Assembly (NCBI GenBank): GCA_900473795.1
Contig: UCMT01000028.1
Span: 1 to 64,000, forward strand
Origin: Hyphomicrobiales bacterium
Lineage (GTDB): Bacteria > Pseudomonadota > Alphaproteobacteria > Rhizobiales > Rhizobiaceae
Direction: 5' to 3'
DNA: 64,000 nt
Shown: positions 1 through 64,000 of the stretch, piece by piece
Position numbering within the stretch: position 1 is the first letter of the stretch
Layout: the number at the start of each line of letters is the position of its first letter
Notes under the pieces: generated by a model
Seen by the model: only the letters and a program-made list of their open reading frames with translations
What the model was told of the DNA's origin: nothing
The model's database searches: none
Position numbers and translations under genes: made by a program

Positions 1-1
1 A

Positions 2-27
2 CCTTCTCCCCGCAAGCGGGGGGAAGG
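2..27 (-). repeat. GC-rich hairpin, possible terminator or intergenic palindrome
   Basis: An inverted repeat with arms CCTTC-T-CCCC and GGGG-G-GAAGG closes a 6-base loop just downstream of the aldehyde dehydrogenase stop codon. It could terminate that minus-strand transcript, but no T-run is visible before the window edge. Palindromes of this type are common between genes in Rhizobiales genomes, so it may also be a dispersed repeat. No gene is seen in bases 1-37. Confidence 0.5.
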
Positions 28-37
28 AAGACAAACC

Positions 38-1546
<1,509 letters not shown>

Positions 1547-1649
1547 GTGATTTCTCCTCCTGAAACAGACTCCAACAATCTGCTGAGAGGAAAGGTGCGC
1601 CGGAACGGTTCACGCGGATAGAGAGGCGACACGTGCCGGGGCGGCCGAG

Positions 1650-1667
1650 TGTCTCAGATGTGCGACA
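1650..1667. promoter_or_regulatory. 18-bp imperfect palindrome, candidate operator for the adjacent regulator
   Basis: TGTCTCAGATGTGCGACA reads TGTC-CA-AT-TG-GACA on both strands. It lies about 105 bp upstream of the aldehyde dehydrogenase start and just beyond the 3' end of the regulator gene. The TGTC...GACA arms resemble binding sites of Fis-type activators of the AcoR kind. Its function is inferred from position and symmetry. Confidence 0.4.
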
Positions 1668-1727
1668 TCTGAATAACGCGAAACATGCTGCAGCGCAGCA
1701 GTGGGAACCGCGCAGGCGTCCGGCCGG

Positions 1728-2675
1728 TCAGTTGATCGAGAGCTTCTTCATTTTCCGGTAGAGCGTTGCCCGACTGATGCCAAGTGTATCGGCCGCCTGA
1801 GAGACATTGCCATTGGTGCGCGACAGGACACGGCGCAGCGCCGCACGCTCGGCATCGAAAAGATCCTCGCCCTGCCCCGCGGGCACCTCATCGAGCACGT
1901 CGGCGGCTGGTACGCCGGCGGCAATGCGCCGGTCATCGAGATTGAGGCGGAGACGCGCCGCCCGGGTCGCTCCAAGCACGAGGTCATCGCGGTCGATCGC
2001 AAGCAGCGCCGGGCTGCTCTTGCCGTCGGCAGGGACCAGCAGGATGCGGGCGCCGTTGAAGGCGCGGCGGAAGAGGTTGGCCTCGATCCGGGCTGCGGCA
2101 TCGCGCACCGCCTGGGACATGAGCAGCATGGCCATTTCGCCGGCATCCTCCCGGCAGGTCGAGATGTCGATGGCGGCAGCAACCCGGCCGCAATGGTCGC
2201 GGATCGGTGCGGTCGAGCAGATAAGGCCGGTGTTGCAGCTGAGGAAATGCTGGTCGCGCTGGATGACGACGGCGCGCTCGTCGGCGATCGCCGTGCCGAT
2301 GCCGTTGGTGCCGACGCTCGCCTCGCTCCAGACGGTGCCGGACCAGAGGCCAAGCCCGCGAAAATCCTTGTCGTCGCCGGCAGCGCCGCGGCGTTCGAGG
2401 GCAACGCCGTTGCCATCCGTCAAAAGCAGGCAGCAGCCAGCCCTGCCCACCGTTGAAAACAACCGGTCAAGTTCACCCTGCGCTTCTTCGATCAGATGCC
2501 CGGACGCCTCCCGCGCTGCGCGAAACTCGCGTTCGGACAGGCGCTGCGGCGCGCGAGCCTCCTCCGGAGAAAGGCCATGCACGGTCAGGCAGCGGCGCCA
2601 GGATGCCGCGACAGGCGAGCTGGCCGCGGCCGACGCATGGTGTGCGACGGCGTGAACATGATCCGAATGATTCAT
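1728..2675 (-). CDS. GAF and Fis-type HTH transcriptional regulator, AcoR-like without an AAA+ domain
   Basis: The chosen start at 2675 (MNHSDHV) has a strong GGAGGAG site upstream and gives 315 residues; the frame is open further upstream but that stretch is not protein-like. Residues about 20-210 match the N-terminal sensor part of AcoR-type activators (SWRRC, GTVWSEASVGTNGIGTA, APIRDHCGRVAAAIDIS). The last 45 residues form a Fis/HTH_8 DNA-binding helix-turn-helix (NVSQAADTLGISRATLYRKMKKL). The central sigma54-contacting AAA+ domain is absent: there is no Walker A and no GAFTGA motif. It therefore cannot open sigma54 promoters in the usual way. Its position directly upstream of the aldehyde dehydrogenase suggests it controls that gene. 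Confidence 0.85.
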   Translation of the reverse strand: MNHSDHVHAVAHHASAAASSPVAASWRRCLTVHGLSPEEARAPQRLSEREFRAAREASGHLIEEAQGELDRLFSTVGRAGCCLLLTDGNGVALERRGAAGDDKDFRGLGLWSGTVWSEASVGTNGIGTAIADERAVVIQRDQHFLSCNTGLICSTAPIRDHCGRVAAAIDISTCREDAGEMAMLLMSQAVRDAAARIEANLFRRAFNGARILLVPADGKSSPALLAIDRDDLVLGATRAARLRLNLDDRRIAAGVPAADVLDEVPAGQGEDLFDAERAALRRVLSRTNGNVSQAADTLGISRATLYRKMKKLSIN

Positions 2676-2857
2676 CGGCTCTCCTCCCTGAGGGCTGACG
2701 CTGATGCAACTATAGGCATATTCGGCGAAACGTCCACTTCGACAAAGGTCAAGGGCAAAACCGGACAGGATCGCAGCCGCCGCTTCGCCGGCAGCGTGCT
2801 CTTGCATGAACATGACGATGTGATAGGGCAGTTTACCCCGTTTACCTCCAAGCTTTC

Positions 2858-4057
2858 ATGGTCCCCCGCGCGATGCTTCGTGAATTCTCGCTCCAGAGCC
2901 TTTTCATGGGCCTGCTTACCGCCTTTGTCGGTTTCGCCAGCTCCTTTGCCGTCGTGCTGCACGGCTTGACCGGTGTCGGGGCAACGGAGGCCCAGGCAGC
3001 GTCGGGACTGATGGCGCTGTCGGTGTCGATGGGGCTGTGTGCAATCATGCTCAGTGTTGCGACGCGGCTGCCGGTCAGCATCGCCTGGTCGACGCCAGGG
3101 GCGGCGCTGCTTGCCAGTTCCGGGGCGGTGGCGGGCGGCTTCAACACGGCTGTCGGCGGCTTCCTGATCTGCGGCGTGCTCATCATCCTCGCCGGCCTGT
3201 GGAAACCGCTCGGCCGTGCGGTGGCGGCAATTCCCACGCCGCTCGCCAATGCCATGCTGGCGGGTGTCCTGATCGGGCTCTGCTTCGCGCCGGTCAAGGC
3301 GATCGCCTTCAATCCGCTGTTCGGCCTTCCGATCGTTCTCGCCTGGGTCATCGTCGGCAGCGTCAACCGGCTGTTTGCGGTCCCCGCGGCCCTGCTCGCC
3401 TTCGTTCTGGTGCTCGCCTTCGGCGTCGACATGCCGGCCGATGCCATGGCGCGCGTATCGGCGACGCTCATCCCGCATGTCGAATGGGTCAGCCCGAGCT
3501 TTACCCTCGCCGGCCTCGTCAGCATCGCGCTGCCGCTGTTCATCGTCACCATGGCCTCGCAGAACATTCCGGGCATCACCGTGCTCAAGGTCAACGCCTA
3601 TGAGCCGCAGCCCGGGCCGCTCTTCACGACGACGGGCATCTTTTCCATCCTGAGCGCTCCCTTCGGCGGCCATGCGGTCAATCTCGCCGCAATCACCGCA
3701 GCCATGTGCGCGGGCGAGGATGCGCATCACGATCCGTCCCGGCGCTACTGGTCGGCAATCATCGCTGGCGCTGGATATATCGTCTTCGGCCTGCTCGCCG
3801 CGGCCGTCACCGCCTTCGTCAGCCTGGCACCGCCGATCCTCATCCAGGCGGTAGCGGGTCTCGCCCTGATCAGTGCCTTTGCCGGCTCGGCCATGGCAGC
3901 CTTCAAGGAGCAGGACAGCCGCGAAGCCGCAGCCGTCACGTTTCTGGTAACGGCCTCCGGGGTCAGCTTTGCAGGGATTTCAGGTGCCTTCTGGGGGCTG
4001 CTGGCCGGCGGTCTCATGCTCGCACTCGCCCGGTTCACCCGATCGCGCGGGCGCTAA
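2858..4057 (+). CDS. BenE-family benzoate/H+ symporter-like membrane protein
   Basis: A 399-residue, strongly hydrophobic protein with about 11-12 membrane segments. Family features include the N-terminal FSLQSLFMGLLTAFVGFASSFAVVLHGLTG segment (split here over two helices) and the QNIPGI motif in the second half, both typical of BenE transporters. The start at 2858 (MVPRAML) is the upstream choice; an ATG at 2873 (MLREFS) is equally possible and has no better ribosome-binding site. It is divergent from the GAF/Fis regulator across 182 bp. No benzoate catabolic genes are nearby, so the substrate is uncertain and may be another aromatic acid or carboxylate. Confidence 0.85.
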   Translation: MVPRAMLREFSLQSLFMGLLTAFVGFASSFAVVLHGLTGVGATEAQAASGLMALSVSMGLCAIMLSVATRLPVSIAWSTPGAALLASSGAVAGGFNTAVGGFLICGVLIILAGLWKPLGRAVAAIPTPLANAMLAGVLIGLCFAPVKAIAFNPLFGLPIVLAWVIVGSVNRLFAVPAALLAFVLVLAFGVDMPADAMARVSATLIPHVEWVSPSFTLAGLVSIALPLFIVTMASQNIPGITVLKVNAYEPQPGPLFTTTGIFSILSAPFGGHAVNLAAITAAMCAGEDAHHDPSRRYWSAIIAGAGYIVFGLLAAAVTAFVSLAPPILIQAVAGLALISAFAGSAMAAFKEQDSREAAAVTFLVTASGVSFAGISGAFWGLLAGGLMLALARFTRSRGR

Positions 4058-4066
4058 ACGGCGCGG

Positions 4067-6160
4067 TCAGGCCGCCGCTGCGGAACCATCCCGAACCAGT
4101 ACTTCTTCCGCATTCCTTGAAGCAGCCACAACGGCGGGAGCGCTGTTGACCACATGCTCGATCTGGCCGATCGGCATCGGCTTGCCGAACAGATAACCCT
4201 GAACCTGGAGGCAGCCTTCACTGCGGAGAAACTCCATGTGTTCCTCGCTCTCGACGCCTTCGGCAAGGACCGGAATATCGAGGCTTTGCGCGAGGATGAT
4301 GGTGGAGCGCACGATCGCAGCTGAATGCCGATTGCGCGTCACGCCATCGATGAAGGCGCGGTCGATCTTGATCTTGTCGAACGGAAAGTTCTGCAGGGTT
4401 GAGAGCGACGAGTAACCTGTACCGTAGTCGTCCATGGCAATCTTGACGCCAAGCCCTTTCAGGCGACGGATGATATTCAGCGCGTGTTTCTGGTCGGCAA
4501 TAATCCCCGACTCCGTGATTTCAAGCTCAAGGCGGGACGCATCGAGGCCGGTCTCGACAAGAATTTCGCCCACGCGGGCCGGGAAGTTGGCATCGGCAAG
4601 CTGAGCCGGCGCAACATTGACGGCAATCTTGATCGGATTTGCCCAGGACGCCGCCTGCCGGCAAGCCGTCAGCAGCACCCAGTCTCCCAGTTCGTGAATG
4701 AAGCCGTTCTTCTCGGCGACCGGAATGAACTCCGCAGGCGGCACCATGCCGCGCACCGGATGATGCCAGCGCAACAGAACCTCGAAGCCGATGACATCCC
4801 GGGTCAGCGAATTGTTCTGGTATTGATAATAGAGTTCGAATTCGTTGCGCTCGATACCCAGGCGCATATCCATGGCGAGAACACTGCGGTTGCGGGCGGC
4901 GTCGTCCATCGAAGGCTCGTAGACCCGTATGGAATTCGACCCGGCTGCCTTGGCGCGATACATCGCAAGATCTGCCTGGGCGAGAAGTTCCTCCTGATCG
5001 CGGGCATCGACCGGAAACAGCGAAATGCCGACGCTGGTCCCGACCAAGAGGGTCCTGCCCTGCCACTCGACCGGCTTGACGATTTCGGCGATCAACCGTG
5101 AAGCAAAAGCCTTGACTTCCTGCTTCACGAAGACATTGGAAGTGAGAGCTATGAACTCGTCACCGCCGATGCGGGCAATGAATTCACCCTCGCCCAGAAC
5201 CTTGGACATGCGCTCGGCGATGGCGCGCAGAACGGCATCGCCGGCCGCATGCCCGTGCACGTCGTTGACATCCTTGAACCGGTCGAGGTCGAACGAAAGA
5301 ACCGCCACGCCGGCCGTATCGTCCTTCTGGCGCCGGATGATGTCATTGAGATGCTCGCCGAAAGCGACGCGGTTGGGCAGGCCCGTCAATGGGTCATGAA
5401 GCGACAGATGCCGAAAGCGCTCTGCCGCCAGATTGCTGGAATGCAGATCGATGATGTAGGTCGAGGCACCGAGACCGAGCATCAGGCAGATCATGGCGAG
5501 AACCATGACGAGCAGCAGGTTGTCTGGAATAAGGGCGGCGGACGGCTGGATCATCGGGTCGGGATGAACGGTCAATGCGGTCATGCCGGTGAAATGCATG
5601 CTGACGATCGCAAGGATCAGGGCAAGTGCGCCGCCGTATTTGCAGAAGCGCGTTACCGGACGGGCGATCCGGCTGGTGGCGATGGCGCCGAAACCGATTC
5701 CGAGAATGATCGAAGCCAGAGAAAAGCCGAAGTCCCATTCCATGCGGCCGGAAATCTGATAGGCCGCCATGCCCATATAATGCATGATGGCGATGCCTGC
5801 GCCCAGGATGGCACCGCCGAGTTCGATCGTCGGGCCGGTCTTGCGCATCGCGGTCACGAACAGGCCGAGCGTGGTAATGCCGATCGCGGCACCCAGCGAA
5901 GATAATGTCAGAATCGGCTCATAGGCGTGCCGCAGCGACGACCTGTAGCTCAGCATCGCAATGAAATGGGACGTCCAGATGGTCGAGCCGCCGATCGCTC
6001 CGCTCATGAACAGCCAGTTCAGCTTCTGCACGCCGGCGGTGCGCCTGACACGCTGATAGAGCCGCAGAGTCAGAACGGAACCGAGAATGCACACCAGAGC
6101 GGCAAGCACGAGCAAGCCGTAGTCATGATCGACTGCGACACAGGAAAGAATCTTGAGCAT
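4067..6160 (-). CDS. MHYT-GGDEF-EAL membrane cyclic-di-GMP signalling protein
   Basis: This 697-residue protein has an N-terminal integral-membrane MHYT sensor (about residues 1-235). It carries three His-containing repeats, seen as SHFIAMLSY, IMHYMGMAAY and SMHFTGMTAL; such domains are proposed to bind copper and sense gases. A GGDEF domain follows, with an intact GGDEF active-site motif near residue 332. Then comes an EAL phosphodiesterase domain, whose signature reads EVL (near 458) with the catalytic Glu kept; DDYGTGYSS and LAEGVES are also present. Both activities are thus possible. It is convergent with benE and monocistronic. The ligand and net activity cannot be read from sequence. 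Confidence 0.93.
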   Translation of the reverse strand: MLKILSCVAVDHDYGLLVLAALVCILGSVLTLRLYQRVRRTAGVQKLNWLFMSGAIGGSTIWTSHFIAMLSYRSSLRHAYEPILTLSSLGAAIGITTLGLFVTAMRKTGPTIELGGAILGAGIAIMHYMGMAAYQISGRMEWDFGFSLASIILGIGFGAIATSRIARPVTRFCKYGGALALILAIVSMHFTGMTALTVHPDPMIQPSAALIPDNLLLVMVLAMICLMLGLGASTYIIDLHSSNLAAERFRHLSLHDPLTGLPNRVAFGEHLNDIIRRQKDDTAGVAVLSFDLDRFKDVNDVHGHAAGDAVLRAIAERMSKVLGEGEFIARIGGDEFIALTSNVFVKQEVKAFASRLIAEIVKPVEWQGRTLLVGTSVGISLFPVDARDQEELLAQADLAMYRAKAAGSNSIRVYEPSMDDAARNRSVLAMDMRLGIERNEFELYYQYQNNSLTRDVIGFEVLLRWHHPVRGMVPPAEFIPVAEKNGFIHELGDWVLLTACRQAASWANPIKIAVNVAPAQLADANFPARVGEILVETGLDASRLELEITESGIIADQKHALNIIRRLKGLGVKIAMDDYGTGYSSLSTLQNFPFDKIKIDRAFIDGVTRNRHSAAIVRSTIILAQSLDIPVLAEGVESEEHMEFLRSEGCLQVQGYLFGKPMPIGQIEHVVNSAPAVVAASRNAEEVLVRDGSAAAA

Positions 6161-6478
6161 CGGACACCTGTTTTAAGCGTGCGGCACCGTGTCAGGTAAA
6201 CACTAAGAGAGATTAACGTGGTCTGGACTTGCTCGCAGCACGGTTATCAAGCCCTAAACGATGCGGCGCGCAGCGTGCGCAAGCGAAGGTAGCCACTTTC
6301 GGGCGAGTGCTCCGGCAAAACCGGCTCTTGCTTGCATTTTACGGCGTTCTCGGTTATGGACGCGCGTCCGCGCAGACACCCTTGGAGGCAAACGCGGATG
6401 AGGCGGTCAAAGGCCTCGGTTCATCCTGTCTTTATAGTAAGCGGATGAGCTCTCCAAAAACACCAGAAAGGTACTGCC
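6161..6478. other. 318-bp intergenic region upstream of rplY
   Basis: The region separates the divergent MHYT protein and rplY and must hold both promoters. I see no convincing ORF or RNA gene. A weak sigma70-like pair (TTGCAT, 16 bp, TTATGG) lies at about 6332-6359, and the rplY ribosome-binding site AGAAAGG lies just before 6479. Confidence 0.5.
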
Positions 6479-7087
6479 ATGAGCCACGCATCCTACGAGC
6501 TCAAGGCCGAAACGCGCGAACGGGTTGGTAAGGGGTCCTCCCGTGAACTTCGCCGCAACGGTCTTATTCCTGCTGTCATCTACGGCGACAAGCAGGCTCC
6601 GATTTCCATCGCCCTTTCCACGAAGGAAGTCACCCAGAGAATTCACGCCGGTGGTTTCATGACCACGATCGCCACCATCGAGGTTGGCGGCGAGAAGATC
6701 CGCGTCCTGCCGAAGGACTACCAGCTGGATCCGGTCCGTGACTTCACCATGCATGTCGACTTCCTGCGCGTGTCCAAGGACTCCAAGGTCACCGTTGAAG
6801 TTCCGGTTCACTTCGTCAACGAAGAAAAGTCCCCGGGCCTCAAGATCGGCGGCGTTCTCAACATCGTTCGCCACGAAGTCGAAGTGTTGGTTTCCGCCGA
6901 CGACATTCCGGAATTCCTGACAGCCGACCTCTCCGGCCTGAAGGTCGGTGACGGCATCCACATCTCGAACATCAAGCTTCCGAAGGGCGTGACCCCGGTC
7001 ATCGCCGACCGCGACTTCACGATCGCCACCATTGCCACCCCGGCCGGCGGCGTATCGGAAGCAGAAGAAGAATCCGCGTCCGAATAA
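6479..7087 (+). CDS. rplY: 50S ribosomal protein L25, Ctc (TL5) form
   Basis: The 202-residue product is the long general-stress-protein Ctc form of L25, which binds 5S rRNA in the large subunit. The N-terminal L25 domain (about residues 1-95, with [16 protein letters not shown] and PAVIYGDKQ) is followed by the C-terminal TL5 beta-domain (about 96-190). The tail is acidic, ending [10 protein letters not shown] ribosome-binding site AGAAAGG precedes the ATG. A clear terminator follows at 7114. In rhizobia rplY, pth and ychF lie close together; here other genes have come between them. Confidence 0.97.
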
Positions 7088-7113
7088 TCGGCGCTTTCAA
7101 AGCTCGATCGACG

Positions 7114-7145
7114 ACCCGTCCCATTTCCCATGGGGCGGGTTTTTT
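7114..7145 (+). terminator. Rho-independent terminator of rplY
   Basis: The stem ACCCG-CCC/GGG-CGGGT with an A/T-rich loop is followed by a run of T residues, 27 bases after the rplY stop codon. Confidence 0.9.
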
Positions 7146-7312
7146 GTTGCTCGCCGTCAGCGGCATCGTTTTTGGCCCGCAACCACAACTAAACTTTTTA
7201 TCCTGCGATTTCAGTAACATTTAAGACTTTCGTGATGTGTTGTCGTCGGGGGATTGCTCCGGCTTCAGTGTACGAGAATCCGAATGGGACGCGAGACTAG
7301 CAGCACGATCGG

Positions 7313-9703
7313 GTGCATCGGATGATGCATTCTGTCGAGAACCGATTTATTGCCATTGTCTGTGGCGCGATGCTTATGTTCGTCGCCCCTCTCATCGTGC
7401 TTTTCCTGACCCTGTCATCGGAGCGCGTCGCCCGCGAACGGCTGCAGAACACGCAGATCCTGCTGGAGGCCGGTGCCCAGGCACTTGGCAAGCCGCTTTG
7501 GGATTTCGATCGCGACGGGGCCGAGCAGATCGCAAAATCTCTGAGCGCCAATGCCGACGTCCTTTGCGTGCACATCAAGGACAGCTCCGGAACCATCTCC
7601 GTACACATTCCCCCCGTTCCCGTCGATCCGAACGTGCCGCACAAGACCCTCTCAAAGGAGATCTTCTACCATTCGCAGGATGGCCAAAGGTCGGTCGGCA
7701 CAGCGGAAATCTGGGTGGCAGCGCCCGGCCTGCTGTCGCGCTTCAGCAAGGACGAACTCACCGTCTTTGCCATTCTGGTTGTCGCTGTCGGCGTGGTTTT
7801 CGCCTCCGCGATCCTCGGAAACCGTATCACCGTGATCCGGCCGCTGATGCGCCTGACAGCTGCCATCGAAGCGACACGGCGGCTCGGCTCCCGCCACCAT
7901 GTCGACTGGACGTCGGACGATGAAATGGGCACACTCGCCCATAATTTCAACGAGATGCAGAGCGATCTGGAGCGCGAGGAGAAGGAACTGAAGCTCGCGC
8001 ATGTCCGCGCGACGGATATCTACAATCTGACGCCTTCCATGCTGTTCTCGCTCGATGCCGACAACTGCCTCACTGCGGTCAGCGACTATTGGCTGATAGC
8101 AACCGGTTACAGCCGCGATCAGGTCATCGGGCGTACCTTCACGGATTTCGTCGACGACCACTGGCATGAGACCTATCGGGCCCGCCGCAGCAACGGCAAT
8201 GCCACGCATGCCAATATCTGTGAAGTCACCGTGCCGTTCATCAAGGCGAACGGCGAGACCATGACGGTTCTCATCCTCGAGATGAAGAGCGCCACCGGCG
8301 ACGAGCACGGCTGTCTCTCGCTCTCCGTCATGACCGACGTTACGGAACTCAAGCAAGCCGAAAGCCGCAATCACGCTCAGGCGATTACCGATCACCTGAC
8401 CGGCCTTCTCAATCGCCAGGGCTTCGAGGCAGCGTTGGACGACGCCATTCGCAACGCCGACGAGACCGTGACGCAACTGGCCTGCATCTTCATCGATCTC
8501 GACCGTTTCAAGTGGATCAACGACAATTTCGGCCATGCCGCCGGCGACGAGGTGCTGCGCCAGGTCGTTGCCCGCATCCGTACCACTTTGCGTCCGGAAG
8601 ACACGATGTCCCGTCTCGGCGGCGACGAATTCGCCATTCTCGTCAATGCCGAGCAAGTCGAAGCCCTGGCGAGCGAGATCGGCGACCGCATCTGTGCCAT
8701 ACTGCGCGAGCCGATCCTCGTGGAGGGGGCGGAACTTTCGGTGAGCACCAGCATCGGCATCGCGCTTTACCCCGATCACGCGGCCAACGCGGCGGAATTG
8801 CTCCTGAAATCCGACCTGGCGATGTACGCCCGCAAGCGTGACGGCAAGAACGGCATGCTCGTCTTCGACACCAGCATGCTCGACAGCGCCCGCGAACGTC
8901 ATGAAATGGAGCAGAATATCGAGGCGGCACTGAAGGAGGACTGGTTCGAGGCCTATCTGCAGCCGATCGTCAGTCTCGGTGACGGCCGTATTGCCGGGTT
9001 CGAAGCGCTGATGCGCCTGAACCATCCGGAAAAAGGCATCCTGTCTCCCGCCAAGATTATCGGCATCGCCGAGGAAAACGGATCGATCGCCCGCGTTGGT
9101 GAGCGCGTGCTGGAGAAAGCAATCGGCCATCTCGCTCGTCTGACCCAGCTCGAAGGCGCCGATACGACCTATCTCGCGATCAACTTCTCACCGCTTCAGT
9201 TCACGGAAACCCTGCCGCACAAGCTCGCGGCGCTGCTTCTGAAACACCACATCTCCCCTGCCCGCATCGTCATCGAGATCACCGAAGCCGTGCTGATGCT
9301 CGACAATCCGGACGTTCATGCGGTGTTGAAGCAGCTCAGCGAATTCGGCTGCCGCATCGCGCTCGACGATTTCGGAACGGGCTATTCCTCGCTCAGCTAT
9401 CTCAACCGCTTCCCCGTCGATATCGTCAAGGTCGACCAGTCCTTCACCCGCTCGCTCAGCACCGGGACCGCCGATGTTCGCCGCAAGAGCCGGATGCTGA
9501 TCAAGGGCATCCGCACCATTTCCCATCAGATGGGCTGCACCGTCGTTGCCGAAGGCATCGAGACGAAGGAACAATGGGAGCTTCTGCGCAAGCTTGGACT
9601 TGACTACGGCCAGGGTTATCTTTTCAGCCGACCGATGCCGATTGAAAACATGTTGCTCATGTTGGAAATGGAATCGGAAGCTAAGGCCACCAACCGCGCA
9701 TGA
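7313..9703 (+). CDS. Membrane HAMP-PAS-GGDEF-EAL cyclic-di-GMP enzyme
   Basis: A 796-residue inner-membrane protein. TM1 is at about residues 12-33, followed by a periplasmic sensor region (about 34-145), TM2 at about 148-170, HAMP about 170-225 (DDEMGTLAHNFNEMQ) and PAS about 240-350. The GGDEF domain has an intact RLGGDEF near 433. The EAL domain has an intact FEALMR near 563, DDFGTGYSSLSYLNR and VAEGIET. Both catalytic signatures are complete, so it may be a bifunctional diguanylate cyclase/phosphodiesterase. A gene for a periplasmic binding protein follows 22 bp downstream on the same strand, and the two are probably cotranscribed. That suggests the binding protein could present a ligand to the periplasmic sensor. 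Confidence 0.93.
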   Translation: MHRMMHSVENRFIAIVCGAMLMFVAPLIVLFLTLSSERVARERLQNTQILLEAGAQALGKPLWDFDRDGAEQIAKSLSANADVLCVHIKDSSGTISVHIPPVPVDPNVPHKTLSKEIFYHSQDGQRSVGTAEIWVAAPGLLSRFSKDELTVFAILVVAVGVVFASAILGNRITVIRPLMRLTAAIEATRRLGSRHHVDWTSDDEMGTLAHNFNEMQSDLEREEKELKLAHVRATDIYNLTPSMLFSLDADNCLTAVSDYWLIATGYSRDQVIGRTFTDFVDDHWHETYRARRSNGNATHANICEVTVPFIKANGETMTVLILEMKSATGDEHGCLSLSVMTDVTELKQAESRNHAQAITDHLTGLLNRQGFEAALDDAIRNADETVTQLACIFIDLDRFKWINDNFGHAAGDEVLRQVVARIRTTLRPEDTMSRLGGDEFAILVNAEQVEALASEIGDRICAILREPILVEGAELSVSTSIGIALYPDHAANAAELLLKSDLAMYARKRDGKNGMLVFDTSMLDSARERHEMEQNIEAALKEDWFEAYLQPIVSLGDGRIAGFEALMRLNHPEKGILSPAKIIGIAEENGSIARVGERVLEKAIGHLARLTQLEGADTTYLAINFSPLQFTETLPHKLAALLLKHHISPARIVIEITEAVLMLDNPDVHAVLKQLSEFGCRIALDDFGTGYSSLSYLNRFPVDIVKVDQSFTRSLSTGTADVRRKSRMLIKGIRTISHQMGCTVVAEGIETKEQWELLRKLGLDYGQGYLFSRPMPIENMLLMLEMESEAKATNRA

Positions 9704-9725
9704 CGAAAACGGAAGAAAAACGGAT

Positions 9726-10442
9726 ATGAAACAATTCGCCTTCGCGCTCTTTTTTCTCCTGTCGGGGACGGCGCATGCCGAGACGCTCCGATTGCTGACC
9801 GAGGAATATCCACCCTATAATTTCAGCGAGAACGGCGCTGTCAAAGGAGCGTCGGTCGAGCAGGCCGAACTGATGATGAAGGCGCTCGGCACGGAATATT
9901 CTCTCGAAATCTTGCCCTGGGCGCGTGCGCTGTCTCTGACGGAGAACCAGCCTTGGACCTGCCTGTTTACCACCGGCCACGACGAGGAGCGTGACAAGCG
10001 TTTCAAATGGGTGGAACCCCTGCTCGCCGACCGCATGGTGATGGTGCGCAAGGCGGGATCCGGCGTCAATCCTTCCAATATCGAGGAAGCCAAGCGCTTC
10101 ACCGTCGGCACACAGCGCGATGACTTTTCCGCCAATTATCTCAAAAAGCACAGCTTTCCGAAGATCGATCTCGCCGCCGACATGGAGACGACGGAGAAGA
10201 AGCTGCTGAACGGCCGCATCGACCTGATGATGACGTCCGAAAAGACCTTCGAGACGATGCGCGATCAAGGCCAGCCGCTTGAATCCGCTCTCCTGCTGGA
10301 GGGCAAACTGTATGGCCTTGCCTGCAATCTCAACCTGTCGGACGAGCTCATTGCAAAAATGCAGGCAGAACTCGACACATTGATTGCCAACGGCACCCAG
10401 GACCGCATTTTCGCCAAATACGGCCTGCGAGCGAACCGATAG
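9726..10442 (+). CDS. Periplasmic substrate-binding protein, amino-acid ABC type (solitary)
   Basis: The start at 9726 gives a clean signal peptide (MKQFAFALFFLLSGTAHA, then AETLRL) and a 238-residue precursor. The mature part is a SBP_bac_3-like fold (LLTEEYPPYNF, VGTQRDDFSANYLKK, GRIDLMMTS). No permease or ATPase gene is nearby, and the gene directly follows a membrane GGDEF-EAL sensor protein. Solitary binding proteins beside signalling proteins often act as sensory subunits rather than in uptake; that role is an inference here. The frame is open into the previous gene, but the upstream part is not coding in this frame. Confidence 0.88.
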   Translation: MKQFAFALFFLLSGTAHAETLRLLTEEYPPYNFSENGAVKGASVEQAELMMKALGTEYSLEILPWARALSLTENQPWTCLFTTGHDEERDKRFKWVEPLLADRMVMVRKAGSGVNPSNIEEAKRFTVGTQRDDFSANYLKKHSFPKIDLAADMETTEKKLLNGRIDLMMTSEKTFETMRDQGQPLESALLLEGKLYGLACNLNLSDELIAKMQAELDTLIANGTQDRIFAKYGLRANR

Positions 10443-10560
10443 CGGATCACAGGCGGCATCCGCGCCAGATGGCAAATAACGGGTTGTCTGTGGTAAACAG
10501 TTGACTTGCGCGCTCCGACGCGGTGCAAGACAGCTCTGTCCGACTGGTAGAGATATTTCC

Positions 10561-11274
10561 ATGCTGATTTTCGCAGGGCTCGGCAATCCTGGCCCCCAAT
10601 ATGCAGGCAACCGCCACAATATCGGTTTCATGGCCGTCGACGCGATCCAGCGGCGGCACGGTTTTTCGCCCTGGTCCAAAAAGTTCAAGGCGCTGATCTC
10701 GGAAGGCGAGATCGGCGGTGAACGCGTGCTTCTGATGAAGCCGCAGACCTTCATGAACCTGTCTGGCGAGGCGGTCGGCGAAGCCATGCGCTTCTACAAG
10801 CTGGAGCCGAAGGACATCCTGGCGATCTATGACGAACTCGACCTCATTCAGGGCAAGGCCCGGATCAAGACCGCGGGTGGCCATGGCGGCCACAACGGCA
10901 TCAAATCGCTCGACGCCCATTGCGGCAAGGACTATCGCCGCCTGCGGCTCGGCATCGGCCATCCCGGCTCGAAGGAACAGGTACACAACCACGTGCTCGG
11001 CGATTTCGCCAAGGCCGACCGCGTCTGGCTGGAACCTTTGCTCGACGCGCTCGCCGACAATGCGGCGATGCTGGTCAAGGGCGAGGATTCGCAGCTCCTG
11101 AACAAGCTGGCGCTCGCCACCGGAGCCAAACCGGAGCCGGAGCCGGCACCAGTCAAGCCCGCCGGAAAGTCGCATATCCGCCAGGCCCGCAACAGTGCCC
11201 AGCCGAAAACGCTGCCGACAACCGGACCGATGGCCGACATGCTGAAGAAGCTGTTCGGCAACAAGGGCGAATAG
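10561..11274 (+). CDS. pth: Peptidyl-tRNA hydrolase
   Basis: Pth cleaves peptidyl-tRNA released from stalled ribosomes. The chosen start at 10561 ([14 protein letters not shown]) gives 237 residues. The catalytic histidine is in the N-terminal motif [27 protein letters not shown] and [11 protein letters not shown] are conserved substrate-binding loops. The core is standard, about 190 residues. A further, basic C-terminal tail of about 45 residues, rich in Pro and Lys, follows, as is common in alphaproteobacteria. A GNAT gene begins 3 bp after the stop, so the two are probably cotranscribed. Confidence 0.97.
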
Positions 11275-11277
11275 CCG

Positions 11278-11739
11278 GTGGCGGCCGGTAACTTCGCCAT
11301 CCGGCCTGCGAAGGCTAGCGACCTATCCGGGCTGCTCGCGCTCTACCGGCAGCTCAATGCCGACGATCCGGCGCTCCCTTCCGGTCTTGCCGCCGAAAGG
11401 TTCGCCGAGATACTGGCTCATCCCGGCATGACGGTCTTCATCTCCGTTTCGGCAGAAACGATCACGTCGTCGGTGGCGCTGAGCATCATTCCCAACCTCA
11501 CCCGCGGCGGCAAGCCCTATGCGCTGATCGAAAACGTCGTGACCGACGCCCGGTTTCGCAAGCGCGGCCATGCCGGGGCGCTGATCCGGCACGCCTTTGG
11601 GCACGCCTGGCAGAAGGGCTGCTACAAGGTGATGCTCCTGACCGGCTCGCAAGACCCGGCGACGCTGAAATTCTATGAGGGCTGCGGCTTCGTGCAGAGC
11701 AAGACGGGTTTTCAGATCAGGCGGCCGACCGGCATCTGA
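11278..11739 (+). CDS. GNAT-family N-acetyltransferase
   Basis: A 153-residue single-domain GNAT protein with a GTG start that follows the pth stop by 3 bp. The acetyl-CoA loop is readable as RFRKRGHAGALIRHAF, and the C-terminal half has the usual LLTGSQDPATLKFYEGCGF pattern. The substrate is unknown. Cotranscription with pth might suggest a translation-related target, but that is speculative. It is convergent with clpS and shares no intergenic space with it. Confidence 0.85.
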   Translation: MAAGNFAIRPAKASDLSGLLALYRQLNADDPALPSGLAAERFAEILAHPGMTVFISVSAETITSSVALSIIPNLTRGGKPYALIENVVTDARFRKRGHAGALIRHAFGHAWQKGCYKVMLLTGSQDPATLKFYEGCGFVQSKTGFQIRRPTGI

Positions 11740-12051
11740 CTACTCCTCCGGTTCGGTCGTGAACATCAGCGGAAACCCCGCCTCCTTGCCGAGATCGGTC
11801 GCCTCCTTGGCCTTGCTCTCGGCTATATCCTTCGCGCAGACGACGATGACACACACCCCGAGCTTGTGCGCGGTCATCATCATCCGGTAGCCGGTCTCCT
11901 CGCTCATCCGAAACACCGCCTTCAACACCATGATGACGAATTCGCGCGGCGTATAGTCGTCGTTGAGAAGAATAACCTTATAAAGCTTCGGCCTCGCCAG
12001 CTTCGGCTTGGTCTTCGTTTTCGGCTTGAGGGTGGTGTCGTTGTCACTCAT
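11740..12051 (-). CDS. clpS: ATP-dependent Clp protease adaptor ClpS
   Basis: A 103-residue N-end-rule adaptor that delivers substrates to ClpAP. The core is complete: KVILLNDDYTPREFV, the M..A/H-rich helix MMMTAHKLGVCVIVVCAKDIAESKA, and the C-terminal KEAGFPLMFTTEPEE. The N-terminal tail is lysine-rich (KPKTKTKPKLARPK). Rhizobia usually carry two ClpS paralogues. This copy is not beside clpA, which would fit the ClpS2-type paralogue, but paralogue assignment needs a tree. A clpP paralogue is also in this window, at 45304. Confidence 0.93.
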   Translation of the reverse strand: MSDNDTTLKPKTKTKPKLARPKLYKVILLNDDYTPREFVIMVLKAVFRMSEETGYRMMMTAHKLGVCVIVVCAKDIAESKAKEATDLGKEAGFPLMFTTEPEE

Positions 12052-12383
12052 CTGGATATCCTCTCAAAAAACAAAGAGGGCCGGCGGAGGATGATTTCAA
12101 TCCGGCGATATTTGCACCGCCGGGAACGCCGTTCAAGTACGGGCCGCTGTGGCAACGATGACACGGCCGGCAGTTTACACCCGCAGGCGCATTCGCGAAG
12201 GGTTGCAACCCATGCGGTTTCGCGTATACCGCGGCCAGATTTTATCGAGACAGGGAGCCGACAATGATTGCAGTCATTTCAGCATGCCCCTCAGGGGCAC
12301 AGGCCTAGTCAGCGTATTCGCTGCCGAGGGCCAAGGCGCCGGCCATTTGGCCGGACGATTTACCCTGTCTTCGGAAGATCTCC
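12052..12383. other. 332-bp intergenic region upstream of rtcB2
   Basis: The region lies between divergent clpS and rtcB2. It contains a 14-codon reading frame at 12264-12308 with a GGGAG-like site upstream, which I do not consider a proven gene, and short GC-rich palindromes (for example CGGCCATTTGGCCG near 12340). No tRNA or recognised riboswitch is visible. A specific operator for damage-induced expression of rtcB2-prfH could lie here but cannot be named. Confidence 0.4.
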
Positions 12384-13601
12384 ATGGGCAATTCCATAAG
12401 GGACGCTGGTCCCGACAACGCAGTGCGCGGCATCTCCGCGGCTGTGTCTCACTACTTCACGGCCAAATCCTGGATCGAGGGTTCGGCACTTCAGCAACTG
12501 GCTGACCTGGCAGAACTGCCGGGCATGCTTTCCATCGCCGGTTTTCCGGATCTTCATCCCGGCAAATACGGTCCCGTCGGTATGGCGGCGCTTTCGACCC
12601 GGCTTTACCCGCAACTGATCGGCAACGACATCGGCTGCGGCATGGGCTTTTTCGAGCTCGACCTGCCGCTGCGCAAATTCAGGATCGACAAGGCGGCAGA
12701 CGCCATGCGGCAACTCGAAGCGCCGGCTCTAGACCAGCCGGAGAGGACTGCAGCGGGTGATGCACGCTCGCTGATCGCCACCGCAAACCCGTTCGGCACG
12801 ATCGGCGGCGGCAATCATTTCTGCGAAATCCAGGCGGTCGAAGACCTGCTCTGCCCCGAAGCGTCCATGCATCTGGACAGGCAGAAAATCTACCTGCTCG
12901 TTCACTCCGGATCGCGCAATCTCGGTGCGAATGTCTTTGCCGATACGCTCGCAGCCACCCCTTCCCTCGCGGACGGCCTCGATTCGTCGTCGGATGCGGG
13001 CATCGGCTGGCTGCGGCTTCACGATCTCTGCGTCGACTGGGCCGCGATCAATCGGCAAGTCATCGCGGATCGCGTCGCAGCACTTCTTCGCGCCGATGTC
13101 CGGCTGGTCGCTGATGTCCCGCACAATCTCGTGCGCGCCACGGCGGAGGGCTTTGTTCACTACAAGGGTGCAGCCGCGGTGACACAGGGCAGCATCGCGC
13201 CCATCGCCGGATCGCGGGCAAGCCTCAGCTATATGGTCGAACCGCTTGCGGGGGCAGCAAGCTCCCATTGGGCGATCTCGCATGGTGCCGGACGCAAATA
13301 CGACCGGCGCAACATGCATGGGCGCACCGGCAACACCCGCAGCGAACGCGAGGGGCTGTTGCGTAATGCCTGGGGCGGCATCGCCATCTGCGACGATCGC
13401 CGGCTCGCGGTCGAAGAGGCAGCCGGCGCCTACAAGAATGCCGCCCAGGTGGTGGACGACCTGGCAGGCCATGGCCTCGTCCGTGCGCTTGCGGCGATGA
13501 AGCCGCTCATCACCTACAAGAAGGTGGAGGTCGATCACGACGAGGCCAAACGGGACAAGGGGCGCGAGCGCCGCCTGGAACGGAGGCAGAAGCGTGGTTG
13601 A
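12384..13601 (+). CDS. rtcB2: RtcB2-type RNA ligase of the RtcB-PrfH ribosome repair pair
   Basis: This 405-residue protein is a complete RtcB ligase, which joins 2',3'-cyclic phosphate (or 3'-phosphate) and 5'-OH RNA ends using GTP and Mn2+. The signature residues are present: [12 protein letters not shown], Asp82 and Cys85 in NDIGCGM, Asn144-His145 in GGGNHF, His174 in HSGSRNLG, His247 in VPHNLV, and the guanylated His300 in SHGAGR. Its length and its 8-base overlap with prfH identify the RtcB2 class, shown to religate 16S rRNA cut in the decoding centre by ribotoxins. A GGAAG site lies 8-12 bases before the ATG. The C-terminus is highly basic ([13 protein letters not shown]). Confidence 0.93.
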
Positions 13602-14211
13602 CATTCACCTCCTGGCGACCACCGGAAACGGCCCGGTCGAATGCCGCATCGCGCTGAAGTCACTTCTGGCGAGCCTGAAAGCCGAGGCTGAGGCGGTCGG
13701 CTGCACATTCGAGGCGACGGCTGCCCGTGCTCCCGATGCACATGGGCCGGCGTCGGCCATCGTCACGATCAGCGGTGACGGCGCTACCATGCTCGCGAAG
13801 GGGTATTGCGGTTCCATCCGCTTCATCTTCAAGAGCCCGGTACGGCCGGGTCACAAGCGGCAAAACTGGTTCGTCGGTGTCCGTCCGGTCGAACTCGCCG
13901 ACAATCCGCAGGACGCCGGAGCCCCCGATCCGCGCGATATCCGCTTCGAAACGCTGCGCGCCGGCGGGCCGGGCGGGCAGCACCAGAACACCACCGACAG
14001 CGCCGTGCGGGCGACGCATGTTCCGACCGGCGTCACGGTCATCTGCCGTGACGAACGCTCGCAGCACCGCAACAAGGCGACGGCCATCCGCCGGCTGCAA
14101 ATGGCGCTGCAACTGCTTGTCGAGCGGCAGGCACGCAACGCAAAGACGGCGCTCTTTCTCGCCAACAAGGAACTGGAGCGCGGCAATGAGGTGAAGGTGT
14201 TCCGCCTGTGA
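13594..14211 (+). CDS. prfH: Peptide chain release factor homologue PrfH
   Basis: A 205-residue release-factor-like protein that starts with GTG inside the end of rtcB2 (8-base overlap, CGGAGG upstream), so translation is coupled. It keeps the peptidyl-tRNA hydrolysis motif GGQ at residues 127-129 in [21 protein letters not shown]. It lacks the long N-terminal region and the stop-codon-reading domain of RF1/RF2, as expected for PrfH. PrfH hydrolyses nascent peptide from ribosomes stalled because the decoding centre is damaged, allowing RtcB2 to repair the rRNA. A strong hairpin follows the stop. Confidence 0.94.
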
Positions 14212-14217
14212 GATGGC

Positions 14218-14240
14218 TGCGCCCGGCCATGCCGGGCGCA
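14218..14240 (+). terminator. Perfect 10-bp hairpin after prfH
   Basis: TGCGCCCGGC and GCCGGGCGCA form a perfect stem around a 3-base loop, beginning 6 bases after the prfH stop. The following bases (GTTTCCC) are only weakly T-rich, so termination may be partial. Confidence 0.6.
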
Positions 14241-14362
14241 GTTTCCCGGCGCCTCATGCGGCAAATCCGGAAAATACGCCGCCGTACCGCCGCAAGACTT
14301 GACCATATCACCCCCTTCCCCCATAGGCAGGGCAAAGTTCTTCAAGATATGGACAAGGTGCC

Positions 14363-15466
14363 ATGGGTTTCAAATGCGGTATCGTCGGACTGCCGAATGT
14401 CGGCAAGTCCACTCTCTTCAATGCGCTCACCAAGACGGCGCAGGCTCAAGCCGCGAACTATCCGTTCTGCACCATCGAGCCGAACACCGGCGAAGTGGCG
14501 GTGCCCGACCCGCGCATGCGCGCGCTTGCCGATATCGCCAAGTCGAAGGAACTGATCCCGACGCGCATCTCCTTCGTCGATATCGCCGGCCTCGTGCGCG
14601 GCGCCTCGAAGGGTGAAGGACTTGGCAACAAGTTTCTCGCCAATATTCGCGAGGTCGATGCGACGGTGCATGTGCTGCGCTGCTTCGAGGATGACGATGT
14701 CACCCATGTCGAAGGCCGCATCAATCCGGTCGGCGATGCCGAAACGATCGAGACAGAGCTGATGCTCGCCGATCTCGAAAGCCTCGAGCGCCGCACCGAG
14801 CAGACGCGCAAGCGCGCCGCCTCCAAGGACAAGGAATCGATGACGCTGCTGCCGGTCATGGACGCAGCCCTGAAGCTGCTTCAGGACGGCAAGCCGGTCC
14901 GCACGCTGCTGTCGACGCTGGATGCCGAAGAAAAGAAAATCCTGCAGGGCCTGAACCTTCTGACCGCCCACCCGGTGCTCTACGTCTGCAACGTCTCCGA
15001 GGGTGATGCCGTCTCCGGCAACGCCCACACCAAGGCGGTCGAGGAGATGGCGAAGGCGCAAGGCGCTGAAACCGTCGTTATTTCGGCTGCGATCGAATCC
15101 GAAGTTGCGCAGTTGCCGGAAGAGGAGGCCAAGGAATTCCTCGAGGCGCTCGGCCTTCATGAAGCGGGTCTCGACCGGCTGATCCGCGCCGGCTACAAGC
15201 TGCTCGACCTCATCACCTATTTCACCGTCGGCCCGAAGGAGACGAGGGCGTGGACGATCGAGCGCGGCACCAAGGCACCGGGTGCGGCCGGCGTCATCCA
15301 CTCGGACTTCGAGCGCGGCTTCATTCGCGCCAACACCATCGCCTATGACGACTATATCGCCTTCAACGGTGAAACCGGCGCCAAGGAAGCCGGCAAGGCG
15401 CGCGACGAAGGCAAGGAATATGTCGTCCAGGACGGCGACGTGATCCACTTCCGCTTCAACACCTGA
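14363..15466 (+). CDS. ychF: Ribosome-binding ATPase YchF (Obg-like)
   Basis: The 367-residue product is full length for YchF/OLA1, a translation-associated P-loop protein that binds ribosomes and prefers ATP. Motifs are GLPNVGKST (Walker A, residues 10-18), the [22 protein letters not shown] switch region (split by the G3 motif), a coiled-coil insertion around 130-200, and a C-terminal TGS domain ending [11 protein letters not shown] possible sigma70 promoter (TTGACC, 17 bp, CATAGG) lies at 14299-14327. The gene sits in the rplY-pth-ychF neighbourhood seen in many alphaproteobacteria. Confidence 0.97.
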
Positions 15467-15561
15467 TTCTTCGAAAACTCTTTCGCCGGCCATCGGAGAC
15501 GCTTGCCGTCACCATGGCCGGCTGTATGTTGCCTGAAGACATACTTTGAGGAGTTTTTTCG

Positions 15562-17010
15562 ATGCGCCTGATTCCCGCACTTCTGTTCTCCACTGCGCTG
15601 GCTACGCAACCGGTGCTGGCCGCGGAGATTACCCATGAAGGCGCCAAGCAACTCGAGCAGAAATTCACATCCTACCTGCCGGACAGCGTAGCGAAATCCG
15701 GCCTGATCAAGGTCCGGCCGGGCACCGCGGAATACGAAGTCACTTTCGATCCGACCGTGCTCTTGAAGGATGTCGACCCAAAAACCTTCAGCATTTCCGG
15801 ACTGAAACCCCTTCTGTCGCTGATCCGCCCGCTGGAAGACGGATCGTGGAATTTTTCCCAATCCGCCGACCTCGATGTGAAGGGGCAGTTCACCGCCGGA
15901 ACCGAAAAGACGGATTTCACCTACAAGATCGATGGCTTTCGGATGGACGGGGTCTACGACCCCGAAATTCTCTACCCCAAATCCGCGGAAATGACGGCCA
16001 ACGGCATCTTCATGTCGTCCCATTCCCCGCTGCAATCGGTGGAAGCACATTTCGGCACGATGAAGTCGGTCCTCGAAAGCAAGCGGGTAAACCCAGGCAC
16101 GATCGATCTTCGCTCCAATACGGCGATGGGGGCTTTCACTGAAACCGTCGTCGATCCTGCCAAAACCCGGATCGATGTTTCGGCGGACAGCGTGACGGCG
16201 GATGTCGCCATGAACGGCGTCGCCTACAAGCCGCTGCACGACATCATCTTCTTTGTTCTGGACAAGGTGAAAGCCGATAAACTGGCGCCCGAGGATCAAA
16301 CACGCCTCAAGGCGGTTCTCCGCGCGAACCTACCAATGTTCGACGCATTGCTGGAATCCATCGATGTCACGAACCTCGAGGTCGCCACCCCCGCGGGCAC
16401 CTTCGGCGCGCAGACCTTGCGCTATACGATCAATTCGAACGGCCTGAAAGATGGCGCAAAAGCCGGCTTCGGGATCGTCATCGACAAGCCGTCCGTTCCA
16501 CCTGGCGTCGTGCCCGACGCGTTCATCGCAGCGCTGCCGGAGACGGTTAGTTTTGGCGCCTCTTTCGAAAACCTCAACCTTGCAAGCGGCATCGGCTACT
16601 TCCTGGACCATGCCGATTTCAACGCCGAAAAACCGTTGACAGACGAGCAGTCAACCGCGGCCGGCCGCCTCTTCCTGCCGGGTGGTGCGCTGACGATGCG
16701 ATATGAGGATGTCTCCGCCCGCTCGTCGGTCTACGATATCAGCCTTTCGGGTACGACGACCGTCTACCCTGAACAGCAGGGGCGCCAAAACACCGACGTC
16801 ACGATCTACGCAAGGGATTTCGACAAGACGATTTCCTATCTGCAGCAGAATGCCCAGACCGTTCCGCAGTTCGGGCAAGCGGCGTTCATGCTCCTGATGG
16901 TGAAGGGCTTCGCCAAGACAGAAGCCGACGGCCGCCAGATGTGGAACCTCGTGGTCGATGAGAGCGGCAAGATGAAGATCAACGGCCAGGAACTGGCGAT
17001 CCCGCACTGA
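15562..17010 (+). CDS. Secreted protein of unknown function, 482 residues
   Basis: A signal peptide is clear (MRLIPALLFSTALATQPVLA, cleavage after LAAE or nearby). The start has a GAGGAG site at the usual spacing. The mature protein, about 460 residues, has no membrane segment. It shows repeated beta-rich blocks built around alternating hydrophobic residues (for example DVSADSVTADVAMNGVAYKPL and DISLSGTTTVYP). I do not recognise a family with confidence; it resembles large periplasmic proteins conserved in Rhizobiales that bear only DUF names. An inverted repeat (GCCGGCCAT/ATGGCCGGC) at 15486-15522 lies between it and ychF. Likely location is periplasm; function unknown. Confidence 0.85.
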   Translation: MRLIPALLFSTALATQPVLAAEITHEGAKQLEQKFTSYLPDSVAKSGLIKVRPGTAEYEVTFDPTVLLKDVDPKTFSISGLKPLLSLIRPLEDGSWNFSQSADLDVKGQFTAGTEKTDFTYKIDGFRMDGVYDPEILYPKSAEMTANGIFMSSHSPLQSVEAHFGTMKSVLESKRVNPGTIDLRSNTAMGAFTETVVDPAKTRIDVSADSVTADVAMNGVAYKPLHDIIFFVLDKVKADKLAPEDQTRLKAVLRANLPMFDALLESIDVTNLEVATPAGTFGAQTLRYTINSNGLKDGAKAGFGIVIDKPSVPPGVVPDAFIAALPETVSFGASFENLNLASGIGYFLDHADFNAEKPLTDEQSTAAGRLFLPGGALTMRYEDVSARSSVYDISLSGTTTVYPEQQGRQNTDVTIYARDFDKTISYLQQNAQTVPQFGQAAFMLLMVKGFAKTEADGRQMWNLVVDESGKMKINGQELAIPH

Positions 17011-17083
17011 TATCGGTGATCTCCCGCCGGTTTCCAGCGCCAAAGCGGGATGCTAAGACGCTCCGGTAGGAGGACGACGACCC

Positions 17084-17539
17084 ATGCTTCATTTCGAGGA
17101 TTTTCCGGCCGGCACGCGGTTCGCGTTCAAGCCCGTGACGGTCAAGGCCGAGGATATCGTCGCTTTTGCCGCCGAATTCGATCCGCAGCCGATGCATCTG
17201 TCGGAAGAAGCCGGCAAGGCGAGCATTCTCGGCGGCCTCGCGGCCTCCGGCTGGCAGACGAGCGCCATCATGATGCGCATGCTTTGCGACAGCTATATTC
17301 ACCAAACGGCATCAGAAGGATCGCCGGGCGTCAGCAGCATGGAGTGGAAGAAGCCGGTGCTTGCCGGCGATACGCTCTCGGGCACCTGCACGGTCATCGA
17401 GGCGCGGACATCTCGTTCCCGGCCGGAGATCGGCATCGTGCAGTTGCGGGGCGAGGTCATCAATCAGCGGGGAGAGACGGTGGCGATCTGTGATTACGCC
17501 AACATGATCCGCTGCAAACCTGCAGGAAGCGACGCATGA
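17084..17539 (+). CDS. MaoC-family dehydratase (first of a tandem pair)
   Basis: A 151-residue single hot-dog-fold protein of the MaoC/R-hydratase family. The hydratase signature is recognisable in AFAAEFDPQPMHLSEEAGKASILGGLAASGW, where the catalytic Asp is present and the His follows in PMHL. An AGGAGG site precedes the ATG. Its stop overlaps the start of a second MaoC gene by 4 bases (ATGA), so the two are translationally coupled and probably form a heteromeric enzyme. The substrate is presumably an acyl-CoA or acyl thioester. Confidence 0.88.
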   Translation: MLHFEDFPAGTRFAFKPVTVKAEDIVAFAAEFDPQPMHLSEEAGKASILGGLAASGWQTSAIMMRMLCDSYIHQTASEGSPGVSSMEWKKPVLAGDTLSGTCTVIEARTSRSRPEIGIVQLRGEVINQRGETVAICDYANMIRCKPAGSDA

Positions 17540-18003
17540 GGCTCTCCGAGGTTCACCCCGAAGGCACGAAGGTGATGATCGGCAGTGTTGCCTTCACCGC
17601 CGATGACATCATCCGGTTCGCCGAAAAATTCGACCCGCAGCCGTTTCATCTGGATGCGGAAGCAGCGCGGCAATCGCTGTTCGGCGGCCTCTGCGCCTCC
17701 GGCTGGCACACCTGCGCCGGCTGGATGAAATGTTTCGTGCCCTATTGGCTGGGCGAAATGAAGCGGCTGGCGGCTGAGGGGATAGAGCCGCCGAAGCTCG
17801 GCCCCTCGCCCGGTTTTCGCGATATGCGCTGGCTGCGGCCGGTCTTTGCCGGCGATGTGATCACCTATTTCGTCACCTTCGTTGCGGCAAAGGATCTGGA
17901 ATCCCGTCCGGGATGGCGGATCAACACCATCCTGTGCGAGGGCGAGAACCAGAACGGCGAAGCCGTCATCCGGTTCGAAAGCAAGGTGATCGAGTTTCCC
18001 TGA
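17536..18003 (+). CDS. MaoC-family dehydratase (second of a tandem pair)
   Basis: A 155-residue paralogue of the preceding gene, starting in its stop codon (ATGA). The hydratase motif appears as RFAEKFDPQPFHLDAEAARQSLFGGLCASGWHT, again with Asp and His in the expected spacing. Similarity between the two proteins suggests tandem duplication followed by divergence. Both keep catalytic residues, unlike some MaoC pairs in which one subunit is inactive. The gene is convergent with apt. Confidence 0.88.
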   Translation: MRLSEVHPEGTKVMIGSVAFTADDIIRFAEKFDPQPFHLDAEAARQSLFGGLCASGWHTCAGWMKCFVPYWLGEMKRLAAEGIEPPKLGPSPGFRDMRWLRPVFAGDVITYFVTFVAAKDLESRPGWRINTILCEGENQNGEAVIRFESKVIEFP

Positions 18004-18012
18004 CGCGTAAAC

Positions 18013-18558
18013 TCAGTGGCCTTCAAACTCGATCAGCGTCAGCACCTTGACGCCCAGGGCCTCGAGCTTCTTGCGGCCGCCGAGTTCCGGCAGGTCGATG
18101 ATGAAGCAGGCAGCGACGATATCGGCGCCCATCTGCAGCAACAGCTTGGTCGCCCCCTCGGCAGTGCCACCGGTGGCAATCAGGTCATCGACCAGGATGA
18201 CCTTGTCGCCCGGTTTGATGGCATCGCGGTGCATCTCCATCTCGTCGATGCCGTATTCGAGACTGTAGGCGATGCGCACCGTATCATGCGGCAGCTTGCC
18301 CTTCTTGCGGATCGGCACGAAGCCGGATGACATCTGGTGCGCCATCGCGCCGCCGAGGATGAAACCGCGCGCCTCGACCCCGGCGACCTTGTCGATCTTC
18401 GTGCCGGCAAAGGGATGGACCAGCTCGTCGATCGCCCGGCGAAAGGCGCGCGGATTGCCGAGAAGCGTGGTGATGTCGCGGAACATGATGCCGGGCTTCG
18501 GGTAATCCGCGATGTTGCGGATGGAGGCGATCAATTCCTGCTGGAGAGAAGAGCTCAT
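18013..18558 (-). CDS. apt: Adenine phosphoribosyltransferase
   Basis: Apt salvages adenine to AMP using PRPP. I chose the start at 18558 ([15 protein letters not shown]), giving 181 residues, the normal length; an in-frame ATG at 18570 adds four residues. The protein shows the family N-terminal [12 protein letters not shown] segment, [12 protein letters not shown], and the PRPP-binding loop [17 protein letters not shown]. It is convergent with the MaoC pair and followed upstream by its own short promoter region. Confidence 0.96.
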
Positions 18559-18726
18559 GATGGAAGGCATGCCTTTTGCGGACGTCTCAGGGAGACGAAG
18601 GCATAACATCAAAGGCGGGCATTTCTATAGTGGTTTCTTGGGTGACAGCCGGCGAATGCGCCGTCTGTCGGTCGGCAGGCGCTGGAGCAGGATCGGATTT
18701 GCCGCCCTGCTCCCATTGTCGCCTCT

Positions 18727-19137
18727 CTACTGCGCTGACGTCGTCGTCTTCAACTTTTCCTGCACCTTCTGGGCAACTTCGGGATTGGTCTGCGCCGCGG
18801 TGATGATGGACTTGTATTCCTCGAGCGACATGTCGGGTGATTTTTCGACCGCGTTGATCATCTGCTTGTTGGCCTCGTTCTGAAGCTTCTGTTTGGCCGT
18901 CGCATCTTTTTCCGCACCGATCTTGGCGGCATAGTCCCGCCGCACCTTGTCAACCTGCAGATAGGCGACCGCAAAAGCTTCGATCTTCTTGTCGCTGATG
19001 GCAGCGGGCGCAGTACCCTGTATCGGCTGCGTGGCTTGCGGCTCAGAAGCGCCCTGGGCAAAAGCCGGCGAGTTGATGACGATCAGGCTCAGTGCGGCAG
19101 CGGTCAACGCTGCCACGGGCATGTGGCGGATGGTCAT
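18727..19137 (-). CDS. DUF4168 domain-containing secreted protein
   Basis: A 136-residue protein with an N-terminal signal peptide (ends SPAFAQG). After it comes a Gln/Ala/Pro-rich linker and a helical DUF4168 domain (about residues 48-125: KKIEAFAVAYLQVDKVRRDYAAK, split here by KVRRD). No catalytic residues are recognisable. DUF4168 proteins are small periplasmic helical proteins of unknown function. An AGGAAAGGAAAG tract lies just before the ATG. Confidence 0.85.
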   Translation of the reverse strand: MTIRHMPVAALTAAALSLIVINSPAFAQGASEPQATQPIQGTAPAAISDKKIEAFAVAYLQVDKVRRDYAAKIGAEKDATAKQKLQNEANKQMINAVEKSPDMSLEEYKSIITAAQTNPEVAQKVQEKLKTTTSAQ

Positions 19138-19320
19138 ATGCTTTCCTTTCCTTAGTCAGTCTCAAGGCGGCGATCGCCGCCTGTCCGGAGGGGAATACCC
19201 CGGCGCCAAGGTAAGGACGGATCGGGCGACAATGTGACCTCGGAAAGGAACGTTCAAGGCCATGTCTAGGCCGGACACCCGCGGCTTGCCGCGATTGAAA
19301 GAGAAGGCGTTTACAATCGG

Positions 19321-19345
19321 GGAACCATTCGACGCATTTCCGGTT
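19321..19345 (+). promoter_or_regulatory. Candidate EcfG (RpoE2-type) general-stress promoter
   Basis: GGAAC at 19321 is followed after 16 bases by GGTT at 19342. The alphaproteobacterial general stress sigma factor EcfG uses GGAAC-N16/17-CGTT, so seven of the nine... core positions other than the first -10 base match. It lies about 68 bases upstream of the DUF1059 gene. Identification rests on sequence match only. Confidence 0.4.
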
Positions 19346-19412
19346 ATAGTGGACGGTATTCCGCTTGCCGGACCTGCCCCAGCGGAAAGCCCAAAAAGCA
19401 AGGAGGAGCATC

Positions 19413-19598
19413 ATGCGATTGTTTGAATGCGGGACCCTCGTGCCCGGCTGCGACTGGCATACCCGGGCCGACAGTGACGCCGAAATCGTGCGCCGCGCCG
19501 TCGACCACATGCGCCAGGCCCACGGCGAAACCCTGATCCGCGAAAACATGGTCGACAATATCAAGGCCCGCATCGTCGACGAAACGAAGGCAGCCTGA
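19413..19598 (+). CDS. DUF1059 domain-containing small protein
   Basis: A 61-residue protein with the DUF1059 pattern: an N-terminal Cys in FECGTLVPGCDWHTRADSD and a C-terminal helix with AVDHMRQAHG. The paired Cys and His residues could bind a metal. An AAGGAGGA site lies 5 bases before the ATG. A candidate stress promoter precedes it. It is convergent with cca. Family function is unknown. Confidence 0.85.
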   Translation: MRLFECGTLVPGCDWHTRADSDAEIVRRAVDHMRQAHGETLIRENMVDNIKARIVDETKAA

Positions 19599-19600
19599 CT

Positions 19601-20851
19601 TCAGACCATCGACTGAAGCCGGGCAACAAGCGTTGCCCGGTCGGCATTGAAATTACCCTCCACCCACTGATCCTCAAGCATCCCGAGAACCTCGCCGACC
19701 CGCGGTCCGGCGGCAATTCCGGCAGCAAGCACATCGGCGCCGGTGAGAGGGAATACCGGCTTCTGCCAGTTTTCCGTCTTCCCAAGCAATCCCCAGAGGC
19801 GTCCTGTTTCGGCAAGTTGAGCCGGATCGTTTTCCGACTTCTGCCGCGACGTGGCGAGAGCGAGCCTCAGGCTGGTATCGAGGCCGTATGAACCATGCCG
19901 ATAAAGCAGCCGCGCGAAAGCCGTATCGGCGATCACGGCCGGCAGACGCGGTGCTTTCGCCCATGCGGAGAAGAAGGCAGCTTCCGTTTTCGAAAGGCGC
20001 AGCCGTTTCGCCATCGCTTCCAGCCGCTCGACATCCGGCGGTACGATGGCTGCCAGACGCAGCAGCGGTTCGGGCTGCCAGCCGAATGCCTGCTCGGCGG
20101 CAACCAGGGCCGGGATGGCGTCGATGCCCCATTTTTCGCTTTCGGGCAGAATTTCGCTCAAGACGCCCGCCTGGCGCATCCACAACAGCGTCCGACCGGG
20201 ATCCCTGGCCGACAGCAGCTTCTTCATCTCCGACCAGACCCGCTCAGCCGAAAGGGTCCCCAGCTTGGAGCGAGCCTGCGCGCAAGCGCGGAGGCCATCC
20301 GCATCCGGTCGTCCCGAACCGTAGTGAGCGAAGAAACGGAAGAAGCGCAGCACCCTCAGATAGTCTTCCGCCACGCGCTCTGCCGCATTGCCGATGAAGC
20401 GAATACTGCGTTTTTCGATGTCGGGGAGCCCACCGACGAGGTCGATCACCTCGCCCTTGGCATCGGCGTAGAGTGCGTTGATGGTCAGATCCCGCCGCTC
20501 GGCGTCGACTTTCCAGTCCGAACCGAAGGCTACCTCGGCGCGGCGGCCGTCCGTCTCGACATCGCGGCGCAGTGTCGTCACCTCGAACGGCGCCCCCTCG
20601 ATGACCAGTGTCACCGTGCCGTGATCGATCCCCGTCGGGACCGATTTGATGCCGGCTTTTTTTGCCCGGGCAACAACCTCCTCCGGCAGAAGCGTCGTTG
20701 CCATGTCGATATCGGCGACGGGAAGCCCCATCAAGCTGTTGCGCACGGCACCGCCGACAACGCGGACCTCGCCGCCATCGGCATTGAGGAGATTGAAGAC
20801 GCGCGTCAGCGCAGGCGCCGAAAACCAGGTTTCAGCGGCAACGGAGGTCAT
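19601..20851 (-). CDS. cca: CCA tRNA nucleotidyltransferase / poly(A) polymerase family
   Basis: The 416-residue protein has the class II nucleotidyltransferase head: VVGGAVRNSLMGLPVADIDMATTLLPEE (catalytic DxD as DID). The arginine-rich RNA-binding signature follows (VAFGSDWKVDAERRDLTINALYAD, split). A C-terminal helical domain completes it. It should add or repair the 3' CCA of tRNA. Its start overlaps the end of the NUDIX gene by 4 bases and it is last in the DUF1285-NUDIX-cca operon. Confidence 0.93.
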   Translation of the reverse strand: MTSVAAETWFSAPALTRVFNLLNADGGEVRVVGGAVRNSLMGLPVADIDMATTLLPEEVVARAKKAGIKSVPTGIDHGTVTLVIEGAPFEVTTLRRDVETDGRRAEVAFGSDWKVDAERRDLTINALYADAKGEVIDLVGGLPDIEKRSIRFIGNAAERVAEDYLRVLRFFRFFAHYGSGRPDADGLRACAQARSKLGTLSAERVWSEMKKLLSARDPGRTLLWMRQAGVLSEILPESEKWGIDAIPALVAAEQAFGWQPEPLLRLAAIVPPDVERLEAMAKRLRLSKTEAAFFSAWAKAPRLPAVIADTAFARLLYRHGSYGLDTSLRLALATSRQKSENDPAQLAETGRLWGLLGKTENWQKPVFPLTGADVLAAGIAAGPRVGEVLGMLEDQWVEGNFNADRATLVARLQSMV

Positions 20852-21480
20852 GCATAAAGCCTTTCGTACAACATACGGACGATACCGGCGGTAATGCCCC
20901 AGATATTCCGGTCGCCATAGGGCATGCGGTAGAAATGCCGCTCGGCGCCCTGCCAGGTCGCGCGACCTCGCCCATGATTGCGCGGATCCATCAGGAACGA
21001 CAGAGGCACGTCGAACACGGCATCGACTTCAACCGGATTGAGCACAAGCTGATAGCCCGGCTGGACGACGGCAAGAACCGGCGTGATCCGGAAACCGGAC
21101 ATCGCCATGTAATAGGGCAACCGGCCGACCGTCTCGACGAAACGTCGATCCAGACCGATCTCTTCTTCGGTTTCCCGCAAGGCCGCACGCTCAGGGGTGT
21201 CGTCCTCCGGATCGATCGCACCGCCGGGAAAGGCGACCTGGCCGGAATGCTTGCGCATCGTCGCCGTGCGCTGGGTGAAGATGACGCGAGCTTCCTCGCC
21301 GTCTTCGATGACCGGCACCAGCACCGCTGCATCCCTGAGCTTCAGCGTTTCGAGATGAGGTATGACATCCGGATTGAGCAGGAAATCGCCATGCTCGCGC
21401 CAGGCGTCCTCCACCGGGCTACCGGACTGGCTGAGCGCGCGGCGGCGAAAATCACCGGCTGAAAACAGAGTATCCGTCAT
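20848..21480 (-). CDS. NUDIX hydrolase, CoA pyrophosphatase type
   Basis: A 210-residue NUDIX protein. The Nudix box is intact (GGAIDPEDDTPERAALRETEEEIG, with the REXXEE core), preceded by the CoAse-type segment RVIFTQRTATMRKHSGQVAFPGG. This combination marks the UPF0035 CoA pyrophosphatase subfamily. It overlaps DUF1285 upstream and cca downstream by 4 bases each, so the three are translated as a coupled operon. The substrate is inferred from the UPF0035 motif. Confidence 0.9.
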   Translation of the reverse strand: MTDTLFSAGDFRRRALSQSGSPVEDAWREHGDFLLNPDVIPHLETLKLRDAAVLVPVIEDGEEARVIFTQRTATMRKHSGQVAFPGGAIDPEDDTPERAALRETEEEIGLDRRFVETVGRLPYYMAMSGFRITPVLAVVQPGYQLVLNPVEVDAVFDVPLSFLMDPRNHGRGRATWQGAERHFYRMPYGDRNIWGITAGIVRMLYERLYA

Positions 21481-22100
21481 ACCGACAGCGCTTCCAGTTC
21501 CCTCGCAGGCATGACCGTGAAGACCGCACCGGCCGAACGCACTGCAAACATCTCGACGCCATCGATCGTCACGGTCTCGCCGAGTTCGACCAGATCGTAC
21601 ATCACGGGACGCGACACCAAGGCCTCCAGCCGCCCGCGCACATGCAGATAGGGTTTCAGCTCATTGTTTTCGCCGTGGATGACGAAACGCAGCGCATGCT
21701 CCGGCCCCGCCTCGACGACGTCGCCGACATTGGTGCGGAAGGTCAGCACCTGCTGGCCTTGGCGGTCTGTCCTGTTCATCTCGACCGCCACGAACGGCGC
21801 ATCGGCGATACGGATGCCCACCTTTTCCACAGGAGTTACGAGATAGGTCCTGCCGTCCTCGTCCTTGCGCAGGACCGTGGAAAACAGCCGGACCAGCGGC
21901 TGCCGGCCGATCGGCGTGCCCATGTAGAACCAGGTCCCGTCGGCGCGGATTTCCATGTCGATATCGCCGCAGAAGGGCGGATTCCATCGATCGACCGGCG
22001 GCAATCCCTTGCTTTGTTCGCCCGTCTGTCCGGCGGCGCGCGAGATCAATGCCGCAAGGCCCGCCGCATCGCCGCTCTGATGTATTTTGGCTTCCGCCAT
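21477..22100 (-). CDS. DUF1285 domain-containing protein
   Basis: A 207-residue cytoplasmic protein matching the DUF1285 family over most of its length: PPVDRWNPPFCGDIDMEIRADG (split), TWFYMGTPIGRQPLVRLFSTVLRKDEDG and YLVTPVEKVGIRI. It is the first gene of the operon with NUDIX and cca. Conservation of this linkage in rhizobia may hint at nucleotide metabolism or RNA maturation, but no activity is known. Confidence 0.88.
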   Translation of the reverse strand: MAEAKIHQSGDAAGLAALISRAAGQTGEQSKGLPPVDRWNPPFCGDIDMEIRADGTWFYMGTPIGRQPLVRLFSTVLRKDEDGRTYLVTPVEKVGIRIADAPFVAVEMNRTDRQGQQVLTFRTNVGDVVEAGPEHALRFVIHGENNELKPYLHVRGRLEALVSRPVMYDLVELGETVTIDGVEMFAVRSAGAVFTVMPARELEALSV

Positions 22101-22268
22101 CGTTCCGTCCCGTTTGGCCCTATTCTTGCGTTTTATAGACCACTGATTTCATGAGATAGTACCTCGGTGGCGCCTTGTCAGCCACCGAGCAGAGCTTAGA
22201 TTGAAAAACAGAGACGGAAAGAGCGCTTTTCGCGATTCGAAACCGTTGCCGGCCACTGGAGACAGACG

Positions 22269-23282
22269 ATGGGTGTGATGAAGACCACAGACGGCGCGGT
22301 TGACGAAAGGGCGATCATCGCCGCCGCGGAAAAGGCACTCGGCGAAATCGCCTTGATCCGCAAGGAAGTGGGCAAGGTGATCTTCGGCCAGGAAAACGTG
22401 GTCGAACAGACGCTGCTTGCCGTTCTCTCCGGCGGCCACGCGCTGCTGGTCGGCGTACCTGGCCTCGCCAAGACCAAACTGGTCTCGACGCTCGGCACGG
22501 TGCTGGGCTTGAATTCCAGCCGTATCCAGTTCACCCCCGACCTGATGCCGTCCGATATTCTCGGCTCCGAAGTGATGGACCAGGACGAGAATGGCCGGCG
22601 ATCCTTCCGCTTCGTGCCCGGCCCGATCTTCACCCAATTGCTGATGGCCGACGAAATCAACCGCGCCAGCCCGCGCACGCAGTCAGCGCTGTTGCAGGCG
22701 ATGCAGGAATATCACGTCACCGTCGCCGGTCGGCGCAACGACCTGCCGCAACCCTTCCATGTGCTGGCGACGCAGAACCCGCTGGAGCAGGAAGGCACCT
22801 ATCCGCTGCCGGAAGCCCAGCTCGACCGCTTCCTGATGCAGGTGGATGTCGGCTATCCCGAGCTTGCCGCCGAACGGCAGATCCTGCTCGAAACCACCGG
22901 CGTGTACGAGAACGAGGCCCGCGGCGTCATCGATGCGGCGCAGCTTCAGGATATCCAGCATCTGATCCGGCAGATGCCCGTCAGCGAGAAAGTTGTCGAC
23001 GCGATCCTGGCGCTGGTTCGCTCTGCCCGCCCCGGCAACGGCAATGCGGCGACCGACAAGAATGTCGCCTGGGGTCCCGGTCCGCGTGCCGGGCAGTCGC
23101 TGATGCTCTGTGCCCGTGCCCGCGCGCTCTACGACGGCAGGCTTGCTCCCTCCATCGATGACATCATGGCGCTTGCCGAACCGGTCCTGCAACACCGCAT
23201 GGCGCTGACATTCGCGGCGCGGGCGGAGGGCATGTCGGTGCGAGACGTCATCACCGGCCTGGTCAAGCAAGCCAGGGGATAA
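22269..23282 (+). CDS. MoxR-family AAA+ ATPase
   Basis: The 337-residue chaperone-like ATPase has Walker A GVPGLAKTKLV (residues about 72-82), Walker B LLMADEINRASPRTQSALLQAM, and the sensor segment VLATQNPLEQEGTYPLPEAQLDRF. MoxR ATPases remodel or activate partner proteins that carry von Willebrand A or DUF58 domains. This one leads a four-gene operon with DUF58, DUF4159 and a glutamine-amidotransferase-like membrane protein, the standard alphaproteobacterial arrangement. The promoter must lie in the 168 bp shared with divergent DUF1285. Confidence 0.95.
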   Translation: MGVMKTTDGAVDERAIIAAAEKALGEIALIRKEVGKVIFGQENVVEQTLLAVLSGGHALLVGVPGLAKTKLVSTLGTVLGLNSSRIQFTPDLMPSDILGSEVMDQDENGRRSFRFVPGPIFTQLLMADEINRASPRTQSALLQAMQEYHVTVAGRRNDLPQPFHVLATQNPLEQEGTYPLPEAQLDRFLMQVDVGYPELAAERQILLETTGVYENEARGVIDAAQLQDIQHLIRQMPVSEKVVDAILALVRSARPGNGNAATDKNVAWGPGPRAGQSLMLCARARALYDGRLAPSIDDIMALAEPVLQHRMALTFAARAEGMSVRDVITGLVKQARG

Positions 23283-23285
23283 TGA

Positions 23286-24206
23286 ATGGCTGCCATAGGG
23301 CACATCGTCGAGCGAACGCCATCCGGAGAAGTCCTTTCCCGCGCGCAGATGCGTGCCAGGCTGATTCCGGACTGCATGGTCGAGGCCAAGCGCATCGCCA
23401 ACACGGTGATTTCCGGCTGGCATGGGCGCCGCAAGCGCGGCATCGGCGAGAATTTTTGGCAATTCCGGCCCTATAGCGACGGCGAAAGCCTGTCGCGCAT
23501 CGACTGGCGCCGCTCGGCCCGCGACGACCATACCTATGTGCGCGACCGCGAATGGGAGGCCGCCCACACGATCTGGCTCTGGGCCGACCTTTCGCCCTCG
23601 ATGATGTACAAATCGAAATTCGGGCATGTCTCCAAGGAAAGCCGCGCGTTGGTGCTGATGCTGGCACTGGCCGAAATTCTCGCCCGCTCCGGCGAGCGCA
23701 TCGGCTGTCCCGGTGTCATGGAGCCCGTCTCGGCCCGCAACGCCGCCGAGCGGCTGGCATCGGCCCTGATGCACACGCCGCTTTCCGGCGGATTGCCTCA
23801 GACCGGCATGATCCGCGCCGTCAGCGATCTTGTCCTGATCGGCGACTTCCTCGATCCCGCAGACACGATCATGGCGCGGCTTGCGCCGCTGGCCCGCCGC
23901 GGCATGCGCGGCCATATCGTCGAGATCGCCGATCCGGCGGAAGAGAGCTTTCCCTATGCCGGACGAACCGAATTCACCGACCCTGAAACCGGCGAGAAAC
24001 TGACGGCGGGGCGCGCCGAAATCGTCCGCGACGACTATCGCCGCGCCTATCTCGCCCGGCGCGACAGTCTCGGCGAGACCCTGCGCCATCTCGGCTGGAC
24101 CTTCACGCCGCACCGCACCGACCACCTCGCCTCCGAGGCGCTGGTCGCAGTGCACATGTATCTCTCCGGCATGCCCGGACGTGCTACCCATGGGGGCCAG
24201 CTATGA
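23286..24206 (+). CDS. DUF58 domain-containing protein
   Basis: A 306-residue protein with the central DUF58 core: GENFWQFRPYSDGESLSRIDWRRSARDD followed by YVRDREWEAAHTIWLWADLSPSM, in which the last part is the start of a vWA-like MIDAS strand (D-x-S-x-S as DLSPS). Such proteins are thought to be clients of MoxR ATPases. It begins 3 bp after moxR and overlaps the DUF4159 gene by 4 bases. Confidence 0.92.
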   Translation: MAAIGHIVERTPSGEVLSRAQMRARLIPDCMVEAKRIANTVISGWHGRRKRGIGENFWQFRPYSDGESLSRIDWRRSARDDHTYVRDREWEAAHTIWLWADLSPSMMYKSKFGHVSKESRALVLMLALAEILARSGERIGCPGVMEPVSARNAAERLASALMHTPLSGGLPQTGMIRAVSDLVLIGDFLDPADTIMARLAPLARRGMRGHIVEIADPAEESFPYAGRTEFTDPETGEKLTAGRAEIVRDDYRRAYLARRDSLGETLRHLGWTFTPHRTDHLASEALVAVHMYLSGMPGRATHGGQL

Positions 24207-27010
24207 GCCTGCTGCCCTTCATCTTCGCCAATCCGATGATGCTTGCGGCGCTAGTCGCTCTCCCCGCGATCTGGTGGCTGCTGCGCATGACGCCGCCGAA
24301 GCCGGTCACGGAGGTCTTTCCGCCCTTAAGAATTCTGGCCGGCGTCCTGAAACGGGAGGAAACGCCCTCGAAAAGCCCGTGGTGGCTGACTCTGCTGCGC
24401 ATGCTGATGGCTGCCGCCGTCATCTTCGCGATAGCCGATCCGGTCTTCAACCCGCGTTCCAACACGCTGTCGGCCGATGGCCCGCTGGCGCTGGTGATCG
24501 ACAATTCGTGGGCTACGGCCGCGGATTGGGAACGCCGGGTGGAAACCGCCGAAGCGCTGATCGGCGACGCGGAAAGCAGGGATCTGCCAGTCTCCATCGT
24601 CTTCACCGCCGACAGCGAGCACAATGCCGTGCCGGGATCGGCGACTGCCGCCCGCAACCGGCTGGCAGCCGCCTCGCCGCAACCGTTGCGGCCCGATCGG
24701 ACCGCAGCTGTCAATGCGCTGAAGACTGCTCTCGACGGAACGGCTCCCGGCACGCTGGCTTTTCTCTCGGACGGTATCGAGACCGGTGACGGCAAGGTGA
24801 TGACCGAGCTCGCCGCTCTCGCGCCCGCCAGTTTCCGACTGATCGAAGGCCATGGTGATCAGGCCGTGGCCATCACCAATTCGACCAACGACGCCGATTC
24901 CATGGTGATCACCGCCAACCGCCTCGATACGACAAGTGCCCGGACGCTAGCGATCACAGCCTATGACACGCGCGGCCGCTCGATCGCCAATGGATCGGTC
25001 GCTTTCGCCGCCGGCGAAGGCGTGGCCAAGGGAACACTTGCAGCCCCCTTCGAACTGCGTAACGACTTTGCCCGCATCGCCATCGACGGCATGGCAACTG
25101 CCGGCAGCACCTTCCTGCTCGATGACGGCTTCCGCCGCCGTCGGGTGGCGCTTTTGAGCGGCGAAGCCCGCGACCAGTCGCAGCCGCTTTTGTCGCCGCT
25201 CTACTACATCAACCGGGCACTCGCCCCCTATGCCGATCTCGTCCAGCCGAACGAAGCCGATCTGGCCGTCGCCATCCCCGAGCTTCTGGCACAGAAGCCT
25301 TCGATGCTGATCATGGCCGACATCGGCCGCCTGCCGGATGAAACCTATGCGCCGGTTACCAAGTGGATCGAAAATGGCGGCACGCTGATCCGTTTCGCCG
25401 GGCCTCGCCTGGCCGCTGCACCTGCCGACGATCCGCTGGTGCCCGTTACGCTCCGGCAGGGAGAGCGTGCGCTTGGTGGCGCGCTCTCCTGGTCGGAACC
25501 GCAACCGCTGGCCGATTATCCCGCGCTTAGCCCGTTCGCTGGCATGCCGCGCCCGCAAGGCATCCTCGTCAAGCGGCAGGTGCTTGCGGAACCGACGGCC
25601 GATCTCTCGTCGCGCACCTGGGCAAGCCTTGCCGACGGTACACCGCTGGTGACCACCAAGGCGCAAGGGGCTGGCCGCATCATCCTGTTCCATGTCAGCG
25701 CCGAAGCGACCTGGTCGAACCTGCCGATCTCCGGCGATTTCGTCGAGATGCTGCGCCGCAGCGTGCAATTGTCGCGCAGCGGCGGCGTGGCGAGCGAAGG
25801 CACAACGCCAGGACAGACGCTGGCGCCCTACCGGCTCCTGAATGCCGACGGGGTGCTGATCAGCGAAACCGGCCGGGCGCAGCCGCTGGAAATCGCCGCC
25901 GGCAAGACACCGGTCTCCAACGCTGAAAACCCGCCCGGACTCTACGGCTCGGAAGAGGGTTTCAGCGCTCTCAATCTCCTTCCCCGGGACGCGCAACTGA
26001 AGCCGATCGATGCGACCGGCCTTGCCATGGCATACACATCCGAAGCGCTGATCGGAGCCGAGGCCTGGTCCTTGAAACCGTCGCTGTTTGCCGTGGCGCT
26101 CATCCTGCTGCTTGTCGACTCCGCCGTCGTTCTCTTCATGGGCGGCGCCTTCGCTCGATTGAGAATGCCGGCCACGACGGCCATCGTCATCGCTCTTGCT
26201 GCCGGCGCCCTTGTTGCGGCGCCGGGCCATTCGCTTGCCGACGACAGTAAACCCGGCGACGAGAAGATACTGGCGCGGCTCGACAAGACCCATCTGGCGT
26301 ATGTCGTCACCGGCGAGGCCGAGGTCGATCGGCTCTCCGAGCGCGGGCTGGCCGGCCTCACGGAGTTTCTGACCTACCGCACGACGCTGGAGCCGGGACC
26401 GCCCGTCGGCCTCGACATCGCGTCGGACGAACTGTCGTTCTACTCGCTGATCTACTGGCCGATCTCCGCCAACGCGCCGATGCCGAGCCCGCAGGCGATC
26501 AGCCGCATCGATGCCTATATGCGCGCCGGCGGCACGGTTTTGTTCGACACGCGCGACCAGTTCTCCTCGCTTGGAACGAGCTCCGGCACCAGCCCGAATT
26601 CGGAGCGGCTGCAGGCGATCCTCGGCGATCTCGACATTCCGCCGCTGGAGCCTGTCCCGACCGACAATGTGCTGACCAAATCCTTTTATCTGCTGTCGAA
26701 TTTTCCGGGGCGCTACAACGGCAGCCCGCTGTGGATCGAAGCACAGCCGGACAACGGCTCGCAGCCGACCGGCAGACCCGCCCGCTCGGGCGACGGCGTT
26801 TCACCGATCATGATCACCGGCAACGACTTCGCCGGCGCCTGGGCGATCGACGGCAATGGTGCGCCACTTCTGCCGACCGTGCCGCCGGACGAGCAGCAAC
26901 GCGAATATGCCTATCGCTCCGGTGTCAACATCATGATGTATATGCTGACCGGCAACTACAAGGCCGACCAGGTGCACATTCCCGCTCTGCTCGAACGGCT
27001 TGGCCAGTGA
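24203..27010 (+). CDS. DUF4159 / BatA-type membrane protein
   Basis: A 935-residue protein. It starts with the BatA N-terminal helix (FIFANPMMLAALVALPAIWWLLR) followed by a second TM (LLRMLMAAAVIFAIADPVF). A vWA-like periplasmic region with LVIDNSWATAADW follows. Another TM segment lies near residues 630-680, and the C-terminal DUF4159 domain (about 690-930) resembles a Rossmann/GATase-like fold (FYSLIYWPI, YMRAGGTVLFDTRD). The family is part of MoxR operons and is membrane-anchored with large soluble domains. No enzymatic residues can be named. Confidence 0.9.
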   Translation: MSLLPFIFANPMMLAALVALPAIWWLLRMTPPKPVTEVFPPLRILAGVLKREETPSKSPWWLTLLRMLMAAAVIFAIADPVFNPRSNTLSADGPLALVIDNSWATAADWERRVETAEALIGDAESRDLPVSIVFTADSEHNAVPGSATAARNRLAAASPQPLRPDRTAAVNALKTALDGTAPGTLAFLSDGIETGDGKVMTELAALAPASFRLIEGHGDQAVAITNSTNDADSMVITANRLDTTSARTLAITAYDTRGRSIANGSVAFAAGEGVAKGTLAAPFELRNDFARIAIDGMATAGSTFLLDDGFRRRRVALLSGEARDQSQPLLSPLYYINRALAPYADLVQPNEADLAVAIPELLAQKPSMLIMADIGRLPDETYAPVTKWIENGGTLIRFAGPRLAAAPADDPLVPVTLRQGERALGGALSWSEPQPLADYPALSPFAGMPRPQGILVKRQVLAEPTADLSSRTWASLADGTPLVTTKAQGAGRIILFHVSAEATWSNLPISGDFVEMLRRSVQLSRSGGVASEGTTPGQTLAPYRLLNADGVLISETGRAQPLEIAAGKTPVSNAENPPGLYGSEEGFSALNLLPRDAQLKPIDATGLAMAYTSEALIGAEAWSLKPSLFAVALILLLVDSAVVLFMGGAFARLRMPATTAIVIALAAGALVAAPGHSLADDSKPGDEKILARLDKTHLAYVVTGEAEVDRLSERGLAGLTEFLTYRTTLEPGPPVGLDIASDELSFYSLIYWPISANAPMPSPQAISRIDAYMRAGGTVLFDTRDQFSSLGTSSGTSPNSERLQAILGDLDIPPLEPVPTDNVLTKSFYLLSNFPGRYNGSPLWIEAQPDNGSQPTGRPARSGDGVSPIMITGNDFAGAWAIDGNGAPLLPTVPPDEQQREYAYRSGVNIMMYMLTGNYKADQVHIPALLERLGQ

Positions 27011-27020
27011 GGGCGCGCGG

Positions 27021-29090
27021 ATGACACTCGATTTCTCGCCGCTCCTTCCCTGGCCGTTCATCGCCGTCCTCGCGCTGATCGCCGTTCTCCTGTCGACCCT
27101 CGGCTTCTGGCGTGGTGTGCGCGGTGCGGCGTTCCGCACGGCGGCGCTTGCGGCGCTGCTGCTTGCGATCGCCAATCCGGTTTTCTTTCAGGAAGAGCGC
27201 GAACCGCTGTCGACCATCGTCGGCGTCGTCGTCGACCGCAGCCAGAGCCAGGACAATGCCGGCCGGCGCGAAATGACCGATGCGGCGCTGGCGACGCTCA
27301 AGCAGCGGCTTGCCAAATTCCCACAAATCGAGCCTCGCATCGTCGAGGCGGCCGATGACGAGGATACGGAAACGCCGTCGACAAAGCTCTTCACGGCACT
27401 GCAGACGGCATTGGCCGACGTGCCGCCGGCTCGCGTCGGCGGCGCGATCTTCATCACCGACGGCCAGATCCACGACGTACCCGATATCAATCAGCCACTC
27501 GGCTTCGATGCGCCGATCCACGGCCTGATCACCGGCAAGCCGGACGAATTCGACCGCCGCATCGAGGTAGTCAGTGGACCGCGCTTCGGCATCGTCGGCG
27601 AAGAACAGAAGGTCACGTTCCGTATCGCCGATGACGGCGCGGCGCCGGGCGGTACGGCGGAAGTGACCATCAGCCTCAACGGCAACAACATCGCCACGGA
27701 AATGGCCGAGCCCGGCACCGATGTGCCGTTCACCTTCACCGTGCCGCGCGGTGGCAACAACATCCTCGAATTTGCCGTCGCTGCGGTCCCGGGCGAAGTG
27801 ACGGAGACCAACAACCGCGCCGTTCATGTCATCGACGGTATTCGCGAGAACCTGCGGGTGCTTCTGGTTTCGGGCGAGCCACATGCCGGCGAGCGCGCCT
27901 GGCGCAATCTGCTGAAGTCCGATGCCGCCGTCGATCTCGTGCATTTCACCATTCTGCGGCCGCCGGAAAAGCAGGATGGCACGCCGATCAACGAACTCTC
28001 CCTGATCGCTTTTCCCACCCGCGAGCTTTTCGTCGAAAAGATCAAGGAATTCGACCTGATCATCTTCGACCGCTACCAGCATCGCGGTGTGCTGCCGATC
28101 CTCTACTATGACAACATCGCGCAATATGTGGAAAACGGCGGCGCACTGCTGATCGCGGCCGGCCCCGAGCATGCGGGCGACGATTCGATCGCGACGACCC
28201 CTCTCTCGGCCGTGCTTCCCGCCAACCCCACCGGCTACGTCAACGAGAAGGCCTTTTATCCACGGCTCTCGGATGAGGGAAAGAAACATCCGGTGACGCG
28301 CGGGCTGGAAGGCGCCGACAGCGAACCGCCGCACTGGGGCCGCTGGTTCCGCACGGTGGATGTCGACCGGCCACTCGGCCAGACCGTGATGCAGGCTGCC
28401 GACGGCAAGCCGCTTCTGGTGCTGAACCGCGTCGGCAAGGGCCGCGTCGCCATGCTGCTCTCCGACCAGGGCTGGCTCTGGGCGCGCGGCTTCGAAGGCG
28501 GCGGCCCGAGCGTCTCGCTCTATCGCCGCACCGCCCACTGGCTGATGCAGGAGCCGGCGCTGGAGGAAGAAGCGCTGACGGCGCATGCCGGCGGCCGGAC
28601 ACTGGAAATCGCCCGGCAGACGATTCAGGGCGATCCGGGTATGGCGACCCTGTCCTATCCTTCAGGCAAGACGGAACAGGTTGCGCTCAAGGAGGACGAG
28701 CCCGGTCTTTACAAGGCCAGCGTTCGCACGACTGAAACCGGCCTGTTCGAAGTGAACAATGGTGAACTCAACACGCTGGTGCATGTCGGCAGCGTCGATG
28801 CGCCCGAGTTCAAGGCAATGATCTCGACGAGGGAATTGCTCGCCCCTTGGGCGGAGAAGACCAAGGGGCTGGTGCGTCGTCTCGTCGACGCCGACGGTCC
28901 GGTGGACCTGCCGCCGATCCTGCCGGTGCGCGGCACGGTCCGCGTCGCCGATGATCAGCGCATGTCGTTGCGCATGACCGACGAGACCGTGCTGAAGGGC
29001 ATCAATTCGCTGTCGCTGTTTGCCGGGTTCCTCGGCCTTGCCGCCCTGCTGTTCGTGCTCTCCGCCACCTGGCACCGCGAGGGACGGTGA
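27021..29090 (+). CDS. Membrane protein with glutamine amidotransferase-like domain (MoxR operon)
   Basis: The ATG at 27021 with GAGGG upstream is preferred over a TTG at 27000 that lies within the previous gene; it gives 689 residues. Two N-terminal TM segments (WPFIAVLALIAVLLSTLGFW and AALAALLLAIANPVFF) precede a vWA-like strand (VGVVVDRSQSQDN) and a large region with a class-I-GATase-like core (LLIAAGPEHAG). A last TM lies near the C-terminus (SLFAGFLGLAALLFVLSATW). The catalytic Cys of real amidotransferases is not apparent. It completes the MoxR-DUF58-DUF4159 operon. Confidence 0.9.
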   Translation: MTLDFSPLLPWPFIAVLALIAVLLSTLGFWRGVRGAAFRTAALAALLLAIANPVFFQEEREPLSTIVGVVVDRSQSQDNAGRREMTDAALATLKQRLAKFPQIEPRIVEAADDEDTETPSTKLFTALQTALADVPPARVGGAIFITDGQIHDVPDINQPLGFDAPIHGLITGKPDEFDRRIEVVSGPRFGIVGEEQKVTFRIADDGAAPGGTAEVTISLNGNNIATEMAEPGTDVPFTFTVPRGGNNILEFAVAAVPGEVTETNNRAVHVIDGIRENLRVLLVSGEPHAGERAWRNLLKSDAAVDLVHFTILRPPEKQDGTPINELSLIAFPTRELFVEKIKEFDLIIFDRYQHRGVLPILYYDNIAQYVENGGALLIAAGPEHAGDDSIATTPLSAVLPANPTGYVNEKAFYPRLSDEGKKHPVTRGLEGADSEPPHWGRWFRTVDVDRPLGQTVMQAADGKPLLVLNRVGKGRVAMLLSDQGWLWARGFEGGGPSVSLYRRTAHWLMQEPALEEEALTAHAGGRTLEIARQTIQGDPGMATLSYPSGKTEQVALKEDEPGLYKASVRTTETGLFEVNNGELNTLVHVGSVDAPEFKAMISTRELLAPWAEKTKGLVRRLVDADGPVDLPPILPVRGTVRVADDQRMSLRMTDETVLKGINSLSLFAGFLGLAALLFVLSATWHREGR

Positions 29091-29124
29091 GCGTCAGCGA
29101 AGCGGACGGGCGATGCGGGCCTTT

Positions 29125-30081
29125 TTACTGGGCTGCGATCTTCGGCACCGGCCATTCCTGGGATTGAATGAAGACCTGCCGGATCTGATCCCGCAGCCAA
29201 ACACTCGCCGCATCCTTGTCGGCATGAGCGGGCCAGACGAGGGTCACGGGCGGGAAACGCAGCTCCAGCGGAACCGGGCTGATGACCAGCCCCATCAAAG
29301 GCGCGTATCGGCGGGCGATCCGGGCGGAAATTGTGGCAATCACCGGACTGGCCTTGGCCGTCGAGAGAATTGACATGAAATCGGGCCCAGCAGCAACGAC
29401 ATTGAGGTCCGCTCCCGCAAACTCGAGCGCGTCTTCCACGCAGCCGTGCAGGCTCTCGCTTTGCGAGATGACCGCGTGATCGGCAGCGAGGTAGTCGTTC
29501 AGACTGACCGGAAAGCCGAGCGAGAGCAAAGCGGGATTGTAGCAACACTGCACATCCGCCTCGTACAGCACCTCCGAAACCTGGCGCGTGGCGCGCGAAT
29601 AGGTGCAGCCGATCGCCATGTCGAGCGCCCCGCTATCGATCATCGCATCGACCTCATCCGGCAGACAGCCGCGTGCGAGAATCCGCACCCCAGGCGCAAG
29701 CTTGCGCAGCCTGGCCGTCAGATCCGGCAAAAGCAGAAGCTGCACCTCGGCTGACATGCCCAAGCGAAACACCCGGCTTTCCGTTGCCGGGTCAAAGACA
29801 TCGGCGGAGAGGAGAGCTGCCTGCGCCTGTCGCAGGGCGTTGCGAATGGGGCCTGCCAAGGTGCGGGCACGCGCCGTTGGCTGCATGGCCTGGCCAACAC
29901 GAATGAAAAGCTCGTCCTCGAACAACATGCGCAGGGTCGAGATATTGTGGCTCATGGCCGGCTGGCCGATCTTCAGCCGCCGCGCAGCACGCGTGACACT
30001 CCCCTCCTCCATCATTGCATCGAAAGCGATGAGGAGATTGAGATCGAAGGCCCGTAAATTGAAATGATCGATAGCTTGCAT
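29125..30081 (-). CDS. LysR-type transcriptional regulator
   Basis: A LysR regulator of about 318 residues from the start at 30081 (MQAIDHFNLRAFDL); upstream ATGs at 30090 and 30114 are alternatives. The winged HTH (about residues 12-70) contains GSVTRAARRLKIGQPAMSHNISTLR. The effector domain has the usual two lobes. It is divergent from a metallo-beta-lactamase-fold hydrolase gene across about 90 bp, the classic LysR target arrangement. Three cysteines in the effector domain (Cys-Cys in VQCCYNPALL among them) are unusual and might allow redox sensing. Confidence 0.93.
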   Translation of the reverse strand: MQAIDHFNLRAFDLNLLIAFDAMMEEGSVTRAARRLKIGQPAMSHNISTLRMLFEDELFIRVGQAMQPTARARTLAGPIRNALRQAQAALLSADVFDPATESRVFRLGMSAEVQLLLLPDLTARLRKLAPGVRILARGCLPDEVDAMIDSGALDMAIGCTYSRATRQVSEVLYEADVQCCYNPALLSLGFPVSLNDYLAADHAVISQSESLHGCVEDALEFAGADLNVVAAGPDFMSILSTAKASPVIATISARIARRYAPLMGLVISPVPLELRFPPVTLVWPAHADKDAASVWLRDQIRQVFIQSQEWPVPKIAAQ

Positions 30082-30172
30082 GACCGGCATCGATTTGATT
30101 GCTGATGGGCGCATAGTTACGTTCTTGAGCAGGTGCTTGCAAGGCCCTCATGATATGCTCAAGGAGTTTCAC

Positions 30173-31141
30173 ATGCCGACCCGCCGGTCCATTCTCAAGG
30201 CAACTGCCACCACTTTTCTTGCCGCAGCCTCAGCCGCAGCGCTTCCCGATCTCGCCTTCTCCAAGGCTCCGCTGAAAGGCGGCCAGGCCCCAGGCTATTA
30301 CAGGCTGACCGTCGGCGCCTATGAGGTTACCGCGCTTTCGGACGGAACGATCGCCATTCCACTTGCGAAGCTCTATGCCAACACGACCGCCAACCATGCA
30401 GAAGCTGCGCTCGCTGCTGCGTTCCAGGGGCCATCCTCACAGACCTCGGTCAATGCCTATCTCGTCAACACCGGCGAGCGGCTGGTCCTGATAGACGCCG
30501 GTACGGGCTCCTTTCTCGGCCCGACGCTTGGCAGGCTGGTCGCCAACATCCAATCCTCGGGCTACAAGCCGGAAGAGATCGACGATGTCATCCTGACCCA
30601 TGTGCATACGGATCATTCCGGTGGCCTTGTCGTCGAGGGCAAGCGCGTTTTTGCCAATGCCACCGTCCGCGTCAACCGTCGCGAAGCCGATTTCTGGCTC
30701 GATCCGACCGAGGAAAAGAAGGCGACAGAAGCAGTGCAAAAGCAATTCGCTGAAGCGCGCGCCTGCCTCACACCATACATCGAGGCAGAGAAATTCGAGG
30801 TGTTCGGAGACGATGCCGAGATCCTTCCGGGCTTCGGCTCCGTTCTCATGGCGGGGCATACGCCCGGCCACAGCGCGATCGTGATCGAAAGCCAAGGCCA
30901 GAAGCTGATGTTCTGGGGTGATATTACTCACGGCGACGTTCTGCAATTCGACGAGCCCGATGTGGCGATCGCCTTCGACGTCAGCCAGGAGATGGCCGTT
31001 GTCGCGCGCAAGGCCGCGTTCGAGCATGCCGCCGACGGCGCCTATCTGGTCGCCGGCGCCCATATCGCTTTTCCCGGAATTGGACATCTGCGCCGGGACG
31101 ATACCAACTATGACTGGGTTCCGCTGAACTACAACCTCTGA
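30173..31141 (+). CDS. Exported MBL-fold metallo-hydrolase
   Basis: The start at 30173 has an AAGGAG site 6 bases upstream and gives 322 residues. The N-terminus reads MPTRRSILKATATTFLAAAS, a Tat-like signal with the twin Arg followed by an Ala-rich segment, so export is expected. The zinc-binding motif HVHTDHSGG is intact, and further ligands appear in MAGHTPGHSAIV and FWGDITH. The family includes lactonases of the AiiA type and other esterases. A divergent LysR gene probably regulates it. Whether it opens homoserine lactones (quorum quenching) cannot be judged. Confidence 0.9.
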   Translation: MPTRRSILKATATTFLAAASAAALPDLAFSKAPLKGGQAPGYYRLTVGAYEVTALSDGTIAIPLAKLYANTTANHAEAALAAAFQGPSSQTSVNAYLVNTGERLVLIDAGTGSFLGPTLGRLVANIQSSGYKPEEIDDVILTHVHTDHSGGLVVEGKRVFANATVRVNRREADFWLDPTEEKKATEAVQKQFAEARACLTPYIEAEKFEVFGDDAEILPGFGSVLMAGHTPGHSAIVIESQGQKLMFWGDITHGDVLQFDEPDVAIAFDVSQEMAVVARKAAFEHAADGAYLVAGAHIAFPGIGHLRRDDTNYDWVPLNYNL

Positions 31142-31149
31142 CGCTGGTC

Positions 31150-31169
31150 AAGGGGCGCTGGCGCCCCTT
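31150..31169. terminator. Bidirectional terminator between MBL and GNAT genes
   Basis: AAGGGGCGC and GCGCCCCTT form a perfect stem with a 2-base centre between two convergent stop codons. ACTTTT follows on the plus side. Confidence 0.75.
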
Positions 31170-31681
31170 CACTTTTCTGCGTGATCAGCCCAGCGAATTT
31201 CGCCTTTCAACCGCGCGTGCACATCGTCGCCCATCGGCACGACAAGAACCCTGTTCGGGTCGACCGGACCCGGGAAAATCAGTGCCCCGTAGGCCACCTT
31301 CTCGAAACCGAGCGGCTGATAATACGGCGGGTCACCGACCAGCACGACGCCTTCCGAGCCCTTGCGCCGTGCCGCCTCGACGGCGATCCGCACCAGTTCC
31401 CGGCCAATGCCGCGGTTCTTATGCGAGGGCCGCACGGCAAGCGGACCGAGAAGATGACCCTTGACCGAACCGGCAAGAACCGGGGTCATCCGCACCGAAG
31501 CGATGGTCTCGCCGTCGTCGGCACAAACAAAGGACAGCGACAAATCGTGCGGCCCTTGCTCGCGGATACGCGCGGCGGCGCGGGCGAACCGGCCGGGACC
31601 GAAGGCTTCTTCATTGATGATTTCGATCGCGGCGTCATGGGACGCGTCTTCGGTCAAATAGACGAGGTCGTGCTTTTTCAT
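31169..31681 (-). CDS. GNAT-family N-acetyltransferase (YhbS-like)
   Basis: The start at 31681 (MKKHDLVYLTEDASHD) gives 170 residues; ATGs at 31687 and 31702 are alternatives and none has a clear ribosome-binding site. The acetyl-CoA motif is LGPLAVRPSHKNRGIGRELVR, with VVLVGDPPYYQPLGFEK afterwards. This is the pattern of COG3153/YhbS acetyltransferases. The substrate is unknown. The gene is convergent with the MBL-fold hydrolase and divergent from the glutathione transferase-like gene. Confidence 0.87.
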   Translation of the reverse strand: MKKHDLVYLTEDASHDAAIEIINEEAFGPGRFARAAARIREQGPHDLSLSFVCADDGETIASVRMTPVLAGSVKGHLLGPLAVRPSHKNRGIGRELVRIAVEAARRKGSEGVVLVGDPPYYQPLGFEKVAYGALIFPGPVDPNRVLVVPMGDDVHARLKGEIRWADHAEK

Positions 31682-31955
31682 AAACATCAGAAAACCGTGC
31701 ATGCGAGACGTATAGGGGTGATGGCTACGCCCAAGGGCGTTTTCGGCATCAGCGTCGTCGCGGGTTTCCTGGAAAGAACATCGAACGTGAATCCGGTTGC
31801 ATGAAAAAGTCTGGGAGGCCCGATAGCAGAAAAACGCCCTCTGTCAAAGCCCAAAACGCACTGTTCAACATTTGCTGGCTAATACGGGCGGTCGAGACGC
31901 GTTATTTACAGCCCAACCAAGTCACGAACAGCGGCGTTCCCGCCGCAGGAGATCA

Positions 31956-32942
31956 ATGATGGGCATGCTGGTTGACGGTATCTGGCACGACGTCTGGTAC
32001 GACACCAAGGAAACGAAGGGCCATTTCGAGCGGACTGCCGCGCAGTTCCGCAACTGGGTGACCGCCGACGGTTCCGCCGGCCCCTCCGGCGAAGGCGGCT
32101 TCAAGGCGCAGGCCGGGCGCTATCACCTCTACGTGTCGCTTGCCTGCCCCTGGGCGCACCGCACGCTGATCTTCCGCAAGCTGAAAAAGCTCGAGGACCT
32201 GATCTCCGTCTCGATCGTCGATCCGCTGATGCTGTCGAAAGGCTGGGAGTTCAAGAATGAGATCGGCGGCACCGTCGATCATCTGTTCGGTTCCAAGGCA
32301 CTCTGGCAGGTCTATGTGAAGGCCGACCCGCATTATTCCGGCCGGGTCACAGTTCCTGTTCTCTGGGACAAGCAGCGGAACACCATCGTCTCCAACGAAT
32401 CCGCGGAAATCATCCGCATGTTCAATTCGGCCTTCGATGGGCTGACGGGTTCGAGGGATGACTTTTATCCCGAGCAACTTCGAAGCGAGATCGATGAGCT
32501 GAACGCGCGGATTTACAACGCGGTCAACAACGGCGTCTACAAGGCCGGCTTCGCCACGACGCAGGAAGCCTACGCGGAAAACATCACGATCCTGTTCGAT
32601 ATGCTGGACGAACTGGATGCACGTCTGGCAACCCGACGCTACCTGACCGGTGGACGCATTACCGAGGCCGACTGGCGACTGTTCACGACACTGGTGCGCT
32701 TCGACCCGGTCTATGTCGGGCACTTCAAGTGCAATATCCGCCGCATCGGCGACTATGAGAACCTGCAGGGCTATCTGCAGGACCTTTATCAGGTTGTCGG
32801 TGTCGCCGAGACCGTGAACCTGCGCCATATCAAGGAGCACTATTACCGCAGCCACACGATGATCAACCCGACAGGCGTCGTTCCGGCCGGCCCGGAGCTT
32901 GATCTCGACACGGCGCATGAGCGCGAAAAACTCGCGGCCTGA
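31956..32942 (+). CDS. Glutathionyl-hydroquinone reductase (ECM4/YqjG-type GST)
   Basis: The start at 31956 (MMGMLVDG) has AGGAG 5 bases upstream and yields 328 residues, standard for this class. The active-site cysteine lies in SLACPWAHRTLIFRKLK, typical of glutathionyl-hydroquinone reductases (Xi-class GSTs), which reduce glutathionyl-hydroquinones. The C-terminal helical domain contains LTGGRITEADWRLFTTLVRFD, a family signature. The preceding 250 bp contains no gene. A NUDIX gene is convergent 2 bp downstream. Confidence 0.93.
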   Translation: MMGMLVDGIWHDVWYDTKETKGHFERTAAQFRNWVTADGSAGPSGEGGFKAQAGRYHLYVSLACPWAHRTLIFRKLKKLEDLISVSIVDPLMLSKGWEFKNEIGGTVDHLFGSKALWQVYVKADPHYSGRVTVPVLWDKQRNTIVSNESAEIIRMFNSAFDGLTGSRDDFYPEQLRSEIDELNARIYNAVNNGVYKAGFATTQEAYAENITILFDMLDELDARLATRRYLTGGRITEADWRLFTTLVRFDPVYVGHFKCNIRRIGDYENLQGYLQDLYQVVGVAETVNLRHIKEHYYRSHTMINPTGVVPAGPELDLDTAHEREKLAA

Positions 32943-32944
32943 TC

Positions 32945-33433
32945 CTACCAGAAATCGGCCGGCGGCATTTTGCCAGAAAGCTCCGCCAGCCGCCGGTGCG
33001 TGGCAGCAGTGGTGTCCTTCGGCAGATCGTCGAGCGCGAAAAATCCGGTCTCGACAATCTCCAGGTCGGCTTTGCGCGGCGCCGTCTGGCGGACATTGCG
33101 GCAGCGATAGAAGAGCACGTGGTCACGCTTGCTCGTCAGCCGGTTGAAATAGACATGGAAGAGTTCGGGAGGATCAGTCAGTTCCAGATTGCCCTCCTCA
33201 CGCAACTCCTTGACCAGCGCCGCAAAGGCCGTTTCGCGACGCTCCAGCCCGCCGCCCGGCATGTGCCAGCCGGGCACGTAGGAATGCCGGACAAGGAAAA
33301 TCCGCCCCGCGTCGTCGAAACAGGCGGCGCGCACGCCCATCGTCATGCCTCGCGCGAAGGCGAAATAGCTGTGAACCAGGCGCGTAACCAGCCGCGTCTT
33401 CCAGCTGCGCATTTCCGGCGGCGTTTCCGTCAT
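32945..33433 (-). CDS. NUDIX hydrolase
   Basis: A 162-residue NUDIX protein. The Nudix box reads GGGLERRETAFAALVKELREEG, where the usual first Arg of REXXEE is Lys; this is the one deviation. The metal-binding Glu pair is kept. The start is at 33433. The family cleaves nucleoside diphosphate derivatives; no specific substrate is indicated. It is divergent from a metallophosphoesterase gene. Confidence 0.87.
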   Translation of the reverse strand: MTETPPEMRSWKTRLVTRLVHSYFAFARGMTMGVRAACFDDAGRIFLVRHSYVPGWHMPGGGLERRETAFAALVKELREEGNLELTDPPELFHVYFNRLTSKRDHVLFYRCRNVRQTAPRKADLEIVETGFFALDDLPKDTTAATHRRLAELSGKMPPADFW

Positions 33434-33522
33434 GCCGATCCGGTTCCTTTCATCAATGTCAGGCGGAGGATAAAGCGCCTCGCATGATTCCCCTTTCCGG
33501 GAATATGCGCTAGGTACAAATT

Positions 33523-34425
33523 ATGTTCAAACTCGCGCATATTTCCGACATTCATCTCGGCCCCCTGCCCGATCTTTCGTACCGTGAACTCGCATCGAAA
33601 CGTATCACCGGCTTCGTCAACTGGCACCGCAACCGCCGCAACCACCTGGTCGGCAACACGCTCAACCTTTTGATGGACGAGATCGAGCGTGCCGATCCGG
33701 ATCACCTGGCGATCACCGGCGACCTGGTCAACCTCGCCTCTTCGCGTGAAATCGAGATCATGACCGAGTGGCTGAAGGAAGCCGGCGACCCGGAAAACAT
33801 TTCGATCGTGCCCGGCAATCACGATGCCTATGTGCCGGGCGCCTATGAAAAGACCACCAAGGCCTGGTACCCCTATATGCGCGGCGAGCGCGGACCGGCG
33901 GAGTGGAACGAGGATTTTCACTGCTATCCCTATCTGCGCGTCCGCGGCCAGGTGGCATTGATCGGCTGCTCGACCGCCGTCGCCACGCCTCCCTTCGCCG
34001 CCAGCGGCTATTTTGGCAGCCGCCAGGCGCGCGAAACCGTCAATCTCTTGCGCGCCGCCGGTGAAGCCGGTCTGTTCCGCGTCGTCATGATCCACCATCC
34101 GCCGATCCGCGGCGCAACCTCGATGTACAAGCGCATGCTCGGGATCCGAAGGTTTGCCGCGACGATTTCAGCCGGCGGCGCCGAGTTGGTGCTGCACGGG
34201 CACACGCATCTGAATACGGTCTATTCCCTCAAGGGCCAGATCAGCCCGGTGCCCGTCGTTGGCATCGCTTCGGCATCACAAGGTCGGGGTGGCAGGAAAC
34301 CGCCGGCCGGGTTCAACCTGTTTTTCATTTCCGGAAGCCCTGGCCATTGGAACCTGGTTCGCGAACGATTCGAACTCACCATGGATGGCCGTTCGGTGAC
34401 GCTCGTCGAAACCACGCGCTTCTGA
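33523..34425 (+). CDS. Calcineurin-like metallophosphoesterase
   Basis: A 300-residue protein with the complete metallophosphoesterase set: HISDIHLG (residues 6-13), ITGDLVNLA, VPGNHDAYV, HHPPIRG and LHGHTHLN. These provide the two-metal centre of class III cyclic-nucleotide phosphodiesterase-like enzymes. No signal peptide is present, so it is cytoplasmic. The start ATG at 33523 follows AGGTACAAATT, with a weak ribosome-binding site. The substrate is unknown. Confidence 0.92.
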   Translation: MFKLAHISDIHLGPLPDLSYRELASKRITGFVNWHRNRRNHLVGNTLNLLMDEIERADPDHLAITGDLVNLASSREIEIMTEWLKEAGDPENISIVPGNHDAYVPGAYEKTTKAWYPYMRGERGPAEWNEDFHCYPYLRVRGQVALIGCSTAVATPPFAASGYFGSRQARETVNLLRAAGEAGLFRVVMIHHPPIRGATSMYKRMLGIRRFAATISAGGAELVLHGHTHLNTVYSLKGQISPVPVVGIASASQGRGGRKPPAGFNLFFISGSPGHWNLVRERFELTMDGRSVTLVETTRF

Positions 34426-34588
34426 TCCCTTGATCGTTATCGATACTCGCCAAAACGGCAAAAAACGCTATGCTGGGAAATATTCGGCGTTCGTCATCCG
34501 TCATACGGAACTGACCGGACCGCCGGCGTCAGCAAAGACGTCGGGCAATCCCGTTTTCCGGGAGCAGTTTCAAAACCAGGAGATGACC

Positions 34589-35140
34589 ATGATCAATCGC
34601 AAGACCGCACTGTTTGCCCTTTTTTCTGCCGTTTCCACGTTTACCCTCGGGCAAACCGCCTGGGCCGCCGGTGAGGACACCACGACCCCGCCGGAAAAGA
34701 CCCAGACCTCCACGGAATGCAAGGACGGCAAGGTCTGGGACAAGGAAAAGAAGGAGTGTGTCGATGCCAAGAAGAGCGGGCTTGACGACGACATCCTGTT
34801 CAAGGCGGCACGCGAACTTGCCTATGCCGGCCAATACGAAAATTCGCTGAAAGTGCTCGACGCCGTCAAGGACCAGAACAGTGCCCGCATCCTGAATTAC
34901 CGCGGTTATGCCAACCGCAAGGCCGGACGCATGGAACTGGGCATGAGCTATTACAAGCGGGCGCTGCAGGCAGACGAAAACTACATTCTTGCCCGCTCCT
35001 ATATGGGCCAGGCACTGGTTGAACAGGGACAGATCGAAGAGGCAAAGGCGCAATTGATCGAGATCCGCGATCGCGGCGGCGAGAACACCTGGGCCTATCG
35101 CGCCCTCCTGGAAACGCTTGGCGGCGTTCGCCACTACTGA
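34589..35140 (+). CDS. Secreted tetratricopeptide repeat protein
   Basis: I prefer the ATG at 34589 (MINRKTALFALF), which stands 6 bases after AGGAG, over the ATG at 34583, which directly abuts it. The 183-residue precursor has a signal peptide ending near WAAGED. A Thr/Glu-rich linker with a Cys pair (TECKDGKVWDKEKKEC) follows, then about three TPR units (residues 75-175: ARELAYAGQYENSLKVLD, YRGYANRKAGRMELGMSYY, and others). It probably acts as a periplasmic scaffold. An ECF sigma gene lies 195 bp downstream. Confidence 0.87.
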   Translation: MINRKTALFALFSAVSTFTLGQTAWAAGEDTTTPPEKTQTSTECKDGKVWDKEKKECVDAKKSGLDDDILFKAARELAYAGQYENSLKVLDAVKDQNSARILNYRGYANRKAGRMELGMSYYKRALQADENYILARSYMGQALVEQGQIEEAKAQLIEIRDRGGENTWAYRALLETLGGVRHY

Positions 35141-35334
35141 TCATGCCCAGGCCGGGCGGCTCCGGTTGACCGGCCTTTCATATGGCATTGGGAAAATGCC
35201 TTGGAAGCGGCAAAATATGCGCTGCCTGCCGGCTGTCGACTTGCAGACCATGGGCCAAATGTTTCATATCAACCGGCGTGTATTTCGACCCGGACGAATA
35301 AAACCTCGCTCCGGAACGTTTCTTTGGAAGAGCA

Positions 35335-35853
35335 ATGCGTCCAGCGGCAGAATCGAACGAATTCAGAAGGGACTTGGTCAGCGTTCTGCCCAAGTTGCGT
35401 CGTTTCGCAATGACACTGACGCGCAATGCCGCCGATGCCGATGACCTGGTCCAGGAGGTCTGTGAGCGGGCGATCACCCGCAATCACCTTTGGAACGGCG
35501 AAGGGCGGCTTGAAAGCTGGATATACGCAATGACCCGCAATCTCTGGATCGACGAAATCAGGAAGCGCAAGGTCCGTACCGGCGGCGGCACGGTCGACGC
35601 CGCCGAGCAGGACGAGTTGTCGGTCGAGGCATCCGGCGAAAAGGCGGTTTACGCCAATCAGTTGCACAAGATGATTCTTTCCATGCCGGAGGGGCTGGCG
35701 AGCGTCTTCGTGCTGGTGAATGTCGAGGGACACAGCTACCGCGAGGCCGCCGATATCTTGAAGATCCCGATCGGGACAGTGATGAGCAGGCTTTCGACGG
35801 CACGCATGCGTCTGGCCGCAATGATTACAGAGACGACGGAAAGGAGGGCCTGA
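35335..35853 (+). CDS. ECF-family RNA polymerase sigma factor
   Basis: A 172-residue sigma70-like factor with only regions 2 and 4. Region 2 (about 15-85) has NAADADDLVQEVCERA and LESWIYAMTRNLWIDEIRKRK. Region 4 (about 115-165) has LVNVEGHSYREAADILKIPIGTVMSRLSTAR. GGAAGAG lies just before the ATG. The anti-sigma gene begins 3 bp after its stop, so the two form an operon. The target regulon is unknown. No matching promoter to itself is obvious. Confidence 0.93.
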   Translation: MRPAAESNEFRRDLVSVLPKLRRFAMTLTRNAADADDLVQEVCERAITRNHLWNGEGRLESWIYAMTRNLWIDEIRKRKVRTGGGTVDAAEQDELSVEASGEKAVYANQLHKMILSMPEGLASVFVLVNVEGHSYREAADILKIPIGTVMSRLSTARMRLAAMITETTERRA

Positions 35854-35856
35854 ACG

Positions 35857-36690
35857 TTGCAAAGCACGAAAGGGCTCGCGCTCGAAGTTCGTCTGTCGGC
35901 CTATCTCGACGGCGAAGTCAGCGAAGCGGAACGCAAGGAACTGGAACAACTGGTGGCACGCGACGACGAGGCCCGACTGCTGCTCGAAATGCTGAAAGCT
36001 GGAAATGCCTTTGGCAACAAGGCTTTCGAGGAATTTCTGCACGATCCGGTTCCGCTGTCGTTGGTTCGGCGGATCAAGCAGGGCCCGGGCGTCAATCCGA
36101 AGGCCGAGCGCGTCGTCAACGCTGCACCGCGCCAGACGAAGGTCCGGCTGTGGCCGCGAGCGCTTGCCGCCTCGATCACCTTGCTGCTGATTGGCAGTTC
36201 GACCGGCTACATCATCGGCAAGACCAGCAATGACGGTGCACCCTCGGTGAACGTGGCGGCGGCCCACACCTGGCTCGACGACATCGCTGATTATCATCGC
36301 ATCTATTCGCGGCAAACCGCGGAACATCTCGTCGAAGTGCCGGCTTCGAGCGGCGCCAAGATCGAAAGCTGGCTTGCATCGAGTGTCGGCGTGAACTTTT
36401 CCCTGCCGGACCTGAGCGCGCGCGGCCTCACGTTCGAAGGAGCCCGGCTGCTCGTCGCCGGTGGAAAACCGGTGGCGCAGCTGATGTACAAGAACGAGGA
36501 CGGCGACGTCTTCGCCATCTGTTTCCTGAAAAGCAAGCCGGGCGCATCCGATGGAAACATGGCGGAGAGCATACGCGACGATATCGCGATGATTTCCTGG
36601 CAGAAGGGCGGCGCCTCCTATGTGATCGTTGGCCCCTCGTCCGACGCAAATCTGCAGCAGTTGGCCGATACTGTTTCAACCGCGATCTGA
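35857..36690 (+). CDS. Membrane anti-sigma factor
   Basis: The start is TTG at 35857, 9 bases after an AAGGAGG site; the product has 277 residues. A cytoplasmic N-terminal region (about 1-90: LSAYLDGEVSEAERKELEQLV) has the anti-sigma four-helix look but no zinc-binding HxxxCxxC. One TM helix follows at about 98-118 (RALAASITLLLIGSSTGYI), then a periplasmic sensor region of about 150 residues. It should bind the preceding ECF sigma factor; the inducing signal is unknown. Confidence 0.88.
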   Translation: MQSTKGLALEVRLSAYLDGEVSEAERKELEQLVARDDEARLLLEMLKAGNAFGNKAFEEFLHDPVPLSLVRRIKQGPGVNPKAERVVNAAPRQTKVRLWPRALAASITLLLIGSSTGYIIGKTSNDGAPSVNVAAAHTWLDDIADYHRIYSRQTAEHLVEVPASSGAKIESWLASSVGVNFSLPDLSARGLTFEGARLLVAGGKPVAQLMYKNEDGDVFAICFLKSKPGASDGNMAESIRDDIAMISWQKGGASYVIVGPSSDANLQQLADTVSTAI

Positions 36691-36856
36691 CGGCGTTGCC
36701 AGCGTAGTACGGCGCAGGGACCGGATACCGCAGCCGGACGATGGGCAGGGCTCCGCGCTTGCCACCCCTTGGAATCGGGTCCATTATCTGTCGCTGTAGG
36801 GGCCACAGCCACGCTCAAGGGAGCCGGTTGGCGCATGGCTCTCGAGGCCAGCGGTG

Positions 36857-39800
36857 ATGAACTGCGTTCAATGCGGTTGTGAAATCCAAACCGGATTTGC
36901 CTTTTGCCCGAGCTGTGGAGCAAAGCAGCCGAAATCTTGCCCTGGATGCGGCTATCTCTGCCTGCCGAACTTTGCCTTCTGCCCGAAATGCGGCACAGAA
37001 ATTTCCGCCGGGCCGGCAACCCAGAAACCACAGCAGCCCCGCTCCCAGCCGTCACCTGTCACCATAGCGGTTGCCGAAACCTCCTCCGAGCCGGCAAGAT
37101 CCGATCAGTCTGCCGATGCCGACCGGCGCACCGTTACAGTGCTCTTCGCCGATCTTTGCAACTTCACCACGCTCAGCGAGCAGACCGATCCGGAACTGCT
37201 CCAGACATTGCAGAATGAGCTGTTTGAGGAACTGACCGAAGCGGTGCAGACGTTTGGCGGGTTTGTCGACAAGTTCATCGGCGATGCCCTGCTCGCCCTG
37301 TTCGGCGCTCCGCAAGCGCATGAGGACGACCCGGAACGGGCACTGCACAGCGCGCTCGAAATGAGCCGCCGGGTGGCCGGCGTCGCCGAGCGGTGGAGTA
37401 CCCGCGTCAGCCTGCCGCTTGCCCTGCATATCGGCGTGAACACGGGACCGGTGGTCGCCGGCGGCGTGGGCGCAAGCAGTAGCAAGGCCTATTCGGTGAC
37501 AGGCGATACCGTGAACACGGCACAGCGCCTGCAAGCGATGGCCGAACCCGGCGACATCCTCGTCGGCCCCGTCACCCATCGCCTCACCCGGCATGCCTTT
37601 TCCTTCAGCTCGCTCGGCACGTTGCCATTGCGCGGCAAAGCCGAGGGCGTGCTGGTGCATCGGCTGACCGGCCGCATCGAGGCGGCGGCCAATCCCCGTG
37701 GCCTGTCCGCACTCGGTCTCAACGCGCCGATGGTCGGCCGCGATGCAGAGCTCGGCGGCCTGCTGCGCTGCCTCGACGCCGCCTGCTCAGGGGTTACGCA
37801 ATTCGTGCGCCTGACGGGGGAAGCCGGCGCAGGTAAAACGCGCCTCGTGACCGAATTCCTTGAAAAAGTGCAGCACGAACCCCGCTTTGCCGCCGTCGTC
37901 GTGCGACAGGCGGCCTGCTCGTCCTTCGGGGAACCATCCTATGGTACACTCGCCGCCATCGTGCGCTGCGCCTACGACATTGGTGGAAACGACAGCCCGG
38001 ACGACGCGCGCCGGCAGCTCTCCAGCGGCCTCGACGCGCTCGACCTGGCTGCCGCAGAACGGGAGCGGCTGATCCCGCTTTTCCTCTGTATTCTCGGTTT
38101 CGGCGATCCCGACGGAGTGCTCAAACACGTCGAGCCGGAGCAGTTGCGACGGCAGATTTTCTACGCCATTCGCACCATCCTCGAGCGCCGGCTCGAACGG
38201 GCGCCGCTGCTTCTGGTGATCGAGGACCTGCATTGGGCCGATACGGCCTCGCTGGAGACCTTGCGTTTTGCGATGGATCGGCTGGAACGCAACCGGCTGA
38301 TGCTTCTGACGACCCATCGACCCGCATTCGAAACGGACCGGCTGAATTCTGCCAAGGCCAGCCTGACGATGCTGCGTCTCCCGCCCCTGTCCTCCGCCGA
38401 AGGCCACGAACTGCTTTCTGCCCTGTTCGGCGCGGGCGGACTACCGGCACGGCTCTGCAACCGCATCGTCGAGCGGGCCGGCGGAAACCCGCTTTTCATC
38501 GAGGAGATCGTGCGACGCCTGATCGAGAGCGGCGAGTTGAGGCGCAACGGCGCGCGCTGGGAAATGACCAAGGCGACGGCTGCCGCGGACATTCCCCTCA
38601 GTATCCAGGCAATGATGCTGGCCAGGATCGATCGGCTGCCGCCACGGGTGCGCAAGCTCGCGCAGATGGCAGCGGTCATCGGCACACGCTTCGAGACATC
38701 GGTCCTCGAAGCCGTGTTCAGCGACCCGGCCGGAATCGAAACGGGTCTCGATCATCTGTGCGAGGCGGAAATCATCGAGGAGTTGTCCGGCGGGGTTGCG
38801 TCAGACTCCTTTGGCTTCTGCCAGACAATGCTGCATGAGGTGATCTACGACAACCTGCTCCTGAAACGGCGTACCGAACTGCATGGGCTTATCGCCGAGA
38901 CCCTGGAGCGGCGATATGGCACGCAACCGACCCGGCTTGAGGATCTCGCCCTGCTCGGCTACCACTTCGGCCGCTCCACGCACAAGTCAAAGGGTGCCAT
39001 CTATCTGACGGCCGCAGGTGACGAGGCTCGACGGACCTATGCCAATGACGACGCGCTCCGCTTCTACCGCGAGGCGTTTGACGCACTCGGCGATCGCCTC
39101 GATAGCGCGTGGCTCGTGCCATGCGAGCGGATTGCCGACCTTTACGGACCGGCCGGTCAACGCGAAAGGGCGATGGAATTTTACAGGGACGCCCTCAAAG
39201 CCCACCAGGATGCCGACGATCACCTGGCGGCTGCGCGGATACTGCGCAAACTCGGCCGACTGCTCTTCGATGCCGGCAATCGCGATGCCGCGCGCACCCG
39301 TTTCGCCGAAGCCGCAGCACTGCTGGAGGACACGAACGCCCCGATCGAACAGGCGCATCTGTTGCAGGAACAGGGTCACCTCGCCTTTCGCACCGGTGAC
39401 TATGCAGGCGCCGTCAAATGGGCCGACGAAGCATTGCGCTGCGCCGAGCGGCTGCCGCCACAAAAAAACGACGAGAGAGAAGCAAATGAAGCTACCCTGG
39501 CGATCGCGCAGGCGCTCAATACCAAGGGGACGGCGCTGGCGCGGCTTGGGAAAACCAGGGAAGCCGTCGCCGAAGTCGAGCGCAGCGTCGAGGCAGCGCT
39601 CCGCTGCGGCCAGCTCAATGCGGCCTGTCGCGGATATACCAATCTCGGCGTCCTTTACACGATCATTGATCCGGCGCTCGCCATCGAGATTTGCCAGCGC
39701 GGCTACGAGATGGCGAAACGGATCGGCGATTTCGGGTTCCAGGCACGGTTGCTGACGAACATCGCGGTCGCCTACTGCACCTTCACCGACCGCTGCGCGC

Positions 39801-40135
39801 GCGAGGGAATGCCTGCAGTGCAAACGGCACTGGCGATCGACCGGGCACTCGACCAGCGGGACCATCTGCCGGTGCCGCTGCTGGTGCTGGCGCAGATCTA
39901 TCAGTGCCACGGCGAGCCGGATCTCGCCCGGCGCCATTATCTTGAGGCGCTCGCGGCCGCTCGCGACTCCAGTGAGGCGCAATTGCTCTTTCCGTGCTAC
40001 GATGGTCTGGCAACGCTCAGCCTCGACGCCAACGACATGAAAGAGGCGGAACGCTACTTCGATTTGGCGCAGGACATCTGCGCACGGCACGATATCGACC
40101 CCAAAACACTGGTGATACTGCCGTTCCTTGACTAG
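36857..40135 (+). CDS. Zinc ribbon, class III nucleotide cyclase, AAA ATPase and TPR protein
   Basis: A protein of about 1092 residues (the ATG at 36857 follows a GTG at 36854 in frame). Two zinc ribbons come first (residues about 3-48; four CxxC pairs). A class III cyclase domain follows at about 88-275: its metal-binding Asp residues occur in LFADLCNFT and FIGDALLALFG. A STAND-like ATPase follows (Walker A GEAGAGKTRLV near 320, LLLVIEDLHWAD), and the C-terminal about 400 residues are TPR-like. It is cytoplasmic. Proteins with this plan are common in rhizobia; the cyclase may make cAMP under ATPase/TPR control. Confidence 0.92.
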   Translation: MNCVQCGCEIQTGFAFCPSCGAKQPKSCPGCGYLCLPNFAFCPKCGTEISAGPATQKPQQPRSQPSPVTIAVAETSSEPARSDQSADADRRTVTVLFADLCNFTTLSEQTDPELLQTLQNELFEELTEAVQTFGGFVDKFIGDALLALFGAPQAHEDDPERALHSALEMSRRVAGVAERWSTRVSLPLALHIGVNTGPVVAGGVGASSSKAYSVTGDTVNTAQRLQAMAEPGDILVGPVTHRLTRHAFSFSSLGTLPLRGKAEGVLVHRLTGRIEAAANPRGLSALGLNAPMVGRDAELGGLLRCLDAACSGVTQFVRLTGEAGAGKTRLVTEFLEKVQHEPRFAAVVVRQAACSSFGEPSYGTLAAIVRCAYDIGGNDSPDDARRQLSSGLDALDLAAAERERLIPLFLCILGFGDPDGVLKHVEPEQLRRQIFYAIRTILERRLERAPLLLVIEDLHWADTASLETLRFAMDRLERNRLMLLTTHRPAFETDRLNSAKASLTMLRLPPLSSAEGHELLSALFGAGGLPARLCNRIVERAGGNPLFIEEIVRRLIESGELRRNGARWEMTKATAAADIPLSIQAMMLARIDRLPPRVRKLAQMAAVIGTRFETSVLEAVFSDPAGIETGLDHLCEAEIIEELSGGVASDSFGFCQTMLHEVIYDNLLLKRRTELHGLIAETLERRYGTQPTRLEDLALLGYHFGRSTHKSKGAIYLTAAGDEARRTYANDDALRFYREAFDALGDRLDSAWLVPCERIADLYGPAGQRERAMEFYRDALKAHQDADDHLAAARILRKLGRLLFDAGNRDAARTRFAEAAALLEDTNAPIEQAHLLQEQGHLAFRTGDYAGAVKWADEALRCAERLPPQKNDEREANEATLAIAQALNTKGTALARLGKTREAVAEVERSVEAALRCGQLNAACRGYTNLGVLYTIIDPALAIEICQRGYEMAKRIGDFGFQARLLTNIAVAYCTFTDRCAREGMPAVQTALAIDRALDQRDHLPVPLLVLAQIYQCHGEPDLARRHYLEALAAARDSSEAQLLFPCYDGLATLSLDANDMKEAERYFDLAQDICARHDIDPKTLVILPFLD

Positions 40136-40151
40136 CGGAGGAAATTCAGCA

Positions 40152-40832
40152 ATGGAGCAGCACAACATCCAGGGCCCTTTGCGGCCCGGCGACCGCGCAC
40201 CGAATGTGGTGCTTGACGCAATCACGCATGGCGGCAAGATCGCCATCGACGACTTTCGTGGCCGCAGACCCGTCCTTGTCGGCTTGTTTCGCGGCCTGCA
40301 CTGCGCGTTCTGCCGCCGCCAGATCGCGGCAATGGCGGAACTGGAAACGCCTCTGCGCGACCAGGGGATCGACAGCCTGACGGTCGTCAACACACCGACC
40401 GAACGCGCCCGGCTCTATTTCCGCTACCATCCAATACCCAATCTGCTCGCGGCGTCCGATCCCGAACGGGTGTCGCATCGCGCCTTCGGCCTGCCCAATC
40501 TCGAATTCACCGAGGACGAGAACAAATGGCCGTACAAGGTCGGCATGGGCACGATGATGAGCATGCGCGTCGATCTGCCCGGCGAACTGCCGGAGCCGAT
40601 GAACCCGGTGGCCGCATCCGAATTTCTCGACAAGCTGGACGGATACGAAGTCACAGATGACGACCGGCAGATGAAGGCCGACGGATACGGCCAGCTGACA
40701 GGGGAGTTCCTACTCGACAGGGACGGCATCGTCCGCTGGTGCTTCACCGAAGTCCCCGACGAAGGGCGGTACCTGTTCACCAGCCCGAGCCGGCGGGAAC
40801 TGATGTCCGCCGCCGCGCAGCTTCCCGCATAA
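40152..40832 (+). CDS. Peroxiredoxin-like (AhpC/TSA superfamily) protein
   Basis: The start at 40152 (MEQHNIQGPL) follows a CGGAGGAAA site and gives 226 residues. The thioredoxin fold has GDRAPNVVLD, a CxxC-type active site (LHCAFCRRQIAAM, Cys-Ala-Phe-Cys), and the C-terminal GEFLLDRDGIVRW strand typical of redoxins. The CxxC replaces the single peroxidatic Cys of classical AhpC, so it may be a thiol-disulfide oxidoreductase or a bacterioferritin-comigratory-type relative. It follows the cyclase gene by 16 bp and is probably cotranscribed. Confidence 0.88.
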   Translation: MEQHNIQGPLRPGDRAPNVVLDAITHGGKIAIDDFRGRRPVLVGLFRGLHCAFCRRQIAAMAELETPLRDQGIDSLTVVNTPTERARLYFRYHPIPNLLAASDPERVSHRAFGLPNLEFTEDENKWPYKVGMGTMMSMRVDLPGELPEPMNPVAASEFLDKLDGYEVTDDDRQMKADGYGQLTGEFLLDRDGIVRWCFTEVPDEGRYLFTSPSRRELMSAAAQLPA

Positions 40833-40849
40833 GACCAGCGCCGGTCGTA

Positions 40850-40883
40850 CGATTCCCCAAATCCGGACCGATTTGGGGAATCG
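40850..40883 (+). terminator. Perfect 14-bp hairpin after the peroxiredoxin gene
   Basis: CGATTCCCCAAATC and GATTTGGGGAATCG pair perfectly around a 6-base loop. No T-run follows. It is placed 17 bases after the stop codon and could end the cyclase-peroxiredoxin transcript. The rest of the 336-bp gap (40884-41168) is A/T-rich promoter DNA with no gene. Confidence 0.6.
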
Positions 40884-40962
40884 CTAAAGCTTACTTCATG
40901 TGCTGATTCTGCATAAAAATAGGCCATTATACGTGTATTGCTTGAAATTTCACGCGATGGTT

Positions 40963-40977
40963 TTAACGTTTTGTTAA
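40963..40977 (+). promoter_or_regulatory. Candidate CtrA box upstream of the chemotaxis receptor
   Basis: TTAA-CGTTTTG-TTAA matches the full CtrA recognition sequence TTAA-N7-TTAA. It is embedded in a larger inverted repeat TTTTAAC/GTTAAAA at 40961-40979, with one more TTAACC half-site at 40987. It lies about 200 bases before the receptor start codon. CtrA controls motility and chemotaxis genes in alphaproteobacteria. Confidence 0.5.
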
Positions 40978-41168
40978 AAGAGTTTATTAACCACAAATAA
41001 CTAATATGCCGGTTCAACACGACAGCCGGACACACAGCGCCGATTTTCGGCCTGCTGCCATGAAGGCACGCCCGACCCGGTTCGTCCGGGATGTCTGGAA
41101 GATTCTCCGTCATTTAAACAGCGTCGCTCGGTGCTTATTTTTACGCTCCGGCCAGCAGAGGACTCAAA

Positions 41169-43124
41169 ATGAAATCCGCACTACGTTTCGGCATCGGAAT
41201 GCGCCTTGGCATAGGCTTCGGCTTTCTCGTTCTGCTGATGTTGCTTCTCACCCAGCAATCCGTTTCCAAGGTCAACGCGATCGACAGCAATCTCTCCGAG
41301 GTCAATGACGTCAACAGCGTCAAGCAGCGTTTCGCCATCAATTTCCGCGGCAGCGTGCATGATCGCGCCATCGCCATCCGCGACGTCACGCTGGTCGAGA
41401 CGGCCGAGGAGCGCCAGACCGCCGTATCGCTGATTGCCAAGCTTGCCGACACCTATGCGGTCAATGAAGCGAAGATGAAGGATATGATCACGGCCGGCGC
41501 GTCCGATCAGGAAAAGACCATCCTTGCAGAAATCGCCGACATCCAGTCGAAGACCAACCCGCTCGTCGCCGACATCATTGCGCTGGAAGACAAGGGCGAC
41601 AAAGACGCCGCCAAAAAGATTCTGCTGGAGCAGGCGCGCCCGCTGTTCGTTTCGTGGCTGGGTGCCATCAACAAGTTCATCGACTACCAGGAAGCGCTCA
41701 ACAAGTCCGTCGGCAGCGACGTCCGCGCGACGGCGAGCGGCTTCGAAACGCTGGCGCTCGGCTCGCTGGCCGGGGCGGTAATCCTGGCAATCATCGCCGC
41801 CTACGTGGCCGGCCGATCGATCACCGGCCCGATGGCCAAGCTCAAGGTCGCACTGCGACAGATGGCTGAAGGCAGGCTCGATAGCGATCAGGCGCTCGAT
41901 GCCCGCCGCGACGAGATCGGTGATCTCGCCCGTGCAGTCGGTGCCGTCCGCAATGCCGTCGGCGCGCAGGCAGCACGCCAGGCAGAAAGTGATGCCGAAC
42001 GGGCCGCCGCCGAGCGCGCCCAGATGGAACAGACCGCCCGCCAGCGCGATGCCGAAGCAGCTCAGACGAACCATGCCGTTGCCCAGCTCGGTCAGGCGCT
42101 GGAGGAGATGGCGAACGGCAATCTCGAATTCCGCCTTACCCAGTCCTTCGGTTCGGCGCTGGACGAACTGCGTGTCAACTTCAACAATTCGGTCGAAAAA
42201 CTGCACGCAGCCCTGAAGGCGATCGGTGGCAATGCCTTTTCCATCGACGGTGGCGCCCGAGAAATCAGCGGTGCCGCAAACGACCTGGCCCGCCGTACCG
42301 AACAGCAGGCTGCGTCGATCGAACAAACCGCCGCCGCGCTCGACGAGATCTCCACCACGGTCAACGATTCGACCAGGCGGGCCGAAGAAGCCGGCATGCT
42401 GGTCGCGAAGACCCGCGAAAATGCCGAGCGCTCCGGCGAAGTCGTCAAGCGCGCCGTTGCCGCCATGGGCCAGATCGAAGGCTCTTCGAACGAGATCAAC
42501 AACATCATCAGCGTGATCGATGATATCGCCTTCCAGACCAACCTTTTGGCATTGAACGCCGGTGTCGAAGCCGCGCGCGCCGGCGAGGCCGGCAAGGGTT
42601 TTGCCGTTGTCGCCCAGGAAGTGCGCGAACTTGCCCAACGCTCCGCCAACGCCGCCAAGGAGATCAAGCAATTGATCAACAATTCCGGCGAGCAGGTCCG
42701 CTCCGGCGTCACCCTGGTCGGCGAGACCGGCAAGGCGCTGACGGAGATCGTAGCGGAGGTTCAGGAGATCAACCGCCACGTCAACTCGATCGTCGAATCC
42801 GCCAAGGAACAGGCGGTGGCGCTGAAGGAGATCAACGCCGCCGTCAACACCATGGATCAGTCGACGCAGCAGAACGCGGCCATGGTCGAAGAAACCTCGG
42901 CAGCAAGCCAGAAGCTCGCAGCAGAAGCAGGCTCCTTGTCCGCCCAGCTTGCGAAGTTCCGCTTCGAAGGCGGCAGCGGCAGGCATGTGCAGGCTGCCGG
43001 ACCGTCATCGGCTCCGCGGCCGTCGCCGGCAGGCGCGATGATCCGCAAGGTCGCTTCGGCCTTCGGCGGCGGCCGCGCTGCTGCCGCAACTGCCCAGCCT
43101 GCCGACGACTGGCAGGAATTCTGA
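41169..43124 (+). CDS. Methyl-accepting chemotaxis protein
   Basis: A 651-residue chemoreceptor. TM1 lies at about residues 12-32, a four-helix-type periplasmic ligand domain follows (about 35-190), and TM2 at about 195-217. HAMP comes next ([19 protein letters not shown]), then the cytoplasmic signalling helix bundle with a conserved tip at [20 protein letters not shown]. The C-terminus ends in DDWQEF, which resembles the CheR/CheB-tethering pentapeptide (NWETF type). The protein is thus expected to be a full adaptation-competent receptor. The ligand is unknown. It is preceded by a CtrA-like box. Confidence 0.95.
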
Positions 43125-43140
43125 TATCTGGAGCGACGCG

Positions 43141-43178
43141 AAAAAAGGGCCGCATCCCGTGGGATGCGGCCCTTTTTC
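43141..43178. terminator. Bidirectional terminator between mcp and leuA
   Basis: GGGCCGCATCCC and GGGATGCGGCCC pair perfectly, flanked by an A-run on the left and a T-run on the right, so it can end transcription from both sides. Confidence 0.93.
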
Positions 43179-43195
43179 ATGCAAGGGAAAGGATT

Positions 43196-44899
43196 TCAGA
43201 TTGCCTGAAGAACCCGGTTCGCGGCGGAAACGATGGCTTCGAGGGAAGCCGCCACGATGTTGGTATTGATGCCGACGCCAAAGAGCTTGCCGCCCGGATA
43301 CTCCACTTCGACATAGGCGATTGCCGCCGCGTTCGAACCGTGCTGCAGCGAATGCTCGGAATAATCGGCAACCGACATTTCGACGCCGAGATAGATCGAC
43401 AGCGCATTGATGAAGCCGTCGATCGGGCCGGTGCCCTTGCCTTCGATCCGCTTCGTCTCGCCATTATCGGTGATCTCAGCCGCCACCACGCGCACGCCCT
43501 TGTGCTCGCCGACCGGATAGGTGTGGTGGTCGACGAAGCGGATGCGGGCATTCGGCTGCTCGACGTAACGCTCGATGAAGCGCGCATGGATCGCCTTCGA
43601 CGGCAATTCCTTGCCGTGTTCGTCGGTAATGCGCTGGATATCCTCGCGGAACTCCACCTGCAGGTTGCGCGGCAGGTTGATGCCGTAATCCTCCTGCAGG
43701 ATATAGGCGATGCCGCCCTTGCCCGATTGCGAGTTGATGCGGATGATCGCCTCGTAGGAGCGGCCGACGTCCTGTGGATCGATCGGCAGATAGGGCACCT
43801 CCCAGAGCGGCTTGTTGGCGACCTTGATCGCCTTCATGCCCTTGTTGATCGCATCCTGGTGCGAGCCGGAAAAGGCGGTATAGACCAGTTCACCGACATA
43901 CGGATGGCGCTCGGGGATGACCATCTGGTTGGAATATTCGTAGACGTCCTTGATCCGCTCGATATCCGAGCAATCCAGCTGCGGATCGATCCCCTGCGTG
44001 AACATGTTCAGCGCCAGCGTCACCAAGTCGACATTGCCGGTGCGCTCACCATTGCCGAACAAAGTGCCTTCGACGCGGTCGGCGCCGGCCATCAGGCCGA
44101 GTTCGGTGGCCGCGATGCCGGTGCCGCGGTCATTGTGCGGATGCAGAGAGATGATCAGGTTCTCGCGGTTGTCGAGATTGCGGCACATCCACTCGATCTG
44201 GTCGGCATAGATGTTCGGTGTCGCCATTTCGACGGTCGAGGGCAGATTGAGGATCAGTTTGTTCTCCGCCGTCGGCTGGATGATCTCCGTGACTGCGTTG
44301 CAGATTTCCAGTGCGACTTCCAGCTCGGTGCCGGTGAAGCTTTCCGGCGAATACTCGAAGCGGAAACCGCCGCCCGCCTTGGCGGCCATGTCGGTGATCA
44401 TCTTGGCGGCGTCGGTGGCGATCTGCTTGATGCCCTTGACGTCCTTGCCGAACACGACGCGGCGCTGCAGCTCGCTGGTGGAGTTGTAGAAATGCACGAT
44501 CGGCTTGTTGGCGCCCTGCAGCGCCTCAAAGGTACGCGTGATCAGCTCGGGCCGGCACTGCACCAGCACCTGCAGCGACACGTCGGCAGGCACATTCCCC
44601 TCTTCGACGCACCAGCGGGCGAAATCGAAATCCGTCTGCGAGGCTGAGGGGAAACCGATCTCGATTTCCTTGAAGCCCATGTCGAGCAAGAGCTGGAACA
44701 TCCGGGCCTTGCGGTCGTGGCCCATCGGATCGACCAATGACTGGTTGCCGTCGCGCAGGTCGACCGAACACCAGATCGGCGCCTTGGTGATGGCCTTGCC
44801 CGGCCAGGTCCGGTCGGGAATGTTGATCTGCGGGTAGGCCTGATACTTGACGGCAGCCTCGGGCATGCCCTGCTTGACGGTGTGGGATTTCATGATCAT
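43196..44899 (-). CDS. leuA: 2-isopropylmalate synthase
   Basis: The 567-residue enzyme condenses acetyl-CoA and 2-oxoisovalerate, the first step of leucine synthesis. It is the type related to Corynebacterium and yeast LeuA. The HMGL-like TIM barrel has SVDLRDGNQSL near residue 47, HPHNDRGTGIAATE with the metal-binding His pair, and GNGERTGN. The last about 150 residues form the regulatory dimerisation domain (HTYPVGEHKGVRV, EGKGTGPIDGFINAL) that binds leucine. The chosen start is MIMKS. The gene is preceded by a leucine-rich leader peptide and a strong hairpin. Confidence 0.95.
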   Translation of the reverse strand: MIMKSHTVKQGMPEAAVKYQAYPQINIPDRTWPGKAITKAPIWCSVDLRDGNQSLVDPMGHDRKARMFQLLLDMGFKEIEIGFPSASQTDFDFARWCVEEGNVPADVSLQVLVQCRPELITRTFEALQGANKPIVHFYNSTSELQRRVVFGKDVKGIKQIATDAAKMITDMAAKAGGGFRFEYSPESFTGTELEVALEICNAVTEIIQPTAENKLILNLPSTVEMATPNIYADQIEWMCRNLDNRENLIISLHPHNDRGTGIAATELGLMAGADRVEGTLFGNGERTGNVDLVTLALNMFTQGIDPQLDCSDIERIKDVYEYSNQMVIPERHPYVGELVYTAFSGSHQDAINKGMKAIKVANKPLWEVPYLPIDPQDVGRSYEAIIRINSQSGKGGIAYILQEDYGINLPRNLQVEFREDIQRITDEHGKELPSKAIHARFIERYVEQPNARIRFVDHHTYPVGEHKGVRVVAAEITDNGETKRIEGKGTGPIDGFINALSIYLGVEMSVADYSEHSLQHGSNAAAIAYVEVEYPGGKLFGVGINTNIVAASLEAIVSAANRVLQAI

Positions 44900-45018
44900 T
44901 GCGGCTTCTCTTCATGTCTGAGGCGCATTTCCCGCATGCAATAACCGATCGTGGATCGCATTGCGATGGCAAATGCTGGCTCTTGAGGTTCTTTTCGTCT
45001 GCTATTCAGGGAAGGCAA

Positions 45019-45057
45019 GGAGCTGGGGCCGGTGGGCTTTCGGCCACCGGGCGCTCC
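45019..45057 (-). promoter_or_regulatory. Stable hairpin between the leuA leader peptide and leuA
   Basis: The RNA starting 2 bases after the leader stop codon folds as an outer GGAGC/GCTCC stem around an inner CCGGTGG/CCACCGG stem. It sits where an attenuator or anti-attenuator hairpin is expected. No T-run follows it, so a classic intrinsic terminator is not supported. It may act by Rho, by pausing, or by alternative folding that affects the leuA ribosome-binding site. The 118 bases between it and leuA hold no other gene. Confidence 0.5.
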
Positions 45058-45058
45058 T

Positions 45059-45178
45059 TCAAAGAACCCGGCAACCGCGCGTAAGGCCGAGAAGAAGAAG
45101 CGAGGCGCGCGAACGGTCCGCAAAGGCGATGTGCCCGCGGGAACCCTGTTCGATGATTTGTGCGCCTGAGTTCGACAT
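45059..45178 (-). CDS. leuL: leuA leader peptide with four consecutive leucine codons
   Basis: A 39-codon reading frame ends about 160 bases before leuA. Residues 27-30 are Leu-Leu-Leu-Leu (CTT CTT CTT CTC), followed by Gly-Leu and, as the last residue, another Leu. It starts MSNSGAQ and ends TRGCRVL. A good sigma70 promoter ends just 7 bases before its ATG, so the transcript may be leaderless. This is the arrangement of a transcription attenuator in which low leucyl-tRNA stalls the ribosome at the Leu run. It is too short for routine gene finders. Confidence 0.75.
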   Translation of the reverse strand: MSNSGAQIIEQGSRGHIAFADRSRASLLLLGLTRGCRVL

Positions 45179-45185
45179 GAAGCGG

Positions 45186-45214
45186 TGTATAACCGGAGAT
45201 GCGCGGAAGGGCAA
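45186..45214 (-). promoter_or_regulatory. Sigma70 promoter of leuL-leuA
   Basis: On the minus strand TTGCCC (-35, 45209-45214) and TATACA (-10, 45186-45191) are separated by 17 bases. The A of the leader ATG is the 8th base after the -10, where transcription is expected to begin. Confidence 0.6.
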
Positions 45215-45247
45215 GCGCAGAACGCCTTGATTGAATTGTCCAGGCTG

Positions 45248-45281
45248 ACAAAAAAACCCCGCCACCGAAGCAGCGGGGTTG
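45248..45281 (-). terminator. Rho-independent terminator of clpP
   Basis: On the minus strand AACCCCGC and GCGGGGTT enclose a short loop and are followed by a T-run, 23 bases after the clpP stop codon. Confidence 0.93.
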
Positions 45282-45303
45282 AAAGACGTCAGGTCGAAAA
45301 AGC

Positions 45304-45885
45304 TCAGATATCGGCCTGCGACGTGATGATCCGTGAGACGAGGCCGTAGGACTTGGCCTCCTCGGCGGAGAGCCAGTAGTCGCGGTCGGTGTCCTTGGCG
45401 ATCTTTTCGATCGGTTGCCCGGTGGCTTCCGAGAAGATCCGGTTCAGGCGATCGTTCATCTTGAGGATTTCGCGAGCCTGGATCTCGATGTCGGACGCCA
45501 TGCCGCGGGTACCGCCGGACGGTTGGTGCAGCAGGAAGCGCGTGTTCGGCAAGCAAAGGCGCTGCTCCTTCGGAGCCGCGACATAGATCAGCGCGCCGGC
45601 AGAAGCGACCCAACCGGTACCGATCATCCAGACCTTCGGCTTGATGAACTTGATCATGTCGTGGATCGAATCGCCGGATTCGACGTGTCCGCCAGGCGAG
45701 TTCACATAGATGCGAATATCCTCGTCGCTTGCGGCGGCAAGCGCCACCAGCTGCGAGCAGACCTTCTGCGCCAGTTCCTGATTGATCGGGCCATAGATGA
45801 AAATCGAGCGCGACTTGAACAGATTCGCCTCGGTTTCTTTGCCCAAAGGCAGTTCCGTCTTCTTGTCGTCTTCGTCTTCGTTCAT
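45304..45885 (-). CDS. clpP: ATP-dependent Clp protease proteolytic subunit (paralogue)
   Basis: The start at 45885 ([13 protein letters not shown]) has GGGAGA 6 bases upstream and gives 193 residues. The catalytic triad is present: Ser in [11 protein letters not shown], His in FLLHQPSGG, Asp in [12 protein letters not shown]. The segment normally reading GLVD is GLVS here, and the Ser loop (GTGWVASAG) departs from the canonical GQAASMG. The acidic Asp/Glu-rich N-terminus is also unusual. No clpX or tig is adjacent, so this is a secondary ClpP paralogue of the kind rhizobia carry. Confidence 0.92.
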
Positions 45886-46128
45886 CCGCTGTCTCCCGCG
45901 AAATAAAATCAATTGTCCTGCCGCAGTCAGATAAGGCGACTCGACTGCGAAAACAATGCAACAAAAGCGGATGGGAGCGCAATCAGCAGCGCATTGCGGC
46001 TATGGTAAAGACGAGAGGTAAGGCAAATGCCGTATGGACAGGAGAGCATTGCGAAATAAGATGCGATGTCACGAATTCGCATCCGGCGGGACTGCCTCCC
46101 ACGCTCCCGCCCTCCAGTGGGGACCACA

Positions 46129-46707
46129 ATGAAAAGACGCCTTCTTCTTGCCGCATCGGCCTTCGTCGCTTCGACCGCTCCCGCCTTTGCCCATCTCGAC
46201 CCGGCCGAGCACGGGTCGCTGATGGCGGGCTTTACCCACCCGCTTTCGGGCGCCGACCATATGCTGGTGATGATCGCCGTCGGCCTCTGGGCCGCGCAGA
46301 TCGGCGGCCGCGCTCTTTGGGTGGTTCCGGCAGCCTTTGTCGGCGCCATGGCCTTTGGCTTCGCACTGGCGATGACGGGCATCCATCTGCCCTTCGTCGA
46401 GCCGGCAATCCTTGCTTCCGTCGTCGCGCTCGGGCTGCTGGTCGCCATGGCGATCCGTTGGCAGACGGCCACCTGCGCCGCCATTGTCGGCGTCTTCGCG
46501 CTTTTCCATGGCTACGCCCATGGCGGTGAGCTGGGTGCGGCCGGAGCCCTGCCCTTCAGCACCGGCTTCGTCATCGCGACGGCGCTTCTGCACGTGGCCG
46601 GCATCGGTCTTGGTCTCGGCATCAGCCGCTTGTCTTCCGGCGGCACCTTTTCGCGGCTGCTTGGCGGCCTGACCGCGTTTGCCGGCGTTGCGCTGATCTT
46701 CAACTGA
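46129..46707 (+). CDS. HupE/UreJ-family metal transport membrane protein
   Basis: A 192-residue protein with a signal sequence (MKRRLLLAASAFVASTAPAFA) followed by the HupE/UreJ signature HPLSGADHMLVMIAVGLWAAQ (conserved HP..G.DH) and about six membrane segments. The second signature FALFHGYAHGGE is also present. The family mediates nickel or cobalt uptake for hydrogenase and urease. No urease or hydrogenase genes are nearby, so the copy is orphaned; the metal cannot be assigned. Confidence 0.92.
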   Translation: MKRRLLLAASAFVASTAPAFAHLDPAEHGSLMAGFTHPLSGADHMLVMIAVGLWAAQIGGRALWVVPAAFVGAMAFGFALAMTGIHLPFVEPAILASVVALGLLVAMAIRWQTATCAAIVGVFALFHGYAHGGELGAAGALPFSTGFVIATALLHVAGIGLGLGISRLSSGGTFSRLLGGLTAFAGVALIFN

Positions 46708-46727
46708 TCGTCTCGCCTTCCAAGAGA

Positions 46728-46752
46728 AACGGCGGGCCAAAGCCCGCCGTTT
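46728..46752. terminator. Bidirectional terminator between hupE and queF
   Basis: AACGGCGGGC and GCCCGCCGTT form a perfect stem around CAAA, with T and A tracts at the two ends, between convergent genes. Confidence 0.9.
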
Positions 46753-46757
46753 TCATT

Positions 46758-47222
46758 TCAGCCGCGACCGCGATAGGTCGGCACCCCCTGATCCGGCAGC
46801 CAGACGCCTTCCGGCGGCGCACCCGTCTGCCAGAAAACATCGATCGGAATGCCGCCGCGCGGGTACCAGTAAGCCCCGATCCTCAGCCACTTCGGATCGA
46901 GCAGCTCCACGATGCGCTTGGCGATGTAGATCGAACAATCCTCGTGAAAGGCGCCGTGATTGCGGAACGCGTGCAGGAAAAGTTTCAGCGACTTCGATTC
47001 CACCAGCCAATCGCCCGGCAGATAGTCGATGACGATATGAGCGAAATCCGGCTGCCCGGTCATCGGGCAAAGCGAGGTGAATTCCGGCGCGGTGAAACGC
47101 ACGACGAAGCCCGTGCCGGCATTGCCGTTCGGCACACGCTCCAGCACGGCCTCTTCCGGGCTTTGCGGCGCAGCCACGTTCTGGCCGAGCTGCGACAGGC
47201 CTGACACATCGGTTTTCGTCAT
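46758..47222 (-). CDS. queF: NADPH-dependent 7-cyano-7-deazaguanine reductase, QueF
   Basis: The 154-residue product is the short (unimodular) QueF that reduces preQ0 to preQ1 for queuosine tRNA modification. The active-site Cys lies in [15 protein letters not shown], and the NADPH-binding motif is ESKSLKLF. The catalytic Asp/His region AFHEDCS is present. The ATG overlaps the stop of the CDF gene as ATGA, so translation is coupled. No other queuosine genes are in view. Confidence 0.96.
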
Positions 47223-48133
47223 TTTTTCATTCCTTCAACAACCTTGACCCTGATTCCATGGGCCTTTTCGCCTTCCGGCTCGACATGGATGGTGATCTTC
47301 GCGCCGCGATTGACCTCGCGGATCGAGTCTTCCAGGCGATCGCAGATGTCGTGCGCATCACCGACCGGCATCGTGGCCGGAACCACCATGTGAAATTCGA
47401 CGAAGATCGCCGGCCCAGCCTGCCGCGTCTTCAGATCATGCACCCCGAGCGAGCCGTTCGCATGGGTCGCGATCACCTGCTTGATGGCGGCCTCTTCCTC
47501 CGCGGATACCGCCCTGTCCATCAGTCCGTCGATCGAGCGCGCGATCACCTTCCAGCCCTGATAGAGAATGTTGCAGGCAACGACGACGGCGAGCAGTGGG
47601 TCGAGCACCGCATAGCCGCTGACGATCGCCAGCACAAGACCGACCAGCACACCCGCCGAGGTCACGACGTCGGACATGATATGATGTCCGTCCGCGGACA
47701 AAGCGGGCGAGCGGTAGGTTCGTCCGGCGCGGATCAGCGCATAGGCCCATATAGCATTGATGATGCCGGCCAACAAATTGATCGCCAGACCGAGTACGGG
47801 CGTTTCCGGCAGCCTTGGCGACAGAATGGCCGGTACGGCTTCAGAAACGATCAGCAGGGCGGCAACGACGATCAGCACACCCTCGACGACGGCGGAGAAA
47901 TATTCGGCCTTGTGGTGGCCGAAGGGATGGCTCGCGTCTGCCGGCTTTGCGGCATAGCCGATCACGACGAAAGCGACGATGGCAGCCACCACGTTGACGA
48001 TCGATTCCAGCCCGTCGGACAGCAACGCCACGGAGCCGGTCAGCCACCAGGCAAGCATCTTCAATCCCAGCACGGCAACCGCGATCGGGATACCCCAGAA
48101 CGCCAGGCGCTGCGCTGCCGACACCTCCTGCAT
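47219..48133 (-). CDS. Cation diffusion facilitator (CDF) transporter
   Basis: The start at 48133 ([12 protein letters not shown]) has AAGGAGA 4 bases upstream; the product has 304 residues. Six membrane segments and the CDF signature ([14 protein letters not shown]) are present, and the metal-binding residues appear in [11 protein letters not shown] and [13 protein letters not shown]. The C-terminal cytoplasmic domain (about 215-300) has the CDF dimerisation fold. It should export Zn2+, Co2+ or Fe2+/Mn2+ out of the cytoplasm. It overlaps queF by 4 bases. Confidence 0.94.
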
Positions 48134-48185
48134 TGTCTTCTCCTTGCACATGCAAACGAATTGCAAAAACCGGTTCTCTCGAACG

Positions 48186-48226
48186 CCGAAACCGCTGAAG
48201 CGGTTCGAGCGCTTCAGCGGTTTCGG
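48186..48226. repeat. 41-bp palindrome with 17-bp perfect arms
   Basis: CCGAAACCGCTGAAGCG and CGCTTCAGCGGTTTCGG flank a 7-base centre, upstream of the CDF gene. There is no T-run on either side. It resembles the intergenic palindromic elements common in rhizobial genomes, and may be a dispersed repeat copy. The remaining bases from 48134 to 48316 show no gene. Confidence 0.7.
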
Positions 48227-48316
48227 AATAGTGCGCATATGGTTCAAAGCGACCGGCTTGTCAAAGCCTCGTTGGCGAAAAGCATGGCCGCCTCGAACAG
48301 GGCGAGCGCGCAGGCG

Positions 48317-48440
48317 TTACGCTGCCTTGATCTTCGCCCGCTTGGCAAGATGCACCACCACGTTCTCGATCATCCGCATGCCGGCGTCGCTCTCGGCGGT
48401 GATCATGAACTCGCGCGGCAGGCTCGACGGATCGGCGAAG
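48317..48440 (-). pseudogene. Truncated duplicate of the trpE(G) 3' end
   Basis: This 124-bp stretch matches the 3' end of trpE(G) at 48830-49043 almost base for base, but a 90-bp segment (48904-48993 in the intact gene) is missing. The junction is a 6-base CGTCGC direct repeat, typical of slippage or illegitimate recombination. The missing 30 codons include the catalytic His-Pro-Glu (QFHPES) of the amidotransferase domain. There is no start codon in frame. It is a decayed remnant. Confidence 0.88.
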
Positions 48441-48446
48441 CCCGGA

Positions 48447-48830
48447 CTAGCCTCCAGCCAGGCGATCGTGCCACTTTCCATCTACGATTTCGGCGGTCGG
48501 ATTGCTCTCAGAACCGATCGTCACCCTCCCTTTTCCAAGGCGCGAAATCTGACAAAAAACCGCAATAGCTATTTTCCGGCGCTGGTCTTCAGAGACGCGG
48601 GCCCAGTGACGCCAATCAGCGTGCACAACAGCGCGCTCGGGCCGCCAGTCGATTGACGAAATAATACTCTGAGCAAAGACAACATCCAAGAAGATGCGTT
48701 CATTTCTGCATTCGTTTCCCTTTATAGGAATCGGAGGCGAACTCTGAGCATATGCGAACGTGCCGGCGCCGCCCCATAAAACCGTAATAAGAACCAGAAA
48801 ATTATGAAGGCGGCGTCCAGTAAAGCTCAT
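48447..48830 (-). CDS. Hypothetical secreted small protein inserted at the trpE(G) 3' end
   Basis: The 127-residue reading frame starts in the stop codon of trpE(G) (TGATG) and has a probable signal peptide (about residues 8-28, ending FAYAQ). Its mature part contains two Cys residues (NECRNERIF and VFCQIS) that could form a disulfide. It lies exactly between the intact trpE(G) end and the decayed duplicate. Base composition is visibly lower in G+C (about 50% by eye) than its surroundings. Both facts suggest recent acquisition. I do not recognise the family; coupling to trpE(G) translation is likely. Confidence 0.65.
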
Positions 48831-51019
48831 CAGGCAGCCTTGATCTTCGCTCGCTTGGCAAGATGCGCCACCACGTTCTCGATCATCCGCATGCCGGCGT
48901 CGCCGCCGAGCGTCATGATCGATTCCGGGTGGAACTGCACGGCCGCGATCGGTTCCTTCGTGTGTTCGATACCCATGACCGTACCGTCGTCGCTCTCGGC
49001 GGTGATCATGAACTCGCGCGGCAGGCTCGACGGATCGGCGAAGATCGAGTGATAGCGGCCGACCGTCACTTCCTTGCCGAGCCCGGAGAAGACGATGCCG
49101 GGCTCGAGCACGCGGATGCGTGACGGCTTGCCGTGCATCGGGATCGCCAATTGGCGCAGATCGCCGCCATAGGCTTCCGCCAGCGCCTGCAGACCGAGGC
49201 AGACGCCGAAGATCGGCAGATCGCGGGCACGCGCCTTCTTGATCGTCGCCTTGCAGTCGAAGTCCTTCGGCATGCCGGGACCGGGCGACAGAACGACGAG
49301 ATCCGGCTTCACCCTGTCGAAGATCTCCTCGGCGACCGGGGTGCGGACAGTTGTGACCGTCGCGCCGGTCTGGCGGAAATAGTTTGCCAGCGTGTGGACG
49401 AAACTGTCCTCGTGATCGACGAGCAGGATGTTGACACCGGTGCCGACGGCGGCGACGTCACGGCCCGCACCGCGGGTGTTGGCGGATTTTGCATCGCGGA
49501 TCGCTGCGATCATGGCGGAGGCCTTCAGTTCGGTTTCGGCTTCTTCTTCTTCCGGATTGCTGTCGTTGAGCAAGGTGGCTCCCGCACGCACCTCGGCGAT
49601 GCCGTCCTTGATGCGGATGGTGCGCAGCGTCAGGCCGGTATTCATGTCGCCGTTGAAGCCGACCATGCCGATCGCGCCACCATACCAGGCGCGCGGGCTC
49701 TTTTCATGGGCTTCGATGAAGCGCATCGCCCACAGTTTCGGCGCGCCGGTCACCGTGACGGCCCAGGCGTGCGACAGGAAGCCGTCGAAAGCATCCATGT
49801 CGTCGCGCAGGCGGCCTTCGATGTGGTCGACCGTATGGATCAGGCGCGAATACATCTCGATCTGGCGGCGGCCGATGACCTTGACGGAACCGGGCACGCA
49901 GACGCGGCTCTTGTCGTTGCGGTCAACGTCCGAGCACATGGTCAGCTCGGATTCGTCCTTCTTGGAATTGAGCAGCTTGAGGATCTGTTCGGAGTCGGCG
50001 ATCGGGTCGTCGCCGCGCTTGATCGTGCCCGAGATCGGGCAGGTCTCGATGCGGCGGCCGGAGACGCGCACGAACATTTCCGGCGAGGCTCCGACCAGAT
50101 ATTCCTGATTGCCGAGATTGATGAAGAAGGAATAGGGCGACGGGTTGATCGCCTTCAGGCGGTTGGAGATTTCCGAAGGCTTGCTCTCACAGCGCTCGAA
50201 GAATTTCTGGCCCGGCACGACTTCAAAGAGGTCGCCGCGGCGGAAACTCTCCTTGGCCTTGACGACGAGTTCGGCATATTCACCCGGGCGATGATCGCCA
50301 TGCGGCGGGATGCTGTCGATGGTGCGGAAGGGTTCGGGCGCGATATCGCCGGCCTTGCCTTCCGTCGTCTTGCCATCCCTGGCGAAATCGTAGCGATCGA
50401 TCCAGGCCTTGGCGGCATAGTGGTCGACGACGAGGATTTCGTCGGGGAGGAACAGCACCATGTCGCGCTGGTCGTCGGGGCGCGTCAGCTTCAGCTCGAT
50501 CGCGTCGAACTGAAAGGCGAGATCGTAGCCGAAGGCGCCATAGAGCCCAAGGCTCGAATCTTCCTGCGAATAGAACAGATTGGTGACGGCACGCAGAACC
50601 GTGAACACCGTCGGGATCTTCGAACGCTCTTCTTCGGTGAAAACCCGGTCCGGCGTGTTGATCGTCAGATCGAGACGCCGGGTCGTGGAGGCGCCGAGCG
50701 TGATGTCGGCGACCCCGGCGAGATGCTCAGAAATCATCGACAGCAGCGCTTCTCCGCGCTCGTTATAGGCTTCGATCCAGAGCGAACGGCCGAAAGAGGA
50801 TATGGCGAGCGGCGGATCGATGATTGCCGTGTCCCACCGGGTATAGCGACCCGGATATTCATAGTTGGAGGAAAACACGGCACCCCGGCGTTCGTCGAGC
50901 CGATCGACATAGCTGGAAATCGCCTCGCCATAGGGCGCCTCGCGCCGCCGGCGGGTGACGGAAATTCCGCCTTTGGTGGTATAGGCTTCCGCACCGTCTT
51001 CAAGAATTGTCGTCGCCAT
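48830..51019 (-). CDS. trpE(G): Fused anthranilate synthase components I and II
   Basis: A 729-residue fusion typical of Rhizobiaceae. The TrpE part (about residues 1-515) converts chorismate to anthranilate, with signatures such as [25 protein letters not shown] and [16 protein letters not shown]. The TrpG part (about 525-729) supplies ammonia from glutamine, with the catalytic Cys in GVCLGLQAL and His-Glu in VQFHPES. Transcription begins upstream of the leader peptide TrpL, and an attenuator follows. The stop codon overlaps the start of a small unknown gene. Confidence 0.97.
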
Positions 51020-51061
51020 CTTCTGCTCCGTTCAGGCCCGTCATTCCTGCGGCCCGAATAC

Positions 51062-51093
51062 AAAAAAGCCGCCTCGAAACTTCCGGGCGGCTT
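51062..51093 (-). terminator. trp attenuator terminator
   Basis: On the minus strand AAGCCGCCC and GGCGGCTT enclose a short loop and are followed directly by a T-run, in the leader of trpE(G) between the leader peptide and the structural gene. This is the position and shape of the rhizobial trp attenuator. Confidence 0.93.
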
Positions 51094-51128
51094 ATCGTCT
51101 CAATCACGCATGACTGGTCAAGGCCGCT

Positions 51129-51173
51129 TCAGCGAGCCCACCACCAGATCGAAAGGATACGCGACTGTGTCAT
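51129..51173 (-). CDS. trpL: trp leader peptide TrpL
   Basis: A 14-residue frame, MTQSRILSIWWWAR, with three tandem Trp codons. It closely resembles the known 14-residue Sinorhizobium meliloti TrpL, which ends in the same SIWWWAR. When Trp is scarce the ribosome stalls on the Trp codons and prevents formation of the terminator at 51062-51093. In S. meliloti the released leader RNA and the peptide also act in trans. No ribosome-binding site precedes the ATG. Confidence 0.95.
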   Translation of the reverse strand: MTQSRILSIWWWAR

Positions 51174-51180
51174 GGCGAAA

Positions 51181-51209
51181 TTGTTAGCGTGAGACGAAAG
51201 ATTGCGCAA
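51181..51209 (-). promoter_or_regulatory. Sigma70 promoter of trpL-trpE(G)
   Basis: On the minus strand TTGCGC (-35, 51204-51209) and TAACAA (-10, 51181-51186) are separated by 17 bases. The A of the trpL ATG is the 8th base after the -10, so the transcript should begin at or beside the start codon. Confidence 0.6.
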
Positions 51210-51266
51210 GCGGGCGACGGCGGAAAAATCAGTCGCGCATTTTTCCGCCCAATGCGTTTGCCTGGA

Positions 51267-52010
51267 TCAGGCGGGCAGCCTCGTCGACATCTGTGCCTGC
51301 ACACCCTTCGGGTCAGCGGCGAAGGCGGTCGCAACATTGCGGGTCAGTTCGCCCGGGAAAACCTCTTCTACACCAGTCTCGACGGCATCGAGCGTGTCTC
51401 TCACGACGTCCAATGGCTGCAACCGTGGCTCCGGCAGGTTGCGCCCCATATCCGTCTCCACCTGCACAGGCATCGAGGCGACAACATGCGTTCCCTGCCC
51501 CTTCAGCTCTGCCCGGATCGAGCGCGTGGCGGCGAGACCTGCCGCCTTTGAGGCCGAGTAGGTGCCAGCCGCGGGCAGCGTCACCAGCGAAAGGAAGGAA
51601 AGCACGTTGACGATGCTGCTCTGCCCGACCTTGGCCAGGATCGGCGCAAAGGCTTTCGACAGCGCCAGGATCCCGAAATAATTGACCTCCATTTCCTGCC
51701 GGGCAATCGACGCGTCAGGAGCTGAAATGACGCCCTGCCCGCCGGCAAAGCCGGCATTGTTGATCAGCAGCGTGACATCGGTCGCGACCTTCGCGGCGTT
51801 TTCGATATCTGCTGCATTGGTGACATCGAGCTTGAGCGCCACCAGTCGCGTCGGCTCGAGCGCAACGAGATCGGCAAGCGAGGCCGGATCACGGGCGCCG
51901 AGATAGATTTTCCTCGCGCCGCGGCGCAACAGTTCCGACACGAACGCCCTGCCGATACCGCGATTGGCACCGGTCACGAGCGCGACGGCATTTTCGATTT
52001 TCTGGAACAT
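51267..52010 (-). CDS. Short-chain dehydrogenase/reductase
   Basis: A 247-residue SDR. The cofactor motif VTGANRGIGRAF (residues 14-25), LINNAGFAGG, the active-site Tyr-x-x-x-Lys in TYSASKAAG, and the Ser in VLSFLSLV are all readable. AGAGGAAAAA precedes the ATG. The gene carries a GTGCATATGCAC palindrome 20 bases upstream of its start, the same as the MarR-type gene upstream, so it is probably that regulator's target. The substrate is unknown. Confidence 0.93.
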   Translation of the reverse strand: MFQKIENAVALVTGANRGIGRAFVSELLRRGARKIYLGARDPASLADLVALEPTRLVALKLDVTNAADIENAAKVATDVTLLINNAGFAGGQGVISAPDASIARQEMEVNYFGILALSKAFAPILAKVGQSSIVNVLSFLSLVTLPAAGTYSASKAAGLAATRSIRAELKGQGTHVVASMPVQVETDMGRNLPEPRLQPLDVVRDTLDAVETGVEEVFPGELTRNVATAFAADPKGVQAQMSTRLPA

Positions 52011-52029
52011 CCGTTTTTCCTCTATATAT

Positions 52030-52041
52030 GTGCATATGCAC
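52030..52041. promoter_or_regulatory. MarR operator, SDR promoter copy
   Basis: The perfect 12-bp palindrome GTGCATATGCAC lies 20-31 bases upstream of the SDR start codon. An identical site occurs before marR, and the flanks agree as well (ATAT on the left and T on the right). Confidence 0.65.
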
Positions 52042-52090
52042 TATTCGTTAACCAAAAAGACCGGAGATTTCCGGCCGTTCCTTTCACTCT

Positions 52091-52525
52091 TCAGACCGTG
52101 GCGCCCGCCGGAATAGCGAGAAGCATCTGGCGCAGTTGATCCGCACGCTCGGCACCGACCAGTCCCACATATTCCGCCTGCGCGGCATGCCAGCACTCGA
52201 CGGTTTCCGCCAGTTTCTTCCTGCCCTGTTCCGACAGGGCCAGCAGCAGCTTGCGCGACCCCTTGCCTTCCGGCTCGCTGACCACATAACCGTCGCGCTC
52301 CAGCGGCTTCAAGGCCCGCACCAGCGTGGTGCGATCCATGACCATCGCTTCAGCGATCTCCGACATGCCGGCCTTGCCCGCTTCCGCGATAAAGGCCAGC
52401 AAGGAAAACTGCGCCGCCGTGACTCCCGCCTTGGCATAGTGCCGTTCGTAGAGCTGCGACACGAAGCGCGCGGCCTGACGGATGGCGAAACAGTTGCAGG
52501 TGGCGACCGACGAGTTCGTTTTCAT
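52091..52525 (-). CDS. MarR-family transcriptional regulator
   Basis: The start at 52525 (MKTNSSVATCNCF) gives 144 residues; the frame is open upstream through its own operator, so the longer start is unlikely. The winged helix spans about residues 40-110 (AGMSEIAEAMVMDRTTLVRALKPLERDGYV, split by the recognition helix). The N-terminus has two Cys (ATCNCFAIRQAARFV) seen in thiol-sensing MarR members. Identical palindromes stand before this gene and the SDR gene downstream, so autoregulation plus SDR control is likely. Confidence 0.93.
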   Translation of the reverse strand: MKTNSSVATCNCFAIRQAARFVSQLYERHYAKAGVTAAQFSLLAFIAEAGKAGMSEIAEAMVMDRTTLVRALKPLERDGYVVSEPEGKGSRKLLLALSEQGRKKLAETVECWHAAQAEYVGLVGAERADQLRQMLLAIPAGATV

Positions 52526-52541
52526 ACATCGACAATTATAT

Positions 52542-52553
52542 GTGCATATGCAC
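52542..52553. promoter_or_regulatory. MarR operator, marR promoter copy
   Basis: GTGCATATGCAC lies 17-28 bases upstream of the marR start codon; the core is identical to the copy before the SDR gene at 52030. Confidence 0.65.
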
Positions 52554-52636
52554 TTTGTCAATGAATTTCTATCGACAGAAAAAATGGAGCGGCTTTTGCA
52601 ACCGCTCCATTTTCCTCTCATCATCGTGGGTCCGCG

Positions 52637-54853
52637 TCAGAAGCGCTGGGTCAGGGAGATCTTGAACGTCCGCCCGGGCTCGGAATAATAGGCCTTGTCC
52701 GGTGACGCCGCCGAAAGGAGGACATCACGCACGCTGATGGCGTCGTAATATTCCTGGTCGAAAATATTGTAGACCCCGGCCCTCACCGTCAGACCTTCGA
52801 CTTTTTCCGGTTTCCACCAGCCCGTCAGGTCGACGAGGCCATATCCGGGCGCCTTGAAGGTCGCGTCCGAATTGCTGGACACGGCTTTTGCGGCAATGAA
52901 GGTCACATCGGTGCCCCAGGTTTCCGTTGCATAGCCTGCCCCGATCACGCCCTTCAGCGGTGCAACCGAACCAAGCTTCAGACCCGTTTCCAGATCCTCG
53001 CCATTTGCATAGGTGAGCGAACCGTTGATATGGAAGCCGGATGCAAAGGACTTGTGAGCAGAAAGCTCGACACCGTAGATGCGCACCCGATCGCGATTGA
53101 GGTATTGGGTAATCCCGAACGGATAGGTGGCGGGATCCTGAACCGGTGCGGCATCGGTATCGATGAAGTTGCGGTAACGGTTGTAGAAACCGGTGATACG
53201 CCCGCTGAAATCCTCGTCGCCGAGATTGGCGCCGATTTCGAAACCATTGCTGGTTTCCGGCTTCAGGTCGGGATTTCCGAGCCTGAGATACGTGCCTGGA
53301 CCGCCGTAATCGAGGTAGAGCTCGTTTGCCGTCGGCGAGCGGAAACCCATCGCCCACTGGGCGAAAAACTCGACATCCGTCGCTGCTTCGTATTTGGCAA
53401 GCAGCTTCGGCGAAACGGCGTCGCCGCTCTGGCCGGGAGGCAGGCCATTGTAATTTGGATTGGCAGTGTAGGCGGCCGTTTCCTGGGGCGACTGATCGTA
53501 CCAGTCGTAGCGGAGACCGGGTGTCAGCGAGAAAGCGCTGTCGCCGATGGCGACCTCGTCTTCGAGATAGATGCCGAATTTCCGGCCGTCGACATCCGGC
53601 ATGTCCGCCTGGTTGGTGTGCAGGAAATCGCAGGCCGGAACGGGGCTGGTGTCGCAGCTGTCGTCGCCGGAGGAATATTGCGTCGTCTGGCCGATCGAGA
53701 AATCACCGCCGAGCCGAACGGTATGATGCAGCCGCCCGGTGTCGAACGACTTCTCCATGGAACCGGCAGCGCCGACCGAACGGTTTTTTACCTCGCTGTT
53801 GCGCCAATAATCGCCGACGGCCGACGTGGAGCGATATCCCGCCTCGCCGCTGTCGCGGGTCAGATCCTGCCAGTAGAAGACCGCGTTGGCCGCATCGATC
53901 AGCGCATCGTCGTCTACGGCTTCAAATTCGTAGTTCAGCGAAACACGATCGCGCTTGATATCCTCGTTGCCGTCGAGGTCGCCCGGCCGATAGTTGCCGA
54001 AGGTGCTCTGTTTGGTTCTGAGGTCGATGTCCTTGTCGCGGTCGAAGCGTTCACCGGTCAGCGTGAAGGTGTGACCGGTATCGGTATATTGCTTGACCTT
54101 CACCAGCACGTTCTTCTGGTCGAAATCGGCGGGATTGGGCTCAGAGCGGCCCGCACCATAGATATCGGACGTGCCGGCATTGTCGGTTTCGTGGCCCCTC
54201 TTGTAACCCCCCTGAAACAGAACAGCGGTACTGCCGTACTGGGCCGCCACTGCCGCCGACGTCCCCCAACTCTCGTCCGCGCTGTCATAGGTAAACTTGA
54301 AAATGCCGCCCCAGGTCTTGCTCTCGCCGATCAGGTCCTCCGGCTGCAGCGTGCGAAGCACCACGGCGCCACCGAGAGCGCCATCGCCGGCGCGGCTCGA
54401 ATCCGCACCGCGGACGATATCGGCGGCCGAAAGTGTGTCGAAATCGAAGCTGTCGATGCCTCCGTCGGCATCGCGGGCGCCGTCATCGAGATAGGGAATG
54501 ACGATACCGTCGATCGTCGTCTGGACCCGCGCGCCGTCCAGACCACGAATATTGACGCTGCCATTGGCCCGATTGAAGCCGACGCCGGGTTGCAGCGAGC
54601 GACCCAGGTCCTCAAACGAGGAAACCTGATTGTCCTGAATATCCTCGCCCGTCGTCTCGCTGGCGAGCGGCGTATCGGCAACCCCGGTCTTCTGACTACC
54701 CTTGACCGACAGCTTTTCCAGCACGGTGGCACTTTCTTCATCAGACGCCGCCGTCGCCGTGGCATCCTGCGCCCGGGAGACGCAGGGAGGGAAAGTGGCG
54801 CAGAAAAACGCCACGCACGCAAGGAGGGCAGCGCAGTGATGCCGGGTAATCAT
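52637..54853 (-). CDS. TonB-dependent haemoglobin/haem receptor
   Basis: A 738-residue outer-membrane receptor with a signal peptide (cleavage near SRAQD). The plug domain (about 45-165) contains DLGRSLQPGVGFNRANGSVNIRGLDG (split) and the 22-strand barrel follows, ending in a C-terminal aromatic residue (FKISLTQRF). The match is to the TonB-dependent haemoglobin/transferrin/lactoferrin receptor family, for which rhizobial members (HmuR/ShmR) take up haem. Iron-linked regulation is expected. No haem ABC genes are adjacent. Confidence 0.92.
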   Translation of the reverse strand: MITRHHCAALLACVAFFCATFPPCVSRAQDATATAASDEESATVLEKLSVKGSQKTGVADTPLASETTGEDIQDNQVSSFEDLGRSLQPGVGFNRANGSVNIRGLDGARVQTTIDGIVIPYLDDGARDADGGIDSFDFDTLSAADIVRGADSSRAGDGALGGAVVLRTLQPEDLIGESKTWGGIFKFTYDSADESWGTSAAVAAQYGSTAVLFQGGYKRGHETDNAGTSDIYGAGRSEPNPADFDQKNVLVKVKQYTDTGHTFTLTGERFDRDKDIDLRTKQSTFGNYRPGDLDGNEDIKRDRVSLNYEFEAVDDDALIDAANAVFYWQDLTRDSGEAGYRSTSAVGDYWRNSEVKNRSVGAAGSMEKSFDTGRLHHTVRLGGDFSIGQTTQYSSGDDSCDTSPVPACDFLHTNQADMPDVDGRKFGIYLEDEVAIGDSAFSLTPGLRYDWYDQSPQETAAYTANPNYNGLPPGQSGDAVSPKLLAKYEAATDVEFFAQWAMGFRSPTANELYLDYGGPGTYLRLGNPDLKPETSNGFEIGANLGDEDFSGRITGFYNRYRNFIDTDAAPVQDPATYPFGITQYLNRDRVRIYGVELSAHKSFASGFHINGSLTYANGEDLETGLKLGSVAPLKGVIGAGYATETWGTDVTFIAAKAVSSNSDATFKAPGYGLVDLTGWWKPEKVEGLTVRAGVYNIFDQEYYDAISVRDVLLSAASPDKAYYSEPGRTFKISLTQRF

Positions 54854-54978
54854 AGTCAGTCCTTTGACAAGTTCACCGGGCTGGCTGCTGAGACGCTGTG
54901 CTCAAAGGGCTGGCTAGGTACGGGCGACGAAATATCGGGGCAGCCGGAACTGTCCTCTTTCGCCATCGGTTAAAAAAC

Positions 54979-55008
54979 ATGACTATTACTGTCAACAAAT
55001 AATGTCAT
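54979..55008. promoter_or_regulatory. Candidate operator/promoter of the haem receptor
   Basis: The arms ATGACTATTA and TAATGTCAT form an interrupted inverted repeat around 11 bases. On the minus strand a TTGACA -35 element (54990-54995) lies in the middle. The site is about 130 bases upstream of the receptor start. It does not clearly match the known Irr, RirA or Fur consensus, so the factor is unknown. The rest of the 296-bp gap (54854-55149) shows no gene. Confidence 0.4.
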
Positions 55009-55149
55009 ACTTTTGCCAAACTCCGGCATCCCGATCCGGGCGCGTGCCGAATTGGCAACGATCCGGCGTCCTGCGGCTGCAATGCAACCATTCCCGCCCG
55101 AATGCGTTGTGACCGTGCCCCTGCCGCCCGGCAGGACCGGAGTTCGTTC

Positions 55150-55962
55150 ATGCACCTTCGAATCGTCGCCTGCCTTCTGTCGATCCCCCTCCTCGCGGGC
55201 GCGAGCCTTCCGAAAACAGGTCCTCTCCCTGAAAGAAAGCCGGCAGTGGCGGAGACGACTAAGCCGGCGGAGGAAAAAATCGAGAAGGACGCCCCCACGA
55301 CGGACAAGGACGAGAAAGCCCTTCCAACCCCGGACGATGCCAAGCCTTTGACGGAAAAACCGGAAACGGAGCCCGAACCCGTGCTGACAATCGAGCCGGA
55401 GGACGGCAAGGAATATGCCGCCTGCCTGATTGCCCTGAAACAGATTGGTGCGACCTTCAAGGAGGAAAAGCGGGTCGATGACGGCAAAGGCTGCGGCATC
55501 GACAAGCCGCTGACACTCAACATGGTGCTTCCGGGTGTCGCGCTGAAACCGGAAGGCAAGATGCGCTGCGAAACGGCGCTCGAACTCGCCCGTTGGACGA
55601 AGGAAGCGGTTATTCCGGCGGCCAAGGCGGCGCTGCAAAGCGAAGGACCGCTGGCGGCAATCAACCAGGCATCAAGCTATGTCTGCCGGTTGCGCAACAA
55701 CGGGACGACCGGAAAAATCTCCGAACATGCCCGCGGCAACGCCATAGACATCGCGTCCTTTACGTTCAAAAGCGGCAAATCGATCGAAATCCAGCCGCGC
55801 GACGAGGACTCGACCCTGGCCGGCGCATTCCAGCGGGCGGTGACGGCAACAGGCTGCCTCTACTTTAGAACCGTGCTCGATCCCGGCAGCGATGCGGCTC
55901 ATGAAACCCATCTGCATTTCGACGTGCTCGAGCGCAAGAACGGCTATCGCTACTGCCGCTGA
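55150..55962 (+). CDS. Extensin-like domain secreted protein
   Basis: The start at 55150 gives 270 residues with a signal peptide (MHLRIVACLLSIPLLAGA). An acidic, Pro/Glu/Lys-rich linker (about 30-90) follows, then an Extensin-like C-terminal domain (about 95-270). That domain has the metal-ligand pattern SEHARGNAIDIA and HETHLHFDV, like the VanY/MepA class of D,D-peptidases. It may be a zinc-dependent cell-wall peptidase, but this family is uncharacterised. The paired Cys (GCGID, RCETA, YVCRL, TGCLYF) may form disulfides. Confidence 0.9.
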   Translation: MHLRIVACLLSIPLLAGASLPKTGPLPERKPAVAETTKPAEEKIEKDAPTTDKDEKALPTPDDAKPLTEKPETEPEPVLTIEPEDGKEYAACLIALKQIGATFKEEKRVDDGKGCGIDKPLTLNMVLPGVALKPEGKMRCETALELARWTKEAVIPAAKAALQSEGPLAAINQASSYVCRLRNNGTTGKISEHARGNAIDIASFTFKSGKSIEIQPRDEDSTLAGAFQRAVTATGCLYFRTVLDPGSDAAHETHLHFDVLERKNGYRYCR

Positions 55963-56110
55963 AGACCATTGATCCGTCTCCCGCGCCACACGGCATGAAT
56001 AGTTGCGTGACGGATGCTCTCGTCATCTTGCCGGCGGCAAGATCGGATACCATCTGCTGAGAGCGCTGGCCTTGAACCCGGGCTGGCTCCCCATTGCAAA
56101 GGATTGCCCC

Positions 56111-56620
56111 ATGCCCGTTTCCATGTACAAAATCTCGGTTCCCGTCTTCATCCGCGCTCTGAACGTGCTTGCCGGACTGCTCGACAAGGCCGAAGCCCAT
56201 GCGGCCGAAAAGAAGGTACCGCTGGATGATCTGTTCAACGCACGTCTTGCGCCGGACATGTTGCCCCTATCCGGCCAGATCCAGCGCGTCAGCGACACGT
56301 CGAAGAACGCCATCGGCCGCCTGACCGGCGTTCCCGCCCCAAGCTTTCCCGATGAAGAAAAGAACTTTGCCGAGCTGCGCGAACGCATCGCCAAGACGAT
56401 CGCCTTTCTCGAAACCGTCAAACCCTCCGACCTGGAGAAGAGCGAAGACAGGGAGGTGACGATCAGCTTCGGCAAGCTGAAGTTCACCTTCACCGGTGAC
56501 GACTATCTGTTGAAGTTCGCCCTGCCAAACTTCTTCTTCCACGTCACCACGGCATACGACATCCTGCGCAACCGGGGCGTGGCCGTCGGCAAGGTTGACT
56601 ATCTCGGACCCTATAACTAA
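56111..56620 (+). CDS. DUF1993 domain-containing protein
   Basis: The start at 56111 (MPVSMYKISVPVFIRAL) gives 169 residues, standard for DUF1993. The family is an all-helical, DinB-like protein; visible landmarks are FNARLAPDMLPLSGQIQR and PNFFFHVTTAYDILRNRGV. The likely metal-binding His of DinB-like proteins is represented by FFHVTTAYDILR. Role unknown. It is convergent with fhs. Confidence 0.9.
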   Translation: MPVSMYKISVPVFIRALNVLAGLLDKAEAHAAEKKVPLDDLFNARLAPDMLPLSGQIQRVSDTSKNAIGRLTGVPAPSFPDEEKNFAELRERIAKTIAFLETVKPSDLEKSEDREVTISFGKLKFTFTGDDYLLKFALPNFFFHVTTAYDILRNRGVAVGKVDYLGPYN

Positions 56621-56676
56621 CGCGCCGCCGATCAAGGGCCCCGCACGCCTCGTTCGGGGCCCTCGAGTGACGGAGA

Positions 56677-58356
56677 CTAAAACAATCCCTCGATGTATCC
56701 CGCTTCATTGAGGAAGATTTTCTCCGACGACGGCGCTCTCGGAAGGCCCGGCATGGTCATGATCTCGCCGGTGATGACGACGATGAAGCCTGCGCCAGCC
56801 GATAGCCGGACCTCACGGATCGGAACCGTATGGCCCGTCGGGGCGCCGCGCAGATTTGGATCGGTCGAAAACGAGTATTGCGTCTTCGCCATGCAGATCG
56901 GCAGATGGCGGTAGCCCTGTGCTTCCCATGCATGCAGTTGATCGCGCACGCTCTTGTCGGCGATCACCTCGCCGGCGTGGTAGATGTCCTTGGCGATGGT
57001 CTCGATCTTGTGGAACAACGACATGTCATCGGGATAGAGCGGCGAAAACTGCGAGCGGCCATTTTCCGCCAGTTGTACGACCTTGCGGGCAAGATCCTCG
57101 ATACCGGCCGAGCCCTCCGCCCAATGCCTGCACAGAATTGCCTCGGCGCCGAGCGTAGCGACGAAAGTCTTGATCGCCTCTATTTCGGCTTCGGTATCCA
57201 GCGTGAAATGGTTGATCGCAACGACCACGGGAACGCCGAACTTCTTGACGTTCTGGACATGGCGGCCGAGATTGGCGCAGCCTTTGCGGACCGCGTCGAC
57301 ATTCTCTTGGCCGAGGTCTTCCTTCTTCACTCCGCCGTTCATCTTCATGGCGCGGGCCGTTGCGACGACCACCGCGACATCCGGTTTGAGACCGGCCTTG
57401 CGGCATTTAATGTCGAAGAACTTCTCCGCCCCGAGATCGGCACCGAAACCGGCTTCGGTGACGACGTATTCGGCGAGTTTCAGGGCCGTCGTCGTCGCCA
57501 CCACGGAATTGCAGCCGTGGGCGATGTTGGCAAACGGGCCACCATGAACAAAGGCCGGGTTGTTTTCCAGCGTCTGCACGAGATTGGGCTGCATCGCATC
57601 CTTGAGCAACACGGTCATGGCGCCATCCGCCTTGATATCGCGGGCAAAGACCGGCGTCTTGTCACGCCGGTAAGCGATGATGATGTTGCCGAGGCGCGTC
57701 TCGAGGTCCTTGAGATCAGTGGCCAGGCACAGGATCGCCATGACTTCCGATGCGACGGTGATGTCGAAGCCGGTCTCGCGCGGATAGCCATTGGCAACGC
57801 CGCCGAGCGAGCCGACGATATGGCGCAAAGCCCGGTCGTTCATGTCCATGACGCGGCGCCAGGCAATGCGGCGAACGTCGATGTTCTGCTCGTTGCCCCA
57901 ATAGATGTGATTGTCGATCAGCGCCGATAGGAGGTTATGCGCCGAGGTGATGGCATGGAAATCGCCGGTAAAATGGAGATTGATGTCCTCCATCGGCACC
58001 ACCTGCGCATAGCCGCCGCCGGCAGCCCCGCCCTTGACGCCGAAACAGGGGCCGAGCGAGGCTTCGCGAATACAGACGATCGCCGTCTTGCCGATCCGGT
58101 TCAGCCCGTCGCCGAGACCCACCGTCGTCGTCGTCTTGCCTTCGCCGGCAGGCGTCGGGTTGATCGCGGTGACGAGGATCAACCGGCCGTCTTTCTTCAC
58201 TTTTTGCCGGGATATGAAATCGGCGCCGATCTTTGCCTTGTCGTGGCCATAGGGAAGCAGATCTTCCGGTGGAATTCCGAGCTTTGCGCCGATCTCCAGG
58301 ATCGGCTTCTTGTCGGCTGCGCGGGCTATTTCGATATCGGACTTGACCTCGGCCAT
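56677..58356 (-). CDS. fhs: Formate-tetrahydrofolate ligase
   Basis: The start at 58356 ([17 protein letters not shown]) gives 559 residues, the family length. The nucleotide-binding segment is [18 protein letters not shown], and [26 protein letters not shown] (split) and [16 protein letters not shown] are further signatures. The enzyme makes 10-formyl-THF from formate, ATP and THF. GGGGAGAGACACC lies before the ATG. It is preceded by a terminator from the next operon. Confidence 0.97.
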
Positions 58357-58478
58357 ATGGTGTCTCTCCCCTTCCACCCTTTTTTGTCTGTAAGCATAAG
58401 AGCGCGAAGCGGGCCTGCTGGCCACACCCTAATTTGCCGCCGGATAGGCCAAAAACGACAAGGAATGTTCAAATCGAA

Positions 58479-58510
58479 CAAAAAAGCGGGCGAGCCGAAG
58501 CTCACCCGCC
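58479..58510 (-). terminator. Rho-independent terminator of the DUF2333 operon
   Basis: On the minus strand GCGGGTGAGC and GCTCGCCCGC pair around TTCG with one G-T pair, followed by a T-run, 21 bases past the DUF2333 stop codon. Confidence 0.93.
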
Positions 58511-58531
58511 CAATACACCCGCAATCGCGGC

Positions 58532-59659
58532 TTATCGCGCCAGAATATCGCGCATTTCGACGAGGTTCGAGCGGACGCGCAGAACATAGAAGCCGAGCGT
58601 TGCCAGATGGGTCGGCATGATCCAGCCATCTTCCTTGCCGTTCGAGATGATCAACGGCTGGATGCGCAGCGACGCCCGCAGTTGCTTGATACTCTCTGCC
58701 CAGATCGGTGCCAGGCCACGCTGGGTGATGATCCCGTCGAAATCGGCGCCGGCCGCCGTCAGGACGCCGTAATAGCCATAGAGCTGCCCATAGGCGAACC
58801 AGAAGCGGTCATCGGCCCGTGTATCGAACCAGCCGCCGTTGAAATTTTCCGAGCGCTCGCGCAGCATCGCCGAGGTGCTGCCGATCGAGCTTGCGATCCG
58901 GTCCATGAACTCCAGGAAATTGTCCGCTCGGGCATCGAAAGTCGCGGAGCATTTGGCGAGTTCGTCGTTGAAGGTCCGAAGATCATTCATCGCCGCGCGA
59001 TACTGCGACGGCGTCGGCGTCAGCGGGCCGAACGGCGACAGGCCGAAATACCAGTTGCTTTCCTCGTATTGCATCTTGCTGCGCACACTTTGCAACAGCG
59101 GATTGATGCCGGACGTGCCGCGCATGCGGACAAGGGAATCGACAAGCTCGACCGTCGTGCGGCGCACCGCCTCGTTCACACCGCGCTGGAAGGAGGCCTT
59201 GTTGTCGAACCACGGGGTGTGGTCCCAATCCATGCCGAACAGGCCGGCCTTGTAGAGGATCATCGACGAAATCCAGGCATTCTGATTGACATTGTAGTCG
59301 ATCAGATCGGCGGTTACGTCAACGATGGCCGAACGCTCGCAGGTATTGGCGGGTGCCGTCTGGCCCGCGGCAGCCTTTACGGGAAGGCCGGCATCGTTCT
59401 TGCGTTCTGAAAAATTGTATTTGTTGACATAGTCCGGGTCGAAATTGGTCCAGGCCTGAGTTTGCCAGATGAAGTAGGTATAGAGCGCAATCAGCACCAG
59501 AAGACCGATGCCGATCGGCCCCTTGATGATCCAGCTGCGGCCCCGGTACCAATTGCCGACGGCAATGAAGGGGAAGAGGATCCCGGCTATTACCAGGCCA
59601 ATGCCGCGGCCGATCGCGGAAAACACACGCTGGAAAAACGCGACGATCGGATCAAGCAT
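58532..59659 (-). CDS. DUF2333 family membrane-anchored protein
   Basis: A 375-residue protein with a hydrophobic N-terminal stretch (about residues 10-36) and a clear TM helix at about 47-66 (GPIGIGLLVLIALYTYFIWQ), then a large soluble domain, probably periplasmic. The DUF2333 core is recognisable in DLIDYNVNQNAWISSMILYKAGLFG (split) and the C-terminal HLATLGFYVLRVRSNLVEMRD. It overlaps the DUF6638 gene by 8 bases and is the last gene of the operon before a strong terminator. Function unknown. Confidence 0.9.
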   Translation of the reverse strand: MLDPIVAFFQRVFSAIGRGIGLVIAGILFPFIAVGNWYRGRSWIIKGPIGIGLLVLIALYTYFIWQTQAWTNFDPDYVNKYNFSERKNDAGLPVKAAAGQTAPANTCERSAIVDVTADLIDYNVNQNAWISSMILYKAGLFGMDWDHTPWFDNKASFQRGVNEAVRRTTVELVDSLVRMRGTSGINPLLQSVRSKMQYEESNWYFGLSPFGPLTPTPSQYRAAMNDLRTFNDELAKCSATFDARADNFLEFMDRIASSIGSTSAMLRERSENFNGGWFDTRADDRFWFAYGQLYGYYGVLTAAGADFDGIITQRGLAPIWAESIKQLRASLRIQPLIISNGKEDGWIMPTHLATLGFYVLRVRSNLVEMRDILAR

Positions 59660-60950
59660 TACTGTCCTCCTTGAGCCCGTAAAGACGTTTACGGAATGCC
59701 ACTTTGTCCCTGAGATATGTTCCGGTCAGCGTCGCCACAACATATTCCCTGAACTTTTCGCTGTAATGTTCATAGGCTGCATAAAACCCCTGCTTGTCAA
59801 AAACGAAGCGGGAGACAAAATCGGTCGGGTTCAGCTGCGCGATCAGCCGGTTGGTGAGCCACTGGTCCGGATGCTCAGGCGCGGCGCGAACAAGCAGGAA
59901 GCGGTTTTCAGGCGCGATCTCCTGCATCTTGATCGTGCCGGACGCTGAAACCGTGCGGATCATGGCCTGCAGGAACGGGTAGCCCCCATCCGACGACACC
60001 AGCGCCGAGTTGCGGTGCATCCACGTTTGCAGCCAGATCGCGTCAATATTGCCGAGGTCGGTTGTCGGATCTGCCTGGTTGACCAGCCCGCGCAGGATCA
60101 TGTCCGCGCGGTGCTGATAGAGGCCGGAACTCTCCACCCAGGAGGCCTGCGGCAATTGTAGCCGGTTGGTCGATGCCAGGAATTCGTAGATGCGCTGGTG
60201 GTCCGAGAGGCTGATATAGCCGACCTGCCACGGGCGCGAGCGGCGGAAACCGGGCACGGAAGGATCGCAAATCACCGTCGTCGTCTTCTCATCGAGAAAG
60301 ACGTAGACGCCGCCGAAATGATTGGCCCAGAAGGCGTCGTGGCGAAACACCAGTTGATCGGGTACCAGTGCATTCTCACGGATGTCGCCGGTGATCTTCG
60401 CAAGCTCGACCATCCGGTTCAACATCGCATCGTCGGCCCAGGCCGTCGGCACCGTCTTCAGTTGATCAACCAGGCTCCTCAGTTCGGCCGCCTTGCCAAG
60501 CATGTCTTCGGCCGACAGTACGCGAAAGTGCACTTCGTTGATCGACAGCAGGTCATCGATATCGTGGACGGTCGAAACGGAATCCTCGATCTCGCCGTAG
60601 AGCGCATCCTTGATCGTCACCGCATTGATCGCGCGCGCATTGGCGGCGAAAAACTCGTGCATCAGCGCCGCCGTATTGGAAAAGCTCGTATGGACGACCG
60701 GCAACTCCTCCTGCGCCGGCGTCATGATGACGAAGCGGCGGTTGACCCGGTTCGGATCGAGATAGTCCCGGTCGCCGAGTTCATCGGCAATCTCCGGCGA
60801 AAAGCCGGTCATGTCGATCCGGAACGAGGAAAGCGCCGTCGGGCGCAGGCCAAAGCCCTGCAGCGCCTTGTTGTAACGCGCAATCAGATGCGGCTCGGAA
60901 ATTTCGAGCAGGCGCCCATAGATGAGTTCGGCTTCGAGGAGGCGTTTCAT
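59652..60950 (-). CDS. DUF6638 family protein
   Basis: A 432-residue protein beginning MKRLLEAELIYGRLLEIS, with no signal peptide or membrane helix, so cytoplasmic. It resembles the uncharacterised DUF6638 family of alphaproteobacteria; I recognise no catalytic motif. It overlaps DUF2333 downstream by 8 bases and follows the XRE gene by 24 bases. Conserved operon position with an AAA+ ATPase suggests it is a partner or substrate of that ATPase. Confidence 0.82.
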   Translation of the reverse strand: MKRLLEAELIYGRLLEISEPHLIARYNKALQGFGLRPTALSSFRIDMTGFSPEIADELGDRDYLDPNRVNRRFVIMTPAQEELPVVHTSFSNTAALMHEFFAANARAINAVTIKDALYGEIEDSVSTVHDIDDLLSINEVHFRVLSAEDMLGKAAELRSLVDQLKTVPTAWADDAMLNRMVELAKITGDIRENALVPDQLVFRHDAFWANHFGGVYVFLDEKTTTVICDPSVPGFRRSRPWQVGYISLSDHQRIYEFLASTNRLQLPQASWVESSGLYQHRADMILRGLVNQADPTTDLGNIDAIWLQTWMHRNSALVSSDGGYPFLQAMIRTVSASGTIKMQEIAPENRFLLVRAAPEHPDQWLTNRLIAQLNPTDFVSRFVFDKQGFYAAYEHYSEKFREYVVATLTGTYLRDKVAFRKRLYGLKEDSNA

Positions 60951-60974
60951 GCTTTTCTTGCGGCTTCGCGTTGG

Positions 60975-61391
60975 TCAACCATCTTTGGATAGAGCTTCGT
61001 CGCGCGACCAGACCAGATCGTCGAGGTCTAGGCGAAGGACCTTAGCAATCGCCTTCAGCACGGAGATACTGCCCTCTTTCTTGCCCGTCTCAATTTCAGA
61101 GATGTAAGCTGCGCTGATACCAGCTGCCGCCGCTAGATCCTTGGCAGAGAGCCCACGAAAATCGCGCCAGACCCGTACCGGACTTTCCCCGTCGATCAAG
61201 CGATCAACAAATTCTGCAGGCACACGCTCATCTTCGCCTGCACTCACCCTGGCCTCGTAGGCCTTTACGGCCAGCAAGTCTTCAAGCTCATCGACAAGTT
61301 CTGACTGCCTAAGCAGCAACTCATAATCGTTGCGACTTAAAACAACCAGTTCCTCGCCATTGGGCGTTATGAAAGAAACGGGAGTATTCAC
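60975..61391 (-). CDS. XRE-family HTH protein with antitoxin-like N-terminus
   Basis: The start is uncertain: GTG at 61391 (MNTPVSFITPNGEE, AAGG 8 bases upstream) is preferred, TTG at 61409 would add six residues. The N-terminal half (NGEELVVLSRNDYELLL) resembles the Phd/YefM-like part of solo antitoxins, and the C-terminal half is an XRE HTH (LSAKDLAAAAGISAAYISEIETGK). No toxin gene is adjacent. G+C looks lower than in flanking genes. It lies inside the AAA+/DUF6638/DUF2333 operon, 16-34 bases after the ATPase gene. Confidence 0.82.
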   Translation of the reverse strand: MNTPVSFITPNGEELVVLSRNDYELLLRQSELVDELEDLLAVKAYEARVSAGEDERVPAEFVDRLIDGESPVRVWRDFRGLSAKDLAAAAGISAAYISEIETGKKEGSISVLKAIAKVLRLDLDDLVWSRDEALSKDG

Positions 61392-61425
61392 GGCTCCAAC
61401 CTTCGCCAACAGCTAATCATGATGA

Positions 61426-63336
61426 CTACCACCGCCCATCCGCCTTCATCGCCTCTATTTGAGTGACCGCCTTTTCCCTCTGGCGTTCGCGGCGGATAAT
61501 CTCCGCGACGGCTGCATCGTCGGATTTGTCGGTGTAACGGAATTCGCTGTCAGCGTAGCGGTTGATCTCCTGCATGACCATGGGAAGCGTGATCGGTCCG
61601 CGCAGTTCCTCGATCATCGCCTTTTTCTCGTCGTAGGACTTGTGCATGAAGGCTTCCGGCGCGGCGAACCAGTCGTCGGGCAATTCCACATCCATCGCCC
61701 GCATCTTGATCGCATCGGTAATGTTCTTGATCGCCCGGCCGGTGAAGCGCGGTTCCGCCGCCTTGATCATGTGCAGATAGGAACCGACATCCGCGAGCGT
61801 CTCGATCTTGCCCTCTTCCTTCTCGAACCGTTCCCAGACGGCAAGCAGGCCTTCCTCCTTCGGCCGGGAATGGGCCTCGTAGGATTGCGAAACGGCCTTC
61901 GTGATTTCCTGTCCCGCAAACAGCTGGTGCTCGCCAAGCGGTATCTGGTGGTTCTTGCCGACCAAAAGCGCAAAAATGTCGATGTAGTCGCCTTCCGACT
62001 GCGGCCCGTCGACCAGCCAGCGGGCACCGGCGCGCTGGCGCAGCGCGTCGTCGACGTTTTCCGGATAGTTGGAGAACATGCCGAACGTGCAGTTGCCGCG
62101 GATCACCGTCAAGGCACCGGCGAAACTCTCCATCAGCACGGCCGTGACTTCATGCTGGCCGGCCGACGCCCGGTCGTCAGAGCGCTTTGCCGCGACCTGA
62201 TCGACGTCGTCGACGGTGCCGAAGCCGATGGCGCGCGGGTTGATGACGTTGTTGACGAATTCCTTGCAGTTCTGCCCGGATTTGCCCTGATAGGAGGAGA
62301 TCTGGTCGACGCCGAAATTCTCATAGTGGAAGGCGTAGCCGGCGATCTCGCAGTAGTCGCTGAGCATGCCGGCAAGCATCTGGATCAGGATTGTCTTGCC
62401 CGTGCCGGGCATGCCGTCGCCGATGAAGGTGAAGAGGAAGCCGCCAAGCTCGACGAAAGGGTTCATCTGCCGGTCGAAATCATAGGCCATCAGCATCTTG
62501 GCAAGCTTCAACGCCTGATACTTGGCAATGTGGTTGCCGATGATCTCTTCCGGCTTCTTGAAGGTCATGACCAGCGGCTTGCGCTTGGCGCCGGGCGCGA
62601 CGTCGAAGCCGTTCAGGGTGAAATCGTCCTGATCGAGCCGGATATGGACGTTTTCGAAGCTTGAAAGCCCGGTGAACCGCGCCTTGCGGCCGATCAATCC
62701 CTCGATCGCCACCCTGGCAAAGGCCCGGGCCCGGCTCGTCAGCGCCACATCGTCCGGCGCTCCGGCGATCGTCTTGTCGAGAGCCGAAACCAGGCTTTTC
62801 AATGCGTCCTGTGGCGTATCGAAGAGGAAATCAGGCTCGGCGCCGTCCTCCACCGGTTCCCCTTCCCCGGCCAAGGTCGCACCGAGATAGGCGGCGAAGG
62901 TGAACGCGGCGACATAGGCCGATGCCGACAACAGCGCCTTGAACTGGGCGGCATCGTCGCCAGCGAGAGGTGCTGTGGCGTTGCGGGACTGCAGACCTTC
63001 GAGATTGGTCTGGCGGGCAAAGACATCGGCAACCGCCAGAGCCAACTGCAGACCGCGCCGCGAGCGATAGAGCAGCGCGTGCTGGCCGGGAGACATCAGC
63101 GGATCACTTGTGCGAACCGCCTGGATCGTCTTTGCCAGCTCCACTTCGCGGGTACGGCGCTGGCCACCGGTCGAAACCGTGGAGACGAAGCGGCGCCCGG
63201 TTCCCGCAAGCGCCGTCTTGGAGGCGGGGTCGTCAGCTTCCAGGATGATGACCTTGGTCACCAGCCCCTGGGCCACCGCCTGATGCTTGGCGATGTCGTC
63301 CTCATGCAGTGTCGTCAAGCCCGCGTTCAGTGACAT
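61426..63336 (-). CDS. AAA+ family ATPase of the DUF6638/DUF2333 operon
   Basis: A 636-residue cytoplasmic protein with an N-terminal region of about 280 residues unlike known domains, then an AAA+ module: Walker A GDGMPGTGKTIL at about 305-316, an acidic Walker-B-like GFGTVDDVDQV at about 371-381, and the arginine-containing ALRQRAGARWLV segment. It probably remodels a partner using ATP. It begins 4 bases after the upstream unknown gene and leads into XRE, DUF6638 and DUF2333, all in one transcript. No specific function is known. Confidence 0.87.
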   Translation of the reverse strand: MSLNAGLTTLHEDDIAKHQAVAQGLVTKVIILEADDPASKTALAGTGRRFVSTVSTGGQRRTREVELAKTIQAVRTSDPLMSPGQHALLYRSRRGLQLALAVADVFARQTNLEGLQSRNATAPLAGDDAAQFKALLSASAYVAAFTFAAYLGATLAGEGEPVEDGAEPDFLFDTPQDALKSLVSALDKTIAGAPDDVALTSRARAFARVAIEGLIGRKARFTGLSSFENVHIRLDQDDFTLNGFDVAPGAKRKPLVMTFKKPEEIIGNHIAKYQALKLAKMLMAYDFDRQMNPFVELGGFLFTFIGDGMPGTGKTILIQMLAGMLSDYCEIAGYAFHYENFGVDQISSYQGKSGQNCKEFVNNVINPRAIGFGTVDDVDQVAAKRSDDRASAGQHEVTAVLMESFAGALTVIRGNCTFGMFSNYPENVDDALRQRAGARWLVDGPQSEGDYIDIFALLVGKNHQIPLGEHQLFAGQEITKAVSQSYEAHSRPKEEGLLAVWERFEKEEGKIETLADVGSYLHMIKAAEPRFTGRAIKNITDAIKMRAMDVELPDDWFAAPEAFMHKSYDEKKAMIEELRGPITLPMVMQEINRYADSEFRYTDKSDDAAVAEIIRRERQREKAVTQIEAMKADGRW

Positions 63337-63340
63337 CGTC

Positions 63341-64000
63341 TCACACCTCGCTGATGACCTGGTTTCCGGAAATCACATGCACCTTGTAGTCGCCGAAAAT
63401 CTGCGCGGCGTCGCCGGCGGCATAGAGCGCCTGATAGGCGTCGTGCGGCACCAGCGCATGTTTCTCATAGGAGCTCACACCCATGCGCGTTGCTTCAAGA
63501 TTGTCGGTATCGATATGGAACTCCTCGCTGGCCGGCGTCGACGACCAGAAGCCACGCTGGGCCGGTCGCTCGGCCTTGGAAAAGACCTCCTGCACCGTCC
63601 AGGTCAGAAGCCAGGCATTTTCCTGCTTGCGGACCTTGGAGAGTATCTCGTTGATCTTGGCATTGTTCTCGGTGATCCCCGCCGAATAGAAGGGCCCGAG
63701 AACGATGCGGCGCAGCTGCTTCGGATGAAGTTCGGGAAAATCCTTGTCGAGATTGGTGGCGATCGTCACCGGCGTCAGCGAATAGGCGCTGTTCTTCAAC
63801 GCGAAATCATCGAAGCGGCTGGCCAGTTCCGGGTTGAGAAGACCGCCGATCGGCAGGGGAATATCCACCTCCGGATTGAGCTTGCCGTCCTCAGTCACCA
63901 GCATCGCGACGATCTTTTCCGACGAATCCTCGATCATCGTCATATAGACCATCGGCAGGGTGCTCGATCCGTCAAAAGTACCCCAGCAGACAACGTAGTA
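63341..64000 (-). CDS. Hypothetical protein, partial at the window edge
   Basis: At least 219 codons end at 63341. The frame stays open through base 64000 with protein-like sequence (YYVVCWGTFDGSSTLP), so the internal ATG at 63952 is not the start and the true 5' end lies outside. The visible part has LPIGGLLNPELASRFDDFALKN, split, and no membrane helix. It precedes the AAA+ ATPase by 4 bases in the same operon. I do not recognise the family. Confidence 0.8.
   Translation of the reverse strand, partial: YYVVCWGTFDGSSTLPMVYMTMIEDSSEKIVAMLVTEDGKLNPEVDIPLPIGGLLNPELASRFDDFALKNSAYSLTPVTIATNLDKDFPELHPKQLRRIVLGPFYSAGITENNAKINEILSKVRKQENAWLLTWTVQEVFSKAERPAQRGFWSSTPASEEFHIDTDNLEATRMGVSSYEKHALVPHDAYQALYAAGDAAQIFGDYKVHVISGNQVISEV

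Follow-up and report, generated by a model that had tools for sequence, protein, structure and literature searches.

The closest described relatives of the locus studied here are an operon of Escherichia coli and a regulated gene pair of Pseudomonas aeruginosa. In E. coli, RtcB2 and PrfH act in a fixed order, rescue first and then repair, as established in PMC9223846. An earlier note on the DNA analysed here had taken peptide release followed by rRNA religation to be established for such pairs, and for E. coli this is true on the evidence of that paper, whose main text contains none of the terms 'leader', 'uORF' or 'attenuat'. In P. aeruginosa, PA5470 (prfH) lies behind the RtcB-like gene armZ (PA5471), whose expression is tied to ribosome impairment by PA5471.1, a leader peptide of 13 residues that responds to ribosome-targeting drugs (PMC12057347, PMC13041342, PMC3516279). 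A review among these regards the control of an anti-repressor by a leader peptide as apparently unique to MexXY. Accounts of the mechanism of PA5471.1 differ, favouring either transcriptional (PMC12057347, PMC13041342) or translational attenuation (PMC3575510). The stretch that precedes prfH/ykfJ in E. coli is one of the top hits of a riboswitch screen (PMC4448311), and the word 'leader' does not occur in the text of PMC1586002. In the literature examined we found neither a leader upstream open reading frame (uORF) of an rtcB2-prfH operon outside Pseudomonas, of which an earlier mention is possible, nor an explanation of how the rRNA-repair pair senses ribosome damage.

The window encodes a member of the RtcB2-PrfH system

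The stretch of DNA that we analysed (the window) comprises 64,000 nucleotides and is contig C20 of a 6.39 Mb genome from the Rhizobiaceae (UCMT01000028.1). On its plus strand are two open reading frames, both open and overlapping by 8 bases: rtcB2 (12384–13601, 405 aa), encoding an RNA ligase of the RtcB family, and prfH (13594–14211, GTG start, 205 aa), encoding peptide chain release factor H. Both products exceed the NCBIfam cut-offs of their families, RtcB2 with 292.7 bits against TIGR03073 release_rtcB (cut-off 271.8) and PrfH with 181.3 bits against TIGR03072 release_prfH (cut-off 166.65); against the equivalog NF007153/PRK09588, RtcB2 scored 366.3 bits, under the cut-off of 407. In line with the catalytic residues that the earlier note had claimed, RtcB2 has the motifs NDIGCG (D82, C85), GGNH (N144, H145), VHSGSR (H174), PHN (H247) and SHGAGR (H300), which we equate, in part by alignment, with the catalytic residues of P. 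horikoshii RtcB. PrfH likewise carries the GGQ attributed to it, at residues 127–129. It fits the definition of the family, a GGQ release factor without the N-terminal domain encoded directly 3′ of rtcB2, and its top PDB match is chain 8 of 7sa4, a peptide chain release factor H. This gene order was found in 26/26 loci and, in another check, in 25/25.

In a tree of 51 RtcB proteins, the window's RtcB2 falls inside a single clade of 30 RtcB2 rows (support 100/99), and the genome's other RtcB homologues, L002 (G000:C29, 502 aa) and L004 (G000:C79, 473 aa), fall outside it. The tree carries warnings of long branches, L002 among these, and L115 is absent from it; because L175_0, labelled RtcB2, is a mis-picked paralogue, the RtcB2 label needs two changes. 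The reading frames, the NCBIfam cut-offs and the tree together confirm the overlapping RtcB2-PrfH pair that had been proposed. A grouping with housekeeping RtcB had been named as the outcome that would speak against it; the protein sits with the prfH-linked RtcB2 proteins instead. It does not group with canonical RtcB proteins in the tree, as a housekeeping RtcB would. L002 and L004 belong to other RtcB subfamilies.

The pair is a further member of a known system, and is not new in itself. By analogy with E. coli, its role in the repair of 16S rRNA cut at the decoding centre is putative. The earlier note's suggestion that the strain meets colicin E3-like toxins is conjectural: the E3-like toxin domain PF09000 had no match in the 26 genomes of the genus (0/26), but control genomes gave no match either, which makes this zero uninformative. 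Downstream of prfH, a hairpin on the plus strand (14218–14240) appears terminator-like by eye and is retained in the deletion scar of a relative, G005 (see below); it is absent from the list of the terminator scan.

The pair is patchily distributed and has been lost from close relatives

Around the pair are pth (about 10561–11274), a GNAT gene (11278–11739), clpS (11740–12051, minus strand) and ychF (14363–15466); an rplY-like ORF (6479–7087, named by eye) is separated from pth by 3.5 kb that holds other genes. The earlier note had read this neighbourhood as functional evidence. However, in the pair-less genomes of the genus (20 of 21 examined) pth and ychF are in place in 20/20 and clpS in 19/20, and because they keep their places where the pair is missing, we regard all three as housekeeping neighbours.

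Matches to TIGR03073 above cut-off occurred in 5/26 genomes of the genus, 21/394 of the family and 11/398 of the phylum, and PrfH exceeded its cut-off in the same 5/26 genomes of the genus and in 11/247 of the family. All five carriers of the genus have the pair at one common site, between clpS and ychF, with RtcB2 proteins 80–82% identical to the window's; in two genomes of genus g85 (L091, L092) it is located between pth and GNAT. An RtcB2-like match (E 1e-30 or better) was present in 32/72,556 plasmid records, some of them chromosome-sized, and the loci of five of these 32 were examined. Given these counts, the differing sites and the plasmid matches, we conclude that the pair is patchily distributed and has changed places over long periods. 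Among phage records, 246 had a PrfH match, none of which reached 60% identity; in 10 the match spanned 80% of the query or more.

Several individual loci have features of their own. One genus carrier (L115 / L084, G020:C88) has a TGA inside rtcB2, with leader and prfH apparently intact, and the rtcB2 of G020 may be decaying. On a Shinella plasmid (L172, 1–5825), rtcB2-prfH is preceded by a further gene of the RtcB family and by one annotated as encoding an RNA-binding protein, possibly as a larger RNA-repair island. A Skermanella plasmid (L174) has rtcB2-prfH near an annotated polynucleotide kinase-phosphatase and no uORF under the rule described below. On a Klebsiella IncC plasmid typed as conjugative (L171), rtcB2-prfH has its own uORF and adjoins annotated qnrA6 and sul1.

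YchF is 99% identical to the window's in three genomes, G005, G007 and G018, and the pair is found in none of them. In G005 and G007, alignment of the clpS-ychF gap with the window breaks off at 12166 and resumes from 14196; the resumed alignment starts within the last codons of prfH and continues through the hairpin 3′ of the gene. Had these two genomes simply lacked an insertion, the final part of prfH would not be there, and we conclude that approximately 2.03 kb was deleted, and that, as judged from these alignments, the pair is lost by deletion in G005 and G007. The earlier suggestion of a variable insertion is thus right in that the locus is variable (5/26 genomes), but 'insertion' is wrong at least for these two, which carry the scar. 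Scar alignments covered six of the 20 pair-less loci, among which G018 (L096), L103, L105 and L107 showed no scar; L096 aligned poorly to both window flanks. When the empty clpS-ychF gaps were searched in translation for traces of the two genes, none emerged (best E 0.24 and 0.79). In many pair-less relatives (L096–L101 and others) the sequence upstream of ychF is by eye unrelated to the window's, and so the gap appears changeable in itself. Two pair-less loci, L106 and L109, have gaps of 836 and 842 bases with related sequence that is not rtcB2/prfH; by eye, this may be another small gene pair.

A structured leader with a conserved uORF precedes rtcB2

The earlier note had dealt with 12384–14211. 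Just outside these coordinates, the stretch before rtcB2 is by eye better conserved than the remaining gap, and minimum free energy (MFE), covariation and a covariance model point to a structured leader RNA at 12241–12386 on the plus strand, on which all elements described here are located. It is preceded by a weak promoter-like element noted by eye, TTGCAA-16-TATACC (12203–12230), whose TTG and TAT columns are kept in alignment A1 and which is absent from the list of the consensus scan. Within the leader is a uORF of 14 codons, MIAVISACPSGAQA (12264–12308), which is preceded by a Shine-Dalgarno (SD) sequence and conserved before rtcB2: kin have MTDIISARPSRAQA, MKSTASSRPLGAQA, MTQSISLRPLGLRG and MTCISLRPHGLSV, the Bradyrhizobium version reads MT..SRRPVEGIA, and that of the E. 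coli plasmid is MTNPLSMTLCRPFQD.

We scored uORFs by a rule framed after the leaders had been seen: an ATG, 9–22 codons, an SD, and a stop 60–170 nt before rtcB2. The rule was satisfied in 45/48 loci, the misses being L180, L166 and L174; as L191 is a piece of L121, this becomes 44/47 distinct loci. Eight repeat loci had been dropped beforehand and L167, at a contig edge, was dropped from the remaining 49. Starts of rtcB2 were picked by motif, with corrections by hand or from annotation for L128, L171, L174, L181 and L190. Shuffled sequences satisfied the same rule in 4.4% of cases, stretches upstream of ychF or clpS in 2/46, and stretches upstream of other long ORFs in 12/450. These loci are related and not independent draws, so that tests on them overstate independence.

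The window's leader folds with an MFE of −65.8 kcal/mol (z −5.12), and three relatives gave z of −4.28, −2.79 and −4.13. Helix P1 joins 12246–12255, which reaches the GGG of the uORF SD, to 12363–12372, which abuts the likely rtcB2 SD seen in the sequence (GGAAG, 12373–12377). Hairpin P2 (GCCCC/GGGGC, 12286–12298) is inside the uORF and has 85.7% of its cells paired; it showed no two-sided changes in 14 leaders and so has no covariation support of its own. The outer part of helix P3 (12303–12331) lies across the uORF stop and its pairs show two-sided changes, while the inner part is 98.5% paired. In hairpin P4 (12339–12354), 92.9% of cells are paired and two pairs have two-sided changes. Across the 14 leaders, the 29 pairs are 86.6% standard. 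Two-sided changed cells numbered 23 versus 9.0 in shuffles (0/500), pairs with a two-sided change 8 versus 4.9 (6/500), and further pair types 22 versus 19.1 (25/500); slid controls were lower than observed.

With the MAFFT columns taken as they are, pairing in P1 amounts to only 75.7%. Placed by hand with at most one gap a strand, a procedure that leans towards structure, it keeps a single register across 19 leaders with its letters changing. We also used an alignment-free test that matched the 5′ strand of every leader either to the 3′ strand of the same leader or to those of strangers: over 15 lineage representatives, own partners gave −11.36 and permuted partners −8.62 kcal/mol, with 0/20,000 permutations as low. 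Against shuffled 5′ strands, the z of P1 is negative in 27/27 leaders of the family, weakly so (z above −1) in six of them (L115, L119, L120, L181, L186 and L187). P1 is unsupported in Bradyrhizobium, where z is positive in 5/5. The uORF SD pairs instead within the uORF itself, with its final codons, in the plasmid leaders of E. coli and Klebsiella (L170, L171) and in two leaders of the same phylum from another class (L164, L165; z −2.4 to −3.4 in these four); for this pairing L161–L163 gave z of −1.6 to −1.8 and L160 near 0. RNAalifold (A2) proposed a pairing of the uORF SD with GCCCC within the uORF, which we rejected as unsupported against shuffles in the 27 family leaders (z −0.61 to +1.67); over the 15 representatives it reached p of about 0.04, a signal that comes from those outside the Alphaproteobacteria.

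Searched against the genus (26 genomes), a covariance model of the leader (R1) recovered all five carriers plus a single match at chance level (G025, E 0.097). In 297 genomes of the family it gave eight matches, seven in carriers plus G097, with 10 candidates scored a genome (120 in the genus), so that absences in the family are not exhaustive. The G097 match (L203, 30.3 bits), which precedes a Dps-like ORF named by eye, we attribute to chance: its ATG is followed by TAA, leaving no uORF. Of 15 given loci, the model matched seven, including L203, with an E of 1 or better, and since divergent leaders went unmatched it describes one branch. No Rfam family fits the leader; six sub-threshold Rfam matches at 12000–14500 are located elsewhere than the leader and look like chance. 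The E. coli leader stretch is present in 5343/5426 complete genomes, 2282 of them with at least 80% of the query, and no annotated uORF underlies the eight matches listed.

The leader is predicted to switch when ribosomes are held at the uORF start

When a ribosome footprint at the uORF start was held unpaired in folding calculations, the rtcB2 SD region became more likely to be unpaired in 27/27 family leaders. The rise in unpaired probability averaged 0.243 versus 0.016 in shuffles (27 leaders), and exceeded the shuffle mean in 26/27 (Wilcoxon 3e-8, a value that ignores kinship). Without a ribosome, closure of the region barely exceeds that of shuffles (mean unpaired 0.39 versus 0.42), which may mean that the P1 lock leaks or that the folding is too coarse. 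In another design, with longer flanks, opening greater than 0.05 occurred in 22/27 family leaders with the footprint at the start and in 4/27 with it at the stop; L123, L182 and L093 opened less with the ribosome at the start. Of 16 leaders of other groups, four opened with the footprint at the start and four with it at the stop. From these counts, a switch is predicted for the family and for ribosomes that become stuck early.

The fullest explanation that we can offer, and one that we consider fairly probable, is that this chromosomal RtcB2-PrfH operon is gated by a leader-peptide attenuator. Sequence comparison supports the pair, the leader, the uORF and the covarying fold, and we infer the switching. 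At rest P1 would be closed, the SD strand of the uORF being paired with the strand that abuts rtcB2's, and rtcB2 would be poorly translated, as would prfH, coupled to it via the 8-base overlap. Normal ribosomes would finish the 14-codon uORF and P1 would reform. Ribosomes that start the uORF yet become stuck, whether through cleavage of their decoding centre or through a drug that jams them, would remain over the start, where they would occupy the P1 5′ strand and expose rtcB2. PrfH could then free the stuck peptides and RtcB2 religate the 16S rRNA, steps established for E. coli. If this is true, damaged ribosomes would switch on their own repair.

The fold could instead belong to a transcription attenuator, in which transcription ends ahead of rtcB2, at a terminator or through Rho, once the uORF has been completed, unless a stalled ribosome keeps this from happening. 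This is the model most often proposed for Pseudomonas PA5471.1 (PMC12057347, PMC13041342), and it would suit the E. coli and Klebsiella plasmid leaders and those of some phylum relatives, in which the uORF SD pairs with its own last codons and not with the rtcB2 SD, and in which C/U-rich stretches are seen by eye 3′ of the uORF. In the window's leader, however, a simple scan of the plus strand found no intrinsic terminator-like site, and the P1 5′ strand coevolves with the rtcB2 SD strand, which leaves this mechanism unlikely here, if still a serious competitor. We give less credence to feedback control in which RtcB2, PrfH or another protein binds the folded leader and the uORF is secondary: the several covarying helices are more than a plain attenuator needs, but the uORF is retained in lineages with differing folds, and we think this reading improbable. 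Least credible is a leader with no regulatory role, conserved through common descent of a recently shared segment, for while the five genus carriers do share one site and RtcB2 proteins 80–82% identical to the window's, recent descent explains neither the two-sided changes across genera nor the uORFs that also precede RtcB2 genes only 36–50% identical to the window's.

Comparison with known systems

The E. coli ATCC25922 operon (PMC9223846) has the same two genes as the window in the same order. Leader-like DNA exists in E. coli as well, but the pairing of its uORF is unlike that in the window. PA5471.1-armZ-prfH shares more with our locus, in that a short leader ORF is followed by an RtcB-like gene and then by prfH; the window has such a short SD-preceded ORF before its RtcB gene (12264–12308). 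In the accounts of Pseudomonas, the leader couples impaired ribosomes to expression, which resembles the switch predicted here, and induction by ribosome stalling is in the window a prediction from folding. The two also differ. Pseudomonas ArmZ doubles as the MexZ anti-repressor, and its leader, approximately 250 bp upstream, is mostly described as a transcriptional attenuator in the literature consulted. The window's uORF, by contrast, ends 75 nt before rtcB2, a covarying helix links it to rtcB2's SD strand, and the simple scan detected no intrinsic terminator between leader ORF and gene.

We read the leader as a probable ribosome-jam sensor common to the repair operon, which in the Rhizobiaceae would act through a translational lock. 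A broader proposal joins these systems: RtcB2-PrfH operons of Proteobacteria would as a rule be under a ribosome-sensing leader uORF, the Pseudomonas armZ leader would be one instance of an old arrangement and its efflux link a later borrowing, and the Rhizobiaceae leader would be a translational lock opened by a ribosome stuck at the uORF start. For this joint proposal, we judge the balance to tilt only slightly in its favour. Should the leader indeed act as the sensor, the signal would be the damaged ribosome, with no need of a receptor; work on colicin E3 repair would then be tied to work on MexXY control, and the prediction would be that across many Proteobacteria rRNA repair is induced by jammed ribosomes.

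In translational attenuators of the erm type, stalling of a ribosome within a short leader ORF uncovers the downstream ribosome-binding site, and the drug is sensed via the nascent peptide. The window's leader is predicted to resemble these in that a stalled ribosome on the leader ORF would expose a downstream site; it is unlike them in that opening is here predicted to depend on a ribosome placed over the start of the uORF, and in that the genes controlled repair the ribosome. Set beside these systems, the new part of the locus appears to be the leader of rtcB2-prfH, for which a conserved ribosome-sensing switch is our best reading.
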